From positions 1-55,223 of the forward strand of contig JAHYJC010000032.1 of the NCBI GenBank assembly GCA_019429275.1: a stretch of DNA of 55,223 bases, read 5' to 3'. Source of the stretch: Lentimicrobium sp. (GTDB taxonomy: Bacteria > Bacteroidota > Bacteroidia > Bacteroidales > Lentimicrobiaceae). A program made the translations under genes and the position numbers. Every line of letters begins with the position of its first letter. Within the stretch, counting starts at the first letter, position 1. Below are positions 1 to 55,223 of the stretch, in pieces. The notes beneath the pieces are model-generated. The model saw nothing but the letters and a program-made list of their open reading frames with translations. It did no database searches and had not been told where the DNA came from.

Positions 1-136
1 ATAGGAGATTTTTGTTAGTAACCGTTGAATTTCTAAGTCGTCAGTCTGCAAATACTTAAAACCCGTTGACAAAGCACCGAAAATTGTTAATAACGTAGTA
101 TTTTTGTCAAACTGATTAGTTACAAATCATTGAATA

Positions 137-1237
137 TTATTCTACTGAAAACAATTCTTCCAGTTTTTTATGAAGTTCTTCGCCGCGGAGGTTTCGGGCA
201 ATGATTATGCCGTCTTTATCGAGCAAAACACTTGACGGAATAGAATTGACACCATAAAGTTTAGCGGCAGCATTCTGCCAGTATTGAAGATCTGAAACAT
301 GGGTCCAGGTGAGTTTATCATCGGCAATGGCTTTCATCCATGACTCCTTATCGCGGTCGAGAGAAACACCAAGTACATCAAAACCACGATCTTTAAACTC
401 ATTGTAAGCAGCTACAATATTTGGGTTTTCTGCCCGGCAGGGTCCACACCATGCTGCCCAGAAATCAACCAGTAAAATTTTACCTTTAAGTTGCGAAAGT
501 GAAACAGGATTGCCATTCAGATCATTCATGGTAAAATCAGGCGCAGGTTTTCCAATGGCTACATTCTGAAGCGTAACAATACGATCGCTGAACATTTTTG
601 CAAAGCTGGAACCCAATACTTTCTTATCGAATGATGCCAAAACCTTTTCCATTTCGTCAAGTTCCATTAGATAAGCATGACGAATAGCTACATAAGGAGC
701 CACAAAAGAGGCATTGTTTGCTTCTATGAAATTCACTATTTCTTCCTTTTGGACCACATCATTGGCTTCGATATCCTTTTCAAGCTGTTTCATTTTTGCG
801 GTATCGGCCATACGATTGGCTTCGTTATAAGCTGTATAGAGGCCAATCTCAACACTGCGTTGCTTTTCAACCAAAGACAGGTAATCACGATAAAGTGCAT
901 CAGAAACTGACCCGCTTACTTTCGGACTCATTAAACTATCGGTGTGAAGTTCTATTTTAATAGAAGCTGCTTCATTGAAAAATCCGGAAAACCTGCTTTC
1001 GTCAAGGCCGATGTAATAAAGATCGGCATCTGTTATTTTTCCGGTGAATTTGAATTTTCCATCCTCCACCTTTGCGGAATCAAGAATTTCAAATCGGCCA
1101 TCTTTGCTCTTTTGCAGGAATACCTGCTCCACAGAATCGCCCAAAATGGTGCCTTTTATAACATATTCATCGCTTTTGCGCGAATTACAAGAGGCCAGAA
1201 CTATAATGGCCAATAAACTGAAAACCAGATTTCTCAT
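137..1237 (-). CDS. TlpA-like thioredoxin-fold lipoprotein (DUF4369 + AhpC/TSA-type)
   Basis: A 366-residue envelope thiol-disulfide oxidoreductase. The N-terminus is a lipoprotein signal with lipobox LASC (Cys about residue 17). Residues about 25-120 resemble the DUF4369 beta domain that precedes thioredoxin domains in Bacteroidota. A linker rich in charged helices follows, then a thioredoxin/TlpA domain from about residue 230 with the redox motif WCGPC in the context DFWAAWCGPCRAENP and a cis-Pro region GVNSIPSSVLL. The family usually reduces periplasmic disulfides or supports cytochrome maturation or stress resistance; the substrate cannot be read here. The gene stands alone and has a good promoter upstream (1264-1296). 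The fold assignment is firm, the physiological role is not. Confidence 0.9.
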   Translation of the reverse strand: MRNLVFSLLAIIVLASCNSRKSDEYVIKGTILGDSVEQVFLQKSKDGRFEILDSAKVEDGKFKFTGKITDADLYYIGLDESRFSGFFNEAASIKIELHTDSLMSPKVSGSVSDALYRDYLSLVEKQRSVEIGLYTAYNEANRMADTAKMKQLEKDIEANDVVQKEEIVNFIEANNASFVAPYVAIRHAYLMELDEMEKVLASFDKKVLGSSFAKMFSDRIVTLQNVAIGKPAPDFTMNDLNGNPVSLSQLKGKILLVDFWAAWCGPCRAENPNIVAAYNEFKDRGFDVLGVSLDRDKESWMKAIADDKLTWTHVSDLQYWQNAAAKLYGVNSIPSSVLLDKDGIIIARNLRGEELHKKLEELFSVE

Positions 1238-1263
1238 TTTTGTGATTTGTAAAGATTAGGCTT

Positions 1264-1296
1264 CAAAGGTAAGCATAATTGAATTTAAGCGACAAA
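1264..1296 (-). promoter_or_regulatory. Bacteroidota-type promoter for the TlpA-like gene
   Basis: On the minus strand TTTG (1293-1296) is followed after 21 nt by TACCTTTG (1264-1271), matching the TTTG / TAnnTTTG promoter pattern of Bacteroidota. It lies 27 nt upstream of the ATG at 1237. A very similar upstream sequence precedes the broken gene at 3274. Confidence 0.7.
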
Positions 1297-1381
1297 TTTT
1301 TGATTTCCCGCGGTTAGCCCATGCATATACTTATTTAATCATTTATTTAGAGCGAAACTGGATTACTAATTTTTTACGTTT

Positions 1382-1728
1382 CGCCCCTCTGGGGCTTGAT
1401 GTTCGTTCATTATGCTTCAAGCTACCAACGCTGCGCCCCTCTGGGGCTTATTTTCTTTCGTGTAGATATTAAATAGTTTGAATGATTATCATTATTATTA
1501 GGATGATCAGCCCCAGAGGGGCGAAGCGTTGGTAGTAATTAAGCTGCGACTATTTTAAAAGCCCCAGAGGGGCGAAGCGTGAATACGTATTTTCCATTTT
1601 TTATATAATCTTAATCTGACTTGTTTGCTTTTATTGATTTACCTGATAAGGAAATTTATTAATCATTAATTATGAGTGGAGATGAATTACTAATCTTTAC
1701 GCTGCACCCTTCTGGAGCTTGATGTTTG
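1382..1728. repeat. Cluster of REP-like GCCCCAGAGGGGC palindromes
   Basis: The intergenic stretch 1300-1800 has no convincing gene. It holds four good copies of a palindromic word: CGCCCCTCTGGGGCTT at 1382-1397 and 1434-1449, and in inverted orientation GCCCCAGAGGGGCGAAGCG from 1510 and from 1561. A decayed copy (GCACCCTTCTGGAGCTTGATG) lies near 1702-1722. Words adjoining the copies also recur (GAAGCGTTGGTAG against CTACCAACGCTGCG), so whole REP-like units alternate in orientation. Copies could form large cruciform or hairpin structures. Function is unknown; such elements are commonly scattered by REP transposases. Confidence 0.7.
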
Positions 1729-1806
1729 CTCGTATTACTTGAGGCTACTTTACAACCTGATAATTTTACTTTGGAACCTCAGTAGAAAATTTTCAAAATA
1801 ATTTTG

Positions 1807-1814
1807 TAAATTTG
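1807..1814 (+). promoter_or_regulatory. -7 element upstream of the HTH-MNT/HEPN pair
   Basis: TAAATTTG matches TAnnTTTG. A start of transcription about 7 nt downstream would place the possible TTG codon at 1812 inside the promoter, which supports the ATG at 1845 as the real start. A clear -33 TTTG at the right distance is not seen. Confidence 0.45.
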
Positions 1815-1844
1815 ACAAATACATTCAAAAAAGAATTGTTCAAA

Positions 1845-2435
1845 ATGGACAGCTTAGGCAAAACAATAAGAAAACTACGCGTAGAAAATAAATTGCCGCT
1901 TCGGACAGTGGCGGCATTCCTTGACATCGATCAGGCAATTTTAAGCAAGATTGAGAGAGGACAGCGCAATGCAAACCGCGAACAGGTGATAAAACTTGCT
2001 GAGTATTTTAAGGTAAATGAAAATGAATTGCTTGTTTTCTGGCTGTCTGACAAGCTGATGTATGAAATTGCAGACGAAGAGCTGGCGATTGAAGCTTTGC
2101 AGCTGGCGGAAGAAAAAGTAAGTTATGGAGCAAAGTTTAAAACAGATAGATCAGAAACCATCCATTTAATAAAAAAAGTATTGAAAGATGACGGAAGGGT
2201 TTATGCTGCGTGGCTTTTTGGATCGATAGCCAGAGGCGAAGTACAACATGGCAGCGATATTGATATAATGGTAGAAATGAACAGCAAAAAAAGCTACTCC
2301 ATGTTTGATTTGCTGGACATTGCCTTTCTAATAGAGCAAAAGATCAAGCGAAGAGTTGACCTCGTAGAAAAAGGATATTTGAAAGACTTCGCCAACCATT
2401 CAGTTACCAATGATTTAATTAAGATTTATGGATAA
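1845..2435 (+). CDS. XRE-type HTH fused to MNT nucleotidyltransferase (antitoxin of HEPN/MNT module)
   Basis: About 196 residues. Residues 1-65 form an XRE/Cro-type helix-turn-helix (LGKTIRKLRVENKLPLRTVA... LSKIERGQRNANREQVIKLAEYF). The C-terminal half is a minimal nucleotidyltransferase with the core motif LFGSIARGE followed by SDIDIMVEM, i.e. GSxxRG...DxD. MNT proteins of HEPN/MNT modules act as antitoxins, in characterised cases by AMPylating the HEPN toxin; the HTH suggests the same protein also represses its own operon. The start at 1845 is preferred over an in-frame TTG at 1812 because of the promoter position. The stop overlaps the following HEPN gene by 8 nt, showing translational coupling. 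Confidence 0.88.
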   Translation: MDSLGKTIRKLRVENKLPLRTVAAFLDIDQAILSKIERGQRNANREQVIKLAEYFKVNENELLVFWLSDKLMYEIADEELAIEALQLAEEKVSYGAKFKTDRSETIHLIKKVLKDDGRVYAAWLFGSIARGEVQHGSDIDIMVEMNSKKSYSMFDLLDIAFLIEQKIKRRVDLVEKGYLKDFANHSVTNDLIKIYG

Positions 2436-2766
2436 ACCAACACCTAAAGAAAGAGTTGAAAGTATTCTCAACGCTATTCACTTAATCAGGCAGTTTGTTG
2501 AAGGTGAGGACGAGATTTCTTTTTCGAAGGATATTAAATTGCAAAGTGCCGTTCAATATCAGTTCTTGATTATTGGAGAAGCCATAAAGCACATTGATGA
2601 TGAAATTTTAGCCAAATACAATTATCCATGGCACATACCCCGCTCATTCCGAAATTTCATTATTCATGTGTACCACAGCATAAAAATGGAAAGGATTTAT
2701 TATGCGACGCAGGATTTAAATGAATTGGAAGAACAAATAAACAGTATACTTACAAATGAATTTTAA
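2428..2766 (+). CDS. HEPN-domain toxin (DUF86/HepT-like)
   Basis: 112 residues, an all-helical HEPN protein of the DUF86 type. The diagnostic Rx4-6H RNase motif is visible as RNFIIHVYH near residues 73-81, followed by the conserved aromatic Y; LIIGEAIKHI is also typical of the family. HEPN toxins cleave RNA (tRNA or mRNA) when not neutralised by the partner MNT protein. The gene overlaps the upstream HTH-MNT gene by 8 nt. It ends about 65 nt before the convergent MORN-like pseudogene. Toxin activity is inferred from family and context. Confidence 0.87.
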   Translation: MDKPTPKERVESILNAIHLIRQFVEGEDEISFSKDIKLQSAVQYQFLIIGEAIKHIDDEILAKYNYPWHIPRSFRNFIIHVYHSIKMERIYYATQDLNELEEQINSILTNEF

Positions 2767-2832
2767 TCAAACTTACACAAAGAGCTCACATTCAAGTGTA
2801 CGGGAAGCTTAGCCTGGTTGCCTGTTTTACCT

Positions 2833-3274
2833 TTATTCAGTTTCCTGCCCCATATTATAAATGGCTGTTCTCACTATTTTACCATCCTCATAAAATTTCC
2901 ATTTGCCATGCCAGCAGTAACGGATTTCGAGAGGGTCGTAAATCATAAGTGCTTCGCCTTTTCGTTCTTTTCTGCCTTTTTCATCATAGTAAGTTACAAT
3001 CATACGGCCATCCTTAAAAGCCCTGAACCTGAGCCACTTTTTGCCGTCTTCGTTGTAATACCTGTTCAACCCGAACTCTTTTCCATTTTTAAACCGCAGT
3101 TTGTTCATGGGAATTTTCTTTGCATCGTCCCAATGGTAAATCCATCGGCCATGGCGCAAACCTTCTTTATTGTATTGGTTGACTTTAAAAAGTAATAAGG
3201 ATCAGGAAAATAAATATCAGACGCAACTTCATACGGCTGACTTCGATATAAAACATATAAACCAGATTTTTCAT
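2833..3274 (-). pseudogene. Frameshifted MORN/YwqK-like secreted protein
   Basis: The main open frame (ATG at 3159) encodes 108 residues with MORN-like strands (RHGRWIYHWDD, GLNRYYNEDGKKWLRF, WHGKWKFYEDGKIV), as in YwqK-type antitoxin-like proteins. It begins in mid-repeat: upstream in the same frame the sequence continues ...VNQYNKEGL before a stop, with no start codon. In the next frame an ATG at 3274 opens a 29-residue hydrophobic leader (MKNLVYMFYI...FIFLILITF) that stops at 3185-3187 beside a T5 run on the coding strand. A one-base slip there would join leader to repeats. Either the gene is broken or the assembly carries an indel. Confidence 0.6.
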
Positions 3275-3295
3275 TTCAGAAATAGATTATGGAAT

Positions 3296-3303
3296 CAAAG
3301 ATA
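3296..3303 (-). promoter_or_regulatory. -7 element of the frameshifted MORN-like gene
   Basis: On the minus strand TATCTTTG fits TAnnTTTG, 22 nt before the ATG at 3274. Flanking bases (CAAAGATAAGCATAATTGAA on the plus strand) closely match those upstream of the TlpA-like gene (CAAAGGTAAGCATAATTGAA from 1264), so the two genes share a duplicated 5' region. Confidence 0.5.
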
Positions 3304-3328
3304 AGCATAATTGAACTTAACACATAAT

Positions 3329-3868
3329 CTGAGAATTCCCGGCTAACTGGTATTGTTCTTTCACTGACGTGACCTACTTCTGTAAAGTATGGGTGGTCTT
3401 TAATGCATATCAACGCCAGTTGGGCATTTCTAAATTCAATTATTTGAGGGAAAGAAAAAAAATTATTTTTTTGAAAAATCTCTTGCTTTTAAATTCGCCA
3501 TATTGTAAAATTGTAAACGAAAAGATTGTATTCTTACAAAAAGTGAATCTATGCAACGTAAGGTTCTCTATACGAATGGAAATTGCTGTTATGCTTTCAT
3601 TGTTTTAACTGAGTTTCACAATTTTTTTGTGCCTGCCAGAAAGAATATGTTCTCTTATAATTCGTTAAATAAGGTAGCCCCCCCCCACTCTCTCCAAAAG
3701 ATATGCGAAGACAACTTCTATAAAAAGGCTCAATTACAAAATAAATTGCCACTTTATCAGCTTGTATCAAAAGTCTTTGTGTCAAAAGTCTTCTTTTCTT
3801 CAATTATTAATCAACTTCATAAAACACCATTATTGTTCTACCAAATACATTTTTAAATTGGGTAAAAA
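3329..3868. other. AT-rich intergenic stretch without a supported gene
   Basis: Several short open frames exist but none has a recognisable domain, a credible start context or normal codon use. The stretch contains a run of nine C (3678-3686) next to ACTCTCTCC, and many A/T runs. No RNA gene was recognised. Confidence 0.5.
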
Positions 3869-3917
3869 TAAGTTTGACCGACTTCCCCACTCATGCTTTC
3901 TGGTTGGGCATGAGTGG
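3869..3917 (+). promoter_or_regulatory. -7 element and 5'-UTR hairpin before the small secreted peptide gene
   Basis: TAAGTTTG (3869-3876) matches TAnnTTTG. Beginning about 10 nt downstream is a perfect 10-bp inverted repeat, CCACTCATGC (3887-3896) and GCATGAGTGG (3908-3917), with an 11-nt loop. There is no T-tract, so it is more likely a transcript-stabilising or regulatory 5' hairpin, or an operator, than a terminator. About 83 nt of AT-rich leader separate it from the ATG at 4001. Confidence 0.5.
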
Positions 3918-4000
3918 ATTATTGAAATGAAATGACCATTATAATAATAATAATGATAAGCTCTATTTACCAAATTACCAAAACTTAAAATTACTAAATC

Positions 4001-4198
4001 ATGAAAAAATTCATAATTTCTTTGGCAGTTATAGGCTTAATTATTGCAGGATCATCGGATGTTGCAAAGGCTGAAAATGAACCGTGCGCTACTGTTTCAG
4101 TAACATGCCCTAATGGCACAGATTTCACTGCCCTAATCTGCAACAGTGGGGACTGGCATTTCTATATGCAACACTATTGTGGGATGGCAATGGATTAA
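4001..4198 (+). CDS. Small secreted cysteine-containing peptide
   Basis: 65 residues. Residues 1-24 are a clear Sec signal (MKKFIISLAVIGLIIAG...VAKA) with likely cleavage after AKA. The mature part of about 41 residues starts ENEPCATVSVTCPNG and holds four cysteines (residues 29, 36, 47 and 60), enough for two disulfides. The family is not recognised; it recalls small exported Bacteroidota peptides such as the NVEALA group, but the hallmark motif is absent. It has its own promoter and hairpin upstream, a strong hairpin downstream, and two GLPGLI genes plus an outer-membrane barrel next on the same strand. Such an arrangement suggests an exported peptide with dedicated envelope partners; that is inference. 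Confidence 0.65.
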   Translation: MKKFIISLAVIGLIIAGSSDVAKAENEPCATVSVTCPNGTDFTALICNSGDWHFYMQHYCGMAMD

Positions 4199-4221
4199 TA
4201 AATGTTTTCCAGACACCCATA

Positions 4222-4258
4222 GCAATTTGCCTCTGCTTCGAACAATGAGGCAAATTGC
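4222..4258. promoter_or_regulatory. 12-bp perfect hairpin between peptide gene and GLPGLI gene
   Basis: GCAATTTGCCTC (4222-4233) and GAGGCAAATTGC (4247-4258) are perfect inverted repeats with a 13-nt loop. No T-tract follows on the plus strand. It sits 24 nt after the peptide stop codon and about 100 nt before the GLPGLI start, the right place for a processing site, 3' stabiliser or partial terminator giving more peptide than GLPGLI message. Confidence 0.6.
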
Positions 4259-4360
4259 GCAACATAAAAGCCTGAGTTTCATTAGCCAAAAAAAGCATAA
4301 AAGCATTATTGGCAAATATGAACAATTAAATATTTGAATCCCTTAAATAACAAATCAGCC

Positions 4361-5194
4361 ATGTTACGAACCAACATTTTCTTGAGCATTTTTTTGCATG
4401 TATTTTTACCTTTTGTCAATCCCTTGCATGCACAGTTTTTTGATCAAAATCCTGTGGTACTTGAAAAAGGTAGCTATCTAGTAACGTATTCCTTGCTTTG
4501 GAAAGAAGACACTCTGAACCGTGATTTTCAAAAGCAGGAAGATATGTATTTATTGATTGGATCAAAATTCAGCCAATTTGTAAGTAAAAATTACTTAACA
4601 AGCGAGTTGGAAGGAAGAAGAATGGAGAAAGAAGGGAAATTACAATTATTTTTATCGAACCCCAATTCAGGTCACATTACCCGGTTTTTGTATCAAATTT
4701 ATAAAGATTTTAAAAATGATAAAATTACTTATTTCGGGCATGTTGTTCCAACTCGCTTCAAATACGAAGAAAATATTAGTGATATAAAATGGAAACTGGG
4801 GGCAGACACTAGTCGTGTCTTGGGTTATACAGTTTATCAGGCCTTTACGAATTATGGCGGGAGAAAATGGATAGTATGGTATGCTACTGAAATCCCAATC
4901 AACGATGGGCCATATAAGTTTAGTGGATTGCCTGGATTAATTTTAAAAGCATATGATTCAAAGAAAGATTACATTTTCGAAGCTGTAAAAACAGAGAAGC
5001 TCAAGGATAAGATGGATATTGAAATGTCGACGAAAAATTCTGTGTCAACAACGCGATATGATTTTTTGAAAGCGGAGAATAATTTGAGGTATGATATCAT
5101 AAACAGGCTAAAGGAGAGCGGAGCAGGAACTGACGTTCAGCAAAGTTTTGCAAAAAGCATGCTGAGACAAAATAATCCAATTGAGTTGAAATAA
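4361..5194 (+). CDS. GLPGLI family protein, copy 1
   Basis: About 277 residues counted from the ATG at 4361; an in-frame TTG at 4334 is a less likely start because the paralogue at 6702 begins with the same MLRTNIFL. There is an N-terminal signal peptide ending near LHAQFF. The signature FSGLPGLILKAYDSKKDYIFEAV that defines the GLPGLI family is present in the C-terminal half, preceded by WYATEIPINDGPYKF. The family is restricted to Bacteroidota, is exported, and has no proven biochemical role; it often stands beside TonB-plug barrels as here. The C-terminus (LRYDIINRLKESG...KSMLRQNNPIELK) is shared with copy 2 and with the remnant at 7539. Confidence 0.9.
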   Translation: MLRTNIFLSIFLHVFLPFVNPLHAQFFDQNPVVLEKGSYLVTYSLLWKEDTLNRDFQKQEDMYLLIGSKFSQFVSKNYLTSELEGRRMEKEGKLQLFLSNPNSGHITRFLYQIYKDFKNDKITYFGHVVPTRFKYEENISDIKWKLGADTSRVLGYTVYQAFTNYGGRKWIVWYATEIPINDGPYKFSGLPGLILKAYDSKKDYIFEAVKTEKLKDKMDIEMSTKNSVSTTRYDFLKAENNLRYDIINRLKESGAGTDVQQSFAKSMLRQNNPIELK

Positions 5195-5306
5195 ATTGTT
5201 TTGACCTTTGATGAAGAAAATCACTGTTATCCGACTAATTTTCAAAATATGGGTTAAATCCTTGTAATTATTTGATAATCAGTTGTTCGATTTTATTTTC
5301 AAAAAG

Positions 5307-6609
5307 TCACCCCCCTGTTAAAAAGCAAAACTCGTTTGCATTGGTGAAGGAGGAGACCCTCGCTTCTTCAGGTACTCACGTTTAGTGCTTCGCAATAATT
5401 CATACACATCAAGTAAACTTATCAGGTGCATCCTGACTAATGAAGCCACCACCGAAAATGCCTTCTTTGTTTGGGCCTTTTTCTGGATTACAGTTAATAA
5501 CAACTGTGCTATTAGAGTGCACCAGACTTGTGTGCGGATTGCATTTTCATTTTCACCATAAAAGTAATGGAGTTGGAAGTTTTGCTTCATTTTTTTGAAC
5601 AATAGTTCTATACCCCACCTCTTTTTATACAAAAATGCAATTTCTTCTGCCGTACTGTCCATACTGTTGCTGATAAACTCATAATACCGGTTCTTTTCAT
5701 CCTGGTAGCATACTTTTTTCAGTCTAAGCGTTTTCTTTTCTTTCGTTAGTTTCTTGCCATTCTCGTCCTCAGGGGTGTACTCAATTTCTATGATTTCTTC
5801 CCGAAGTACCATTGCTTTTCCTTTCTGCTTTTGGTTCTCTTGCAAGAGCTCAATCACTGTATAAAGGGCGTTTTTCTTTATCCTGGTAACAAAAAAGACT
5901 GATTTGGTTGTCCATAGAGCAAACTGATTGTAGTAATTGTAGGCCCGGTCGAAAACTACCATACTGTGCGAGATCAACTCAAGTTCTTTCAGAAAATTTT
6001 TGTCATGTACCTTGGCCTCTGTAATCTTAATAAATCGTCCAACCGATTGAACCGCATCGATAAGCATATGCACTTTTAATCCGCCTTTCTTTTTGCCATC
6101 GTTCTTGGGATTCCGGCCTACACCTTTCAGAATATCGCTGAATAATCGGATTGTGGAGGAATCTATTAACAATACCTCTTTAAATGTGAGTCCAAAAGTC
6201 CGGCTGTCCGACAAAAAACTTTGATACTGCCGAACCAATTTAAAATAAACATCTTCAAAGAACTTGTTATCACGATTGCGCATACCATCGCATACTGTGC
6301 TTTTAGCTGGTGCCTTTTCTAAACCCAGATGGTTTAGCTTTCCTCCCATTGCCCGCAGCCCTTCACAAATCTCGGTCATCGAATCGCAGCGACTAAATAT
6401 GCCAAAAAGAACTGTTATTAAATGCGTTTTTGCCTTAAAGGCTTTGTAGTAGTAATCCGAATTGTGCTTGTTAACCAAGCTCTTTATGCTTATTGCTTCT
6501 AACAAGTTTACTACTTGTTTGAAAATCGGCTGTCCGACAAAATTTATTTCTGTATTTTTGCTCATGTTGTGTTTATTTTCGTAAAAACAAACTTACAACA
6601 TCGGGGTGA
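5307..6609 (-). mobile_element. IS4-type insertion sequence
   Basis: About 1.3 kb with one transposase gene filling it. Imperfect terminal inverted repeats are visible: TCACCCCCCTGTTAAAAAG from 5307 at the left, and on the opposite strand TCACCCCGATGTTGTAAG ending at 6609 at the right. The exact ends are therefore approximate; no clear target duplication was found just outside them. The element lies between two GLPGLI paralogues, in opposite orientation to them. Confidence 0.75.
5318..6565 (-). CDS. IS4 family transposase (DDE, DUF4372-type N-terminus)
   Basis: 415 residues, apparently full length. The DDE catalytic centre can be followed: D in LLIDSSTIRLFSD, D in VVFDRAYNYYNQF, and the IS4 YREK signature Y-x2-R-x3-E-x6-K in YKKRWGIELLFKKMKQ. 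The N-terminal region (GQPIFKQVVNLLEAISIKSLV) resembles the DUF4372 domain found on many Bacteroidota IS4 transposases. The C-terminus ends inside the left inverted repeat. No frameshift is seen, so the element may be active. Confidence 0.93.
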   Translation of the reverse strand: MSKNTEINFVGQPIFKQVVNLLEAISIKSLVNKHNSDYYYKAFKAKTHLITVLFGIFSRCDSMTEICEGLRAMGGKLNHLGLEKAPAKSTVCDGMRNRDNKFFEDVYFKLVRQYQSFLSDSRTFGLTFKEVLLIDSSTIRLFSDILKGVGRNPKNDGKKKGGLKVHMLIDAVQSVGRFIKITEAKVHDKNFLKELELISHSMVVFDRAYNYYNQFALWTTKSVFFVTRIKKNALYTVIELLQENQKQKGKAMVLREEIIEIEYTPEDENGKKLTKEKKTLRLKKVCYQDEKNRYYEFISNSMDSTAEEIAFLYKKRWGIELLFKKMKQNFQLHYFYGENENAIRTQVWCTLIAQLLLTVIQKKAQTKKAFSVVASLVRMHLISLLDVYELLRSTKREYLKKRGSPPSPMQTSFAF

Positions 6610-6701
6610 AACTCTCGGGAAGTAACCCCGTATTTTTTTTAGTCGTTCAGTAGTGAAAGAAAATATATAAAACCTAACATTCTCCTAGCCAGTAAACGAC
6701 C

Positions 6702-7538
6702 ATGTTACGAACCAACATTTTCTTATACACTTTTCTGCAAATATTTTTATTTATTGCCAATCCTTTACACGCCCAATTTTTTGATCAAAACCCCGAAATT
6801 TTGGATAGAGGCGATTTTTTGACAACCTACTCTTTATTATGGAAAGAGGATTCTTTAAACCGAGATTTTCAAAGACAGGAAGATATGTTTTTATTGATCG
6901 GAACAAACTACAGTCAATTTGTAAGTAAAAATTTCCTTTTAGGATCATTACAGGGAAGGAGGATGGAAAAAGAAGGCAAATTAGATGAGTTTCTCAATTT
7001 ACCATCCGACCAGAAATTTCGGGCAAGGTTTGTATACAGCATATATAAAGATAATAAAAGCAGCAAAATAATATATCTCGGGCATGTGTTGCCAATCCGA
7101 TTCAAATACGAAGAAGATATGAGTGAGATAAAATGGACATTAAGAGCAGATACTAGTCGCGTCATGGGTTATTTCGTTAATCAGGCATTCACTGATTATG
7201 GTGGAAGAAAATGGGTTGCATGGTATTCTACTGATTTACCATTTAATGATGGCCCCTATAAGTTTAATGGCTTACCTGGTTTAATTTTAAAGATGAATGA
7301 TTTGAAGGAGGATTACATTTTTGAAGCCGTAAAAATTGAAAAGCTTAAGGAACCAATGGATATTGAATTGTCAGAAAGAGATGTTGTGGCAACAACCCGA
7401 CAAAGTTTTCTAAAAGCGGAAGATAATTTGAGGTACGATATTATCAACAGGATAAAGGAATCGGGAACATCAAATGATATTCAACAAAGAGCTGCAAAAA
7501 GCATGTTAAGGAAAAATAATCCGATTGAATTGAAGTAA
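6702..7538 (+). CDS. GLPGLI family protein, copy 2
   Basis: 278 residues, paralogue of the 4361 gene with the same start (MLRTNIFL), the same order of blocks and the signature FNGLPGLILKMNDLKEDYIFEAV. A signal peptide ends near LHAQFF. The two copies share about two thirds of residues by eye, so the duplication is not recent. The region between them now contains an IS4 element and the bases just upstream of this copy (6610-6701) differ from those upstream of copy 1, so it probably depends on different transcription signals. The role is unknown; it is likely a periplasmic partner of the barrel protein that follows. Confidence 0.9.
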   Translation: MLRTNIFLYTFLQIFLFIANPLHAQFFDQNPEILDRGDFLTTYSLLWKEDSLNRDFQRQEDMFLLIGTNYSQFVSKNFLLGSLQGRRMEKEGKLDEFLNLPSDQKFRARFVYSIYKDNKSSKIIYLGHVLPIRFKYEEDMSEIKWTLRADTSRVMGYFVNQAFTDYGGRKWVAWYSTDLPFNDGPYKFNGLPGLILKMNDLKEDYIFEAVKIEKLKEPMDIELSERDVVATTRQSFLKAEDNLRYDIINRIKESGTSNDIQQRAAKSMLRKNNPIELK

Positions 7539-7649
7539 CAAGTTTCTCTGGAAGAAGTTACCAGTAACGTTTTGAGGTATAGGGTAAATGATACCCAGCA
7601 AATGATTGCAAAAAAAATGCTCAAAAGGATTAACCCTATTGAGCTGAAA
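7539..7649 (+). pseudogene. 3' remnant of a third GLPGLI gene
   Basis: Directly after the stop of copy 2, and in the same frame, the sequence reads ...VLRYRVNDTQQ-MIAKKMLKRINPIELK. This matches the C-terminus shared by both GLPGLI copies (LRYDIINR...QQ..AKSMLR.NNPIELK). Its own stop codon is replaced by AAA and the frame runs on into the outer-membrane barrel gene. It is best read as the tail of an eroded tandem copy. Confidence 0.7.
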
Positions 7650-7676
7650 AAAGTGTCAACAACTACTTATTCTGCT

Positions 7677-10325
7677 ATGGTAAAAACTAAAGCTTTTTCA
7701 TTCATTATTTTCATTTTCTTGCTCATAACCATAAATACGCTTAACGGGCAAATAACCATTAGTGGATATATAGTTGATGAAAAAGCTGAGCCATTACCTA
7801 ATATCAATATTCTGGTATATCCCGCTAATAGTGAGATAATTGTTGCTTTTGGAATTAGTGGCAGCGATGGCAGATTCAATATCACGACTAAAGTCCCTGT
7901 TGACAGCCTTGATGTTAAAACAAGCTCAATACATTTTGAAAAAGCAGGTACCCGTATTGGCAATGTGAATAGCGATATATCATTTTCTCTTAAACCCGAT
8001 GTTAAACAACTTGAAACATTTACAGTGAGGGCATCTCCCATTGAGAAAAGGGGCGACACATTAAGTTATCTTGTCAGCTCTTTCAATAAAAGCAATGACA
8101 GGAGCATCGAAGATGTTATAAAAAGGATGCCTGGAATTGAGGTTGAAAAGGATGGTAAAATACTCTATCAGGGAATGCCTATACAAAAGTTTTATGTTGA
8201 AGGGCTCGACCTTATGGACGGAAGATATACAGTGGTAAGCAAAAACCTGGATCTAAATTCAGTTGCTACTGTTGAAATTTACGAGAATCACCAACCGGTG
8301 AAGGTATTAGAGGATAAGGTTACATCGCAACAGGCATCGATGAACCTTAAGCTGAAGCATAACGTTACAACCACAGGGACTGCACATATTGGAATCGGTA
8401 TGAGCCCATTGTTATGGGATGTAAATCTGACACCCATGACGTTCACCAAAACATTTCAAATGGTATCATCCTACCAGACAAATAATACAGGAAAGGATGT
8501 CTCGAACCAGATCAAAAGGTTAACTTCAGAAGGTATTGCTAAAATAGCTGATTTGCCAACAGAAAAGCCCGAGTATTTAAGCGTTTATAAATCTCCCTCC
8601 CCGGATTTTGAAGAAAACAGGTATCTTAACAACAACATACATTTATTAAATTTGAATGGGTTGTTTAAATCAGGAGATAATTTGCAGTTCAGAGCCAATT
8701 TATTTTACATTAATGATTATCAGCATTATGAATCAACAACATACCGCAGAATATATCTGGCCAATGATACTCTTTCCTTTTCCGAAAACATCAGAAACCG
8801 GAATTTTAGTCAGACATTACATGGTGAACTTACTTTAACACGGAATGTAAAGGCCAGTTATCTGAATAATAAACTTAAGTTCAATGCGGATTGGGGCAAG
8901 CAATTTGGGCTGCTTAGAAATATGGATGGAATCGTTGATCAACGATTAAATAATCCCTTACAATCCCTTTCTAATGATTTGGTAATTATCCATCCTTTTG
9001 GTGAAAAATTGATCAAAATATCATCTTATATTTCTCTTGATAATAACGTATCTGATTTGAAGGTAAGCCCGGGAAGTTTTGAAAACATTCTCAACCAGAG
9101 CCAGCCTTATGACGAAGCATGGCAGAATCTGAGACTGAGACGCCTTTTCACCGATCATTCAGCAAGCCTCATTTTTGGAATTGGTGGTTTTTCATTTACT
9201 CCGCAGCTAGGATTTTCTTTCAGGCTTCAAACGCTTGACTCTGACCTGTTTACAATTATGGAAGGGGTGGAAAGCAACCCGGGCATTAAATTTGCCAATG
9301 ATCTTGATGCAAGTCGTGTAAAAGTTTATGCACAAACCGGAATTGAATACAAAAAATCAGGGTTTACTTTTAGGGCAAATCTACCCTTTAGTTATCAAAA
9401 TTACCAGCTAAGCGATAATGAAAGACAAGTCGAAATGAAGTCGGGTAAATTATTTTTTGATCCGGGGCTTTCCTTTTACTACAAATTAAAAGGCTACTGG
9501 CGGTTTAGTGGTTCATGGTCTTATTATAATCGTTTGGGTGACCCAGACCAACAATACTATGGATATATCCTGAGAAATTACCTGAATCTGAGACAAAATG
9601 CTGCACCAGTTTCCCTTTCTACCGGGTCAAGATATTCAACATCGGCTTCCTATCAAAATCCAATTAATTCCTTGTTCGGTTCTGTGCATTATTTATTTAA
9701 TGCCGGCCTCAACAACCTGATTTACAAAAATCAGATAAATCAGGACGGGTCGATGGAACTTCAGGCTATAGAATTACCCAACAGAATCAGGGTGCACAGT
9801 ATACAGGCACAAACCAGTAAATATTACTATAGAGCACGTTTAACCACTGGATTAAAGGTAAACTTCACACTCCAGGAAGGCAAATCCTATGTCAATGATG
9901 ACATATTGACAACACACAATCAATTCTTAATAATTAAACCATATTTAGATTCCCGAATACTCCCATGGTTAAATGGAGAATATAGTTTAACTTTCAGAGA
10001 CCTGCAATCCGGCTTGCAGGGTAAGGGATCTTTTCACCGAAGTTTACTGGTACATGGCCTGAATTTTTATACTCTTTTCAGAAAGAATAATCAGGTAAGT
10101 ATAAACACAGAATACTATTCTTTGGGTGATAATCCTTTCTTTTTTGCTGACCTGAAATACCAGTATTCGCTTACAAAACATAAAATTGATTTTAAAATTT
10201 CCTGGATCAATATTTTAAATGCAAGGGAGTACATAAATTATCAGCCAGGATCATTCACAATGTATGAAACTATTTATAAACTAAGGCCTTCACAACTCGT
10301 AGTCACAATGAGTTTCAGGTTTTAG
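7677..10325 (+). CDS. Outer-membrane beta-barrel protein with CarboxypepD_reg and plug-like domain
   Basis: About 882 residues from the ATG at 7677, chosen because it opens a signal peptide (MVKTKAFSFIIFIFLLITINTLNGQ); codons from 7572 belong to the GLPGLI remnant. The N-terminal 80 mature residues are a carboxypeptidase-regulatory-like beta sandwich (ISGYIVDEKAEPLPNINILVY). A TonB-plug-like segment follows (SIEDVIKRMPGIEVEKDGKILYQGMPIQKFYVEGLDLMDGRY). The remainder is alternating amphipathic strands ending in VVTMSFRF, a typical terminal-Phe barrel signal. This is TonB-receptor-like architecture without a clear TonB box. It forms the natural outer-membrane partner of the GLPGLI and small-peptide genes upstream, and ends 17 nt before the convergent M56 gene. 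Confidence 0.87.
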   Translation: MVKTKAFSFIIFIFLLITINTLNGQITISGYIVDEKAEPLPNINILVYPANSEIIVAFGISGSDGRFNITTKVPVDSLDVKTSSIHFEKAGTRIGNVNSDISFSLKPDVKQLETFTVRASPIEKRGDTLSYLVSSFNKSNDRSIEDVIKRMPGIEVEKDGKILYQGMPIQKFYVEGLDLMDGRYTVVSKNLDLNSVATVEIYENHQPVKVLEDKVTSQQASMNLKLKHNVTTTGTAHIGIGMSPLLWDVNLTPMTFTKTFQMVSSYQTNNTGKDVSNQIKRLTSEGIAKIADLPTEKPEYLSVYKSPSPDFEENRYLNNNIHLLNLNGLFKSGDNLQFRANLFYINDYQHYESTTYRRIYLANDTLSFSENIRNRNFSQTLHGELTLTRNVKASYLNNKLKFNADWGKQFGLLRNMDGIVDQRLNNPLQSLSNDLVIIHPFGEKLIKISSYISLDNNVSDLKVSPGSFENILNQSQPYDEAWQNLRLRRLFTDHSASLIFGIGGFSFTPQLGFSFRLQTLDSDLFTIMEGVESNPGIKFANDLDASRVKVYAQTGIEYKKSGFTFRANLPFSYQNYQLSDNERQVEMKSGKLFFDPGLSFYYKLKGYWRFSGSWSYYNRLGDPDQQYYGYILRNYLNLRQNAAPVSLSTGSRYSTSASYQNPINSLFGSVHYLFNAGLNNLIYKNQINQDGSMELQAIELPNRIRVHSIQAQTSKYYYRARLTTGLKVNFTLQEGKSYVNDDILTTHNQFLIIKPYLDSRILPWLNGEYSLTFRDLQSGLQGKGSFHRSLLVHGLNFYTLFRKNNQVSINTEYYSLGDNPFFFADLKYQYSLTKHKIDFKISWINILNAREYINYQPGSFTMYETIYKLRPSQLVVTMSFRF

Positions 10326-10342
10326 GTTAGTTTCTTCATTTA

Positions 10343-12397
10343 TTAATCTTCCGGAAACATCCTTTCTGATGGTGACGCTTCTTTCTTTATCTCTGACAGA
10401 TCAAACTTTAAAGGCATATTAAACTGCACCGGTACTGGTTTTCCTCGTTGTGTACCGGGCTCCCATAGTGGCATACTGTTAACAGCCTCAAGAGCCACCT
10501 CGTCAATATCTTTTCTAATGCCGCGTAAAATTTTTGCATTGCTTATACTTCCATCTATTTCAACGATGAAAGTAACATAAACCATACCTTCAACTTTATC
10601 CTTTCTTGCGGATTCTGGATAGATTAAAGCCTTCTGTAAATAAGCGATTCTGGCATCATCTCCTCCCGGGAATCCTGGTGATTTTTCAACAACCATAAAT
10701 ACTTCACGCCCGTCAATCATGGTTGAAGTTTTAACTTCGCTTGATGATTCTTTCTTAGCCTCTGACTTTACCTCTGACAGACTAAACTTTAAAGGCATAT
10801 TAAACTGCACCCTTACCGGTTTTCCTCTTTGTGTTCCGGGCTCCCACAATGGCATACTGCTAACAGCCCTGAGGGCAACCTCGTCGATGTCTTTTCTTAC
10901 ACCGCGTAAAATTTTGGTATTGCTTATACTTCCATCTTTTTCAACGATGAAAGTAACATAAACCGTACCTTCAACTTTATCCTTCCTGGCTGATTCGGGA
11001 TAAGTAATAACTTTACTAAAATGTGCGGCTCTGGCATCATCTCCGCCCGGAAATCGCGGAGAATTCTCAACAACTGCAAATACCTGATCAGATTCGGAAT
11101 CGTTGTTTGAAAGTGTAAATTTCACAGGCAAAACCATGGTGCTTCTGACTGGTCTTCCACCTTTGGATGCCGGTTTCCATGCAGGCATAAGGGCAACAAC
11201 ACGCAGTACTTCCTCATCGCAGCCGCTACCGATACCTGAAACAATTTCAACGGAAGTTACTTTTCCATCGGCTTCTACGGTAAATTTATACTCAACAGTA
11301 CCCTGTATGTTGTTGTTTCTGGCTTCAAGCGGATACCTGATGTTGTTTTTAAAAAATAAAATGCGTGCTTCATCACCCCCGGGGTATTGAGCCGGCACAA
11401 GGGTAGTGTCATCAGAGATTGCTGCTGATCCGTCTCCAACAGGGAATACTGTTACTTCTGGCAGCAATACACTTTCGGATAGTTCTGTTGATAGAAATTC
11501 ATCATCAGACACCATGTCAGTCGAATTTGCTTTTTGAGGTTGCACCATAGATGAAAAAACTGCAACCGAGGCAATGAGTACAATTCCGGTAAAAATGGCA
11601 GTTAAACTCAGTTTACCGGGCTTCAGATGATTAAGCATAATGATACGTTTTTTTAAATGAGCACTGAAAGGATTGGTTATCGGGTTGTTGCCGGCTATTC
11701 CGGCATAGGAAACCATGAGCTGATTGTAGCCTGCCTTGTCGCCATAAGCTGCAATGGCATCGGCATCGGCCTGGTATTCATGAACTTCAGACAATAATTT
11801 ATGATTAAAGTGGGCAAACGGACTGAACCAGAAAAATGCACGGAAAGTTGCAGAGATTAACCGGTCGATGCTGTGATGACGCTTCACATGGCTGAATTCA
11901 TGCCTGAGCAGAAGGTCAGCGCCCGGGTGTTCAAGGCTTTTATCCGGGAAAAACACCCATTTGAAAAATGAAAACGGACTGACAGCAGCGTCATCAATAT
12001 AGATTTTCCCGTAAAGAGTGATTTTCACTTTTGATAACCTCAGTCTGCGTGCTACCGACAAAACTGAAACCATTGTAGCCAGAAGCATCAGCAATGCAAC
12101 CGAATAATAAATCAGTAATCTGATGTCGGGGATGAAACTGGTTTTTGCTTCAGATGTAATTGTGGTTGCGCCCTGAAATTCGGGCAGTGTAATTACATAA
12201 ACGGGAATTTCTGCTTCGCCCTGATGTATAACAGGCTGCGGAATGAGCGGCAAAATCAATGGCAGAATCACAGAGGCAAGCAATATCCATCGCATAAGCC
12301 TGAAATTGCGACCGGGCCGTATGGCATAATGATAAAAGCCTATCATCATCGCGTTGATGATGGCCGCTTTAAACAGATAAATAAATAATGGTGTCAT
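10343..12397 (-). CDS. M56 (BlaR1-type) membrane metallopeptidase with three TonB C-terminal domains
   Basis: 684 residues. Transmembrane helices lie near 1-20, 35-55, 93-115 and 262-285. The zinc site is HEFSH at about 166-170 with a downstream E in LLSEVHEYQADADA, as in BlaR1/MecR1. After the last helix the periplasmic tail carries three TonB C-terminal-like repeats (YPLEARNNNIQGTVEYKF..., YPESARKDKVEGTVYVTF..., YPESARKDKVEGMVYVTF...). The second and third are nearly identical, indicating recent internal duplication. The start overlaps the BlaI gene by 4 nt (ATGA). Family knowledge: M56 proteins sense an envelope signal and trigger cleavage of the BlaI repressor; the ligand is unknown here. 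Confidence 0.9.
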   Translation of the reverse strand: MTPLFIYLFKAAIINAMMIGFYHYAIRPGRNFRLMRWILLASVILPLILPLIPQPVIHQGEAEIPVYVITLPEFQGATTITSEAKTSFIPDIRLLIYYSVALLMLLATMVSVLSVARRLRLSKVKITLYGKIYIDDAAVSPFSFFKWVFFPDKSLEHPGADLLLRHEFSHVKRHHSIDRLISATFRAFFWFSPFAHFNHKLLSEVHEYQADADAIAAYGDKAGYNQLMVSYAGIAGNNPITNPFSAHLKKRIIMLNHLKPGKLSLTAIFTGIVLIASVAVFSSMVQPQKANSTDMVSDDEFLSTELSESVLLPEVTVFPVGDGSAAISDDTTLVPAQYPGGDEARILFFKNNIRYPLEARNNNIQGTVEYKFTVEADGKVTSVEIVSGIGSGCDEEVLRVVALMPAWKPASKGGRPVRSTMVLPVKFTLSNNDSESDQVFAVVENSPRFPGGDDARAAHFSKVITYPESARKDKVEGTVYVTFIVEKDGSISNTKILRGVRKDIDEVALRAVSSMPLWEPGTQRGKPVRVQFNMPLKFSLSEVKSEAKKESSSEVKTSTMIDGREVFMVVEKSPGFPGGDDARIAYLQKALIYPESARKDKVEGMVYVTFIVEIDGSISNAKILRGIRKDIDEVALEAVNSMPLWEPGTQRGKPVPVQFNMPLKFDLSEIKKEASPSERMFPED

Positions 12398-12774
12398 GGC
12401 TGTTGCTTTTTTTCGTTGATCTGTTGTTCCATCAATTGCCTGATTTCCTCCATTTCCCTCACCGAAAGGTCATGCTCATCGGCAAAAAATGAGACCATTT
12501 GTTTGTAGGAATTGCTGAAATATCCGGTGAGCATCTGTTTCAAGGTGAATCGTGTGTATTCACGTTTGCTCACTTTCGGGAAGTAGCGGTGCGATTTCCC
12601 AATGGCTTCATGATCTACAAATTCCTTTTTTTCAAGGATGCGGACGATTGTGGAGACAGTGTTGTAGGCTGGTTTTGGTTCGGGAAAATATCCGAGCAAA
12701 TCGTTTACATGCCCTTTGCCTATGCGCCACAGTATCTGCATCACCTGCTCTTCGGCTCTGGTAAGTTCTTTCAT
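12394..12774 (-). CDS. BlaI/MecI/CopY family transcriptional repressor
   Basis: 126 residues. The winged helix is clear: LTRAEEQVMQILWRIGKGHVNDLL, then PAYNTVSTIVRILEKKEFV as recognition helix, then the wing GKSHRYFPKVSKREY; the C-terminal helices (LKQMLTGYFSNSYKQMVSFF) form the dimer and cleavage region. It is the partner repressor for the M56 protein encoded immediately downstream with a 4-nt overlap. Two palindromes at 12797-12812 and 12833-12848, just upstream, are its probable operators. Confidence 0.93.
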   Translation of the reverse strand: MKELTRAEEQVMQILWRIGKGHVNDLLGYFPEPKPAYNTVSTIVRILEKKEFVDHEAIGKSHRYFPKVSKREYTRFTLKQMLTGYFSNSYKQMVSFFADEHDLSVREMEEIRQLMEQQINEKKQQP

Positions 12775-12796
12775 TTTTAATGTTTGTTTTATGTAT

Positions 12797-12854
12797 AACT
12801 AAGTTTTTAGTTGATTAGTATGACGAAGTTACAACTAAATCTTTAGTTTGTCAA
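12797..12854 (-). promoter_or_regulatory. Twin AACTAA-N4-TTAGTT operators overlapping the blaI promoter
   Basis: Two 16-bp palindromes share the form AACTAA-N4-TTAGTT: 12797-12812 and 12833-12848, 36 bp apart centre to centre. On the minus strand CTTGACA (TTG at 12852-12854) and TAACTTCG (12824-12831, near TAnnTTTG) are 20 nt apart with one palindrome filling the spacer. Bound repressor would therefore cover the promoter, fitting BlaI autoregulation. Confidence 0.75.
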
Positions 12855-12926
12855 GTATTTTTTTGTTTTTTTTATGAAAGGCTGGATAAGCTATTCCGGA
12901 ATTTAGGTGGTATCTTTGCTGAGTTA

Positions 12927-13285
12927 GGGACGAGGGACGAAAAGAAGGGACGAGGGACGGAAAGAAGGGACGAGGGACGGAAAGAAGGGACGAGGGACGG
13001 AAAGAAGGGACGAGGGACGGAACAGAGGTCGAGGGGAGTCGAGACCGAAGGGAATAGGGACGACAAGTAGACAAGGGGAAATGGGGAACGGGGGAAAATG
13101 AAAAGTGAAGAGTGAAAAGTGACGACTAACCGGAGGTCGAGCGGAGTCGAGACCGAAGAAACAAAGGGTCGAACTGAGGACAGGAGACAAGGAGAAATGG
13201 GGACGAGGGACGGAACGGAGGTCGAGCGGAGTCGAGACCGAAGGGAATAGGGACGACAAGTAGACAAGGGGAAATGGGGAAGGGG
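12927..13285. repeat. Purine-rich repeat patch with 20-nt tandem units and a direct repeat of about 80 bp
   Basis: Five tandem units of GGGACGAGGGACGGAAAGAA span 12927-13026 with few changes. The block from 13007 (GGGACGAGGGACGGAACAGA then AGGTCGAGGGGAGTCGAGAC and following bases) returns from about 13200 to 13281, and GGTCGAGCGGAGTCGAGACC appears again near 13134. The plus strand is almost free of pyrimidine runs, so open frames on the minus strand here (rich in SLVPSFRPSS) are artefacts. No gene lies between the blaI operators and 13353. Confidence 0.8.
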
Positions 13286-13352
13286 GGGGACAAGGAGAGA
13301 TAGGGATAAAGGGAGATTTTAATAAAATAGTAATGAGGGAATTTTCTACTTT

Positions 13353-13844
13353 ATGGAAGAAAAAAAATACATACGCCCAACCTGGGATGAATACTTTATG
13401 GAAGTGGCGAACACCATTGCCAAACGTGCTACCTGCGACCGTGGACGGAGTGGCTGTGTGATCGCCCGGAACAAGCAGATTCTGGTAACAGGCTACGTTG
13501 GTTCGCCCATCGGATTGCCCCATTGCGATGAAGTTGGCCATCTTTTTAAACAAATGACCCATGAAGATGGAAAAGTAACAAATCATTGTGTGCGAACGGT
13601 TCATGCCGAACAAAATGCCATTTGCCAGGCGGCACGCCTTGGTATCGCGCTGGAAGGTGCAACCCTTTATTGCCGTATGACACCCTGTCGCACTTGCGCC
13701 ATGCTCATCATTAATTGCGGAATTGAAAGGGTGGTGTGTGAAATGAAATACCACAGTGGTCAGGAATCCGAAGAAATGTTCCGACAAGCAGGTATTAAAC
13801 TTGTTTTTGTGAGCGAAGATGTGATGAAATACGAAAAGCAATAA
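13353..13844 (+). CDS. dCMP deaminase (deoxycytidylate deaminase)
   Basis: 163 residues of the CDA/dCMP deaminase family. The zinc site is complete: HAEQNAICQAA (His and catalytic Glu) and PCRTCAMLIINCGI (two Cys). GYVGSPIGLPHCDEVGH is the characteristic nucleotide-binding loop of dCMP deaminases. The enzyme converts dCMP to dUMP, feeding thymidylate synthesis in the cytoplasm. The last 68 bp of the gene region are duplicated at 14613-14680, beyond the following toxin-antitoxin genes. Confidence 0.92.
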   Translation: MEEKKYIRPTWDEYFMEVANTIAKRATCDRGRSGCVIARNKQILVTGYVGSPIGLPHCDEVGHLFKQMTHEDGKVTNHCVRTVHAEQNAICQAARLGIALEGATLYCRMTPCRTCAMLIINCGIERVVCEMKYHSGQESEEMFRQAGIKLVFVSEDVMKYEKQ

Positions 13845-13846
13845 GT
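13779..13846 (+). repeat. Direct repeat, copy A: 3' end of dCMP deaminase gene
   Basis: This 68-nt stretch covers the last codons and stop of the deaminase. It matches 14613-14680 at 61 of 68 positions by eye, without gaps. The toxin-antitoxin genes lie between the two copies. Confidence 0.85.
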
Positions 13847-13953
13847 CACAACCGTGGATTTATCATTATCAGGATGTCGACCGCTAAAGGCAAATAAGCA
13901 TCATTAAACAAAAAAAGCTTACCTTTACGATACAAAACAAAAGCTATAGAAAC

Positions 13954-14190
13954 ATGACAACGACCGCGTTAAAAAAATTATTAATAAACAGGATAGCAGA
14001 AATTAATGACGTGTCATTTCTAAATGCGATTAAAACTATTCTTGACACCAAGACTCAAACTCAGGTGCTATCTCTGACTCCTGAGCAAAGACTAGAAATA
14101 ATTGAATCACAGAAAGAAATAGAATCAGGACTTTTCGTTGAACAAGCTGAACTTGACAAAGAATTTCATAAATGGCTAAGCGAAAAATAG
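13954..14190 (+). CDS. Antitoxin of a ParE/RelE-type module (addiction module component)
   Basis: 78 residues, acidic to neutral and helical. The C-terminal half, LSLTPEQRLEIIESQKEIESGLFVEQAELDKEFHKWLSEK, follows the pattern of the putative addiction-module component family that accompanies ParE/RelE toxins. It overlaps the toxin gene by 19 nt. A sequence TACCTTTA at 13920-13927, close to the Bacteroidota -7 consensus, lies 27 nt upstream. The antitoxin should bind and neutralise the toxin and probably autoregulate. Confidence 0.78.
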   Translation: MTTTALKKLLINRIAEINDVSFLNAIKTILDTKTQTQVLSLTPEQRLEIIESQKEIESGLFVEQAELDKEFHKWLSEK

Positions 14191-14471
14191 TCTGGTCGCA
14201 TAGAGCCAGAATTAAACTGTTACTGATTCTTGAATTCTATACTGAACGGAATAAGAGCAAAACTTATGCTAAGAAGCTTTACGCTAAATTTAACAAGGAA
14301 TTATCCCTTCTCCAAAAACAACCAGAAATTGGCATAAAGACTGAGTTAGATACCGTTCGTGGATTAATAGTTGAAGAATTTATTTTGTTTTATGAGGTAA
14401 CCTCAAAAATGATAATTGTTCATACGCTTTGGGATAGCAGACAAAATGCTGCAGATAGGAGAATCAAGTAA
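14172..14471 (+). CDS. ParE/RelE superfamily toxin
   Basis: 99 residues. The typical ParE/RelE fold order is visible: WSHRARIKLLLILEFY near the N-terminus, two helices (YAKKLYAKFNKELSLLQKQPEIG), then strands LIVEEFILFYEVTSKMIIVHTLWDSRQNA. ParE members poison gyrase and RelE members cut mRNA on ribosomes; the sequence alone does not decide. Overlap with the antitoxin implies coupled translation. The module is framed by a duplicated deaminase gene end, suggesting it arrived as an insertion. Confidence 0.85.
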   Translation: MAKRKIVWSHRARIKLLLILEFYTERNKSKTYAKKLYAKFNKELSLLQKQPEIGIKTELDTVRGLIVEEFILFYEVTSKMIIVHTLWDSRQNAADRRIK

Positions 14472-14612
14472 AACATTATTGTTGCAACTGCCTTTTTAAA
14501 AGGGTGGAAATAAATTTCACGACCCTCCAATTTTGGATAAGTTTTTTAATCGAAAGCCTGCTGATTCGGGCAAGCGTTTTTACATTGAAGTTTTATCGTT
14601 ACCTATTAAATC

Positions 14613-14680
14613 TTCCGCCAGGCAGGCATCAAACTTGTTTTTGGGAGCAAAGATGTGATGAAATACGAAAAGCAGTAAGT
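14613..14680 (+). repeat. Direct repeat, copy B: displaced copy of the dCMP deaminase 3' end
   Basis: About 90% identical to 13779-13846, including the stop codon context GAAAAGCAGTAAGT. It is not attached to any gene. The rest of 14472-14769 shows no gene. Confidence 0.85.
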
Positions 14681-14769
14681 TTTTGGTAACAAAAACTGAC
14701 TAACGGAAAAACATCATATCAGAGATTTACACTACAAGTTCCATTAACATAATTGATCAGACACATATC

Positions 14770-14809
14770 AAAAACTGCCCCGTTTATCAATGAAAACGGG
14801 GCAGTTTTT
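14770..14809. terminator. Bidirectional rho-independent terminator
   Basis: Perfect 16-bp inverted repeat AAAAACTGCCCCGTTT (14770-14785) and AAACGGGGCAGTTTTT (14794-14809), GC core flanked by A and T runs. It separates plus-strand genes from the convergent S74 gene ending at 14842 and can stop transcription from both sides. Confidence 0.92.
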
Positions 14810-14841
14810 ATAATAAAAAAGGAAGCAGGTTCGCTCGTGTA

Positions 14842-16794
14842 TTACCTTGCGGTCGTATCCGTTTTGTTTTCAAGGCTGTTAAGGCGAGCGTTCAATAATT
14901 CAAAATTTGCCACATGTTGCTGATTTTCCTCTGCAAGACGTGCCAGTTCCGCTTCGAGCGCACTTACTTTTGAATCAAGCGTTTTCACAGCATTAACCAG
15001 CGCCACATTGATGGCATGCATATCAAAATTCAGATATCCGTCAGCCCCTTCAGTAACTGCTTCAGGTATATATTTTTGAACATCCTGAGCAATAAAACCA
15101 ACATATTCAGGAGTGGAAGACAGGTTGAGCGGGTTCCCGTTTTTGTAAGAAAATACAACAGTTTCGAGTGCAGAGATTTCGCTGAGACCACGGTTATAAG
15201 TTCCTTTTACATTTTTAAGTCTGCCGTCCGACCATGTTGACCAACTTCCTCCGCCGGGCTTTGCGGCTGTTCCGTTAACCACCAGGTTAAAATCTCCTGT
15301 ATTATCGGTATTGATTCCAACGCTGCGGCCTTTCACAATCATTCCAACAAACCAGTTGGGGTCATAACCGTCGCATCGAAGCATATATCCAGACCCCTGC
15401 TGAATCAACAAGGATGTACCATCTGAAGAGTTTGTTGATCCCCTGAAAGCCAGGCCTGAAGCGTGTTGATTTTCTACGTACATTGTCGCATTATTTCCAC
15501 CTGATGCACTTGAAATTACCTTCAACCTGTTCGTTCCAGGATTATCAGTGCCAATGCCTACCATTCCGTTGTTAGTCATTGTCATGACAGGGTTATAAGC
15601 TGCATCGAAACTGGGGCTTATCTTAAACTTATTAAGGTCCGACTGATCGATTCCCATGGCCCAGTCTTGACTGGTACCGATGCTAAAGCCGAGGGAGGCG
15701 TTACCGGTACCTGTTTGTCTAATCCACACCTGACTGTTTGTTGCTGAATTGTTTCGTTGAACATGTAATTCAGCGTTGGGATTAGCCGTACCAATTCCCA
15801 ATCTGGAATTCACATTGTCCCAGACAAAGCCTGTGTTCTGTGTGATGCTGCTTGTGCTATTCCAAAATGCAATTTTTCCATTTACACCAGTCCCGGTTAT
15901 TCCTGCCGGTGTTGCCCATGTGCCATCTCCCCGGAGGAATGTTGAAGCAGTAGCACCGGCAGGAAGTTTGGCAATTGTCACAGCATTGTTGGTAATTTTT
16001 GACGAGGTCACTGCATTGTCTGCAATTTTCGCTGTGGTGACAGCATAAATAGCAATGGTTGGATTAGGATATGTCCCGTTGAGGTCGCCACCGGCTGGCC
16101 CGGTTGGTGGCCCTCCTGAAGCCCCGGTTTCGTCATCTTGCGGAAGCCAGGTTGAGCCGCTCCACTTCAAGACCTGCCCCGAAGTTGCTGATTGCTGTGC
16201 AATTCCTAAAGGAGAAGCTGTTGTGCCGTTACCGGACAAGGTACTATTGGTAATGGCCACCTGAGTACCCCAGTTATCGCCACCGCCACCTCCTGTAGGC
16301 AAAACCACAGATCCACCTCCCTGTGATAAGGTTAGCACAGTTCCGCTGATGCTGATGGTCTGCAACTCGTTGGTTGGATCAGCATCGGCATCATCATTAT
16401 TTTCTACATCTTTTGCATATATGGCATAAGGTGTACTGAGTAACTGACTGGTGCCTGAAATGGAATAAGATGTACCTCCGGCCGGATCAACTTCCGTTTT
16501 AAGGAAAAGGGTACCGTTGTCGCGGAAAAGATTGGCCGGAAATGCTACATATTGACCCAGCTGAAGGCTGATAAGCCCGTTGTCATTGGTATTTGGAGTT
16601 TGCACTTCCTGCCACAAGGGCGTTGTTGAAGTTGGAGCATTCAGAATACTCAGCCTTACGCGAATGTTCTGATTGGTTACCAGTGTGTTGTTCAAATCAC
16701 GGATAACGGCCTGATAGCTTATGTTTCCGGGGAGCTGGGCAATAACATTTGTTACGACCAGCACAAATACAAACAAAAAATATATCTTTTTCAT
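14842..16794 (-). CDS. Secreted surface protein with S74 intramolecular chaperone (tail-fibre-like)
   Basis: About 650 residues from the ATG at 16794, two nt after the stop of the upstream T9SS gene. The signal peptide MKKIYFLFVFVLVVTNVIAQ is followed by LPGNISYQAVIRDLNNTLVTNQNIRVRLSI, a common N-terminus of Bacteroidota surface proteins. The middle part carries tail-fibre-like segments (GDLNGTYPNPTIA, AVTTAKIADNAVTSSKITNNAV, LRGDGTWATP). The C-terminal 130 residues begin WSDGRLKNVKGTYNRGL, the S74 endosialidase-chaperone signature with the self-cleaving Ser in SDxRLK, and end in a coiled coil (VSALEAELARLAEENQ). S74 domains trimerise the protein and then cleave themselves off. Confidence 0.87.
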   Translation of the reverse strand: MKKIYFLFVFVLVVTNVIAQLPGNISYQAVIRDLNNTLVTNQNIRVRLSILNAPTSTTPLWQEVQTPNTNDNGLISLQLGQYVAFPANLFRDNGTLFLKTEVDPAGGTSYSISGTSQLLSTPYAIYAKDVENNDDADADPTNELQTISISGTVLTLSQGGGSVVLPTGGGGGDNWGTQVAITNSTLSGNGTTASPLGIAQQSATSGQVLKWSGSTWLPQDDETGASGGPPTGPAGGDLNGTYPNPTIAIYAVTTAKIADNAVTSSKITNNAVTIAKLPAGATASTFLRGDGTWATPAGITGTGVNGKIAFWNSTSSITQNTGFVWDNVNSRLGIGTANPNAELHVQRNNSATNSQVWIRQTGTGNASLGFSIGTSQDWAMGIDQSDLNKFKISPSFDAAYNPVMTMTNNGMVGIGTDNPGTNRLKVISSASGGNNATMYVENQHASGLAFRGSTNSSDGTSLLIQQGSGYMLRCDGYDPNWFVGMIVKGRSVGINTDNTGDFNLVVNGTAAKPGGGSWSTWSDGRLKNVKGTYNRGLSEISALETVVFSYKNGNPLNLSSTPEYVGFIAQDVQKYIPEAVTEGADGYLNFDMHAINVALVNAVKTLDSKVSALEAELARLAEENQQHVANFELLNARLNSLENKTDTTAR

Positions 16795-16796
16795 GA

Positions 16797-17297
16797 TCAA
16801 TGGGTTCTAACGATTTTATAAGTTTTCAGATCTTCACTTTTGCGCAGAACTTTAAGAAAATAAACTGCAGGTTCTCTTGAGATAAGGTCAATGTCGGTTT
16901 CAGTGCCTGAGACATTCCCGGATTCCAGCAATTTTCCGCTGGCATCAAAAAGTTGGTACATCAGGTCATTAAACCGCAGATCATCTATTCTTAATTTCAG
17001 CAATCCGATTGTCGGGTTGGGGTAGGCAATCATCTTCAGACTTATTCCAATGGCTTCCTTTGTTTCAGTAACTATTGATATTTCGAATGGCTGCTGTATG
17101 CCCTGATTTGCTGAACCACCTGCGCCTGATGGAATGGTGTAAAACACCTGCCCGACAGATTGGCTTGCAGATCCTCCAATGCCCGAGAGACTACCTCCTG
17201 ATGAATTCATGTTTTCATGCAGGGTTTGTGCATTGAGTTGCGAAAAACAAAAGACAACCGCAACCAATGCCATGAGTATAATGTTTACGGCTTTCAT
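16797..17297 (-). CDS. T9SS type A sorting-domain protein
   Basis: 166 residues with signal peptide (MKAVNIILMALVAVVFCFSQLNAQ), a short Gly/Ser-rich middle (SSGGSLSGIGGSASQSVGQVFY) typical of small Bacteroidota leader proteins, and a C-terminal type IX sorting domain: MIAYPNPTIGLLKLRID, YQLFDASGKLLESGNV, and the final KTYKIVR. Family knowledge: the domain directs export across the outer membrane by T9SS and surface attachment. It is followed after two nt by the S74 protein, so the two are probably made together and may form one surface structure. Confidence 0.86.
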   Translation of the reverse strand: MKAVNIILMALVAVVFCFSQLNAQTLHENMNSSGGSLSGIGGSASQSVGQVFYTIPSGAGGSANQGIQQPFEISIVTETKEAIGISLKMIAYPNPTIGLLKLRIDDLRFNDLMYQLFDASGKLLESGNVSGTETDIDLISREPAVYFLKVLRKSEDLKTYKIVRTH

Positions 17298-17354
17298 TTT
17301 TATTACTTTAATTGATTAATGTTCGTGTACATTTTGTAACACCACCTGAATGGT

Positions 17355-17383
17355 CTGGCGGAAGCTGAGCCAACTTCCGCCAG
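17355..17383. terminator. Hairpin terminator at the end of the seven-gene operon
   Basis: Perfect 10-bp stem CTGGCGGAAG (17355-17364) and CTTCCGCCAG (17374-17383) with a 9-nt loop, extended outward by CTGAAT/ATTCAG pairing with small bulges. It lies just after the stop of the minus-strand gene at 17394. The T-tract is poor, so efficiency is uncertain. Confidence 0.65.
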
Positions 17384-17393
17384 GATATTCAGA

Positions 17394-17660
17394 CTATTCT
17401 TCTTTGGCTTCCTGTTTTTCGGCTTTGCGCTTGCGACGGGCTTCCTTCTTTTGAGGATCACCCTTTACAGCCTTTTCAGCCCCTTTTTCAGTGGCATCAA
17501 GGCTTTTGTCAACGCCTTTGTCAACTTTTCTGTTTACGCGCATTTCAGTTTTTCTGATTGCCCTGTTCTTGTTTTTCTCAACAAACCGATCGAGGTTCTG
17601 AGCCTGCAATCCGCAGCTCATCAGCATAAAAATGCCAAGGGTAACTATCAGGTTTTTCAT
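17394..17660 (-). CDS. Small secreted highly charged protein
   Basis: 88 residues. Signal peptide or lipobox-like start MKNLIVTLGIFMLMSCGLQAQ, then a Lys/Arg/Glu-rich helical tail with repeated phrases (VNRKVDKGVDKSLDATEKGAEKAVKGD, KKEARRKRKAEKQEAKEE). No domain was recognised. It sits 75 nt after the preceding lipoprotein gene and before a hairpin terminator, so it is probably the last gene of the operon. The composition suggests nucleic acid, polyphosphate or surface binding, but that is a guess. Confidence 0.6.
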   Translation of the reverse strand: MKNLIVTLGIFMLMSCGLQAQNLDRFVEKNKNRAIRKTEMRVNRKVDKGVDKSLDATEKGAEKAVKGDPQKKEARRKRKAEKQEAKEE

Positions 17661-17735
17661 GGTTTTAATATTTTTTATGGTTAATTTTTTTAATGATTTA
17701 TTAATTGGTTGTCAGTAATTTATGGAAAACGTCAA

Positions 17736-18452
17736 TTAATTGGAAGGAGGTTTGGGAGCAAGGTATAATGAGCTGTATTCAGTTACTCTGTAGTAATCGC
17801 CGATTTTACGGACTACCACAGGTCTTGGACTGTCAGCACCAAGTGTACGGACAAACACTTTAATGCGGGTGCTTCCATCGCCAGCTGACATATAACTATA
17901 TTGATTGACCAGCAAATTAACGATGTAAGGAGGGGCTGCAGGGGTATAGTTATTGGCTGGCGAAGCTCCTTCAAAATAGACAAAAGGCAGGTAGCTGTAA
18001 TCCTTCAGTTTACGCTTAAGTTCCGATATATTACCCATAACATATCCCTCGTAATTTCCGGCATCATTGGTTGCCTGAACTATAAGCGGACTTGTGCTGG
18101 CTGCAGTAAGGCATTTCATTCCTTCTATGGGGTACTGCTGATAAATCCGCATGGCAACAAGCATCATTACTGCAGCACCCTGAGGGGTATGCGCTATCTG
18201 ATTGCGAAGTTCAAGAAACTTATTAAGGGAATGAGGAATGCGATTTAAGCTTACCTCAGAAGTTGACTGAAGTTCATCAAAATCTGCTTCAGCAATAGTG
18301 CCGGTTACAATTCCGGTTACAGGATCATTGTCGTCAGGAATTATTTCAACGGGAGGTTTTATCACCGGGTCTGTATCCTTATCTTTTTTGCACGATGACA
18401 ATGCAACAGCAAAAATCAGGATGCTTATCAAAATAAATCGGGTTGTTTTCAT
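17736..18452 (-). CDS. Uncharacterised lipoprotein (DUF6935-like)
   Basis: About 238 residues from the ATG at 18452; a longer frame from 18515 would overlap the upstream gene and lacks a signal. The N-terminus MKTTRFILISILIFAVALSSCKK is a lipoprotein signal. An acidic/proline linker follows (TDPVIKPPVEIIPDDNDPVTG). The core has LNKFLELRNQIAHTPQGAAVMMLVAMRIYQQYPIEGMKCLTAA, which I associate, without a search, with the DUF6935 group of Bacteroidota proteins. No catalytic motif stands out. The gene belongs to the minus-strand run 22968 to 17394. Confidence 0.65.
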   Translation of the reverse strand: MKTTRFILISILIFAVALSSCKKDKDTDPVIKPPVEIIPDDNDPVTGIVTGTIAEADFDELQSTSEVSLNRIPHSLNKFLELRNQIAHTPQGAAVMMLVAMRIYQQYPIEGMKCLTAASTSPLIVQATNDAGNYEGYVMGNISELKRKLKDYSYLPFVYFEGASPANNYTPAAPPYIVNLLVNQYSYMSAGDGSTRIKVFVRTLGADSPRPVVVRKIGDYYRVTEYSSLYLAPKPPSN

Positions 18453-18483
18453 TGTTCTTTTTTTAAGGGTTTTATAATGCGTC

Positions 18484-19449
18484 CTATTTCCCAAGATTCT
18501 CGCAATTGATTGCATAGCGGTCGCCCGCTCCGTCGTATTTCAACGGCTGGAATTTTCCGCCGACATAATCTTCCTGGAAAGTCACAATGTAATAAGCACA
18601 TTGACCTCCTTTCCCTTTCACAGCAATGGCAGCCCTGATGTAGCGGTGCAGAATGGCACCGGAGATTTCATGCCGCCTGATGTACCAGTCTTTATCATAG
18701 ATTGCTGTTCTGAGAACTTCAGTTGCATCTAAACGGCCATTTTTCCAGTCGTTCGAATTTTTTAAAGCAGCAATCATGCGACTTTCGAGGGCCGGATCAG
18801 ATTTTTCAGCTTTGGGTAGCCTTGCACTTTTGGCTCCTGCGTTTGCTGCGGCGCTGTTTAACTGCTGAGCCAGAAGGCTGTAGGCTTCAAAATCGTCACC
18901 TGAAATGTTCAGGTTGCCTTTGGCCGCCAGGTTGTAGTAGCAGTTAACCACTACTTTCAGATTATTTTCGCCTGGTTCCAACTGCGCCAATGTTTCCGCA
19001 AAATTCACAGGGCCATCGTACTTATTGCCAAACTTTTTGTACGAAATTTCAGGATTGGTATATGCCTCGGTGGTTTCAGGGTCTGGCACAATATCAATCA
19101 TCAGGTACTTATTTGCTTTGATACTACCCGAAACAATCAGGTTTACATAGGTAAGTTGCTCCTCGCGGTCTTCTTTCTGGTAACTGTACAACGGAGGTTT
19201 CACTGAATAAATAAACACCTCGATATTTACTTTTTTTTCAGGAGTATCATTGGAGTAATATGCTGTTATTATTTGGGGAAGATAAGCAACTGCATATATG
19301 TGTTCACCGGCTGCAAAATTTGTTTTCAACGAAACCGGATTCAGGGGATCAATAGGTGAGGATGAAAAGATGATCTCACCGGGTTTCTGGGCAAAATTCA
19401 ACAGATGAAAGCCCCAGAACAAAATAAAAAGCAAAGTTTTCGTTTTCAT
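18484..19449 (-). CDS. Secreted protein of unknown function
   Basis: 321 residues with signal peptide MKTKTLLFILFWGFHLLNFAQ. The N-terminal part is beta-rich (IYAVAYLPQIITAYYS, KVNIEVFIYSV). The C-terminal part has a conserved-looking block WYIRRHEISGAILHRYIRAAIAVKGKGGQCAYYIVTFQEDY that could be a small cystatin- or NTF2-like fold. No known family is recognised. It lies 23 nt after the beta-helix gene and 31 nt before the DUF6935-like lipoprotein, consistent with one operon. Confidence 0.65.
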   Translation of the reverse strand: MKTKTLLFILFWGFHLLNFAQKPGEIIFSSSPIDPLNPVSLKTNFAAGEHIYAVAYLPQIITAYYSNDTPEKKVNIEVFIYSVKPPLYSYQKEDREEQLTYVNLIVSGSIKANKYLMIDIVPDPETTEAYTNPEISYKKFGNKYDGPVNFAETLAQLEPGENNLKVVVNCYYNLAAKGNLNISGDDFEAYSLLAQQLNSAAANAGAKSARLPKAEKSDPALESRMIAALKNSNDWKNGRLDATEVLRTAIYDKDWYIRRHEISGAILHRYIRAAIAVKGKGGQCAYYIVTFQEDYVGGKFQPLKYDGAGDRYAINCENLGK

Positions 19450-19472
19450 AGCTTTATGGTTTTAACTTTTTG

Positions 19473-20900
19473 TTACTGAGCTCCATAACCCTGTACATTT
19501 CCTAACAGATTTAGAGCATCGCGCCATGGATATTTGTTGCAAAACATGGTAACGCTCGACGAAATGGTGCCTTGCATATTCATACCCATGGCAGCGCGCC
19601 ACTGATTGGCAGGTGAGTTGCGGTCGAAGTCGGCCTGCTCACTATATCTTGCTGAAAGATATCCTTCCAGATATGCCTTGTTGACTTTAAGACCGTCAGG
19701 AATTTCATTGCGGTTACCCTCTACACTTGCAATTTCAAGATCGCCGAAATCTCCTGCATCAATCCTCAGGCGGGTGTTGCTGGCAGGGCTGTAGTGAAAG
19801 TCTTTGTCTTTGTTTACAAAGAAAATGTTGTTGTCAACTTTTATCCATTCGTTCTTATTGAAACGGGTATGATCAACACCTGCAAGAATTGAAGCGCCAA
19901 TGATGTTGTTGTGAATGTTGTACTCACACTTGGTCATAATGCGTACACCATATCCCATATCAAGAAAATCTTTGGTGCGGCTCCAGCTGAAGAGAATGGT
20001 GTTGTATGCAATTTCCACTTCGCCACAAAGTGCCAGGGTATTGGGCCCGCCGGTGCTGGCGCAGGTTCCGTATATTTCAATAGCTGCCATCTTATTGCCT
20101 GCAAACACGTTGTTTATCACCGTGAACTTACCACTACGATGCCCGGCCTGAAGGGCAAAGCTTGCGGCATTGGTAAATACACAATTCTGAATGGTTACAT
20201 CGCCACCGGTAGTTGCGCTTACAAACTGAAGAAGCGGTTCGCCAACCGTTGGGTATTTATCCTTGGGTTTTTCGGTGGGAAGCAGCAATCGGCCTCCTTC
20301 AATGCCTTCTACAACCCCGTCGCTTGGGTGATACGCATTGCGCTCGCCACCATCAAAAACTATATGATCAATAACGGTTCCGGCAACATCTTTTGTAAAC
20401 TTGAGAATACCCTTTCGGGCTGAACGGGCGCTTTCGTTGTCGGGCTGAATTAAAGTGGGATGTGCCACAATATCCTGTGTGCTGAATCCTTCATTAAAAC
20501 TTCCGAACAACCTGACTGGCTTATTACTCTCAATAAATCCGACATTGAGCGTGCCCATATAAACCCCGCCGGCAATTCTTATTTCAGCGCCGGGCTGAGC
20601 CATGTTTATGGCTTTGTCTATGTTCTTAAACGGTGCTCCTTTACTTCCGTCGTTTCTGTTGCTTCCCGAAGCTATTGAAACATAGAAAATCTGCTTGCTT
20701 CCTGATTTAGAAGGTGCAGCAGTTTCGGTTTTGGATTCTGTTGATTTTCCTGTGGAAGGGATGTCCTTTTGAGCTTCGGTAATTTTTTTTGAGCCCGGAA
20801 CATTTTTCTTTACATCCTTCAGGCTTCCAATCTGCGCCGACAAAGGCAGAGCGATAGCCATCGACAGGGCAAATGCACAAATAATTCTTAATTTTTTCAT
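19473..20900 (-). CDS. Secreted right-handed beta-helix protein
   Basis: 475 residues. Signal peptide MKKLRIICAFALSMAIALPLSAQ, then a Lys/Ser/Thr-rich linker (residues 25-70). From residue 70 the sequence shows the DUF1565/parallel beta-helix pattern: FYVSIASGSNRNDGSKGAPFKNIDKAINMAQPGAEIRIAGGVYMG, followed by repeated strands such as VTIQNCVFTNAASFALQAG and FTVINNVFAGNKMAAIEIYG. Such proteins bind or cleave polysaccharides, or act as surface scaffolds; no catalytic triad can be assigned by eye. Member of the seven-gene run. Confidence 0.78.
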   Translation of the reverse strand: MKKLRIICAFALSMAIALPLSAQIGSLKDVKKNVPGSKKITEAQKDIPSTGKSTESKTETAAPSKSGSKQIFYVSIASGSNRNDGSKGAPFKNIDKAINMAQPGAEIRIAGGVYMGTLNVGFIESNKPVRLFGSFNEGFSTQDIVAHPTLIQPDNESARSARKGILKFTKDVAGTVIDHIVFDGGERNAYHPSDGVVEGIEGGRLLLPTEKPKDKYPTVGEPLLQFVSATTGGDVTIQNCVFTNAASFALQAGHRSGKFTVINNVFAGNKMAAIEIYGTCASTGGPNTLALCGEVEIAYNTILFSWSRTKDFLDMGYGVRIMTKCEYNIHNNIIGASILAGVDHTRFNKNEWIKVDNNIFFVNKDKDFHYSPASNTRLRIDAGDFGDLEIASVEGNRNEIPDGLKVNKAYLEGYLSARYSEQADFDRNSPANQWRAAMGMNMQGTISSSVTMFCNKYPWRDALNLLGNVQGYGAQ

Positions 20901-20951
20901 GGTTGCTACTTTTTAATTTGGTTTGAATTGTTTCGATTTTTAATTCTCAGG

Positions 20952-21458
20952 TCATGGCAATAACCTGAAAATGGATTTTTCATGCGGTAAAATCAGGGCA
21001 GTTACCAATTGCCCCTCACTCAGTGTTGAATAAAGTTCTTGTGAACATCCGAGCTTTACAGGCTTATTGCCTTTCGACAGTGGATCAGCTTTGCCGCGCA
21101 TATCTATTTCGAATGCTTCCTGAGCATATATCCTCACAAAATACTTATATGTGGTGCTCCCTGCTTTGGATTGACGATAGGATATCATGCTTTTTCTGGT
21201 AACTATTCCACTATACACCAATGGTTTACGATTGAGCAGATAAAGTTTCCGGGCTTTTTGAACTGAAAAAATGAAAATTACTGCGGCCAGCATTACGCCA
21301 ATCCCGGGTTGATGCCTGAATACCAGAAAAGCAGCAGCAACAGGCAAGGCACCAACCACGGGAATAGCTACAGTCATCCATTTATAAATGCGCTTCAGCA
21401 CATCAAGATCCAGCGATTTATAAACCGCTGCCCAATCGGTGGTTGCTGCTGCACTCAT
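20952..21458 (-). CDS. Two-helix membrane protein of unknown function
   Basis: 168 residues. Two adjacent hydrophobic helices (WMTVAIPVVGALPVAAAFLVF and GIGVMLAAVIFIFSV) are followed by a soluble beta-rich domain, KPLVYSGIVTRKSMISYRQSKAG...YFVRIYAQEAFEIDMRG...LVTALILPHEKSIFRLLP, reminiscent of DUF3592-like membrane domains with a cytoplasmic beta barrel. It starts 2 nt after the stop of the coiled-coil gene, implying translational coupling and a likely physical partnership. Confidence 0.65.
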   Translation of the reverse strand: MSAAATTDWAAVYKSLDLDVLKRIYKWMTVAIPVVGALPVAAAFLVFRHQPGIGVMLAAVIFIFSVQKARKLYLLNRKPLVYSGIVTRKSMISYRQSKAGSTTYKYFVRIYAQEAFEIDMRGKADPLSKGNKPVKLGCSQELYSTLSEGQLVTALILPHEKSIFRLLP

Positions 21459-21460
21459 GA

Positions 21461-22786
21461 TCAGGAGATATTTTCGGCGGCCATCATTTCCTCAAACATC
21501 AAATGGCTTGAGATGCTGCCAAAGGTTCCGTCAGGATTTACATCCTTTTCCACATGCATACAGAAAAGACTGTGATTGTTGCCATTGATACGGGCAGCAA
21601 GTTCAACGGTAGTTTCTTTAAAATTCCTGACAACCCATTGCGTTCTCGTATTATCGAGCCAGTTTTCGGTCCGCTTTTGTTCCCATTCTTTTACTACTGA
21701 TGCTTTAAGAACTTTTGCATCGGGGTGACTTTTGAGCAATACTTCACCTGCCACCCTAATGGCTTCATCTGCTTCGGGGCCGGCCACAGCTGCCGGGCGC
21801 ATGGTAATGCGTCTGCTGCGGGCTGCTTTCCGCTCTTCATTCATGCTTAAAAGCTGAGAATAGGCGTGCTTTAACTTTTCAAATGGTGCTGCATTTTCAT
21901 CAAAGAGAGGCTGGATTTCGTCAATTCGCGAACTGAAAGCTTCGAGTTCCCTCCTGCCTGTGAAATGTGGCTTTAGCTCTGGCTGATGAACCCAGGCTGT
22001 ATCACGGTTCAAAAAGTCTATGCTTTCTTCAATGTCATTTACGATTTCCTCTGCCATTTCGGCGGCAGTTTGATCCAAATTTGCTTCAAATTCATTAATT
22101 CGCTGGGCCACATCTCTTGCAAAATTCTCAAGTGTAATTGATTTTTCTGCCGAAAACTTTACCTCCGAAAAACGTTCAATAACTTCTTTGGCTTTGTTGA
22201 AATATTGTTTCTCATCCAGTAGTCCAGGCACATTATGGGCAGTTCCGCCGAAATAAGGGATGCTCCGGAATTCAGCTTCCCATTCACGGCATAGTGCTTC
22301 ATTGGCCGACATTGATTCAGCCAGCGCCTGTTTTTCTGATGCTTTTCTGATCTCTTCAGCTTCAGCATCTTTTTCAAGAACCTGAATCTGCATATGCATT
22401 TCCTTGATTTGAGGAATATCAGTGTGCGGCCCCGCAAATCTTGCATAGTAGTTGTCGAGTTCTCTTTTTGCTCTGCCGAGATCTTTTGACAGAATGCTTT
22501 CGCGAATGTGACCCAACTGCGCCTCTACCTCAAAAGGCAAACCGCCGCCACTTTCTGGTCGGGTTGCAATACCCTTGCGCTCAAGGTCTTTGCGCATTTT
22601 TTCAATTTTCTGCCTCAGCGATTTAACCTGAAAATCGTCGGGAATCTGCTGTGCTGCTTTTTCAGTGAGCTCATCGGCTGTTGTCAGCAGCTCAACCGCT
22701 TCCTGATTTTTGCCGCCAAACATGCTGTTTTGTGCTTTTCGCAGATAGCCGGAGGCTTCCTGCATTAACTTTTTAGGATCTTCCAT
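21461..22786 (-). CDS. Cytoplasmic coiled-coil protein of unknown function
   Basis: 441 residues without signal or membrane segments. Residues 1-330 are largely helical with TPR-like or coiled-coil stretches (LMQEASGYLRKAQNSMFGGKNQEAVELLTTADELTEKAAQ; RAKRELDNYYARF; AEMAEEIVNDIEESIDFLNRD). The last 110 residues form a different domain with many aromatic residues (VVKEWEQKRTENWLDNTRTQWVVRNFKETTVELAARINGNNHSLFCMHVEKD). No family recognised. It is tightly coupled to the membrane protein that follows (2-nt gap), so it may be tethered to the inner face of the membrane. Confidence 0.65.
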   Translation of the reverse strand: MEDPKKLMQEASGYLRKAQNSMFGGKNQEAVELLTTADELTEKAAQQIPDDFQVKSLRQKIEKMRKDLERKGIATRPESGGGLPFEVEAQLGHIRESILSKDLGRAKRELDNYYARFAGPHTDIPQIKEMHMQIQVLEKDAEAEEIRKASEKQALAESMSANEALCREWEAEFRSIPYFGGTAHNVPGLLDEKQYFNKAKEVIERFSEVKFSAEKSITLENFARDVAQRINEFEANLDQTAAEMAEEIVNDIEESIDFLNRDTAWVHQPELKPHFTGRRELEAFSSRIDEIQPLFDENAAPFEKLKHAYSQLLSMNEERKAARSRRITMRPAAVAGPEADEAIRVAGEVLLKSHPDAKVLKASVVKEWEQKRTENWLDNTRTQWVVRNFKETTVELAARINGNNHSLFCMHVEKDVNPDGTFGSISSHLMFEEMMAAENIS

Positions 22787-22815
22787 TGCTGCTTTTTGTT
22801 AATTGTTCAACATAA

Positions 22816-22968
22816 CTACTTTTTTTCTTCTGGCTTTTTATCCTTTGGTTTAAAGGCTTTTGAAACCATACCGGCATCGCGTTTTATGCCTCTGGCTGTG
22901 CCAAAGATCATTGAGGGCAGGCTCAAAACCCGCCTGATGGAATAGAGAATCTGATAAATCTGGTTCAT
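22816..22968 (-). CDS. Small basic protein at the head of the seven-gene operon
   Basis: About 50 residues from the ATG at 22968: MNQIYQILYSIRRVLSLPSMIFGT...RGIKRDAGMVSKAFKPKDKKPEEKK. The upstream extension to 23049 is Pro/Tyr-rich, unlike a protein start. The first half is an amphipathic helix with hydrophobic face, the tail is Lys-rich. No family recognised. It lies 29 nt before the coiled-coil gene and downstream of a palindromic upstream region (23055-23114), so it is probably the first gene of the operon. Confidence 0.5.
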   Translation of the reverse strand: MNQIYQILYSIRRVLSLPSMIFGTARGIKRDAGMVSKAFKPKDKKPEEKK

Positions 22969-23054
22969 GGTATTTGGATTTAGGTGAATAATGCTGCGTT
23001 TCCGGATTGAGTAGGGAGGACAATAAGGGAGTTTCTGTTGCTGTATCAATGGTG

Positions 23055-23114
23055 CTAAATTAGTACGACCTCATGGCCTGAACCATGAGTTAAAACCCTC
23101 ATTTCGGATGAGGG
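23055..23114 (-). promoter_or_regulatory. Two adjacent palindromes upstream of the seven-gene operon
   Basis: Two perfect 7-bp inverted repeats stand side by side: CTCATGG (23070-23076)/CCATGAG (23083-23089), and CCCTCAT (23096-23102)/ATGAGGG (23108-23114). Both contain the half-site CTCAT...ATGAG. On the minus strand a near-consensus -7 element TAATTTAG (23055-23062) lies immediately downstream, so the palindromes occupy the -10 to -60 region, as an activator or repressor site would. The rest of 22969-23349 shows no gene. Confidence 0.5.
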
Positions 23115-23349
23115 ATTTACGAATAAGTATGAAAGAAATCAGGAACCGAATCTGTTTGTGATTGATTGTTGTGTTGTTATATTATTGTATTATAATATGT
23201 TGCGACTATATTAACAAATATGAGTATCTGAAACTCTACTACTTTTATGAATGCATATAAATTACCTGTGCCCGTCGAGTGCACGATCAGCACTTCCACA
23301 GGAATAAAATATCGAAGAAATCAGATCTGCATCTGGTAAATCGGCATGA

Positions 23350-24861
23350 TTACCATCTCCCCCCGGCACCACCGCCTCCGGTTCTACCTCCGCCCCATGA
23401 TCCGCCACCAGAGCCTGAAGAGCCCGATCCCGATCCTGAAGAACTTCTCTGTTTCATAGGGATTACAAATGTTGTGAACATTATTGCGCCGCAATTTTTA
23501 CAGGTAAACTCACGCTGACCTTCACCCTTTGAGCTATAGGATGCTGACTGAAGTGTTTTTTCGCCGGTTTTTGCCATGGTTAATGTGCTGCATTTACTGC
23601 ACATTCTGAAAGCAGAAGCCAGTTTGCCTTCAAACATAATTTTTGTAATGTGATTGCCTGAACATTTATAAAACCTAGGGTCACGGCTTTTCAGCTTTAT
23701 TTCAAGCATTTCAGCAACTGAAAGATATTGGCTGTATTCATTGCGTACCAATGGAAGTGCATCCTGACTACATTGACGGCAGGTTATTTTTCCATCCTTC
23801 AGTCCGTTTAATTTCCGTTTGTAGAAGAAATAATAAGGCAGGAATGCCATAGGGAAGAATATAATTCGAAGTACCATCAACTTATTGGCCTCCTCCAGAT
23901 GCAGAAACCGGGATGGTTCATCGGGTGAGATTTGCTTTGCATTTTTGTTGAGCCTGTATTGAACAATAACCGAAAGCAGAAAAAGATAAATATACAATCC
24001 AACAAAGGCATTTCCCACAGGATTGCTGAACACGTCGTCATAATAACTGGCCATTGCCGGGATGATACCTGCCATAAGGTAAACCGATAAATATTTTGCA
24101 ACGTTATCTCCTGCCCAAACGCTTGCTTTTACTGGCATATCTGGAATAAGAACCAACTGACCCGATACATCTGATATTGACTTAAACGGATTAGACAGAG
24201 TTAATGAAGAACCTGACTTTTTATTCCTTTGGCGCATTGCATTTAATGCAACAACCAATAACGTTAACCATAAAAACCACAAAATGAATATAAAAGTATC
24301 CCACCATGGCTCATATTTCATATGAAACCGGGCAGCCGCCTCAACATTTTTTTCAGTAAGAATCTGATGTATTTTATCGCTTACATCAATCAGCCCTTTG
24401 CCATAAAGGTTCTCCTGAAAAGCCGGAACAATATATGTTTTGCCCAACCTGATCAGAAGCGCATCAGGCAACGAACTTTCAACACCATAACCGCTAAAGA
24501 AACGCCAGTCGCGTGTGTTCATAACAATCAGCAGCAACAACCCGTTATCCTTGTCTTTTTGACCAAGTCCCCACAGGTTGTATAATTCCACACCAAAACT
24601 CATTACATCCCACTTTTCGCTGATTCCGTTCACTATCACAACGCCATACTGCACACCGGTTTCCTTTTCAGTTTTCTGAAGTATTTGATTCAGCTGCTCA
24701 ATTTCAGTGAAATGCAAATTGCTGTCGGCATCCGAAACATAAATATTGTTGATGGCGCGCTGGTTTATTACTGTTTTTGGCTCCCATTGCGCGAAACTGC
24801 TGATAAAAATAAAGACCAGATTTATTGTAATGATAAGTTTTATGTCTTTCATAATATTCAA
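23350..24861 (-). CDS. TPM-domain (TLP18.3/Psb32/MOLO-1-like) membrane protein with zinc-binding cysteines
   Basis: 503 residues. Signal peptide (VFIFISSFAQ), then a periplasmic TPM domain at about 40-175 (DADSNLHFTEIEQLNQILQKTEKETGVQYGVVIVNGIS... DKDNGLLLLIVMNTRDWRFFSGYGVESSLPD). Several transmembrane helices follow (TFIFILWFLWLTLLVVALNAM and two around 265-310). A cytoplasmic cysteine-rich part contains CxxC pairs (CRQCSQD, MCSKCSTL, CKNCGAI), and the C-terminus is Gly/Ser-rich (GGGSWGGGRTGGGGAGGRW), as in many YgcG-type proteins. TPM proteins are linked to membrane repair or assembly factors. The start may instead be the Met at 24852. Confidence 0.82.
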   Translation of the reverse strand: MNIMKDIKLIITINLVFIFISSFAQWEPKTVINQRAINNIYVSDADSNLHFTEIEQLNQILQKTEKETGVQYGVVIVNGISEKWDVMSFGVELYNLWGLGQKDKDNGLLLLIVMNTRDWRFFSGYGVESSLPDALLIRLGKTYIVPAFQENLYGKGLIDVSDKIHQILTEKNVEAAARFHMKYEPWWDTFIFILWFLWLTLLVVALNAMRQRNKKSGSSLTLSNPFKSISDVSGQLVLIPDMPVKASVWAGDNVAKYLSVYLMAGIIPAMASYYDDVFSNPVGNAFVGLYIYLFLLSVIVQYRLNKNAKQISPDEPSRFLHLEEANKLMVLRIIFFPMAFLPYYFFYKRKLNGLKDGKITCRQCSQDALPLVRNEYSQYLSVAEMLEIKLKSRDPRFYKCSGNHITKIMFEGKLASAFRMCSKCSTLTMAKTGEKTLQSASYSSKGEGQREFTCKNCGAIMFTTFVIPMKQRSSSGSGSGSSGSGGGSWGGGRTGGGGAGGRW

Positions 24862-25029
24862 ATTGTGAAGCTAAATTAAGGCTGATTTTTACAAATACCA
24901 TCCTGCAAAAAGCAAAATGATTGTATTACCTCATATTTTATAGGGAATATCACCTACAATAAGAAAGTTTTTATGGTTGTAGGTTTGCTTATCGAAATTA
25001 TTCACCCACCAAAAAAGAAGGAGTTTATT

Positions 25030-25536
25030 ATGAAGCAGTTTATCCTGATGGCAGCCCTGATGGTACTTTTTGCCGGATGCAACAATGGTCAGACCACACC
25101 AAAATCAGAAAAAAAGATGAAAAAACTCAGCACCCTTGAATGGGCTGGAGAAGTTTATGCGATTTATGAAGAAAGCATAAATGAACTGGATGCCCTTACC
25201 GGAGAGAAACCCGAAGCAACTCCTGAATTGAAAGAGAATGTAAGGGCTTTAAAAAATTCAATCATTGACAAAATGATCCCTTATGGGAAAGTAAGAGCCG
25301 GCATGAGCGAATATGATCAGAAAACAAGTTCAGATCAGTTGGGGGTTAAAATTACCAACATTGCCCGCAATCCGGCATGGGGAAGAACACAGAACGAAGC
25401 CAGAATACATTATGCCAAAATTGATGCTGAACTTGCTGCTTTAATAGGCAGCTTCAATATTATTACGCAATATTCACAGTTTGAACTTATCAAAAAACAA
25501 GAACCCGCTGAGGCTGAAAGACTAGGTATAGAATAA
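25030..25536 (+). CDS. Lipoprotein of unknown function
   Basis: About 168 residues from the ATG at 25030, preceded by an unusually clear Shine-Dalgarno AGAAGGAG, which decides the start over 24973. Lipoprotein signal MKQFILMAALMVLFAGCNN. The mature part is helical and charged (LSTLEWAGEVYAIYEESINELDALTGEKPEATPELKENVRALKNSIIDKMIPYG). No domain recognised. It is a single gene between divergent TPM and convergent response-regulator genes, and ends at a strong bidirectional terminator. Confidence 0.65.
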   Translation: MKQFILMAALMVLFAGCNNGQTTPKSEKKMKKLSTLEWAGEVYAIYEESINELDALTGEKPEATPELKENVRALKNSIIDKMIPYGKVRAGMSEYDQKTSSDQLGVKITNIARNPAWGRTQNEARIHYAKIDAELAALIGSFNIITQYSQFELIKKQEPAEAERLGIE

Positions 25537-25566
25537 AAATCTGAAATAATGATGGTTGTTTAATTG

Positions 25567-25605
25567 AACTTCCGGAGCCAACCTTCCGGAAGTTTTTCCT
25601 TTTTT
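25567..25605. terminator. Bidirectional rho-independent terminator
   Basis: Perfect 10-bp stem AACTTCCGGA (25567-25576) and TCCGGAAGTT (25585-25594) with an 8-nt loop, followed by TTTCCTTTTTT. It lies between the convergent lipoprotein and response-regulator genes. Confidence 0.9.
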
Positions 25606-26266
25606 AGTCAAGGACTATTATTTTGTGTTTAATGGCATATTTTACCAGCTCAATGGTATTTTTCAGTTCCAGTTTTTCAAGTATTTTATTCTTATGATTT
25701 TCAACGGTTCTGGGACTTATAAACAATTTATTGCCTATTTCCTTAAAACTTAATCCTTCGCCAAGTTCCCTGATGATTTCCAGTTCCCTATCTGTAATAA
25801 CCGGCATGTGATGTATAGAATTGATCTCATTGATCTTTTTGTGATAGCTCCGGTAAATAATAGCAGATAAATTTTGTCCGAAATAGGGCTCTCCGTTCAA
25901 TACTGTGGTTATTGCAAAAATAAGCTCATCGCCCGATGCATCTTTATTCATAAAACCATCGGCCCCTTTTTCAAGCGATTTGCAAATCAGGTCTTCCTGC
26001 ATTTCTGCCGTCAGAATCAAAATTCTACTCCTTAACTCTTCTTTGATATATTCAATCAGATCAATTCCTGAAACATCTGGAAGGCCTATATCAAGCAGCA
26101 CAATACCAGGCTGAATAATTTTGGGAATCAGCTTAAGTTCAGCCCCACATGAAGCTTCATAAACCAGCTCAAAATCGGGGTTTCCTTTAAGAATTGCCCT
26201 GATGCCGTCGCGGACAATGCGGTGATCATCAACAATTGCGATACCTTTCTTCATAAAGTTTATCAT
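25604..26266 (-). CDS. NarL/LuxR-type response regulator
   Basis: 220 residues. The receiver domain occupies residues 5-125 with the acidic pair in AIVDDHRIVRDGI, phosphoacceptor Asp in VLLDIGLPDVSG, the conserved T in ILILTAEMQ and Lys in GFMNKDASGDEL. The LuxR HTH spans about 155-215 (ITDRELEIIRELGEGLSFKEIGNKLFISPRTVENHKNKILEKLELKN). The start overlaps the sensor kinase stop by 4 nt (ATGA), so the two are cognate partners. Targets are unknown; the operon at 22968 with its palindromic upstream region is a nearby candidate. Confidence 0.93.
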   Translation of the reverse strand: MINFMKKGIAIVDDHRIVRDGIRAILKGNPDFELVYEASCGAELKLIPKIIQPGIVLLDIGLPDVSGIDLIEYIKEELRSRILILTAEMQEDLICKSLEKGADGFMNKDASGDELIFAITTVLNGEPYFGQNLSAIIYRSYHKKINEINSIHHMPVITDRELEIIRELGEGLSFKEIGNKLFISPRTVENHKNKILEKLELKNTIELVKYAIKHKIIVLD

Positions 26267-28455
26267 TTTGCTTTAGCAGAATCCGTTTGAGTTACAGAAT
26301 GATCACCTTTAAAATCAGGCAGAATTATTCTGAAAGTGCTTCCCGCATCCTTTTTGCTATCTATTTCGAGCCTTCCGTTTATTTTTGACAGCAGTTCTTT
26401 GGTCAACATTAATCCCAAACCGGCTCCTTTTTCACCGTTAACACCTGGCCGGCTTTTTACATAAGTTCCTCCATTCATCACCAGGGCCAGCTCGTCCTGT
26501 TCCATGCCTACACCATAATCCCTTACCGAAATTCCAACAGAGCCATCATCAGCCTTACTTGCCGAAATTTCGATACATCCACCTTCAAAACTGTATTTAA
26601 CGGCATTAACCATCAGGTTTCGCAGAATAGTGGTAACAATATTTTTGTCGTTTGTTGAGGTTAATCCATCATCAATCATAGATGTAACCCTGATGTTCTT
26701 ATTCCTGATCTGCTGGTCAAGAAGTTCAGCGCATTCATTAAATATTTCTCTGATTAACATTTCTGATTGGTTTATCTGGATCAGGTTTTGCTGCGAGCGA
26801 GCCCAATCAAGCAGATTGCGAAGCAGATTTTTCATCGAATTCGCCGATCCGGTAAGTTCTCCGATATAATATCTGATCTCTTCGGCGGTAAACTTTTCGT
26901 AGCTTTTGTTAATGGTATTTACAATGCCCGTATAGCCTGACATTGAATTCTTTAAGTCGTGCGAAATAATTGAAAAAAGTTTATCCTTTGTTGAATTCAG
27001 TTCATTTAATTTCTCATTAACCTGAGCCAACTGTATCTGACTTCTTCTCTTGATCAGGTACCTGCTGTATAATGAGCCAAGAAGCAAAACAAGAAGTACC
27101 GAAAAGCCCAGCATGCCGTATTTCATCAGATTAGCCCTGTTGAGTTCCAGTTCCTTTTCGAGTTTTTCCTTTTTTACCAGTACAAGTTGTTTCTCTTTTT
27201 CTGCAGTTTCGTATCTGGTTTGAAGTTCAATGATTGTATTTGCATTTTCCTCATTATAAATTGAATCATTAAGCATTTGATATTCATTGGCATAGTAGTA
27301 AGCATTTTTATAGTCGCCCTTATTGCTGTAATAATCCCTCAGGTTGCCATAGTTGCTCAGGATTAGTTTTCTGTGGCCAAGTAAACGGGCTTCATTAAGG
27401 CTTTCCATGATAAAATTTAGAGAGGAGGCCTCATTTTTCTTTTCGGTTAGCGGCCCCAGATTCGAAAGGGCAATGGTTATTCCATGTTTGTTGCCAAGTT
27501 TTCGCGATAACTCCAGGGTCTTGGTAAAGTACCCGATGGCCTGTACTGTATCGCCCTCTGATTTGGCAACCAAACCCAGATTATTATAAACCTGAATCAG
27601 GCCACTTTCATCGGCATCAGATTTTAAAAGGAAATCAAGAGCCTGTTCAAAATGTTTTTTAGCCTCCGTTTTATTTCCGGCTTCATAAAAGGTATTCCCG
27701 ATACCCATCATGACTTTGAATTCACTTTTCTTGTTTCCCGATTCTTGATGAATGGAAAGTGCCTGTCTTAAATAATCATGAGAAACATCATAATTTTTAA
27801 GTTTGTTGTGAATGTTGCTCAGATTCGTCAGAGAAAATGCTTTGAGATTGTTGTTCCCTATTTTATCGGCCATTTGCAATGCCTGATAATAATAATTGTT
27901 GGATTCGGTATAATTGCCTTTCTGGTAATGCATTCCTCCAATATTGACAAGATTATTTGTAATTCCCAGGCTATCGTTTTCCTGTTGTCGAAGTTCCAGT
28001 GAAGCCATAAAATTCTCAAGTGCCACGCTATAATCATTACTCATTACAGTCTGGCCAATAATTGTATGAGCACGGGCTGCAGAAAGTGGCGCACCTCCTT
28101 TCAGAAACCAGGGGATTGAGAGTCTTAAATTTTCAAGAAATCCGGGAGTGTTTTTCAGGGCTCGCTCTATCAAACCATAATTAAAATAAGAAACTCCTAC
28201 CGATTTGTCAAGATTTGATCTGATCGCTAGTGATTTGATTGAATCAACAATTTCTCTGGCTGAATTTATCTGATTCCCCTTCAGCAGAATTTCAAATCTT
28301 TCACTCAGCCTTACAATCTCCAGAGAATCACTTTTTCTGCTGTTGGTTTGACTTTGGGCACTTAATCCCTGAGTGTAGAAAATTAGAATTATTGAAAATG
28401 ATAAAACAAAAAACTGACAATAATTCATAATCAATAATTTATACCATTTTCCCAT
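26263..28455 (-). CDS. TPR-containing sensor histidine kinase
   Basis: 730 residues. A signal peptide or anchor near the N-terminus (the Met at 28428, MNYCQFFVLSFSIILIFYTQGLSAQ, is an alternative start), then about seven TPR repeats in the periplasm (e.g. LVNIGGMHYQKGNYTESNNYYYQALQMADKIG). One transmembrane helix (YGMLGFSVLLVLLLGSLYSRYLI) leads to a HisKA-type dimerisation helix with H-box SIISHDLKNSMSG. The HATPase region has N box NLMVNAVKYS, G1 DYGVGM and G2 GAGLGLMLTKEL. The C-terminus overlaps the response-regulator start by 4 nt. TPR kinases of this type are typical of Bacteroidota; the stimulus is unknown. Confidence 0.92.
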   Translation of the reverse strand: MGKWYKLLIMNYCQFFVLSFSIILIFYTQGLSAQSQTNSRKSDSLEIVRLSERFEILLKGNQINSAREIVDSIKSLAIRSNLDKSVGVSYFNYGLIERALKNTPGFLENLRLSIPWFLKGGAPLSAARAHTIIGQTVMSNDYSVALENFMASLELRQQENDSLGITNNLVNIGGMHYQKGNYTESNNYYYQALQMADKIGNNNLKAFSLTNLSNIHNKLKNYDVSHDYLRQALSIHQESGNKKSEFKVMMGIGNTFYEAGNKTEAKKHFEQALDFLLKSDADESGLIQVYNNLGLVAKSEGDTVQAIGYFTKTLELSRKLGNKHGITIALSNLGPLTEKKNEASSLNFIMESLNEARLLGHRKLILSNYGNLRDYYSNKGDYKNAYYYANEYQMLNDSIYNEENANTIIELQTRYETAEKEKQLVLVKKEKLEKELELNRANLMKYGMLGFSVLLVLLLGSLYSRYLIKRRSQIQLAQVNEKLNELNSTKDKLFSIISHDLKNSMSGYTGIVNTINKSYEKFTAEEIRYYIGELTGSANSMKNLLRNLLDWARSQQNLIQINQSEMLIREIFNECAELLDQQIRNKNIRVTSMIDDGLTSTNDKNIVTTILRNLMVNAVKYSFEGGCIEISASKADDGSVGISVRDYGVGMEQDELALVMNGGTYVKSRPGVNGEKGAGLGLMLTKELLSKINGRLEIDSKKDAGSTFRIILPDFKGDHSVTQTDSAKAK

Positions 28456-28490
28456 AACATAATATTTATCCTGTGCATCTTATTATTGGT

Positions 28491-28521
28491 TAAAGGTATA
28501 GCTATGTATTATAATATCAAA
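28491..28521 (-). promoter_or_regulatory. Promoter of the TPR kinase/response regulator operon
   Basis: On the minus strand TTTG (28518-28521), a 19-nt spacer, then TACCTTTA (28491-28498), one mismatch from TAnnTTTG. It lies 35 nt upstream of the kinase start at 28455. Confidence 0.6.
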
Positions 28522-28680
28522 ATTCTGTCATCAATTTTATACACTGTTTTATTTATATGCATTCACAGAGTACCGGAGAATATTTACATTTTTGAAAAAT
28601 ATGCCGGGAAATGATTATTACAGATTCATTCCACATTTACTGTTCATATCTTCTTAATTTATACAATTCCTGTTTTTTCA

Positions 28681-28688
28681 TAACTTTG
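28681..28688 (+). promoter_or_regulatory. -7 element of asnS
   Basis: TAACTTTG matches TAnnTTTG exactly. Expected transcription start is about 28695, which rules out the in-frame ATG at 28699 as the usual start and supports 28753. A -33 element is not obvious. Confidence 0.65.
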
Positions 28689-28752
28689 CGCACTCTTTAT
28701 GGCCAGGCGGCTGAATTATGTATTACTGAATTTTCAATCAACCACAAAAATA

Positions 28753-30159
28753 ATGGAATCGTTAAAACGAACAAGAATAGCAGAAGTACTGCGCAACTGG
28801 CAGGCCATTGGGGCAGGCAATATGGTCAACCTTAAAGGTTGGGTACGCACCAAACGTGGAAATAAAAATGTCGCTTTTATTGCATTAAATGATGGTTCTG
28901 TAATTCACAATATTCAGGTTGTGGTTGATCTGGCGGGTTTCGACGAAGCAACCATGAAGTTGATCACAACGGGCTCATGCATTTCGGTAAACGGAATTCT
29001 GGTAGAATCTCCCGGTCAAGGCCAGACTGTTGAGGTTCAGGCAAAAGAGATTGAAGTTTATGGCTCTGCCGATCCCGAAACCTATCCGTTACAAAAAAAA
29101 GGCCATACACTTGAATTCCTGCGCGAGATAGCCCACCTAAGGCCACGCACAAACACATTCGGAGCAGTTTTACGTATGCGCCACGCCATGTCGTATGCCA
29201 TACATAAGTACTTCAACGACAACGGATTCTACTATCTTCACACGCCCATTATCACAGGTTCTGATGCCGAAGGCGCTGGTGCGATGTTCAGGGTTACTAC
29301 CCTTGACGCAAAAAATCCTCCGCTTACCGAAACCGAAGAAGTAGATTACACCCAGGATTTCTTCGGCAAAGCGACCAACCTTACCGTTTCAGGGCAACTT
29401 GAAGGTGAACTTGGTGCACTTGCGCTGTCAAATATCTATACTTTCGGACCAACCTTCAGAGCCGAAAATTCAAACACACCAAGGCATCTTGCCGAATTCT
29501 GGATGATTGAGCCGGAAATGGCTTTCCATGACATCAACGACAACATGGATCTGGCCGAAGATTTCCTGAAATATCTGGTGAAATATGCGCTTGACAACTG
29601 CATGGACGACCTGGAATTTCTCAATAAAATGTACGACAATGAACTGATCGACAGGCTTAAGTTTGTGGTTGAAAACGATTTCCAACGCCTTACATATACA
29701 GAAGCCGTCGAAATACTGAAAGCTTCGGGTCAAAAATTTGAGTTTCCGGTTGACTGGGGCACCGATCTGCAAAGTGAGCACGAACGCTATCTTGTTGAAA
29801 AACATTTTTTGCGTCCGGTTATTCTGACGAACTACCCCAAACACATCAAAGCTTTCTATATGAAACAAAATGACGATGGCAAAACTGTAAGAGCCATGGA
29901 TGTATTGTTTCCGCGTATAGGTGAAATTATCGGAGGTTCGCAGCGTGAGGAAGTTCTTGAAAAACTTGTTGCCCGTTGCCGCGAAATGGAAATTCCCGAA
30001 AAGGATATCTGGTGGTATCTCGACACCCGACGATTCGGCACTGCACCACATGCCGGTTTCGGACTTGGTTTCGAAAGAATGATGCTTTTTGTGACCGGAA
30101 TGGCAAACATCCGAGATGTGATACCTTTTCCAAGGACTCCGCAAAATGCTGAATTCTGA
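28753..30159 (+). CDS. asnS: Asparaginyl-tRNA synthetase
   Basis: About 468 residues from the ATG at 28753 ([20 protein letters not shown]). The N-terminal OB-fold anticodon-binding domain reads [25 protein letters not shown]. The class II catalytic core includes motif 2 in [29 protein letters not shown] and motif 3 [29 protein letters not shown], the latter ending in the Asn/Asp-type signature. The length matches bacterial AsnRS, and [13 protein letters not shown] favours Asn over Asp enzymes. It charges tRNA-Asn in the cytoplasm. It has its own promoter and is followed by rpoN on the same strand. Confidence 0.96.
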
Positions 30160-30331
30160 CTTTTTTTTAATTTTGTGTAAGCCTGAATTTCCTTTCAGAT
30201 TGAGAAAAAACAAAGAAAAAACAGGTCTTTCAGCGGTTGAAATAAAAAAAGTATTGCTAACGTTAATCAAGTAAGCAGAATATTTTGTAAATTGACCCTA
30301 TATTCGCAGTGAATTTAAAACAGGAATTTGC

Positions 30332-31795
30332 ATGTTAACTCAAAAACTACAACAGAAACTTCTTCAGAAACTGTCGCCACAGCAGATTCTGCTTATGAAG
30401 TTGTTGCAGATTCCTTCCATCGCCCTTGAGCAGCGCATCAAACAGGAAATTGAAGAGAATCCGGCACTTGAGGATGCAGCAGATCCCGAAATGAGTACCG
30501 ATGCCGAAGAAATTCCAACCGATACAGAACCAGATCCCATTGACGAACTGGAGCGTGAACGCGATGATTTCGACATTACCGATTATCTCGATGATGACGA
30601 TATTCCTGCTTATCGCATGAACTCAAACAACAGCAGTGCTGATGACGAACATCGCGAAATGCCTTATGCATCAGGTATTTCATTTAACGAAACACTCATT
30701 ACACAGCTTGGGCTTCGCCGGTTGACTGAAAATCAGGTAATGATTGCCACCTACATCATTGGCAACCTTGATGATTCTGGCTATCTTAACCGTCAGCTGA
30801 GTGCAATGGTTGATGACCTGGCTTTCACGCAGAATATCTCCACTACAGTGGAAGAATTGAATGAAATGCTAAGGCTGGTTCAGGAATTTGATCCGCCCGG
30901 AGTTGGCGCGCGCGATTTGCGCGAGTGTCTGCTTATTCAGCTTAAAAGACTCGACCAATCACCATCGGTAACACTTGCTACTCATTTGGTTGACAGATAT
31001 TTTGATGAACTCACAAAGAAGCATTACGATAAAATATCGAAAAAAGCGAAAGTATCTGAGGATATGCTTCGCGATGCCATCAACGAAATCCTGAAACTCA
31101 ACCCCAAACCGGGCAACTCAATGGGTGAAACCACAAGGCCAAACCATTACATCACGCCCGATTTTTTTGTTTATAATAAAGATGGCGAACTTGAACTTCA
31201 GGTTAATTCGCGCAACACACCCGAACTGCGACTCAGCCGAACCTACGTGGAAATGCTTGAAACCTATTCTGAGAGCAAATCGAAAAGCAGAAGCCAGAAA
31301 GATGCGGTTATGTTTATCAAGCAAAAAATTGACTCTGCAAAATGGTTTATCGATGCCATCAGGCAAAGGCAAAACACACTTTTCGTGACCATGAGTGCCA
31401 TTATGGTTTACCAGCGTGAGTTTTTTATGACCGGCGATGAAACCAAACTCAGGCCAATGATTCTTAAGGACATTGCTGAGGTGGTTGGGCTTGATATTTC
31501 TACCATTTCGCGTGTGGCCAATTCAAAATATGTGCAAACTCCGTTCGGTACATACCTGCTCAAAACTTTTTTCTCTGAATCCATGCAAACCGATTCGGGC
31601 GAGGAGGTTTCGACCCGCGAAATAAAAAAAATACTGTCAAACTGCATAGAAGCCGAAGAAAAGGGCAAACCTCTCACCGATGAACAGCTCACCGATATCC
31701 TTAAAGAAAAAGGCTACAACATCGCCCGCCGCACCGTTGCCAAATACCGTGAGCAGTTAAATATTCCGGTAGCCAGGCTGAGAAAGGAATTGTAA
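30332..31795 (+). CDS. rpoN: RNA polymerase sigma-54 factor
   Basis: 487 residues, standard length. Region I is Gln/Leu-rich (LTQKLQQKLLQKLSPQQILLMKLLQIPSIALEQRIKQEIEENPALE). Region II is acidic (residues 50-110). The core-binding part has TYIIGNLDDSGYLNR and LVQEFDPPGVGARDLRECLLIQL. Region III ends with the HTH (LKDIAEVVGLDISTISRVANSKYVQTPFGTY) and the RpoN box ARRTVAKYREQLNIPVARLRKEL. It directs transcription from -24/-12 promoters with AAA+ activators; no such activator lies in the window. Confidence 0.97.
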   Translation: MLTQKLQQKLLQKLSPQQILLMKLLQIPSIALEQRIKQEIEENPALEDAADPEMSTDAEEIPTDTEPDPIDELERERDDFDITDYLDDDDIPAYRMNSNNSSADDEHREMPYASGISFNETLITQLGLRRLTENQVMIATYIIGNLDDSGYLNRQLSAMVDDLAFTQNISTTVEELNEMLRLVQEFDPPGVGARDLRECLLIQLKRLDQSPSVTLATHLVDRYFDELTKKHYDKISKKAKVSEDMLRDAINEILKLNPKPGNSMGETTRPNHYITPDFFVYNKDGELELQVNSRNTPELRLSRTYVEMLETYSESKSKSRSQKDAVMFIKQKIDSAKWFIDAIRQRQNTLFVTMSAIMVYQREFFMTGDETKLRPMILKDIAEVVGLDISTISRVANSKYVQTPFGTYLLKTFFSESMQTDSGEEVSTREIKKILSNCIEAEEKGKPLTDEQLTDILKEKGYNIARRTVAKYREQLNIPVARLRKEL

Positions 31796-31841
31796 TATTC
31801 ATACCCTATTCCTCTTTATCATAACATTCTAAGTTTTTGTC

Positions 31842-32588
31842 ATGGATTTGAGCCTGAGAGATCATTTTACAGCAAACTGGAAAAAGTATTTTGGCAGTGC
31901 TGAACTTCCTCTTGCTTTTTTTTACTCCGATGCTGAAAATACTGCTGAAGCGGCACCCCACGCTGAAAAATGGAACTGCTTTATCGGGGCGCTCGCGCAG
32001 GTGAGGCGGGGAAAATCCATGGCTTTTGATGTCAATTCCATTGGCTGTAGTGGTGGAAAAAGATACCTTGGTTTTTCAGATAAACTCAAACCAGGATTTG
32101 AGTACTTTCTGTCGTGCGGAAATGAAAAAATGGAAGGAGAACGCTACCTGAGAACACCGGCACAGGTCGAAAAATTTTTAAAAGCAAACCCCCTTACTCC
32201 TGCCCCGGCATCAAAAATCATCTTCAAACGCTGGGATATGCTGGAGGCCAGTGATGCGCCCGAAGTAGTCATCTTTTTTGCCACACCCGATGTACTCTCC
32301 GGACTTTTTACCCTTGCCGGCTACGACCGCGATGATTTTCAGGGGACAATCACTCCGTTTGGATCAGGTTGTGCCTCCATGGTTCAATATCCGCTGGCCG
32401 AAAGTAAAAACCCAAAACCCAGGGCAATATTGGGCATGTTTGATGTTTCGGCCAGGCCATATATAAAAGAAAATGAATTTACATTTACTTTGCCCTTCAA
32501 TCGTTTTCTGGAGATCATTTCTTATATGGATGAATCCTTTCTCATCACTCCTTCGTGGCAAAAGGTGAAATCGAGAATCGACAGGTGA
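31842..32588 (+). CDS. DUF169 family protein
   Basis: 248 residues, no signal. It matches the DUF169 pattern seen in bacteria and archaea: an N-terminal LRDHFTANWKKYFGSAELPLAFFYSD, a central WNCFIGALAQVRRGKSMAFDVNSIGCSGGKRYLGF with conserved Cys residues, and FGSGCASMVQYPLAESKNPKPRAILGMFDVSARPY. The conserved cysteines suggest a metal or Fe-S ligand role, but the biochemical function is not established. It starts 46 nt after rpoN and may be cotranscribed. Confidence 0.83.
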   Translation: MDLSLRDHFTANWKKYFGSAELPLAFFYSDAENTAEAAPHAEKWNCFIGALAQVRRGKSMAFDVNSIGCSGGKRYLGFSDKLKPGFEYFLSCGNEKMEGERYLRTPAQVEKFLKANPLTPAPASKIIFKRWDMLEASDAPEVVIFFATPDVLSGLFTLAGYDRDDFQGTITPFGSGCASMVQYPLAESKNPKPRAILGMFDVSARPYIKENEFTFTLPFNRFLEIISYMDESFLITPSWQKVKSRIDR

Positions 32589-32689
32589 ACGAATTATTAC
32601 ATTCAGACCATTTGCTATCAAATCAATAAACCTTTCAGCATCTGACAATAATAAAGATTCTTTATACTTTTACATAAAAATAAAATTCC

Positions 32690-34840
32690 ATGATCAAGCG
32701 TATCACCTTCTTAAAAAGCTGGATAGCTGTTCTGGCACTGACAGCCTGCACATCAACCACTGAACCAACTATAAAAACAACCATGCAAAGCGACTTCCCG
32801 CCACCCCCTGTAGCTGAAATTAAACTGGTAACTTTTAATGAATTCGGCAACGAAAGGATTGATAACTATTTCTGGCTAAAGGAAAAAGAAAATCCAGAGG
32901 TATTGGCTTACCTTAACGCTGAGAATGATTATTGCGATACGGTAATGAAATCCACACTTCCCCTTCAGGAAAAACTTTTTGCCGAAATGAAGGGCCGTAT
33001 CAAAGAAACCGACGAAACTGTGCCGCAGCTTGACAACGGGTATTACTACTATTCGCGCACCGAAGAAGGAAAACAATACCGGATTTTCTGCCGCAAAAAA
33101 GGCGATGTTTCAGCTCCTGAAGAGATAATTTTTGATGTAAACCAAATGGCCGAAGGCAAACCGGCATTTATTTTTGCAGGATATGACATCAGCAGCAATA
33201 GCAAACTGGCTGCCTATGCATCGAACGAAACGGGATCTTTTGCTGATTTTTCCCTGAAATTTAAAGATCTGGAATCGGGTAATGACCTCGCGCTGAGCAT
33301 TGATAAAGTGCAGGGCTTTGCCTGGGCCAACGACAACAAAACAGTTTTTTATACTGTGGGTAATGATGCTTTACGTGCATGGAGGGTTTACCGCATCGAC
33401 ATATCAGACAACAAACCGGCCGAACTGGTTTTTGAAGAACCCAACGAACAGTTTATTGTGTATGTTGAAAAAAGCAAAACCAACGATTTTATCTTTATTA
33501 CTACTGCAAGCATCTCCACTTCCGAAATCCATTTAATACCGGCCAACGAACCTGAGGGAAAATTCAAACCCTTCATTTCCAGGGTAAAGGATGTTGAATA
33601 TCATGTTTATCACCATAGAGATAAATTCTTTGTTCAATACAAAGACCGCGACAACCTGAATTCTATGGTTTATGAAGCACCCCTTAAGGGATATGAAGAC
33701 CGCAACACATGGAAAGTGCTGATTCCGCACGACAAGGATACAAAACTTGAGAGACTTGATATTTTTCAGGATTACCTGACTGCTCAGATGCGGAGGAACG
33801 GGCTCAACGAAATCAATATTATTGGGCTGAAAGATGGCGAACAGAAAACCATCAGTTTCCCTGAACCTGTTTATACGGCAAACATGAACGAAACTCCCGA
33901 ATATAACTCCGCAACACTTCGCTACAGCTACACCTCTCTCAACCGGCCCAACAGTGTGTTTGAATATGAGTTGCCGACCGGAAAAAGCACCCTGCTGAAA
34001 CAACAGGAAATTCCCGGTGGTTTTAATCCCGATGATTATACCGTAGAGCGGGTTTGGGCAACGGCTGAAGATGGTATTAAAGTCCCAATGTCGGTGGTAT
34101 ATAAAAAATCGCTGAAAAAAGATGGTAGCAATCCTGCTTTGCTATACTCTTACGGATCTTATGGATCAAGCTCTGATGCCTATTTTATTTCAAGTTTCTA
34201 CAGTTTGATTGACCGTGGATTTGTTTACGCCATTGCACAGATTCGCGGCGGCAGCGACATGGGTGAACATTGGTACGAAGATGGCAAACTGCTAAAAAAG
34301 AAAAACACTTTTACCGATTTCATCTCCTGTGCCGAAAAACTGATAGAAGATAAATACACAGCTGCGAATAAACTGGCCATTATGGGTGGAAGTGCCGGCG
34401 GTTTGCTGGTGGGTGCGGTTGTCAATATGCGGCCTGATCTTTTCAACACCGTGGTGGCACAGGTTCCTTTTGTGGATGTGATCACCACCATGCTCGACAC
34501 CAGCCTGCCACTAACCACCCAGGAATACGAAGAGTGGGGTAATCCGAACGAGGAAGAGTATTATAACTACATGCTTACCTATTCGCCTTACGACAACATA
34601 AAAGCACAAAACTACCCCAATATGCTGATTACCGGTGGATTGAATGACTCACAGGTAGGCTATCAGGAGCCGGCCAAATTCACCGCCAAACTCAGGGCTA
34701 TGAAAACCGACAACAACATTCTGCTTTTGAAAACCAATATGGAATCAGGTCATGGTGGTGCTACCGGCCGTTTTGATGCGCTGAAGGAAACGGCATTTGA
34801 GGTAGCTTTCATCCTGACAAGGGTTGGAATGAATGAATAA
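32690..34840 (+). CDS. Prolyl oligopeptidase family serine peptidase (oligopeptidase B-like, S9A)
   Basis: 716 residues. A lipoprotein-type signal (SWIAVLALTACTST) places it in the envelope. Residues 45-440 form the S9A beta-propeller (YFWLKEKENPEVLAYLNAEND...; GYYYYSRTEEGKQYRIFCRKKG). The C-terminal alpha/beta hydrolase domain has the nucleophile Ser in MGGSAGGLLVGAV (about residue 567), Asp in GGLNDSQVGYQEP (about 652) and His in ESGHGG (about 686). The sequence follows the PtrB branch (RGGSDMGEHWYEDGKLLKKKNTFTDF). It cleaves short peptides, likely after basic residues or Pro. Confidence 0.93.
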   Translation: MIKRITFLKSWIAVLALTACTSTTEPTIKTTMQSDFPPPPVAEIKLVTFNEFGNERIDNYFWLKEKENPEVLAYLNAENDYCDTVMKSTLPLQEKLFAEMKGRIKETDETVPQLDNGYYYYSRTEEGKQYRIFCRKKGDVSAPEEIIFDVNQMAEGKPAFIFAGYDISSNSKLAAYASNETGSFADFSLKFKDLESGNDLALSIDKVQGFAWANDNKTVFYTVGNDALRAWRVYRIDISDNKPAELVFEEPNEQFIVYVEKSKTNDFIFITTASISTSEIHLIPANEPEGKFKPFISRVKDVEYHVYHHRDKFFVQYKDRDNLNSMVYEAPLKGYEDRNTWKVLIPHDKDTKLERLDIFQDYLTAQMRRNGLNEINIIGLKDGEQKTISFPEPVYTANMNETPEYNSATLRYSYTSLNRPNSVFEYELPTGKSTLLKQQEIPGGFNPDDYTVERVWATAEDGIKVPMSVVYKKSLKKDGSNPALLYSYGSYGSSSDAYFISSFYSLIDRGFVYAIAQIRGGSDMGEHWYEDGKLLKKKNTFTDFISCAEKLIEDKYTAANKLAIMGGSAGGLLVGAVVNMRPDLFNTVVAQVPFVDVITTMLDTSLPLTTQEYEEWGNPNEEEYYNYMLTYSPYDNIKAQNYPNMLITGGLNDSQVGYQEPAKFTAKLRAMKTDNNILLLKTNMESGHGGATGRFDALKETAFEVAFILTRVGMNE

Positions 34841-35100
34841 GCTGTTAAAAGTGTGGCCATTATTATGCTTATACTAACATTTATTCAGTGCATTAAAAGA
34901 TATGGGTTTCGATGTATTTTAACCGAACCGTAATTGAATAAAATAAGCTAGTATCACATCATGACTTTCGGATATTGACAAATTTTAATTATTGCAATAT
35001 AATTTTTTAGCTGTCATTAATTGTCAAACATTTTTAAAGCTAAGAAAAATCAAAGTTTGAATAATAATTTATGAATTAAAGTTGTGGAGGAACTGAAAAA
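34841..35100. other. Intergenic region without a recognised feature
   Basis: AT-rich, no open frame with coding character and no strong hairpin. It separates the S9 peptidase from the ClpP-like gene, whose promoter presumably lies here but could not be pinned down. Confidence 0.4.
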
Positions 35101-35640
35101 ATGAAAGCACGTTTCAAAATTATTCCTGAAAGAAGTTTGCACCTTAGTCGTGAATTTAATGAAAGAGATGCAGACATACTGATTGGTAAGCTGTTTGAAC
35201 TCAATCAAAGCAAAGGAAATATATTTCTTCAGATTAACAGTGGCGGAGGCAGTTTTGCCGGATCGCAAAAAATTTATGACAATATAGCCTTGAGCCCAAA
35301 TCCGGTAATCGGCGTGGTTGCCGGTGATTGTTTTTCGGGAGCTTCTATAATTTTACAGGCATGTTCAAAAAGACTTGCCACAAAGAACTCCCGACTACTT
35401 ATTCATCATGTATCTTATCCAATCAGATTAAATATTAAGCATTCTGATACAATTGAAGGATTATCGGCAAAGATTCTCGATGATATGGCCCAGATTAAAA
35501 CAAACGAAGAAATTCTAATCAGAATATTGGGGGAAAAATTAAAGGTTTCGACTGATCAGATTCTTCAATTATTGGATAAGGAAGAGATGATGAACCCCAA
35601 AAAAGCCCTGGCAACAGGGTTAATTGATGAAATTATATAA
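35101..35640 (+). CDS. ClpP-like serine protease (stand-alone)
   Basis: 179 residues, shorter than canonical ClpP (about 195-220). The fold is recognisable: FLQINSGGGSFAGSQKIYDNI, catalytic Ser in VVAGDCFSGASIILQACS, catalytic His in SRLLIHHVSYP, and a C-terminal ATGLIDEI corresponding to the turn after the catalytic Asp region. The nucleophile motif FSGAS differs from the usual ASMGA of housekeeping ClpP, so it belongs to a divergent branch. No Clp ATPase gene is nearby, and the DUF1801 gene follows after 12 nt. Confidence 0.8.
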   Translation: MKARFKIIPERSLHLSREFNERDADILIGKLFELNQSKGNIFLQINSGGGSFAGSQKIYDNIALSPNPVIGVVAGDCFSGASIILQACSKRLATKNSRLLIHHVSYPIRLNIKHSDTIEGLSAKILDDMAQIKTNEEILIRILGEKLKVSTDQILQLLDKEEMMNPKKALATGLIDEII

Positions 35641-35652
35641 AACAGGAACTTT

Positions 35653-35997
35653 TTGTCATTTATTAAATGGAATCAGGTTACAAAATACATCCTCAAAGCG
35701 CCCAAAGTACAAAAGAAACTGATGGAAGAAATCAGGGCATTGATTCACGGTGAAGTTCCGGAAGTAGTGGAAAATTTCAAATGGAGCCGTCCTGTTTTTT
35801 CAACCGGCAAAGACTTCGCTTATTTTAAAACCACAAAAGCATATCTTACGTTTGGGTTCTTTGAATCTGATAAAATCAGGGACAATTCACATCTTCTGGA
35901 AGGAACCGGAAAAGAAATGAGGCATATAAAACTCAGAAAAACCACTGATTTTCAGCCCGATATCATAATAAACTGGATTCAGCAAATAACTGCATAA
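35653..35997 (+). CDS. DUF1801 (YdhG-like) protein
   Basis: 114 residues. The DUF1801 pattern is evident: KVQKKLMEEIRALIHGEVPEVVENFKWSRPVFSTGKDFAYFKTTKAYLTFGFFESDKI, then LLEGTGKEMRHIKLRK. The frame opens with TTG at 35653; no earlier ATG is possible because an in-frame stop (the clpP-like stop, 35638-35640) lies just upstream, so a TTG start with SD-like AACAGGAAC is the best reading. Family function is unknown; the fold resembles iron-sulfur-chaperone-like YdhG proteins. Likely cotranscribed with the ClpP-like gene. Confidence 0.8.
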   Translation: MSFIKWNQVTKYILKAPKVQKKLMEEIRALIHGEVPEVVENFKWSRPVFSTGKDFAYFKTTKAYLTFGFFESDKIRDNSHLLEGTGKEMRHIKLRKTTDFQPDIIINWIQQITA

Positions 35998-36010
35998 TGC
36001 GAGATTGACA

Positions 36011-36598
36011 ATGACAAAAACACTAACCACGCTTCTGTTCCTGATCCTTACTTTTAGTGCAACCTTCGGGCAATCCTCATTATACAAAAGGCTGGCTGAC
36101 TCTGCTTTGGTTCTGACAAGGCAAAAAGTTCAATACGATCCGGCCTATGTCAGAATAGCCTACCCAAACGGAGATGTATCGCCTGATAAAGGAGTTTGTA
36201 CCGATGTTGTTATCAGAGCATACAGAAAACTTGGCATCGATCTGCAAAAAGAAGTTCATGAGGACATGAAAGCTAACTTTGACAAATATCCCAAAAAATG
36301 GGGTTTAACAGGGCCTGACAAAAATATTGATCACCGCAGGGTTACCAACCTCATGACCTTTTTTAAAAGAAACGGAATAGTCCTGAACATAACAAAAAAT
36401 CCTGATGACTATCTGCCTGGCGACATAGTCTGCTGGGACCTGGGAGGCGGAATAACACACATAGGTATTGTGTCAGGAAAAAAGACAGCTGACGGATCAA
36501 GACATCTGATTGTCCATAATATCGGCGCAGGACAGGTTGTGGAAGACTGTTTATTCAGTTTTTATAAAATCATTGGACATTACAGGTACGAAAAATAA
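36011..36598 (+). CDS. DUF1287 family exported protein
   Basis: About 195 residues from the ATG at 36011 (TTG at 36005 is possible). Signal peptide MTKTLTTLLFLILTFSATFGQ. The DUF1287 core shows GVCTDVVIRAYRKLGIDLQKEVHEDM, HRRVTNLMTFFKRNG, PGDIVCWDLGGGITHIGIVSG and LIVHNIGAGQVVEDCLF. Cys in GVCTD, His in GGITHIG and the following region arrange like an NlpC/P60 cysteine peptidase or amidase, so a cell-wall role is plausible. It starts 13 nt after the DUF1801 gene. Confidence 0.87.
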   Translation: MTKTLTTLLFLILTFSATFGQSSLYKRLADSALVLTRQKVQYDPAYVRIAYPNGDVSPDKGVCTDVVIRAYRKLGIDLQKEVHEDMKANFDKYPKKWGLTGPDKNIDHRRVTNLMTFFKRNGIVLNITKNPDDYLPGDIVCWDLGGGITHIGIVSGKKTADGSRHLIVHNIGAGQVVEDCLFSFYKIIGHYRYEK

Positions 36599-36678
36599 AA
36601 GATTTGTGATGCACGATACAGACAACCAAAATTGAAGGTTGTCGAAAATCAGGCGGGTAAGAACAATTTAAACCACCA

Positions 36679-37314
36679 ATGTCAGAACATCTGTTTCATT
36701 TTATATCAGCCGGAGTTTTGCTGGGATTATCGGCAGGGGTTTCACCAGGCCCTTTATTGACGCTTGTTCTTACACAAAGCATAAAACACAATCGTACCGA
36801 AGGCATTAAAGTTGCCATCACACCATTAATCACCGATTTGCCTATAATCCTAACTACTTTATTGATTTTAAACCAGGTTGCACAGTTCAATTTAATACTG
36901 GCTGCAATCTCATTTGTAGGCGGAATATTCGTTGCTTATCTGGGGGTTGAATCAATAAAGATCAGGGGATTAAATATCAATCTGCAGGATGCAGAACCAG
37001 GATCATTGAAAAAAGGGATCATCACAAATTTGTTAAACCCAAGCCCTTACCTTTTCTGGGCAACGGTTGGCACTCCATTATTATTCAAATCTTTCCAGAT
37101 CAATTTACTTTCTACCATACTCTTTCTGACTTCGTTCTACGTTTTTTTGATCGGCTCCAAAATCATGATTGCCACTTTGGCAGCCAGAACTAAATTCTTT
37201 ATGAATCAAAAAACTTACGTTATCATCATGCGGATTCTGGGAGTTGCACTACTGGCATTTTCTGTTATATTGATTGTTGAAGGAGTAAAATATCTGCAGC
37301 TTTATAAACATTAA
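36679..37314 (+). CDS. LysE family amino-acid exporter
   Basis: 211 residues with about six hydrophobic helices. The N-terminal signature GVLLGLSAGVSPGPLLTLVLTQSIKHNRTEGIKVAITPLITDLPII is that of LysE/RhtB translocators, including the PGP motif. FVGGIFVAYLGVESIK and ITNLLNPSPYLFWATVGTPLLF are further family blocks. It exports amino acids or related compounds across the inner membrane; the substrate cannot be told. No regulator gene is adjacent. Confidence 0.88.
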   Translation: MSEHLFHFISAGVLLGLSAGVSPGPLLTLVLTQSIKHNRTEGIKVAITPLITDLPIILTTLLILNQVAQFNLILAAISFVGGIFVAYLGVESIKIRGLNINLQDAEPGSLKKGIITNLLNPSPYLFWATVGTPLLFKSFQINLLSTILFLTSFYVFLIGSKIMIATLAARTKFFMNQKTYVIIMRILGVALLAFSVILIVEGVKYLQLYKH

Positions 37315-37412
37315 GAAATCATTGTTGTCCGGTTAAAAGCCGATCCGATTCCTGAATTCCATGTGATAAAGTAAAAGAAAAAAGAAAAAAATGCAGACAC
37401 GTTCCTAATAAA

Positions 37413-37434
37413 AAACCAACAGACCAGTTGGTTT
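37413..37434. promoter_or_regulatory. Palindrome AAACCAAC-N6-GTTGGTTT
   Basis: Perfect 8-bp arms (37413-37420 and 37427-37434) around AGACCA. The shape resembles a TetR-family operator or a hairpin recognised by the RAYT gene that begins at 37493. No regulator gene is left nearby. The remaining sequence between 37315 and 37492 shows no gene. Confidence 0.4.
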
Positions 37435-37492
37435 ACGAAATATACAACCAAACCGAAGAAAAAATTGAGATAAATGAAAACAGCGATAAAAG

Positions 37493-38233
37493 ATGTATAA
37501 CCCAGCCAAACACCATCGCCACAGCATACGCCTGAAAGGTTACGATTATTCGCAGGCGGGATTGTATTTTATTACCATTTGCACCCAAAACCGTGCATGT
37601 TTGTTTGGCAAAATAGAAAACGGGATAATGATATTAAACGATGCCGGGCGAATGGTTGAGAACAATTGGTTAAAATTGCCGGTACGGTTTCAAAATATTG
37701 TTTTACACGAATACATCGTTATGCCCAACCATTTTCACGCCATCATGGAAATTATCGGGGCGCCCCCTGTGATTGCCCAAAACAATACGGTCGCCCAAAA
37801 CAATTCGGGCACCCAAAACAATTCGGTCGCCCAAAACAATACGGTCGCCCAAAACAATACGGGCACCCAAAACAATTCGGGCACCCAAAACAATTCGGTC
37901 GCCCAAAACAATTCGGGCACCCAAAACAATTCGGGCACCCAAAACAATTCGGGCACCCAAAACAATTCGGGCACCCAAAACAATGAAAAAGGGCAACCAC
38001 AAGGGATTGCCCCTAAGGGTAAAACCGTTGGTGATATGGTGGGTGCATTCGAATCCATTACAACGGTGGAATATATACGTGGTGTAAAAACCAATAATTG
38101 GCAAAAATTCAATAAAAAATTATGGCAACGCAATTATCACGAACACATCATACGCAATGAACAATCGTATATAAAAATTTCCGATTATATTAAAAACAAC
38201 CCCGCAAATTGGGTTAAAGATTCGCTAAAATAG
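37493..38233 (+). CDS. REP-associated tyrosine transposase (RAYT, Y1_Tnp) with internal hexapeptide repeats
   Basis: 246 residues. The Y1 transposase core is split: residues 1-92 hold YFITICTQNRACLFGKIENG and the HUH-type motif YIVMPNHFHAIMEI; residues 165-246 hold KTVGDMVGAFESITTVEYIRGVKTNNWQKFNKKLWQRNYHEHIIRNEQSYIKISDYIKNNPANW, where the Tyr in YHEHIIRNEQSY or SDYI is the candidate nucleophile. Between them lie about 70 residues of (A/T)QNN(S/T)(G/V) repeats. RAYTs nick and move REP hairpins. The insertion sits in a loop that varies in this family, so the enzyme may still be active. No terminal repeats mark an IS. Confidence 0.85.
   Translation: MYNPAKHHRHSIRLKGYDYSQAGLYFITICTQNRACLFGKIENGIMILNDAGRMVENNWLKLPVRFQNIVLHEYIVMPNHFHAIMEIIGAPPVIAQNNTVAQNNSGTQNNSVAQNNTVAQNNTGTQNNSGTQNNSVAQNNSGTQNNSGTQNNSGTQNNSGTQNNEKGQPQGIAPKGKTVGDMVGAFESITTVEYIRGVKTNNWQKFNKKLWQRNYHEHIIRNEQSYIKISDYIKNNPANWVKDSLK
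37775..37984 (+). repeat. 18-nt tandem repeat inside the RAYT gene
   Basis: Eleven full copies and one 12-nt partial copy of an 18-nt unit such as GCCCAAAACAATTCGGGC (210 nt in all). Variants alternate ATACGG/ATTCGG and GTC/GCA at fixed positions. The unit length keeps the frame and encodes QNN-rich hexapeptides. None of the six frames contains a stop across the whole array. Confidence 0.93.
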
Positions 38234-38319
38234 TGTGCCTGTCTCAACGCAAGTTGTTATGGAAATTGCCCGTTTTTTCACCTATGGAATTGCCCCAGCC
38301 GAAATACAACCTGAGAGAA

Positions 38320-39459
38320 ATGAATAAATACCTGATTCTTTTACTCATTTGGACAACCAACCTGCTGACCGCCTCCGCACAGAATAGTGATACTATTCTT
38401 TTCAGCGGGCAGGCTTCGATATGGGCAAATTATAATTTTGATCAGGAACTACCTGTAAGGGCCGGCGCAAGATACATTCCGCAGGCAAATTACAGGCTTG
38501 TCAAAGGCAACAAATTGTTTGATGCTGAATTGTCGCTGAATCTGAATGGTTCTGCGGCGCTGCATCCATTCGACTCAATAACTGGTGAAGCAAACCTTAA
38601 ACCATACCGCGCCTGGATCAGGTATTCCGGATTACAATTTGAAATCAGGGCCGGATTGCAAAAAATCAACTTCGGGTCGGCAGCTATGCTGCGTCCGCTT
38701 ATGTGGTTCGACAAACTTGATCCGCGCGACCCCCTTCAGCTAACCGACGGAGTGTGGGGGATACTCGGACGGTACTATTTCCTGAACAATGCCAACCTCT
38801 GGCTATGGGTCATCCTGCCTTCCGAAAAGCCAAAAACATGGGAATTCGTCGGTTCAAATACGAAATATCCTGAATCGGGCGGACGGATTCAGCTTCCTGT
38901 TCCAAAAGGCGAAATGGCTTTTACAGCACACCGGCGCATGGCCGATATGCGCGATAACCTGTTGAGCCTGCCAGACTATGCCGAAGTGCCTGAAACCCGT
39001 CTGGGACTTGACGGAAAATGGGATCTGGGCATTGGATTGTGGTTTGAGGCATCTCAGATCAGTTTTTCAAGATCTGTTAAGAACTTAACCCATCAGACGA
39101 TGATCAATATTGGAGCCGATTATACTTTCGGAATCGGCAACGGCCTGAATGTCATCGTTGAGCATCTTCAGGCAGCCACGGGCGAAAAATTATTCAGCTT
39201 TTCAGGCTCACTGGGCTTCACAGGATTGTCAATCAACTATCCGCTGAGTATGAAAGATAACCTGGGAGCCATTACCTATCTGGACCTGAAAAATAAAAAC
39301 AGCTATAACTTTTTGAGTTACAAACGACAATTGAGAAAACTGGATTTGCACATCATGGCTTTTCTGAATCCCGAAATTTATCAGATGCCTTATCAAACAT
39401 CCGACAATCTGATGTTTTCGGGGAAAGGGATACAACTTATGATGGTGTATAATCATTAA
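38320..39459 (+). CDS. Outer-membrane beta-barrel/porin-like protein
   Basis: About 379 residues from the ATG at 38320, chosen because it opens a signal peptide (MNKYLILLLIWTTNLLTASAQ). The mature protein is almost entirely amphipathic strands (YRAWIRYSGLQFEIRAGLQKINFGSA; LGLDGKWDLGIGLWFEASQISFS; IGADYTFGIGNGLNVIVEHLQ) and looks like a 14-18 stranded barrel. No named family is certain. It leads an operon with an ABC ATPase, two permeases and a LolA-like protein; it may be the outer-membrane exit or target of that system. Confidence 0.72.
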   Translation: MNKYLILLLIWTTNLLTASAQNSDTILFSGQASIWANYNFDQELPVRAGARYIPQANYRLVKGNKLFDAELSLNLNGSAALHPFDSITGEANLKPYRAWIRYSGLQFEIRAGLQKINFGSAAMLRPLMWFDKLDPRDPLQLTDGVWGILGRYYFLNNANLWLWVILPSEKPKTWEFVGSNTKYPESGGRIQLPVPKGEMAFTAHRRMADMRDNLLSLPDYAEVPETRLGLDGKWDLGIGLWFEASQISFSRSVKNLTHQTMINIGADYTFGIGNGLNVIVEHLQAATGEKLFSFSGSLGFTGLSINYPLSMKDNLGAITYLDLKNKNSYNFLSYKRQLRKLDLHIMAFLNPEIYQMPYQTSDNLMFSGKGIQLMMVYNH

Positions 39460-39491
39460 AATAATTTCCAAAAAAAGCAAAGAATCAACTC

Positions 39492-40205
39492 ATGGAAAAC
39501 AGCAACACTATCATTATCAATGGCTTGTATAAGCGGTTCCCTGTCGGGAAAGGCGAATTCACCGCTTTGAGCGACATCAGCCTGAATTTTGCCCAGGGTG
39601 AATTTACAGGTCTGATCGGTCCGAGTGGTTCAGGAAAAACAACCCTGCTCAACATTATTGGCTCACTCGATGTCCCGACCGAAGGAGAAGTCCTGGTGCT
39701 GGGCAGATCAATCGGAAAACTCAATGCACGGGAGGCTGCCCGCTTGCGCAAAGAGAGCCTTGGATTTATTTTCCAGAGTTATAACCTGCTTGCCGTGCAT
39801 ACCGTTTACGAAAATGTGGAGTTTCCGCTTTTGTTGCTGAGGTTATCGGCAAGCGAACGACATAAAATGGTTTTAGATGCCCTTGAATGGGTAGGATTGA
39901 CCGACAAGATAAAATCAAAACCCCCGCAGTTGTCGGGTGGGCAATGCCAGCGCGTTGCCATAGCCAGGGCAATGGTTAAAAAACCTTCGCTGGTACTGGC
40001 CGACGAACCCACAGCAAACCTGGATGCAGCCAATTCGCATCACATTCTGCAAACCATGGAAACGCTGAACAGGGAACTGAAAACTACTTTTGTTTTTGCC
40101 ACACACGATGATAAGGTAATCAGCTACCTGAAACGCAAAATTTACCTGCTCGATGGCAGGGTTGATAAAGATGAAATCATTAACCATAATTCCCTGAAGC
40201 CATGA
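39492..40205 (+). CDS. ABC transporter ATP-binding protein (LolD/MacB type)
   Basis: 237 residues. Walker A GPSGSGKTTLLNIIG, Q-loop FIFQSYNLLAVHTVYENVEFPLLL, signature LSGGQCQRVAIARAMVKKP, Walker B LVLADEPTANLD and H-loop FATHDDKV are all present. YNLLAVHTVYENVEFPL is typical of the LolD/MacB/FtsE-like branch that powers mechanotransmission rather than classical transport. The stop overlaps the first permease by 4 nt (ATGA). A 32-nt gap separates it from the barrel gene. Confidence 0.95.
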   Translation: MENSNTIIINGLYKRFPVGKGEFTALSDISLNFAQGEFTGLIGPSGSGKTTLLNIIGSLDVPTEGEVLVLGRSIGKLNAREAARLRKESLGFIFQSYNLLAVHTVYENVEFPLLLLRLSASERHKMVLDALEWVGLTDKIKSKPPQLSGGQCQRVAIARAMVKKPSLVLADEPTANLDAANSHHILQTMETLNRELKTTFVFATHDDKVISYLKRKIYLLDGRVDKDEIINHNSLKP

Positions 40206-41377
40206 AACTCGCATTAAAACTGGCCTACCGCAATCTTATCGGCGCCGGGCTCCGAACCTGGCTCAATGTGGTTGTGTTGTCTTTCTCCTTTGTAACGATC
40301 ATCTGGCTCAAAGGGGTAATGACAGGATGGGATTACCAATCCAAAACCGATATGACCAATTGGGAAATCGGAGGCGGACAATATTGGCACAACAGCTATG
40401 ATCCGTATGATCCCTTTTCGATCAACGACAGCCATGCAGCCATTCCTGAAGATTTGGATGCGCTTGCCAAAAAGGGAGAAGCTCTTCCCATGCTACTGAT
40501 TCAGGGATCCATCTTCCCTGAAGGCAGAATGATGCCTGTGACCATAAGGGGTGTTGATCCTGATCAAACCCTTTTATACCTTCCAACAAGTAAGCTCGAC
40601 ACAACAGATGGCATAGTGCCTGCCATCATTGGCGTTCAAATGGCAAAACAAAGCCGGCTGAACGAAGGTGATTTTGTAACCCTGAGGTGGCGCGATGCCA
40701 ACGGCACTTTCGATGCAACCGATGTAATGATTGCCGCAATTTTCTCGGCAAACGTGCCCGCTGTTGACCTCGGCCAGATATATATACCGCTTTCGACCTT
40801 GCAGGATTTTGCTTTGCTTCCGGGCGAAGCCACACTCATCACCCTGAAAAATGAAGAAATGAAATGGCCCGAAAAGGAAGGATGGATTTTTAAATCAAAA
40901 AATGAGCTCACAAAGCAGGTTGATGAAATGATTAAAACCAAATCGACAGGACAAAACGTGATTTATGGAATTCTGCTGCTTCTGGCCATGCTCGCCATTT
41001 TCGACACCCAGGTTATGTCTATCTTCCGCCGGCAAAAAGAGATTGGGACTTACGTGGCATTGGGCTACACAAGGCAGGAAGTTGTGGGCTTGTTTACGGT
41101 GGAGGGCAGTATGCACGCGGTGCTGGCAGCCCTGCTTTCGGCCGCTTATGGAATGCCATTTCTGATATGGATGGCCAAAGTTGGATGGACAATGCCCATT
41201 GATGCCAGTGAATTTGGGATGGCTATAGCCCAAACCCTGTATCCGATTTACACAGTGGGGCTTGTGGTTGGAACTGTGATTATGGTTACCATAACCACAG
41301 CCATTGTCAGCTATCTGCCTTCCCGAAAAATTGCAAAAATGAATCCAACCGATGCTTTAAGAGGAAAACTACAATGA
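40202..41377 (+). CDS. FtsX/LolCE-like ABC permease 1
   Basis: 391 residues. One N-terminal helix (TWLNVVVLSFSFVTIIWLKGV), a large periplasmic domain (about 40-240), and three C-terminal helices (VIYGILLLLAMLAIFDTQVMSIFRRQKEIGTYVALGYTRQEVVGLF; LAALLSAAYGMPFLIWM; VGLVVGTVIMVTITTAIVSYLPSRKIAKMNPTDALRGK). The RRQKEIGTYVALG and PTDALRGK blocks are classic FtsX/MacB permease motifs. Overlaps both neighbours by 4 nt, so it forms a heterodimer with permease 2. Confidence 0.92.
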   Translation: MKLALKLAYRNLIGAGLRTWLNVVVLSFSFVTIIWLKGVMTGWDYQSKTDMTNWEIGGGQYWHNSYDPYDPFSINDSHAAIPEDLDALAKKGEALPMLLIQGSIFPEGRMMPVTIRGVDPDQTLLYLPTSKLDTTDGIVPAIIGVQMAKQSRLNEGDFVTLRWRDANGTFDATDVMIAAIFSANVPAVDLGQIYIPLSTLQDFALLPGEATLITLKNEEMKWPEKEGWIFKSKNELTKQVDEMIKTKSTGQNVIYGILLLLAMLAIFDTQVMSIFRRQKEIGTYVALGYTRQEVVGLFTVEGSMHAVLAALLSAAYGMPFLIWMAKVGWTMPIDASEFGMAIAQTLYPIYTVGLVVGTVIMVTITTAIVSYLPSRKIAKMNPTDALRGKLQ

Positions 41378-42648
41378 TAAAATTTCTGATAAAAGGTCTG
41401 CTTCGCGATAAAAGTCGCAGCCGACTGCCGGTAATCGTGGTTACGCTGGGTGTAATGCTCACGGTTTTTATGCATGCATACATTACTGGTTTCATGGGCG
41501 ATACCTTTGAAATGAACGCAAAATTTGCAACCGGCCATGTCAAAGTTATGACGTATGCTTATGCCGAAAATTTAAGTCAGCTCCCCAACGACCTGGCTTT
41601 GGTTGAAACCGATAACCTTCTTGCCGAGCTCAGGAACAGTTATCCTGATTTTGAGTGGGCCCCAAGAATTCAGTTTGGCGGGCTTATCGACGTACCCGAC
41701 AGCATTGGTGAAACGCGTTCGCAGGGCCCGGCCATCGGCCTGGGGATTCAGCTAATGGACAAAGGAAGTAAAGAGGCCGAAAGACTTAACCTGAAAAGCT
41801 CGTTGGTAGCGGGTTCCCTTCCATCGAGACCGGGAGAAATTCTGTTGAGCGATGATTTTGCCCGTAAATTGTATGTAAAACCGGGCGATGAAGTCACCCT
41901 CATCGGCTCAACCATGAACGGGAGCATGACCATGTACAATTTTACCGTGGTCGGAACGGTAAGATTTGGAGTGGAAATAATGGACAGGGGAACCATCATA
42001 GCCGATCTGGAAGATGTGAGGGCCGCCCTGGATATGCCAGATGCAGCAGGTGAAATACTTGGGTTTGAAAAAAAAGGATTTTACAATAACGAAAATGCTG
42101 AAATGATCTCAGCCGGATTCAACAGTGCAAATACCAAACCTGAAGATGAATTTTCGCCGATAATGAAAAGCCTCGCCCGGCAGGGAAACCTGGGACAGTA
42201 TGTAAAACTTTCTGAAGTCTGGTCAATGTATATTTCATTGGTTTTTGTTTTTGCAATGTCGCTGGTTCTGTGGAATGCCGGACTGCTCGGAGGCCTCCGT
42301 CGCTATGGTGAAGTAGGAATAAGGCTGGCCATTGGCGAAGAGAAAGGACATATATTCAGAAGTATGATTGTTGAATCATTTTTCATAGGACTGGTCGGTT
42401 CAGCTTTGGGCACAGCCATTGGCCTGATGTTTGCATGGTTACTACAGTCTTCCGGAATGGATATTTCGGGCATGATGCAAGGTGCTTCTATGATGATGCC
42501 GACCATAATAAGGGCAAGAATTACACCTCCTGATTTTTACATTGGGTTTATTCCGGGTGTGCTTTCGACCGTTGCCGGAACCATGCTTTCGGGGATTGGA
42601 ATTTATAAAAGGCAAACTGCAAAACTGTTCAAAGAACTTGAGGCCTGA
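41374..42648 (+). CDS. FtsX/LolCE-like ABC permease 2
   Basis: 424 residues with the same four-helix layout: N-terminal helix LPVIVVTLGVMLTVFMHAYI, periplasmic domain, and C-terminal helices (MYISLVFVFAMSLVLWNAGLLGGLRRYGEVGIRLAIGEEKGHIFRSM; FFIGLVGSALGTAIGLMFAWLL; FYIGFIPGVLSTVAGTMLSGIGIYKRQTAKLFKELEA). It partners the permease encoded just upstream (4-nt overlap). Together with the ATPase it forms a LolCDE-like or MacB-like complex. Confidence 0.92.
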   Translation: MIKFLIKGLLRDKSRSRLPVIVVTLGVMLTVFMHAYITGFMGDTFEMNAKFATGHVKVMTYAYAENLSQLPNDLALVETDNLLAELRNSYPDFEWAPRIQFGGLIDVPDSIGETRSQGPAIGLGIQLMDKGSKEAERLNLKSSLVAGSLPSRPGEILLSDDFARKLYVKPGDEVTLIGSTMNGSMTMYNFTVVGTVRFGVEIMDRGTIIADLEDVRAALDMPDAAGEILGFEKKGFYNNENAEMISAGFNSANTKPEDEFSPIMKSLARQGNLGQYVKLSEVWSMYISLVFVFAMSLVLWNAGLLGGLRRYGEVGIRLAIGEEKGHIFRSMIVESFFIGLVGSALGTAIGLMFAWLLQSSGMDISGMMQGASMMMPTIIRARITPPDFYIGFIPGVLSTVAGTMLSGIGIYKRQTAKLFKELEA

Positions 42649-42720
42649 TCTGACAAAAACTTAACATGCCCGATCTGGTTAATGCAACAAATATCTGAAA
42701 CCAAAGAAACAAACAACATA

Positions 42721-43452
42721 ATGAAAACCACCATTCTCATATTGTTCACCCTGGTGTTCTCAGGCTTAAATGCCCAGAATGCTGAACAAATCCTTGAAAA
42801 AGTAGATGCCAACATGTCGTCAGAAAACAGGGTATTTGAAAGCAGCATGACCATTCTTGGCCGGAGAGGAAGCCGCACCATAACTTCAAGAAGTTATGCC
42901 GAAGGCACAAAAAAATCCTTTACTGAATATCTGTCGCCGGCATCAGAAAAGGGAACTAAAATGCTGAAACTCGATAAACAGTTGTGGATTTACTCCCCTT
43001 CTACCGACCGCACCATCCAGCTGTCGGGGCACATGCTCAAGCAATCGGTGATGGGCAGCGACCTCTCCTACGAAGACATGATGGACGACCGCAAACTCAC
43101 CGATGTTTACGAGGCTGTTATTTCGGGCGAAGAGATAATCAATGGCAGGAAGACCTGGCTTTTGACACTGACCGCAAGGGTATCTGATGCAACTTATTAT
43201 TCTCAGAAGGTATGGATTGATACCGAGAGGTTTGTTCCCCTGAAACAGGAACTCTATGCAAAAAGCGGCAAACTGCTTAAACAAACAAAGCTTTCGGAAG
43301 TGATTAAGGTTCAGGGGAGATGGTTTCCTGCAAAGGTCATATATAAAGATATGCTCAAACAAGGCGATGGAACAGAATTCATAATGACAAAAATCAGCTT
43401 TGATCAGAAGATTCCTGAACATATTTTTACCAAGGCATCTCTCAAACAATAA
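42721..43452 (+). CDS. LolA-like outer-membrane lipoprotein-sorting protein
   Basis: About 243 residues from the ATG at 42721, which begins the signal peptide MKTTILILFTLVFSGLNAQ. The LolA-like fold is marked by NAEQILEKVDANMSSENRVFESSMTILGRRG, EYLSPASEKGTKMLKLDKQLWIYSPSTDRTIQLSGHMLKQSVMGSDLSYEDMM and YSQKVWIDTERFVPLKQELYAKSGKLLKQT. This group (often called outer membrane lipoprotein-sorting protein) carries lipids or lipoproteins through the periplasm. Its place behind LolD/LolCE-like genes supports a lipid or lipoprotein export system. A terminator follows at once. Confidence 0.9.
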   Translation: MKTTILILFTLVFSGLNAQNAEQILEKVDANMSSENRVFESSMTILGRRGSRTITSRSYAEGTKKSFTEYLSPASEKGTKMLKLDKQLWIYSPSTDRTIQLSGHMLKQSVMGSDLSYEDMMDDRKLTDVYEAVISGEEIINGRKTWLLTLTARVSDATYYSQKVWIDTERFVPLKQELYAKSGKLLKQTKLSEVIKVQGRWFPAKVIYKDMLKQGDGTEFIMTKISFDQKIPEHIFTKASLKQ

Positions 43453-43453
43453 T

Positions 43454-43483
43454 AATCAGAAATAATTCTGATTTTCTCTTTTC
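43454..43483 (+). terminator. Rho-independent terminator of the ABC/LolA operon
   Basis: Perfect 8-bp stem AATCAGAA (43454-43461) and TTCTGATT (43466-43473), 4-nt loop, followed by TTCTCTTTTCC. It directly follows the LolA-like stop codon. Confidence 0.75.
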
Positions 43484-43509
43484 CTTGATAAACAATAATG
43501 TTCAAATAT

Positions 43510-43836
43510 CCCGCTAAGCGGATTTTGCAATTCCGCTTCTGTAAACAGATAATTTGTAATTATCAATTGCGATTAAGATACCCCGCTAAGCGGAATTTGT
43601 AATTCCGCTTCTGAAATCTGTCTCGTCCTAAAATAGGTTTACAGTATAATAAAAGAAAATGCAAACCAATAACGGGATTAAAGATCCCGATAAACGGAAT
43701 CAGCTCCGCCCGGCATTGAGCAAATCCCAGCTAAGCGGAATTTGCAATTCCGCTTCTGTAAACAGATAATTTGTAATTATCGATTGCGATTAAGATACTT
43801 TCGGGGGATTATCGGGACGGAATTGCAAATTCCGCC
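43510..43836. repeat. Palindromic GCGGAATTnnnAATTCCGC repeats in direct copies
   Basis: A unit of about 71 nt beginning CCCGCTAAGCGG, passing through TTTGCAATTCCGCTTCTG and ending in GCGATTAAGATA occurs at 43510-43580 and again at 43727-43797. A shortened copy of its first 32 nt lies at 43582-43613, and an inverted relative (GACGGAATTGCAAATTCCGCC) at 43817-43837. The core GCGGAATTTGCAATTCCGC is itself a palindrome. No gene lies between 43484 and 43990; CCTATCCATAGG with flanking CTCCC/GGGAG at about 43903-43924 forms another small hairpin. Confidence 0.75.
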
Positions 43837-43990
43837 CAACATAGAACAAATTCTGCTGGTAATCAAAGCTATATATCAAATCCAAATCCTGATAGAACGG
43901 TCCTCTCCCTATCCATAGGGGGAGAAAAAAGAGGGGGTAATAAATCAAAAATCAAATTGTTTTTCGCCCACCTAAAACTCTTGCTTTCAG

Positions 43991-44704
43991 CTACTTAATA
44001 ATGCTCAGATACCGGTCTCTGATGGCTGTTATTTTTTCAATAGTAAGATCCTCGCGATAGATTCTTATCATATTCTGTATTCCTTTGCCCTCGAAATACC
44101 AGGCGTAGGCAGCATCAAAATACAGCAAAGAGGTGTCGTATTTGACTTCAGTGGTGATTTTGTTAAAGGTTTCAAAATCAAGATGCCTTGGAATAAGGAA
44201 GTAGGCGTGATGAGGCTGTGAACGATCAATCCACATTCCATCTCCCAGCTCGCTGAGATAGAACAGCTTGTTAAGCGTTATCAAACCCTCTTCATCAGTA
44301 AAACTTTTTACCTTTTTGCGATACTCCAGCCCGGCAGCCTTGTAAAGTTCCTGAAGTTCCCTGATATTTCCATAACTGCCCAGATCGCGGACTCTGATGA
44401 TGGGACAGGTACGATCAAAGAAATGAACAGAGCCAAAAGCAGCATCAAAAGTGAAGCTTGCTTCTGACTTTACCTTTTCAGTAGCCCGAATGATGGTTTC
44501 TGCAGTGTAGTCTATGCTGTGTTCCAGTACCAGATATAGATAAAGAGGCCTCTTTGCTCCAGGCACATCATTGTAATAACCTGAAAAAGGCTTTCTGGCT
44601 TCCAGTAAGCAGGCATTGTGCATCAGGCTTGAGTCTTCCAGACAAGTTAGGGATTCCGTTTTTACCAATCCACCGAACTTTTCGATAATTGCTGACTTTT
44701 CCAT
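43991..44704 (-). CDS. Conserved-looking cytoplasmic protein of unknown function
   Basis: 237 residues with no signal or membrane segment. Coding character is good and strands and helices alternate (RPLYLYLVLEHSIDYTAETIIRATEKVKSEASFTFDAAFGSVHFFDRTCPIIRVRDLG; YDTSLLYFDAAYAWYFEGKGIQNMIRIYREDLTIEKI). No known domain was recognised. It is a single gene with a good promoter at 44730-44761, upstream of the tRNA-Arg repeat locus on the other strand. Confidence 0.7.
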   Translation of the reverse strand: MEKSAIIEKFGGLVKTESLTCLEDSSLMHNACLLEARKPFSGYYNDVPGAKRPLYLYLVLEHSIDYTAETIIRATEKVKSEASFTFDAAFGSVHFFDRTCPIIRVRDLGSYGNIRELQELYKAAGLEYRKKVKSFTDEEGLITLNKLFYLSELGDGMWIDRSQPHHAYFLIPRHLDFETFNKITTEVKYDTSLLYFDAAYAWYFEGKGIQNMIRIYREDLTIEKITAIRDRYLSIIK

Positions 44705-44729
44705 AAACTCGGTTTTAATAATAAATTTC

Positions 44730-44761
44730 TAAATATAAGGAGATTAGAAGATATTTCCAAA
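44730..44761 (-). promoter_or_regulatory. Promoter of the 43991-44704 gene
   Basis: On the minus strand TTTG (44758-44761), a 20-nt spacer, then TATATTTA (44730-44737), one mismatch from TAnnTTTG; 25 nt upstream of the ATG at 44704. Confidence 0.6.
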
Positions 44762-44869
44762 TAATAAGCTAAGTTATTATTAATAAAATTGAAAAATGTG
44801 GAAAATTGGAAAAATATTTTTTTCTGCTGCTGGTAAACCTTTTTTAACGAAATTTGCACTCTTGTTTCC

Positions 44870-44997
44870 GGCCCCGTACCCGCCTGACCGACAAAGTATT
44901 ACTCCAAATTTTAAATAATTTGGTCCGTCGGGCAGGGAGCGTCAGATTCCGGTTCTGAAGCCTGCCTGCCGGCAGGCAGGGTCACAGGCTTGAATCC
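44870..44997 (+). pseudogene. tRNA-Arg(CCG) pseudogene 1, split by hairpin elements
   Basis: Pieces of the intact tRNA at 45613 appear in order. GGCCCC (44870-44875) is followed by a 62-nt hairpin element (44876-44937), AGCGTCAGATTCCGGTTCTG and AAG (44938-44960, the anticodon arm), a 20-nt perfect palindrome CCTGCCTGCCGGCAGGCAGG (44961-44980), then GTCACAGGCTTGAATCC (44981-44997, T arm). The D arm is lost and the 3' acceptor strand is replaced by CTGCCTGCCGAAGGCA and unrelated sequence. It cannot give a normal tRNA. Confidence 0.8.
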
Positions 44998-45344
44998 CTG
45001 CCTGCCGAAGGCATGGACTGCCTCGTTAGTTGGCCGGCTATCGGGATCACCAATTAAAGAGGCTGACTCAAAGTCAGTTTTCAGGCATAGCGAACCCTGA
45101 TTCATCAGTAGACTCCTTCTGAAAGGTTATCAGCCTGCAAATTGGAAAAATATTTTTTTCTGCTGCCGGTAAACGTTTTTTAACGAAATTTGCACTCTTG
45201 TTTCCGGCCCCGTACCCGCCTGACCGACAAAGTATTACTCCAAATTTTAAATAATTTAGTCTGTCGGGCAGGGCTCAGTTGAATACCCGCCTGACCGACA
45301 AGGTATTACTCCATATTTTAAATAATTTGGTCCGTCGGGCAGGG
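44876..45344. repeat. 62-nt hairpin element, three copies
   Basis: Copies at 44876-44937, 45212-45273 and 45285-45344. Outer arms ACCCGCCTGACCGAC and GTCCGTCGGGCAGGG pair with one bulge and two mismatches; inner arms CCAAATT and AATTTGG pair around TTAAAT. The whole element can fold into one long hairpin. No open frame. It behaves like a very short non-autonomous palindromic element. Confidence 0.8.
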
Positions 45345-45404
45345 AGCGTCAGATTCCGGTTCTGAAGCCTGCCTGCCGGCAGGCAGGGTCACAGGTTTGA
45401 ATCC
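45206..45404 (+). pseudogene. tRNA-Arg(CCG) pseudogene 2, split by three hairpin elements
   Basis: GGCCCC (45206-45211), 62-nt hairpin element (45212-45273), CTCAGTTGAAT (45274-45284, D arm), a second 60-nt copy of the hairpin (45285-45344), anticodon arm segment with CCGG (45345-45367), the 20-nt palindrome (45368-45387), and GTCACAGGTTTGAATCC (45388-45404). Each interval corresponds to a continuous part of the intact tRNA, so the elements interrupt it at three defined points. The 3' acceptor strand is missing. Confidence 0.82.
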
Positions 45405-45612
45405 CTGCCTGCCGAAGGCATGGACTGCCTCGTTAGTTGGCCGGCTATCGGGATCACCAATTAAAGAGGCTGACTCAAAGTCAGTTTTCATGCATAGCGA
45501 ACCCTGATTCATCAGTAGGCTCCTTCTGAAAGGTTATCAGCCTGCAAATTGGAAAAATATTTTTTTCTGCTGCTGGTAAACGTTTTTTAACGAAATTTGC
45601 ACTCTTGTTTCC

Positions 45613-45686
45613 GGCCCCTTAGCTCAGCTGAATAGAGCGTCAGATTCCGGTTCTGAAGGTCACAGGTTTGAATCCTGTAGGGGTCA
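45613..45686 (+). tRNA. tRNA-Arg (anticodon CCG), intact
   Basis: The cloverleaf folds fully. Acceptor stem GGCCCCT with AGGGGTC (one G-T pair), D arm GCTCAGCTGAATAGAGC, anticodon stem TCAGA/TCTGA with loop TTCCGGT giving anticodon CCG, and T arm ACAGG-TTTGAAT-CCTGT. The discriminator base is A (45686) and CCA is not encoded. It decodes CGG. It has the repeated leader upstream and two duplicated T-arm/acceptor ends downstream. Confidence 0.95.
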
Positions 45687-45774
45687 CAGGTTTGAATCCC
45701 TGCCTGCCGGAAGGCAGGCTGTAGGGGTCACAGGTTTGAATCCCTGCCTGCCGGAAGGCAGGCTGTAGGGGTCA
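45687..45774 (+). repeat. Two tandem 44-nt copies of the tRNA 3' end, each carrying a palindrome
   Basis: 45687-45730 and 45731-45774 are identical. Each equals the last 24 nt of the tRNA (CAGGTTTGAATCC and TGTAGGGGTCA) with CTGCCTGCCGGAAGGCAGGC inserted between AATCC and TGTAGG. The intact gene at 45663-45686 is the same unit without the insert. Confidence 0.9.
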
Positions 45775-45778
45775 CATC

Positions 45779-45811
45779 AGAGGCCGTCACAAAATGGCAA
45801 CCTCTTTTTTT
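45779..45811 (+). terminator. Terminator of the tRNA-Arg transcript
   Basis: AGAGGCC (45779-45785) pairs with GGC-AA-CCTCT (45796-45805), followed by a run of T to 45811. It overlaps an ATG at 45794, which argues that the GIY-YIG gene starts at 45812. Confidence 0.7.
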
Positions 45812-46060
45812 ATGATTTATACAGTTTATGTAATTAAAAGCCAGAAAGATGGCAGACTCTACAAAGGTATGTCCACCAATGTTGAGTTCAGATTAAAAGA
45901 ACACAATTCGGGAAGAAATTTTTCAACCAGCCCTTACAAACCCTGGAAGTTGGTGTACACAAAAGAATTTCCCGATCGGAACCAAGCCAGAAATTGGGAA
46001 AAATATTTAAAATCAGGTATAGGTCGGGAATATCTAAAGAAATTTTTATCTGAAAATTAA
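45812..46060 (+). CDS. GIY-YIG endonuclease-like protein
   Basis: About 82 residues from the ATG at 45812 (MIYTVYVIKSQKDGRLYKGMS). The GIY-YIG fold is represented by YTVYVIKS...RLYKGMSTNVEFRLKEHNSG with conserved R/H region, then WKLVYTKEFPDRNQARNWEKYLKSGIGREYLKKFL. Such single-domain UPF0213/YhbQ-like proteins are frequent in Bacteroidota, often close to tRNA or rRNA genes; substrate unknown. It ends 37 nt before the convergent HAD gene. The KGM in place of YIG is a relaxed version of the second motif. Confidence 0.87.
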   Translation: MIYTVYVIKSQKDGRLYKGMSTNVEFRLKEHNSGRNFSTSPYKPWKLVYTKEFPDRNQARNWEKYLKSGIGREYLKKFLSEN

Positions 46061-46097
46061 AGTATCTTACAACGGTTTTGAACCCTGCTTATTTTGA

Positions 46098-46952
46098 TCA
46101 ACCGGCGTAATCTTTCAGCTCCACCTCTGCCCTTATTTTTTCAATCACCAGTTTGATGAGCCGGTCAAGCTCACTGCCTTCGGCATAATCGGCCGGAGCC
46201 AGATGGTTGGCCCGGTTTTGTTTGATCAGGTTTTCGCAGGATTCGCGGGGTGAGATTTTCCCTTTTTCAGGTTTAATACCGGCATTGTAAACTGCAATGG
46301 CTATGCCACCCTGATATTTGATCATTTTCATGGCTGGCACATCGGTCTCGCCATCGCCTATGTAAATCATTTGTTTAAAAGGCACAGCCCGCTCCTCTTC
46401 GGGCAAATATTTATTGATCAGGGTATTATCGTATGAATTATTAATTCCCTTGTTGATGCGGAAAAGGTATTGGGTTTTATTGGTGTAGTTGATGGCCAGC
46501 GCCGGCCATACGGCCACTCCGTTTGCATCATAACGGTATCCCGATGCATAAATATTTTTAAAATGCCTGGCGATGGTCGTTCCACTAATAAATTCGCGCA
46601 GGCCTGAAGAAATGATGTAATGCTCCAACTCAACCCCTCTTTCATGGGCAAAGGCATTGATGCGGTCGAAATAAGTCTCCACGCCTTTAAAAAAAGTAAT
46701 TCCTCTGCCGTAATGCTCAAAGTCGCTCTTACGGATGGGCAAATCGCGACGGCGTGCTTCATCCAGCGAAAGCTGCATATAGGCCAGAATTTCATCCATA
46801 TCGTTTTCCCGGGCAATCTGATTGGCATGCTTCCAGAACTCCTTTGCAGGAATTTTTAATGAAGGCAGGAAAGTGTGCTCCTGCATATTACCGGGGGCCA
46901 GGGTACCATCAAAATCGTAGGCTATGGCTATTTTTATTAATTTTTCTGACAT
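46098..46952 (-). CDS. HAD-superfamily hydrolase
   Basis: 284 residues, cytoplasmic. Motif I AYDFDGTLAPGN supplies the nucleophile and acid Asp; motif II lies in HYIISSGLREFISG; motif III/IV is MIYIGDGETDVPAMKMIKYQGGIAIAVYN with the DxxxD acidic pair. A long helical cap (about 25-100) inserts after motif I. It resembles phosphoserine-phosphatase-like HADs, but the substrate is not predictable. Promoter-like TAAATTTG on the minus strand at 46975-46982. Confidence 0.87.
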   Translation of the reverse strand: MSEKLIKIAIAYDFDGTLAPGNMQEHTFLPSLKIPAKEFWKHANQIARENDMDEILAYMQLSLDEARRRDLPIRKSDFEHYGRGITFFKGVETYFDRINAFAHERGVELEHYIISSGLREFISGTTIARHFKNIYASGYRYDANGVAVWPALAINYTNKTQYLFRINKGINNSYDNTLINKYLPEEERAVPFKQMIYIGDGETDVPAMKMIKYQGGIAIAVYNAGIKPEKGKISPRESCENLIKQNRANHLAPADYAEGSELDRLIKLVIEKIRAEVELKDYAG

Positions 46953-46974
46953 ATTCAGGTTTTATCTTTTGATG

Positions 46975-46982
46975 CAAATTTA
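46975..46982 (-). promoter_or_regulatory. -7 element of the HAD hydrolase gene
   Basis: TAAATTTG on the minus strand, exact TAnnTTTG match, 22 nt before the ATG at 46952. No convincing -33 element. The remainder of 46983-47208 shows no gene. Confidence 0.45.
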
Positions 46983-47208
46983 GTTTAATCGCAAATGTAT
47001 TTTACATTGGCATTGTAACTCTCTTTTTCCTATATCTTCAGGTTACCTGAATTTGATGGGCATCTTCAGAAAATTCAACAGATTTTCATCATTTAATTTA
47101 TACATCAATGCATTATTTTGTTTTTTTTCTTATCTTAGTCTGTTAAATTATAGCCAGGATAAAAGATGATTAATTAATTATCCTGTGGAGAGGAATAACC
47201 CGAAAGAT

Positions 47209-48879
47209 ATGAAATATTTTATTTCTATACTGACTATTTTATTGGTTTTAATGATTTCCGGACGGCTTTATGCTGCTGAACGCGATACAGAGAAAGTCAA
47301 GGAATTGTTGAAATCATCCAGAGCTTTGATGGATTATAATCCCGATTCTGCCCTGTTGCTGACCGGCAAGGCCAATGAACTGGCATTAATATTGAACAAT
47401 GATTCTCTCATACTAAAATCGCTTATTTTATATGCTGATATCTATATTCTAAACGGAAATTATTATCTGGCTGTTGATTATTGTTTCAGGGCTAATTCGA
47501 TTATGGAGAAAACACTGGTTGAAATGATGAGTCCCAGGCAGAGATACGCACTCTTTTATGTAAACAGCAATATAGCTTTGTGCTATTTCGAATTGAAGGT
47601 ATACGATCTGGCTGAGGAATATTATCAGGAATCACTTGAAATTTTTAAACTTAGTGAAAAACTTGATCCAGGAACAATACCGGCAAAATTCAAAACACAA
47701 ATTAAATTTAACCTGGGATCAATTTATCTTGAAAAGAAAAAATGGGATAAAGCTGGACATTACATCAAACAATTCGAAATGGAGAGTAAAAAACAGAATG
47801 ATTCTTCCTATTATGTTGCCCTGATGATAAATAAAGGTGTCTATTATAAAGAAACAGGCAAGCCTGCCCTTGCCCTTGATTCTTATATGAATGCATATAA
47901 TTTTGCTCTGAAAAGCAACAATAAAAGTCAATTGGCAAGGGTACACAACAATCTGGGTATTTACTATAAAAACCTGGAAAATACAAGTGAGGCACTGAAA
48001 CATTTTCATAATGCAAAGGAAATCGGGCTTGAAGTAAAAGCCTGGCGGACAGTTAAAATCGCTGCTAAAGAGTTGAGTAAACTCTATGCAGAGGCAGGAG
48101 ATTATCAAAAGGCATATGAAAACAACGAACTTATCAGCTACCTCAACGACAGTATTCCGGGCCCGGATAAAGCTGAAAACTCCTCCTGTCTGGCGTTGCA
48201 GTATAAATTTGATAAAAATCAACGGATAAGCCAGATAGAACAACGACATATGATTGAAAAACAACGCAACCAAAAGACTATCTCTTATCTGATATCAACC
48301 GTATTTCTTCTGCTTTTGCTTGTCGCGTTTTACCTTGTCAGAGGTTCACGTTCAAGGGAAAAACTCATTAAACTTGAAAATGAATACCTCACCCTGCAGT
48401 CATTACAGATAAAACAGGAAAAGGAAGAAATGAAAAAGGATTTTGATACTCAGGGGCGGATTATGACAGAAAGGGCAATGTACCAGATTCAAAAAAACGA
48501 GTTTGTAGCCAGTGTTGCCCGGGAGTTAAAAGATTTGAGTGATGTTTTGCCAGATTCCTGCAGTTATAAGATTGAAAAGATTTCCAAAAAATTACTCAAT
48601 GAAAAAGATTCTGCTTTCTGGAAAGAATTTCAATTGCGATTTATTGATATAAACAGTGAGTTTTACAAGGCACTCAAACTGAGATTCCCCGATCTGACTC
48701 CATCAGAAAAGAAACTGGCGGCATTCCTGCGTCTGAACCTATCGACCAAAGATATCGCTTCTATTGTTTACCAAAACCCTGAAAGTATTAAGGTTGCACG
48801 TTCACGCCTCAGAAAAAAGCTAGGGCTTTCAAAAGATGAAAACCTGGTTTCATTTCTTGAAGGAATTGGCAATATTTAG
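47209..48879 (+). CDS. TPR protein with transmembrane helix and LuxR-type HTH
   Basis: About 556 residues from the ATG at 47209 (the GTG at 47185 lacks a signal). Signal MKYFISILTILLVLMISGRLYA, then five to six TPR repeats outside the membrane (e.g. ALFYVNSNIALCYFELKVYDLAEEYYQESLEIF; ARVHNNLGIYYKNLENTSEALKHFHNA). One transmembrane helix (ISYLISTVFLLLLLVAFYLVR), a cytoplasmic coiled coil, and a C-terminal HTH (LRLNLSTKDIASIVYQNPESIKVARSRLRKKLGLSKDENLVSFLEGI). This is a membrane-bound sensor-regulator common in Bacteroidota, joining sensing and DNA binding in one chain. Confidence 0.85.
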   Translation: MKYFISILTILLVLMISGRLYAAERDTEKVKELLKSSRALMDYNPDSALLLTGKANELALILNNDSLILKSLILYADIYILNGNYYLAVDYCFRANSIMEKTLVEMMSPRQRYALFYVNSNIALCYFELKVYDLAEEYYQESLEIFKLSEKLDPGTIPAKFKTQIKFNLGSIYLEKKKWDKAGHYIKQFEMESKKQNDSSYYVALMINKGVYYKETGKPALALDSYMNAYNFALKSNNKSQLARVHNNLGIYYKNLENTSEALKHFHNAKEIGLEVKAWRTVKIAAKELSKLYAEAGDYQKAYENNELISYLNDSIPGPDKAENSSCLALQYKFDKNQRISQIEQRHMIEKQRNQKTISYLISTVFLLLLLVAFYLVRGSRSREKLIKLENEYLTLQSLQIKQEKEEMKKDFDTQGRIMTERAMYQIQKNEFVASVARELKDLSDVLPDSCSYKIEKISKKLLNEKDSAFWKEFQLRFIDINSEFYKALKLRFPDLTPSEKKLAAFLRLNLSTKDIASIVYQNPESIKVARSRLRKKLGLSKDENLVSFLEGIGNI

Positions 48880-49771
48880 TTCGGGCGGCATAGAGCTTGT
48901 TTAAATTTTATAAGAAAGAACCCTCCCCTCCCTGAATTCAGGACAGGAGTCTATGACACTAAATTAAAAATCATTCAACCTCCTCTTGATGGAGTTCAAA
49001 CGAGACTTTTTTGGTGAAATGGCCATATTGGTCTTTTCTGCTCTTCCTTATAAGTGACTTATTCCGGATTTGAAGTCCAACTTCCCTGAATTTAAAATTG
49101 AACGGTGTATTTGATATTTCAGTTTTCCATCGTCCTGTAAAAACTTATAGGTTTCTTTTCTTTTAAAAGTACAGCAATCAGGCAACCTATTTCTTACATA
49201 TGACGAAATATTAGATGTGTGCAAATTGAGTATTTATACGTATTGACTTGACTATAACTTAGTTTGTAAATTTGCCAAACGCAGAATTGTGTACCTGATG
49301 GCAGTTGAATAGATTTTGATTTTTGAGGTTTTTTATATACTGATGTCAATAATCATTTCGATTCAGGGCATTGCACAGGTCAATAAATCTGGAAAAAATA
49401 AGGAAGAGGGGGTTTCGGAATTTTTGAGTAATCAAACAAATTGATGAATTAATGCGTTTCCGGGATTCGTTTCTGAATAATAAATTGATTGCATTCAGAA
49501 TAGCATACATAAACGAAATCTTTTTTTTGAAAAGGATTAAGATTGAGGATATGGTGAGAAGGAGGGTTTTTATAATTGTGAGGAGCCGGAACGCAGTCAG
49601 CATGAAGAGGCAAAAAGAATACCACAGTTCTTTGAAAAGACAAGATAATTTATTTTTGATCAATTGGTTTTAAAACAGAATTTTGAGTGATGTTAACCTT
49701 TTGTTACCCCATTTCAGGTATTAGGATACTGAATTAAGTGGTATTTTTGTCATCGAAGAAAAATACCGGGG
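48880..49771. other. Intergenic region with promoters but no confident gene
   Basis: AT-rich. It holds the palindrome CCTGAATTCAGG (48931-48942), a good promoter at 49243-49274, and a 33-residue open frame at 49343-49444 (MSIIISIQGIAQVNKSGKNK...) that could be a leader peptide but has no other support. A 73-codon frame from 49452 has implausible composition. Confidence 0.4.
49243..49274 (+). promoter_or_regulatory. Promoter in a gene-poor region
   Basis: TTG (49243-49245), a 21-nt spacer, and TAAATTTG (49267-49274), an exact TAnnTTTG match. Transcript start about 49281. No recognised gene follows for 490 nt, so it may drive a small RNA or small-protein message. Confidence 0.5.
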
Positions 49772-49948
49772 ATGAGAGAAGAAAAAAAAACTGAGGCAAA
49801 AACCATCAGCAAAGAGTTGGAAACTCTTATCGAACGTAAACTACAGGAAAACAGGGTTTTATTGAAGCTGATCAAACAATTGGAACAAAATAAATGCCTG
49901 TCTGATAATCCTGAAGTGAATTTGAATAACAAAGGCAAAATTGAGTAA
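49772..49948 (+). CDS. Small charged coiled-coil protein
   Basis: 58 residues: MREEKKTEAKTISKELETLI, then a helix with heptad-spaced hydrophobics (LETLIERKLQENRVLLKLIKQLEQ) and a polar tail with one Cys. An exact -7 element TATTTTTG lies at 49742-49749, giving a short leader of about 16 nt. Coding composition looks genuine, and the frame on the opposite strand is its shadow. No family recognised; it could be a small regulator or partner of the membrane protein downstream. Confidence 0.45.
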   Translation: MREEKKTEAKTISKELETLIERKLQENRVLLKLIKQLEQNKCLSDNPEVNLNNKGKIE

Positions 49949-50162
49949 AAGCTTAATGAAAGCATAAAGCCAAGGAACTAAGAAATAAGAATAATCAGAC
50001 TACTCAATAAAATATACCTCTACTACTCACTCTCCCTGCTGCACTGCTGATTACAATTACTTAATCCTGACTAAAAAAAACCAGATTTCCTTACCGGTAT
50101 GGTGAATTTCCTATCGGTTAACTAACTGACCCTTTAACTAACTAATTGTGTAAATAAAATAA

Positions 50163-50696
50163 ATGGATATTTTTTACAAACTGACATTAAAAAATATTAA
50201 GCCGCATTCATTCCTGATAATCAGGGTTGTTTTGCTTTTTGTATTTTTATCCATCATCCTTCCCATATCGGCCATTTATGCCGGCAATGCTTATAGCTCC
50301 CGGATAAATGAGAAAGCAAGTAAAAAATGGTTAAGTGAAACCATCCGTGAAATTAAAAACTTCGGACCTGAAAAATGCTTTAATAAACTGGAGCCAACCA
50401 TAACCGAAGTTGAAGGCTTTTATCAACAATCTTATCGTTTAAACGAATCGGGTTGCATTTTCTTTGAAAATGGCGACTGGATATACCTTGTTTCGAATTC
50501 ATCACACAACAATTCCGGAGTTGGCGATATTACGCTGGCCATGGACAACCACAACCGGTTTTTTAAAAACGAAGGCCATGTCTGCGGCGGAATCATACAT
50601 TTTATGACCAATCAAAGAACCGAAATTAAGAGTGCCCGGCAATTTTTTGAACTTTTTGTCAGCGATACCGACAGCAAAGCCTGGCAAAAGCTCTGA
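50163..50696 (+). CDS. Membrane-anchored protein of unknown function
   Basis: 177 residues. One N-terminal transmembrane helix (FLIIRVVLLFVFLSIILPISAIYAG, residues about 17-40) is followed by an exported domain with four regions of mixed strands (EVEGFYQQSYRLNESGCIFFENGDWIYLVSNSSHNN; GDITLAMDNHNRFFKNEGHVCGGIIHFMTNQ). Two Cys and one His-Cys pair (GHVCGG) are notable. No family recognised. It precedes the surface-protein operon by 57 nt on the same strand. Confidence 0.65.
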   Translation: MDIFYKLTLKNIKPHSFLIIRVVLLFVFLSIILPISAIYAGNAYSSRINEKASKKWLSETIREIKNFGPEKCFNKLEPTITEVEGFYQQSYRLNESGCIFFENGDWIYLVSNSSHNNSGVGDITLAMDNHNRFFKNEGHVCGGIIHFMTNQRTEIKSARQFFELFVSDTDSKAWQKL

Positions 50697-50753
50697 CATT
50701 TTGAATGAACACAGATTATGATATTATGATTTTTTCATCGAAAAAACAGCATT

Positions 50754-53636
50754 ATGAAAAGTGAAATTTTTACCCATCTCAGCAGTAAGATAAATAAATC
50801 AGGGCGTATCTCAGTCAGATCTCTACCTGTAAAACTTGCCAAGGTCTTTTCATTATGCCTGGTTTTCCTGTTTTCGGGATATGCGGGGCTCGGTCAGACT
50901 CCCACCAATATGACCATCCCTGCCGGGTCGTTCATCATTAATATGGGTGTTATGCCGCAAACTATTGGGAACGGCCTTAAACCTTACGGTTTGTTGTATG
51001 CCCTGCTCGACCAGCAAATACTGGTTTATTGGGCCATTAACCCGGACAAAACAAAAGATGGCATAGATTTTTCTCATGCCGGGGTGGATTACCGTGGAGG
51101 CCCTTTTATTGTTGATGCAAAGTACCGCAATGCAACTGTTGATGCGCTCATTGCCAGTTGGCAGGCGCAGGGTGTGGTGGGCACCACCAACACCTCGCCC
51201 ATTTTCAATGTACCTGTTTACTTTACCTTTACCTGGGTTCCCAGATGGGTGATGGACAAGCAGAACGGTAGTCTCGCCGTTCCCTATTTTACCAATGCGG
51301 GCATACCTGCAAGTGCCTATGGTGGCACCAACAGCAATTTATGGACGCTTCCCGCTGATCTCGACTGCTGCGACGATGTTTTCGTGATGCCGCACGCCGA
51401 CCCGGTTTGGTCAACACACCAAAGGCTGGTAAGCTGGAATCTGGATTGCACTGGAGCACTCTGGAATGCCTGCCACTCGCCCAGCGCGCTGGAAAACATG
51501 GTAAACACACTTAACCGTGAGGAGCAAGCCAACTTCCTTACCCTCAAAGATCCTGCATGGACAGGAACCACAGGTGTGTGGGCCCCCAGCAACAGCCTGA
51601 TATTATGGGGCAGTCATGCCGACGGAACGCCACCATACACTTTCAACAATTCCAACCTGCTGGATGGCCAGCCATATAACTATGCAGCCGATCCCATGGC
51701 ACAGTTCATGGGTACCATTGATGCTGCTACCCAGAATGGTTCCGAGCAGATATATATGCCGAGGCAGGGTACACTTTCAACCAATGCGAGCGTTTATGAA
51801 GCGGGCGCCATTGCCCGCTGGAGGCCCGAAACAAAAATCTTAGTCTATGATGAAACCCAGGCCAATGTAACCAATCCCAACCTGACCAACCTGCAAAATG
51901 TGGCTGCCGTGATGGTTTACGGCCGTGGTTTTGGGGAATCAGCCCGCGGAAACGTAATGCACCAGGCAGGACACAGCCATGCAAAAGGCACGGCACCTGC
52001 AAACATTGCCGCCCAAAGGGCATTCTTCAATTTTGGCTTTGTTGCAATGTTTAGAAAGTCAATTATGCCCGTGGTGCAATCGCCGCGCGATGTAATTTAT
52101 GCCGATACAACCAACATCGACTTCGGTTATGAGCTCTTTTTTACAAGCGGATATCCTTTCAATGGTAACCTTGAAAGCACTCTATGGTCGAGCAGTTGCG
52201 GGGGAACCTTCAATACAACTTCAAGCAATCCAACTTTATATACTCCCCCAACTATCCAGGGAGATACGCCATGTTCTATTAAAGTGTTGGTATCAGATGA
52301 GTGTGGGCGCAAAACCTTCGGTAACTACTCAGTCACCATTAAATGCCGCTTCGATGTAACCACCGCCATCGTGAACCCATGCTACGAAAATCCAACGGGC
52401 GGCTCCATTACCATGACTCCCATTAATGGTGTGCCCGGGTATGCATGGAGCTACTCGAAAGACGGAGGCGCTCCGGTAACCGGAACCGGGCTTTCCATTA
52501 CCAACCTCACGCCGGGCACCTACACAGTGACTGTAACCGACAGCGACGGCGCCGGATGCCCCACAACCTTTACCTTAACCCTGAACACCTCGCCAAAGAT
52601 TATCCTTTCGGCTACCCCGGTGCATGTTTCCTGCCCGGGAGGCACTAACGGCGCCATTAATGCCAGCGTAAGCGGCGGCACACCCGGGTTTACCTATGCC
52701 TGGACCAAAACCGGCGATATGGGATTCTCCGCCGCCACTCTTAATCTCAGTGGGCTGACTGCCGGTGAATACAACCTTACCGCAACCGACAGCAAAGGAT
52801 GTTCCAATGAAGTAACAGTGCAGGTTAATCAGCCCGAACCCATTGTAATCACACCCACCATCACTCCCGTTCAGTGCTTCGACCTGAACAACGGCCAGAT
52901 CAGCCTTGCAGTTACCGGAGGAACCACGCCTTATTCCTATTTATGGAACGATGGCAACACCAGCCAGAACCGTACCAACCTGGCGCCCGGCACTTACAGC
53001 GTTACGGTTACCGATGCCAACAGCTGCACACAGACACTGAGCGGTCTTGAAATCACACAGCCTGCTGCCGGACTCAGTCTGAGCGAAACACACGTAAATG
53101 TTTTGTGTTTTGGCGGCAATAACGGCAGCATTGACCTCACCGTAACCGGTGGAACCGAACCCTACACTTACGCCTGGACCAAAACCGGCACACCTGCCTT
53201 TACTGCCAGCATCCAAGACCTCAGCGATCTCACCGCCGGCGCCTACAACGTAACCGTTACTGATGCCCGCAATTGTACGGCCACCCTCAGCGTGACCCTT
53301 GCCCAGCCGCCGGCCCTCAGCCTTAGCGTGCAGAAAACCGATCCCAGTTGTCCGCCCGATGCACAACAAAATGGGTATGACGGATCGATTACCCTTACGG
53401 TCAATGGCGGCACCCCGTTTGACAGTCCGGCGCCAGCCAACTACACTTATAGCTGGAGTTATAACGGTCCAGGTACTTTTCCATCCGTCCAGGTCAGCAA
53501 CAAAGACCTGACCAATGTACCTGCCGGCACCTACACGGTAATGGTCACCGATACCAACGGCTGCACCGCTGCCACCAGCGTAACCCTGGTTGAGCAATTT
53601 CCCAACCCACAACAACCCGGAGTCATCAACCATTAA
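50754..53636 (+). CDS. Large secreted protein with SprB repeats
   Basis: 960 residues. Long signal peptide (LAKVFSLCLVFLFSGYAGLGQ). Residues about 55-460 form an N-terminal domain starting MTIPAGSFIINMG, with GLKPYGLLYALLDQQILVYWAINPDKTKDGIDF; it seems to be a conserved Bacteroidota surface domain without known role. From about 525 to 950 there are five Ig-like SprB repeats (e.g. GSIDLTVTGGTEPYTYAWTKTG... LTAGAYNVTVTDARNCTATLSVTL). SprB repeats occur in gliding-motility adhesins. Unlike those, the protein ends at VEQFPNPQQPGVINH without a T9SS sorting domain. The repeat region is more GC-rich than the surroundings. Confidence 0.83.
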   Translation: MKSEIFTHLSSKINKSGRISVRSLPVKLAKVFSLCLVFLFSGYAGLGQTPTNMTIPAGSFIINMGVMPQTIGNGLKPYGLLYALLDQQILVYWAINPDKTKDGIDFSHAGVDYRGGPFIVDAKYRNATVDALIASWQAQGVVGTTNTSPIFNVPVYFTFTWVPRWVMDKQNGSLAVPYFTNAGIPASAYGGTNSNLWTLPADLDCCDDVFVMPHADPVWSTHQRLVSWNLDCTGALWNACHSPSALENMVNTLNREEQANFLTLKDPAWTGTTGVWAPSNSLILWGSHADGTPPYTFNNSNLLDGQPYNYAADPMAQFMGTIDAATQNGSEQIYMPRQGTLSTNASVYEAGAIARWRPETKILVYDETQANVTNPNLTNLQNVAAVMVYGRGFGESARGNVMHQAGHSHAKGTAPANIAAQRAFFNFGFVAMFRKSIMPVVQSPRDVIYADTTNIDFGYELFFTSGYPFNGNLESTLWSSSCGGTFNTTSSNPTLYTPPTIQGDTPCSIKVLVSDECGRKTFGNYSVTIKCRFDVTTAIVNPCYENPTGGSITMTPINGVPGYAWSYSKDGGAPVTGTGLSITNLTPGTYTVTVTDSDGAGCPTTFTLTLNTSPKIILSATPVHVSCPGGTNGAINASVSGGTPGFTYAWTKTGDMGFSAATLNLSGLTAGEYNLTATDSKGCSNEVTVQVNQPEPIVITPTITPVQCFDLNNGQISLAVTGGTTPYSYLWNDGNTSQNRTNLAPGTYSVTVTDANSCTQTLSGLEITQPAAGLSLSETHVNVLCFGGNNGSIDLTVTGGTEPYTYAWTKTGTPAFTASIQDLSDLTAGAYNVTVTDARNCTATLSVTLAQPPALSLSVQKTDPSCPPDAQQNGYDGSITLTVNGGTPFDSPAPANYTYSWSYNGPGTFPSVQVSNKDLTNVPAGTYTVMVTDTNGCTAATSVTLVEQFPNPQQPGVINH

Positions 53637-53660
53637 ACCATCATAGCAGCAAAGCAGATC

Positions 53661-54830
53661 ATGAAAATTAAAAAATATACGATCATGAAAAAGATATTAC
53701 ATCCAACGATAAAGACCTTTATCCCGGAAGGTTTATCCGGCCTGTTGAAACCAGCATTGTTGATGCTGGTTTTGGTGGTTTTTGGAAGTTTGACTTCTGT
53801 TGGCCAGGTGAATTTTGTAAATTCCACCTCTACAACAATTGCAAATGGAACAGCAGCCACTTCCATTTCGATAAATAATTATGACCCGGGAACTGCGGCC
53901 AATAAAGTAATGATTGTTGCCGTAACTACCAGCCGTAATGATGTGACAGCTGCCACGTTTGATGGAGAACCTCTTGAACCTTTAGGAAATGTTGTTAATG
54001 GAAACAGCCGGGTGGTGTTTTTTTACATGGTGGATCCTCCGGCCGGTTCAGCCACTATATCTGCAACATTAGTTAGTGATAACCGTGGTTTTGCTATGGG
54101 TGTGGCTACATTTTCAAATGTTGATATGGTTAACCCTTTGAATACGTTTACATTGGCAACAGGTAGTTCAAACACACCTACAGTAAGCAATGTTCCAACA
54201 GCACCGGGAAGTATAGTATTTAGCGCGGTATCACAGGACGATAGCAGAGACGGATTGTTAACTATTGGTTCCGGTCAGACAGAGTTATGGAAATTTGGCA
54301 GCCTTGCCGATGACCGGCACAATTCAGCCGGAAGTACAAAAGTTATCACTTCAGGTACTACGACTTCTATGAGTTACAGCCATACCCGTTCTTCTAACTG
54401 GTCCATTGGCGCCGTTTCCATCAACCCCGTCCCCATAGCTGATCTTGCCATCACAAAAAACGTCAATAATCAAGGTCCTTATGTAGGACAAACCATACAG
54501 TTTACCCTCACGGTCACCAACAACGGGCCCGGCAATGCCACACTGGTGCAGGTTGAGGACTTGTTGCCATCGGGCTACATATACGTATCGCACACCGCTT
54601 CGGGCACTACCGAATACAACGTAGGCATCGGTAACTGGGATATAGGCACACTAAACTACGGTAATTCCGAAACCCTGGTGATTGATGTGGTGGTAAATGC
54701 CAGCGGCGATTATACCAATACGGCCACCATTACCGGCAACGTGGATGATGACACACCCGGCAACAACAGTGCAAGTGCAACCATCACACTCTGTCAGGCA
54801 GGGGGTACGCAGCCCTTATTCAGCAACTAA
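53661..54830 (+). CDS. Secreted protein with DUF11 domain
   Basis: 389 residues; start at 53661 or the Met at 53685. A signal helix (GLLKPALLMLVLVVFGSLTSVGQ) precedes a beta-rich domain of about 200 residues (NFVNSTSTTIANGTAATSISINNYDPGTAANKVMIVAVTTSRNDVTAATFDG). Then comes a DUF11 domain (DLAITKNVNNQGPYVGQTIQFTLTVTNNGPGNATLVQVEDLLPSGYIYVSHTASGT...GNWDIGTLNYGNSETLVIDVVV). It ends abruptly after ITLCQAGGTQPLFSN, where family members usually continue. It is 24 nt downstream of the SprB-repeat gene and paralogous in its first domain to the next gene. Confidence 0.8.
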   Translation: MKIKKYTIMKKILHPTIKTFIPEGLSGLLKPALLMLVLVVFGSLTSVGQVNFVNSTSTTIANGTAATSISINNYDPGTAANKVMIVAVTTSRNDVTAATFDGEPLEPLGNVVNGNSRVVFFYMVDPPAGSATISATLVSDNRGFAMGVATFSNVDMVNPLNTFTLATGSSNTPTVSNVPTAPGSIVFSAVSQDDSRDGLLTIGSGQTELWKFGSLADDRHNSAGSTKVITSGTTTSMSYSHTRSSNWSIGAVSINPVPIADLAITKNVNNQGPYVGQTIQFTLTVTNNGPGNATLVQVEDLLPSGYIYVSHTASGTTEYNVGIGNWDIGTLNYGNSETLVIDVVVNASGDYTNTATITGNVDDDTPGNNSASATITLCQAGGTQPLFSN

Positions 54831-54898
54831 CCTTTGGAACAACTGCATTGGCAGTAAATAAAGAAAAGCAGCGCATGAAAAGTTTATAACATCGCAAC

Positions 54899-55223
54899 AT
54901 GGAAACAAAAATACAGCAACGGACAAAGCACCCGTTCAGGAAAACCGCCCGGTTAATTCTTCTTTTGGGGATTATCTTCCTGCTTTCGGCAGGCAGTATA
55001 ATGGCACAGGTAGTGGTGGACAATACGAGTTCTGCTGCGTCAACGGCGGGATCTTCCATCACACTGTCGCACACCACAGGATCGGGCAGTGACAGATTGT
55101 TGCTGGTTGGAGTTTCGAATAAAGAAAGAGATGTTACATCTGTTACTTACAACGGGGTGGCCATGACATTTTTAGGTAAAGAAATGTCGGTTAAAAATGC
55201 CTATACCCACATATATTATATGG
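54899..55223 (+). CDS. Secreted surface protein, 5' part only (cut by window end)
   Basis: Open from the ATG at 54899 to the window edge (108 codons). METKIQQRTKHPF precedes a signal helix (LILLLGIIFLLSAGSIMAQ). The mature start VVVDNTSSAASTAGSSITLSHTTGSGSDRLLLVGVSNKERDVTSVTYNGVAMTFLGKEMSVKN repeats the pattern of the first domain of the preceding protein. It is therefore a third surface protein of the same operon, 68 nt downstream. Confidence 0.75.
   Translation, partial: METKIQQRTKHPFRKTARLILLLGIIFLLSAGSIMAQVVVDNTSSAASTAGSSITLSHTTGSGSDRLLLVGVSNKERDVTSVTYNGVAMTFLGKEMSVKNAYTHIYYM

Follow-up and report, generated by a model that had tools for sequence, protein, structure and literature searches.

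What has happened to a bacterial tRNA gene that is preceded by two copies of itself, each broken by hairpins at discrete points? The question arises from a 55,223-nt stretch of Lentimicrobium sp. DNA (contig JAHYJC010000032.1 of assembly GCA_019429275.1), hereafter the window, which is contig 50 of a 4.19-Mb genome in 108 contigs. A first-pass annotation had noticed interrupted tRNA-Arg(CCG) copies at 44870-45404 and had suggested that very small palindromic elements target tRNA genes or that slippage and repair build them in. The adjoining gene for a GIY-YIG protein, absent from that annotation, best explains why such copies exist. Our preferred reading, which we consider probable, is that a small selfish element has taken up residence in the tRNA gene, with a free-standing, homing-type GIY-YIG nuclease at its core that would work in the manner of SegB, a phage enzyme; its nuclease action and its mobility are what we infer from comparison of many such loci.

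Results

The tRNA-Arg(CCG) locus and its broken copies

Copies of tRNA-Arg(CCG) with hairpin inserts at discrete points were confirmed at the reported place, and the structure of the locus (Table 1) lies far above chance. A 67-nt leader begins at 44803, 45139 and 45546, each time directly 5′ of a tRNA-Arg sequence, and only the third of these sequences is a tRNA by ARAGORN and Rfam. The leaders are identical at 65-66 of 67 positions in pairwise comparison (97-99%), in agreement with the earlier remark that the leader is preserved in all copies. Copy 2 (45206-45423) is the intact tRNA cut as 1-9/P58/10-22/P58/23-46/P20/47-62/P20, in which P58 is a 58-nt hairpin and P20 a 20-nt palindrome, with no base missing between the segments 1-9, 10-22, 23-46 and 47-62. 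Copy 1 lacks tRNA nt 10-22 together with one 58-nt hairpin (71 nt in total); when those 71 nt are taken out of copy 2, the two agree at 329 of 336 positions. Aligning the three copies, as had been recommended, confirmed a tandem array in which copies 1 and 2 are set apart by this 71-nt difference. The segments had been described as keeping their order in both copies, which is correct for copy 2, whereas copy 1 is without nt 10-22 and both are without nt 63-75. The tRNA segments equal those of the intact gene save for single bases in 1-9, in 10-22 and, in copy 1, in 47-62; copies 1 and 2 thus differ from the intact gene at few sites, tRNAs being short and conserved in any case.

The inserts lie at the acceptor/D border, the D-loop/D-stem border, the variable region and the T-loop/T-stem border. 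These are four points and not the three first described, the fourth being occupied by an imperfect 20-nt palindrome after nt 62, and the long inserts measure 58 nt each instead of 62 and 60 nt. Folding z-scores of six inserts range from -2.2 to -3.5. Clean inserts lie between adjacent tRNA bases, and direct target repeats are absent beyond one ambiguous base; a transposase-borne element with target duplication was rejected on this ground. Two repeats of the T arm follow 3′ of the intact gene, each with a 20-nt palindrome between nt 62 and 63.

Table 1. Positions of the leaders, tRNA segments, inserts and nuclease gene in the window
Feature	Position	Strand	Remarks
Leader of copy 1, presumed promoter-bearing	44803..44869	+	65/67 identical to leader 2, 66/67 to leader 3
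Copy 1, tRNA nt 1-9	44870..44878	+	
58-nt hairpin (ends CCCGCC..GGCAGG) at the junction of nt 9 and 23, copy 1	44879..44936	+	z -3.4
Copy 1, tRNA nt 23-46	44937..44960	+	
Perfect 20-nt palindrome CCTGCCTGCCGGCAGGCAGG between nt 46 and 47, copy 1	44961..44980	+	
Copy 1, tRNA nt 47-62	44981..44996	+	
Imperfect 20-nt palindrome after nt 62, copy 1	44997..45016	+	
Leader of copy 2	45139..45205	+	
Copy 2, tRNA nt 1-9	45206..45214	+	
58-nt hairpin between nt 9 and 10, copy 2	45215..45272	+	
Copy 2, tRNA nt 10-22	45273..45285	+	
58-nt hairpin between nt 22 and 23 (D loop / D stem border), copy 2	45286..45343	+	
Copy 2, tRNA nt 23-46	45344..45367	+	
Perfect 20-nt palindrome between nt 46 and 47, copy 2	45368..45387	+	
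Copy 2, tRNA nt 47-62	45388..45403	+	
Imperfect 20-nt palindrome after nt 62, copy 2	45404..45423	+	
Leader of intact copy	45546..45612	+	
Intact tRNA-Arg(CCG)	45613..45687	+	ARAGORN; Rfam RF00005 61.6 bits
Two 44-nt repeats of T arm and acceptor 3′ strand	45675..45762	+	palindromes 45699-45718 and 45743-45762, between nt 62 and 63
Third copy of tRNA nt 63-75	45763..45775	+	
GIY-YIG nuclease gene, 82 aa	45812..46060	+	longer reading from 45794; Pfam PF01541 1.2e-15

In 17 of 18 genus relatives, the stretch around tRNA-Arg(CCG), which reached no more than 90 nt to the 5′ side and 260 nt to the 3′ side and was shorter where a contig ended, contains one tRNA and no leader repeat, palindrome or GIY-YIG gene. 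Because the locus is clean in these relatives, we take the window locus to be the derived state. In the relative G015, a 50-nt match (96%) to part of the window tRNA-Arg lies off the main locus (G015:C43:4262-4311) and is possibly a tRNA fragment.

The GIY-YIG protein

The protein encoded 3′ of the array belongs to the GIY-YIG family (Pfam PF01541, 1.2e-15), and its residues Y6, Y17, G19, R27, H31, N32 and E63 are invariant in 14 sequences. The AlphaFold model has a mean pLDDT of 93.7. The nearest solved structures by profile are UPF0213 1zg2 (4.1e-18) and SLX1 6seh (1.2e-8), and the same two families are the two Foldseek matches at E <= 0.001. SLX1, which the window-type proteins thus resemble along with UPF0213, is a branched-DNA nuclease and works with SLX4. 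No NCBIfam family was found for the window protein. The protein has its own ORF outside any intron or intein, the intact tRNA standing clear of the ORF, and Rfam found no group I intron in 44700-46200. A self-splicing group I intron in the tRNA, carrying its own endonuclease, was therefore rejected for the window stretch.

A tblastn search of 50,697 phage records with the window enzyme (E 1e-5) gave no match in T-even phage and matched only 10 Rhizobium phage records, at 35-37% identity. Membership of the SegB family proper was rejected because no sequence relationship was found, as judged through tblastn to phage records and not to SegB itself; a phage or plasmid origin was rejected as well, the phage matches being weak only and plasmid matches none. 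Between species, dN/dS is 0.07-0.27 for the pairs with finite dS (dS mostly 0.7-3, the other pairs being saturated), and it is 0.49 between two Asp-type copies in the window genome. On these ratios, purifying selection seems to act on the nuclease genes.

GIY-YIG genes beside tRNA genes in 41 genomes

The window genome has 10 GIY-YIG matches, and five of its tRNA loci (Arg-CCG, Leu-CAA, Asn, Asp and Pro-TGG) combine a GIY-YIG gene with interrupted copies. From 138 PF01541 matches in 41 genomes, 72 places were picked by hand. Left uncounted were 64 matches whose open frames reach about 300 aa or longer (UvrC, DnaQ-like proteins and some others) and two short matches (G016:C507 and the second match at G018:C86). 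Among the 72 places are some broken or other frames, for example part of a UvrC (G018:C103) and short fragments where contigs end. Half of the places (36/72) lie within 500 bp of a tRNA, all 36 on the strand of the tRNA and 31 with the tRNA upstream, and none of 13 control loci of UvrC/DnaQ type (about 2-3 kb each) contained a tRNA. The other 36 places, without a tRNA within 500 bp, include 17 in a separate clade and several at contig ends.

In a tree of 68 of the 72 places, these 17 rows stand apart and the rest largely cluster by tRNA isotype. The isotype label, assigned by hand in three cases, changes 15 times on the tree against a shuffled mean of 34.7, and none of 200 shuffles was as low. 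We take the separate clade to be of UPF0213/YhbQ type by its C-terminal motif. Although UPF0213 and SLX1 provide the closest solved structures, this presumed UPF0213-type clade differs from the window type in having no tRNA neighbours.

The arrangement across phyla

A collection with one genome per species (84,980 species) was scanned with three Arg-type enzymes, and 80 of the 87 relatives found were analysed; because of this query, the cross-phylum set is biased to the Arg/Leu-type clade and to CCYGCC palindromes. It overlaps with the 41-genome set by two loci (L205 = L137 and L207 = L119), and L228/L230 and L247/L248 are near pairs. Seventy of the 80 loci lie within 500 bp of a tRNA, 70/70 on the same strand and under 18 phylum labels: 42 (of 45) are from Bacteroidota, 23 carry 17 other labels (many Patescibacteria) and five are unlabelled. 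The remaining 10 have no tRNA within that distance. A partial copy of the same tRNA was found at 65/70 loci when matches from 11 nt up are counted, compared with 3/70 for a reverse-complement bait and 1/70 for a shuffled bait; at 14 nt or more, or at E 0.001, the count is 59/70, with 1 and 0 for the controls.

Two layouts could be distinguished. In type A (49 loci), the order is [tRNA 5′ part]-[nuclease]-[intact tRNA], and in type B (21 loci) it is [intact tRNA]-[nuclease]-[tRNA 3′ part]. A tRNA fragment lies on the far side of the nuclease gene at 57/70 loci; in the window itself, tRNA copies stand on both sides of the intact tRNA and not beyond the ORF. A clean palindromic insert between adjacent tRNA bases was found at 53/70 loci (40/49 of type A, 13/21 of type B) and at 1/70 with either control bait; the 53 include L260 and L272, where the matches look spurious on inspection; at L218 a real palindrome was misplaced by the script. 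Outside the Arg/Leu-type clade this strict test was passed by only 8/31 loci, two of them (L122 and L066) doubtful, because hairpins there mostly replace part of an arm. What recurs across isotypes and phyla is a set: a nuclease gene, one intact tRNA and at least one partial or near-full copy that palindromes interrupt at its loops.

The exact 20-mer of the window occurs inside tRNA copies of Bacteroidota, Nitrospirota, Omnitrophota and several Patescibacteria. In Algoriphagus pacificus, a tRNA-Arg(CCT) copy with palindromes between nt 9 and 10, 21 and 22, and 55 and 56 is followed by the GIY-YIG gene and then by the intact tRNA. A like design was found in Arenibacter troitsensis, Leeuwenhoekiella polynyae and Mesonia algae and an altered form in Gillisia limnaea, and the 2-contig relative G001 has the design at Asp and Val tRNAs with other palindrome types.

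Positions, dispersal and classes of the palindromes

Among 56 inserts (distinct locus/position pairs, inserts starting CC or CT), only four lie inside tRNA stems against 46% expected; the p-value of 1.6e-10, which supposes independence, is too small because the loci are related. D-arm points are the commonest, with 24 of the 56 at the D-loop/D-stem border. The earlier statement that inserts occur at discrete points is supported, and these points are loops or borders between loop and stem.

The palindromes also occur elsewhere. Searching the host genome, as the first-pass annotation had advised, gave 20 rows with the ends CCTGCCT..AGGCAGG (control 0), of which four are in the window locus; 11 of the other 16 were inspected, and none of the 11 had a tRNA or tRNA fragment. 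The exact 20-mer is present in 27/395 Bacteroidota genomes, and only four of 28 inspected loci lie within 600 bp of a tRNA, the window's own lying at 633 bp. Targeting of tRNAs only is refuted by these dispersed copies, an outcome that the first-pass annotation had itself named as counting against its proposal. The proposal that palindromic elements target tRNA genes is therefore upheld in so far as the same tRNA points are used in other species and phyla, but not as an exclusive preference.

The class of palindrome varies with the nuclease. Five places in the window genome have the class TCTCGTC..GACGAGA (control 1), and the tRNA arrays of Asp and Thr account for four of these. Within the genus, seven genomes carry this class in their Asp copies; the Asn and Val loci have TCCCG..CGGGA, and the Arg and Leu loci CCYGCC..GGCRGG. 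Pairs of loci from the same clade in different genomes were alike in class in 29/40 cases, and pairs from different clades in the same genome in 2/22 (0/5000 permutations); the clades were assigned by hand, and the regular expressions missed L129 and L148 and mislabelled the Pro loci L067 and L121, all of which count against the result as given. Palindrome class thus follows the GIY clade and not the host, and therefore the palindromes may be partners of the nuclease or be maintained by a factor that the clade determines.

Rickettsia palindromic elements and REP or MITE palindromes are likewise short, dispersed and inserted in genes. The palindromes here are dispersed, as are REP/RAYT palindromes, which a Y1 transposase mobilises, but differ from all of these in being linked to nuclease clades and tRNA loops. 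They might nonetheless be independent REP/MITE-like elements landing anywhere, for which the surplus tRNA copies near GIY-YIG genes are neutral landing sites. The many same-ended copies away from tRNAs and the low number of exact 20-mers near tRNAs speak for this explanation, as does a tRNA-Asn 5′ fragment with a solo palindrome at L289, where a GIY-YIG gene was not detected. We nevertheless judge it unlikely: neutral landing would neither spare stems nor favour the D-loop/D-stem border, and it would not track GIY clade over host. Owing to the relatedness of the loci, the inserts do not all count as separate events.

Discussion

Two known systems, SegB and the mobile ORFs of fungi, guide our view that a homing-type element of tRNA genes is present here. 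SegB is a free-standing GIY-YIG homing endonuclease of the tRNA region of T-even phages (PMC13096335; PMC2988022), and SegB of phage T6 cuts within tRNA genes and amplifies a tRNA segment by recombination (PMC13096335). Like the window enzyme, it has a GIY-YIG domain and is encoded beside tRNA genes of many isotypes; unlike the window element, it is phage-borne and not chromosomal, and the palindrome-interrupted tRNA copies are a feature of the window element that is absent from the available part of the SegB account (PMC13096335). The preferred SegB motif RAWTSGAAC, present at 23/83 sites, is described there as helpful and not required (PMC13096335). In our reading, this motif corresponds to the opposite strand of the tRNA T loop (reverse complement GTTCSAWTY). 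T-loop palindromes interrupt GTTCSAWTY at L214 and L229, where the match is exact, and at L220, L226 and L270, where it departs by one base.

Mobile ORFs of fungal mitochondria provide the second precedent. According to one report, ORFs in Allomyces atp6 and in Glomus atp6, atp9, cox2 and nad3 carry a replacement gene end, the displaced native part of the gene stays beside the supplied copy, and the atp9 ORF is itself a GIY-YIG protein (PMC3630166). The loci described here share an endonuclease ORF within a gene and a duplicated part of the target on its far side (57/70); the fungal targets are mitochondrial protein genes, whereas ours are bacterial tRNA genes, with palindromes within the surplus copy.

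By analogy, the nuclease would cut tRNA genes at loop-encoding sites, and recombinational repair through short tRNA homologies would copy the nuclease gene in and multiply the tRNA segments. The element would supply or keep one intact tRNA, by which the host survives, and palindromes would mark the break or junction points of the superfluous copies. There they would destroy the cutting site, split the homology into short blocks and block the folding of the spare copy with the real tRNA. Where the nuclease gene lies upstream, it is the promoter-side copy that is dead, and the intact tRNA comes after the nuclease gene; a host that loses the element should therefore lose this tRNA as well. In the window, the dead copies are arrayed in tandem 5′ of the intact gene. 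Copy 1 arose when a unit resembling copy 2 underwent a deletion between its two 58-nt hairpins, or the change went in the opposite direction.

Several points tell against the homing reading. The intact tRNA adjoining the nuclease gene should be the expected target, and its escape is the chief gap; palindromes are dispersed away from tRNAs too; 10/80 cross-phylum loci and 36/72 places are without a tRNA inside 500 bp; the strict insert test is passed by only 8/31 loci beyond the Arg/Leu-type clade; and the match to the SegB motif does not extend to the D-arm points.

Tandem slippage and palindrome-primed repair could in principle have made the array alone, with the nuclease gene as a bystander. 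What separates copies 1 and 2 is indeed, for the most part, a single loss or gain of 71 nt between repeats, and an array of about 12 units of 134 bp at Thr-CGT in the same genome stands on a contig without a GIY-YIG match. We hold this explanation to be highly improbable, however, as the nuclease association is strand-fixed in both surveys and spans 18 phylum labels, and slippage would not account for a single 20-nt palindrome that occupies an identical tRNA position in Nitrospirota, Patescibacteria and Bacteroidota. That the interrupted copies are functional RNAs, whether split or intron-bearing tRNAs or regulatory decoys, is in our view scarcely tenable. The leaders are kept almost unchanged and the arm order is maintained in the copies, but the window copies lack nt 63-75, copies elsewhere are truncated on either side, and above threshold Rfam reports the intact tRNA alone, with no group I intron there. 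Spliced products of the split copies, which had been envisaged earlier, are likewise unsupported because an intact gene is present and the copies are without the 3′ acceptor strand; split or spliced tRNA was rejected accordingly. An assembly artefact of a draft genome, suggested by its 108 contigs, is barely conceivable given the like design in named strains such as A. pacificus, A. troitsensis, L. polynyae and M. algae and, with other palindrome types, in the 2-contig G001.

A bolder version of the homing reading, which we advance tentatively as a possibility below even chances, is that nuclease and cognate palindrome form a paired mobile element. The enzyme would break tRNA genes at loop points, and the palindrome would be inserted there, alone or heading a unit with the nuclease gene and a spare tRNA part; the host would be held because the element has its sole functional copy of an essential tRNA. 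Every nuclease clade would be paired with a particular palindrome family and a particular tRNA target, and the unit would have passed between phyla. The parts are ordinary (a GIY-YIG enzyme, a tRNA and short palindromes), and it is their fixed combination that is unusual; a literature search, with subscription journals largely outside it, found no published description of this arrangement in bacterial chromosomes.

If the homing reading is correct, selfish genes resident in essential tRNA genes encode many of the tiny GIY-YIG proteins known from Bacteroidota, Patescibacteria and other groups, and palindromes at tRNA loops are a readable scar of such elements. The loci would then offer many natural replicates of how a nuclease can inhabit an indispensable gene, which also bear on tRNA gene duplication or replacement and on the 20-bp palindrome as a mobile unit. 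For annotators, hairpin-broken tRNA copies could mark an element and not split tRNAs.

Additional loci

Several loci have features of their own. At L065 (G000:C80), a second GIY-YIG copy with an identical protein lies 2.7 kb from the tRNA-Asn gene, and beside it are a tRNA-Asn 3′ fragment and an ORF that is Fic-like by eye. At L122 (G020:C3), ARAGORN made eight tRNA calls, most of them alike; in several the anticodon could not be read, and two GIY-YIG genes, identical to each other, are interleaved with the calls. At L132 (G010:C62), an Asp-type GIY-YIG gene is flanked on both sides by tRNA-Asp fragments, and no intact tRNA was found within the 4.3 kb read. At L289 (G344:C10), positions 1480-1680 hold the tRNA-Asn 5′ fragment with its solo 20-nt palindrome upstream of an intact gene; with no GIY-YIG gene in the 3 kb examined, this locus is possibly a relic. 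In the window genome, the CCTGCCTG..CAGGCAGG palindromes of L012, L198, L201 and L204 lie off tRNAs and, by eye, are nested in repeat-like sequence. The Thr-CGT array noted above is at L064 321-1957 (G000:C23, about 34320-35956), where tRNA-Thr(CGT) is followed by the tandem units, each consisting of the 3′ half of this tRNA, in which a hairpin stands where the anticodon arm would be. Between this array and a further Thr-tRNA 3′ fragment lies an ORF that is ATPase-like by eye (L064 2147-3334); judging from this ORF, Thr-type arrays may hold other cargo.
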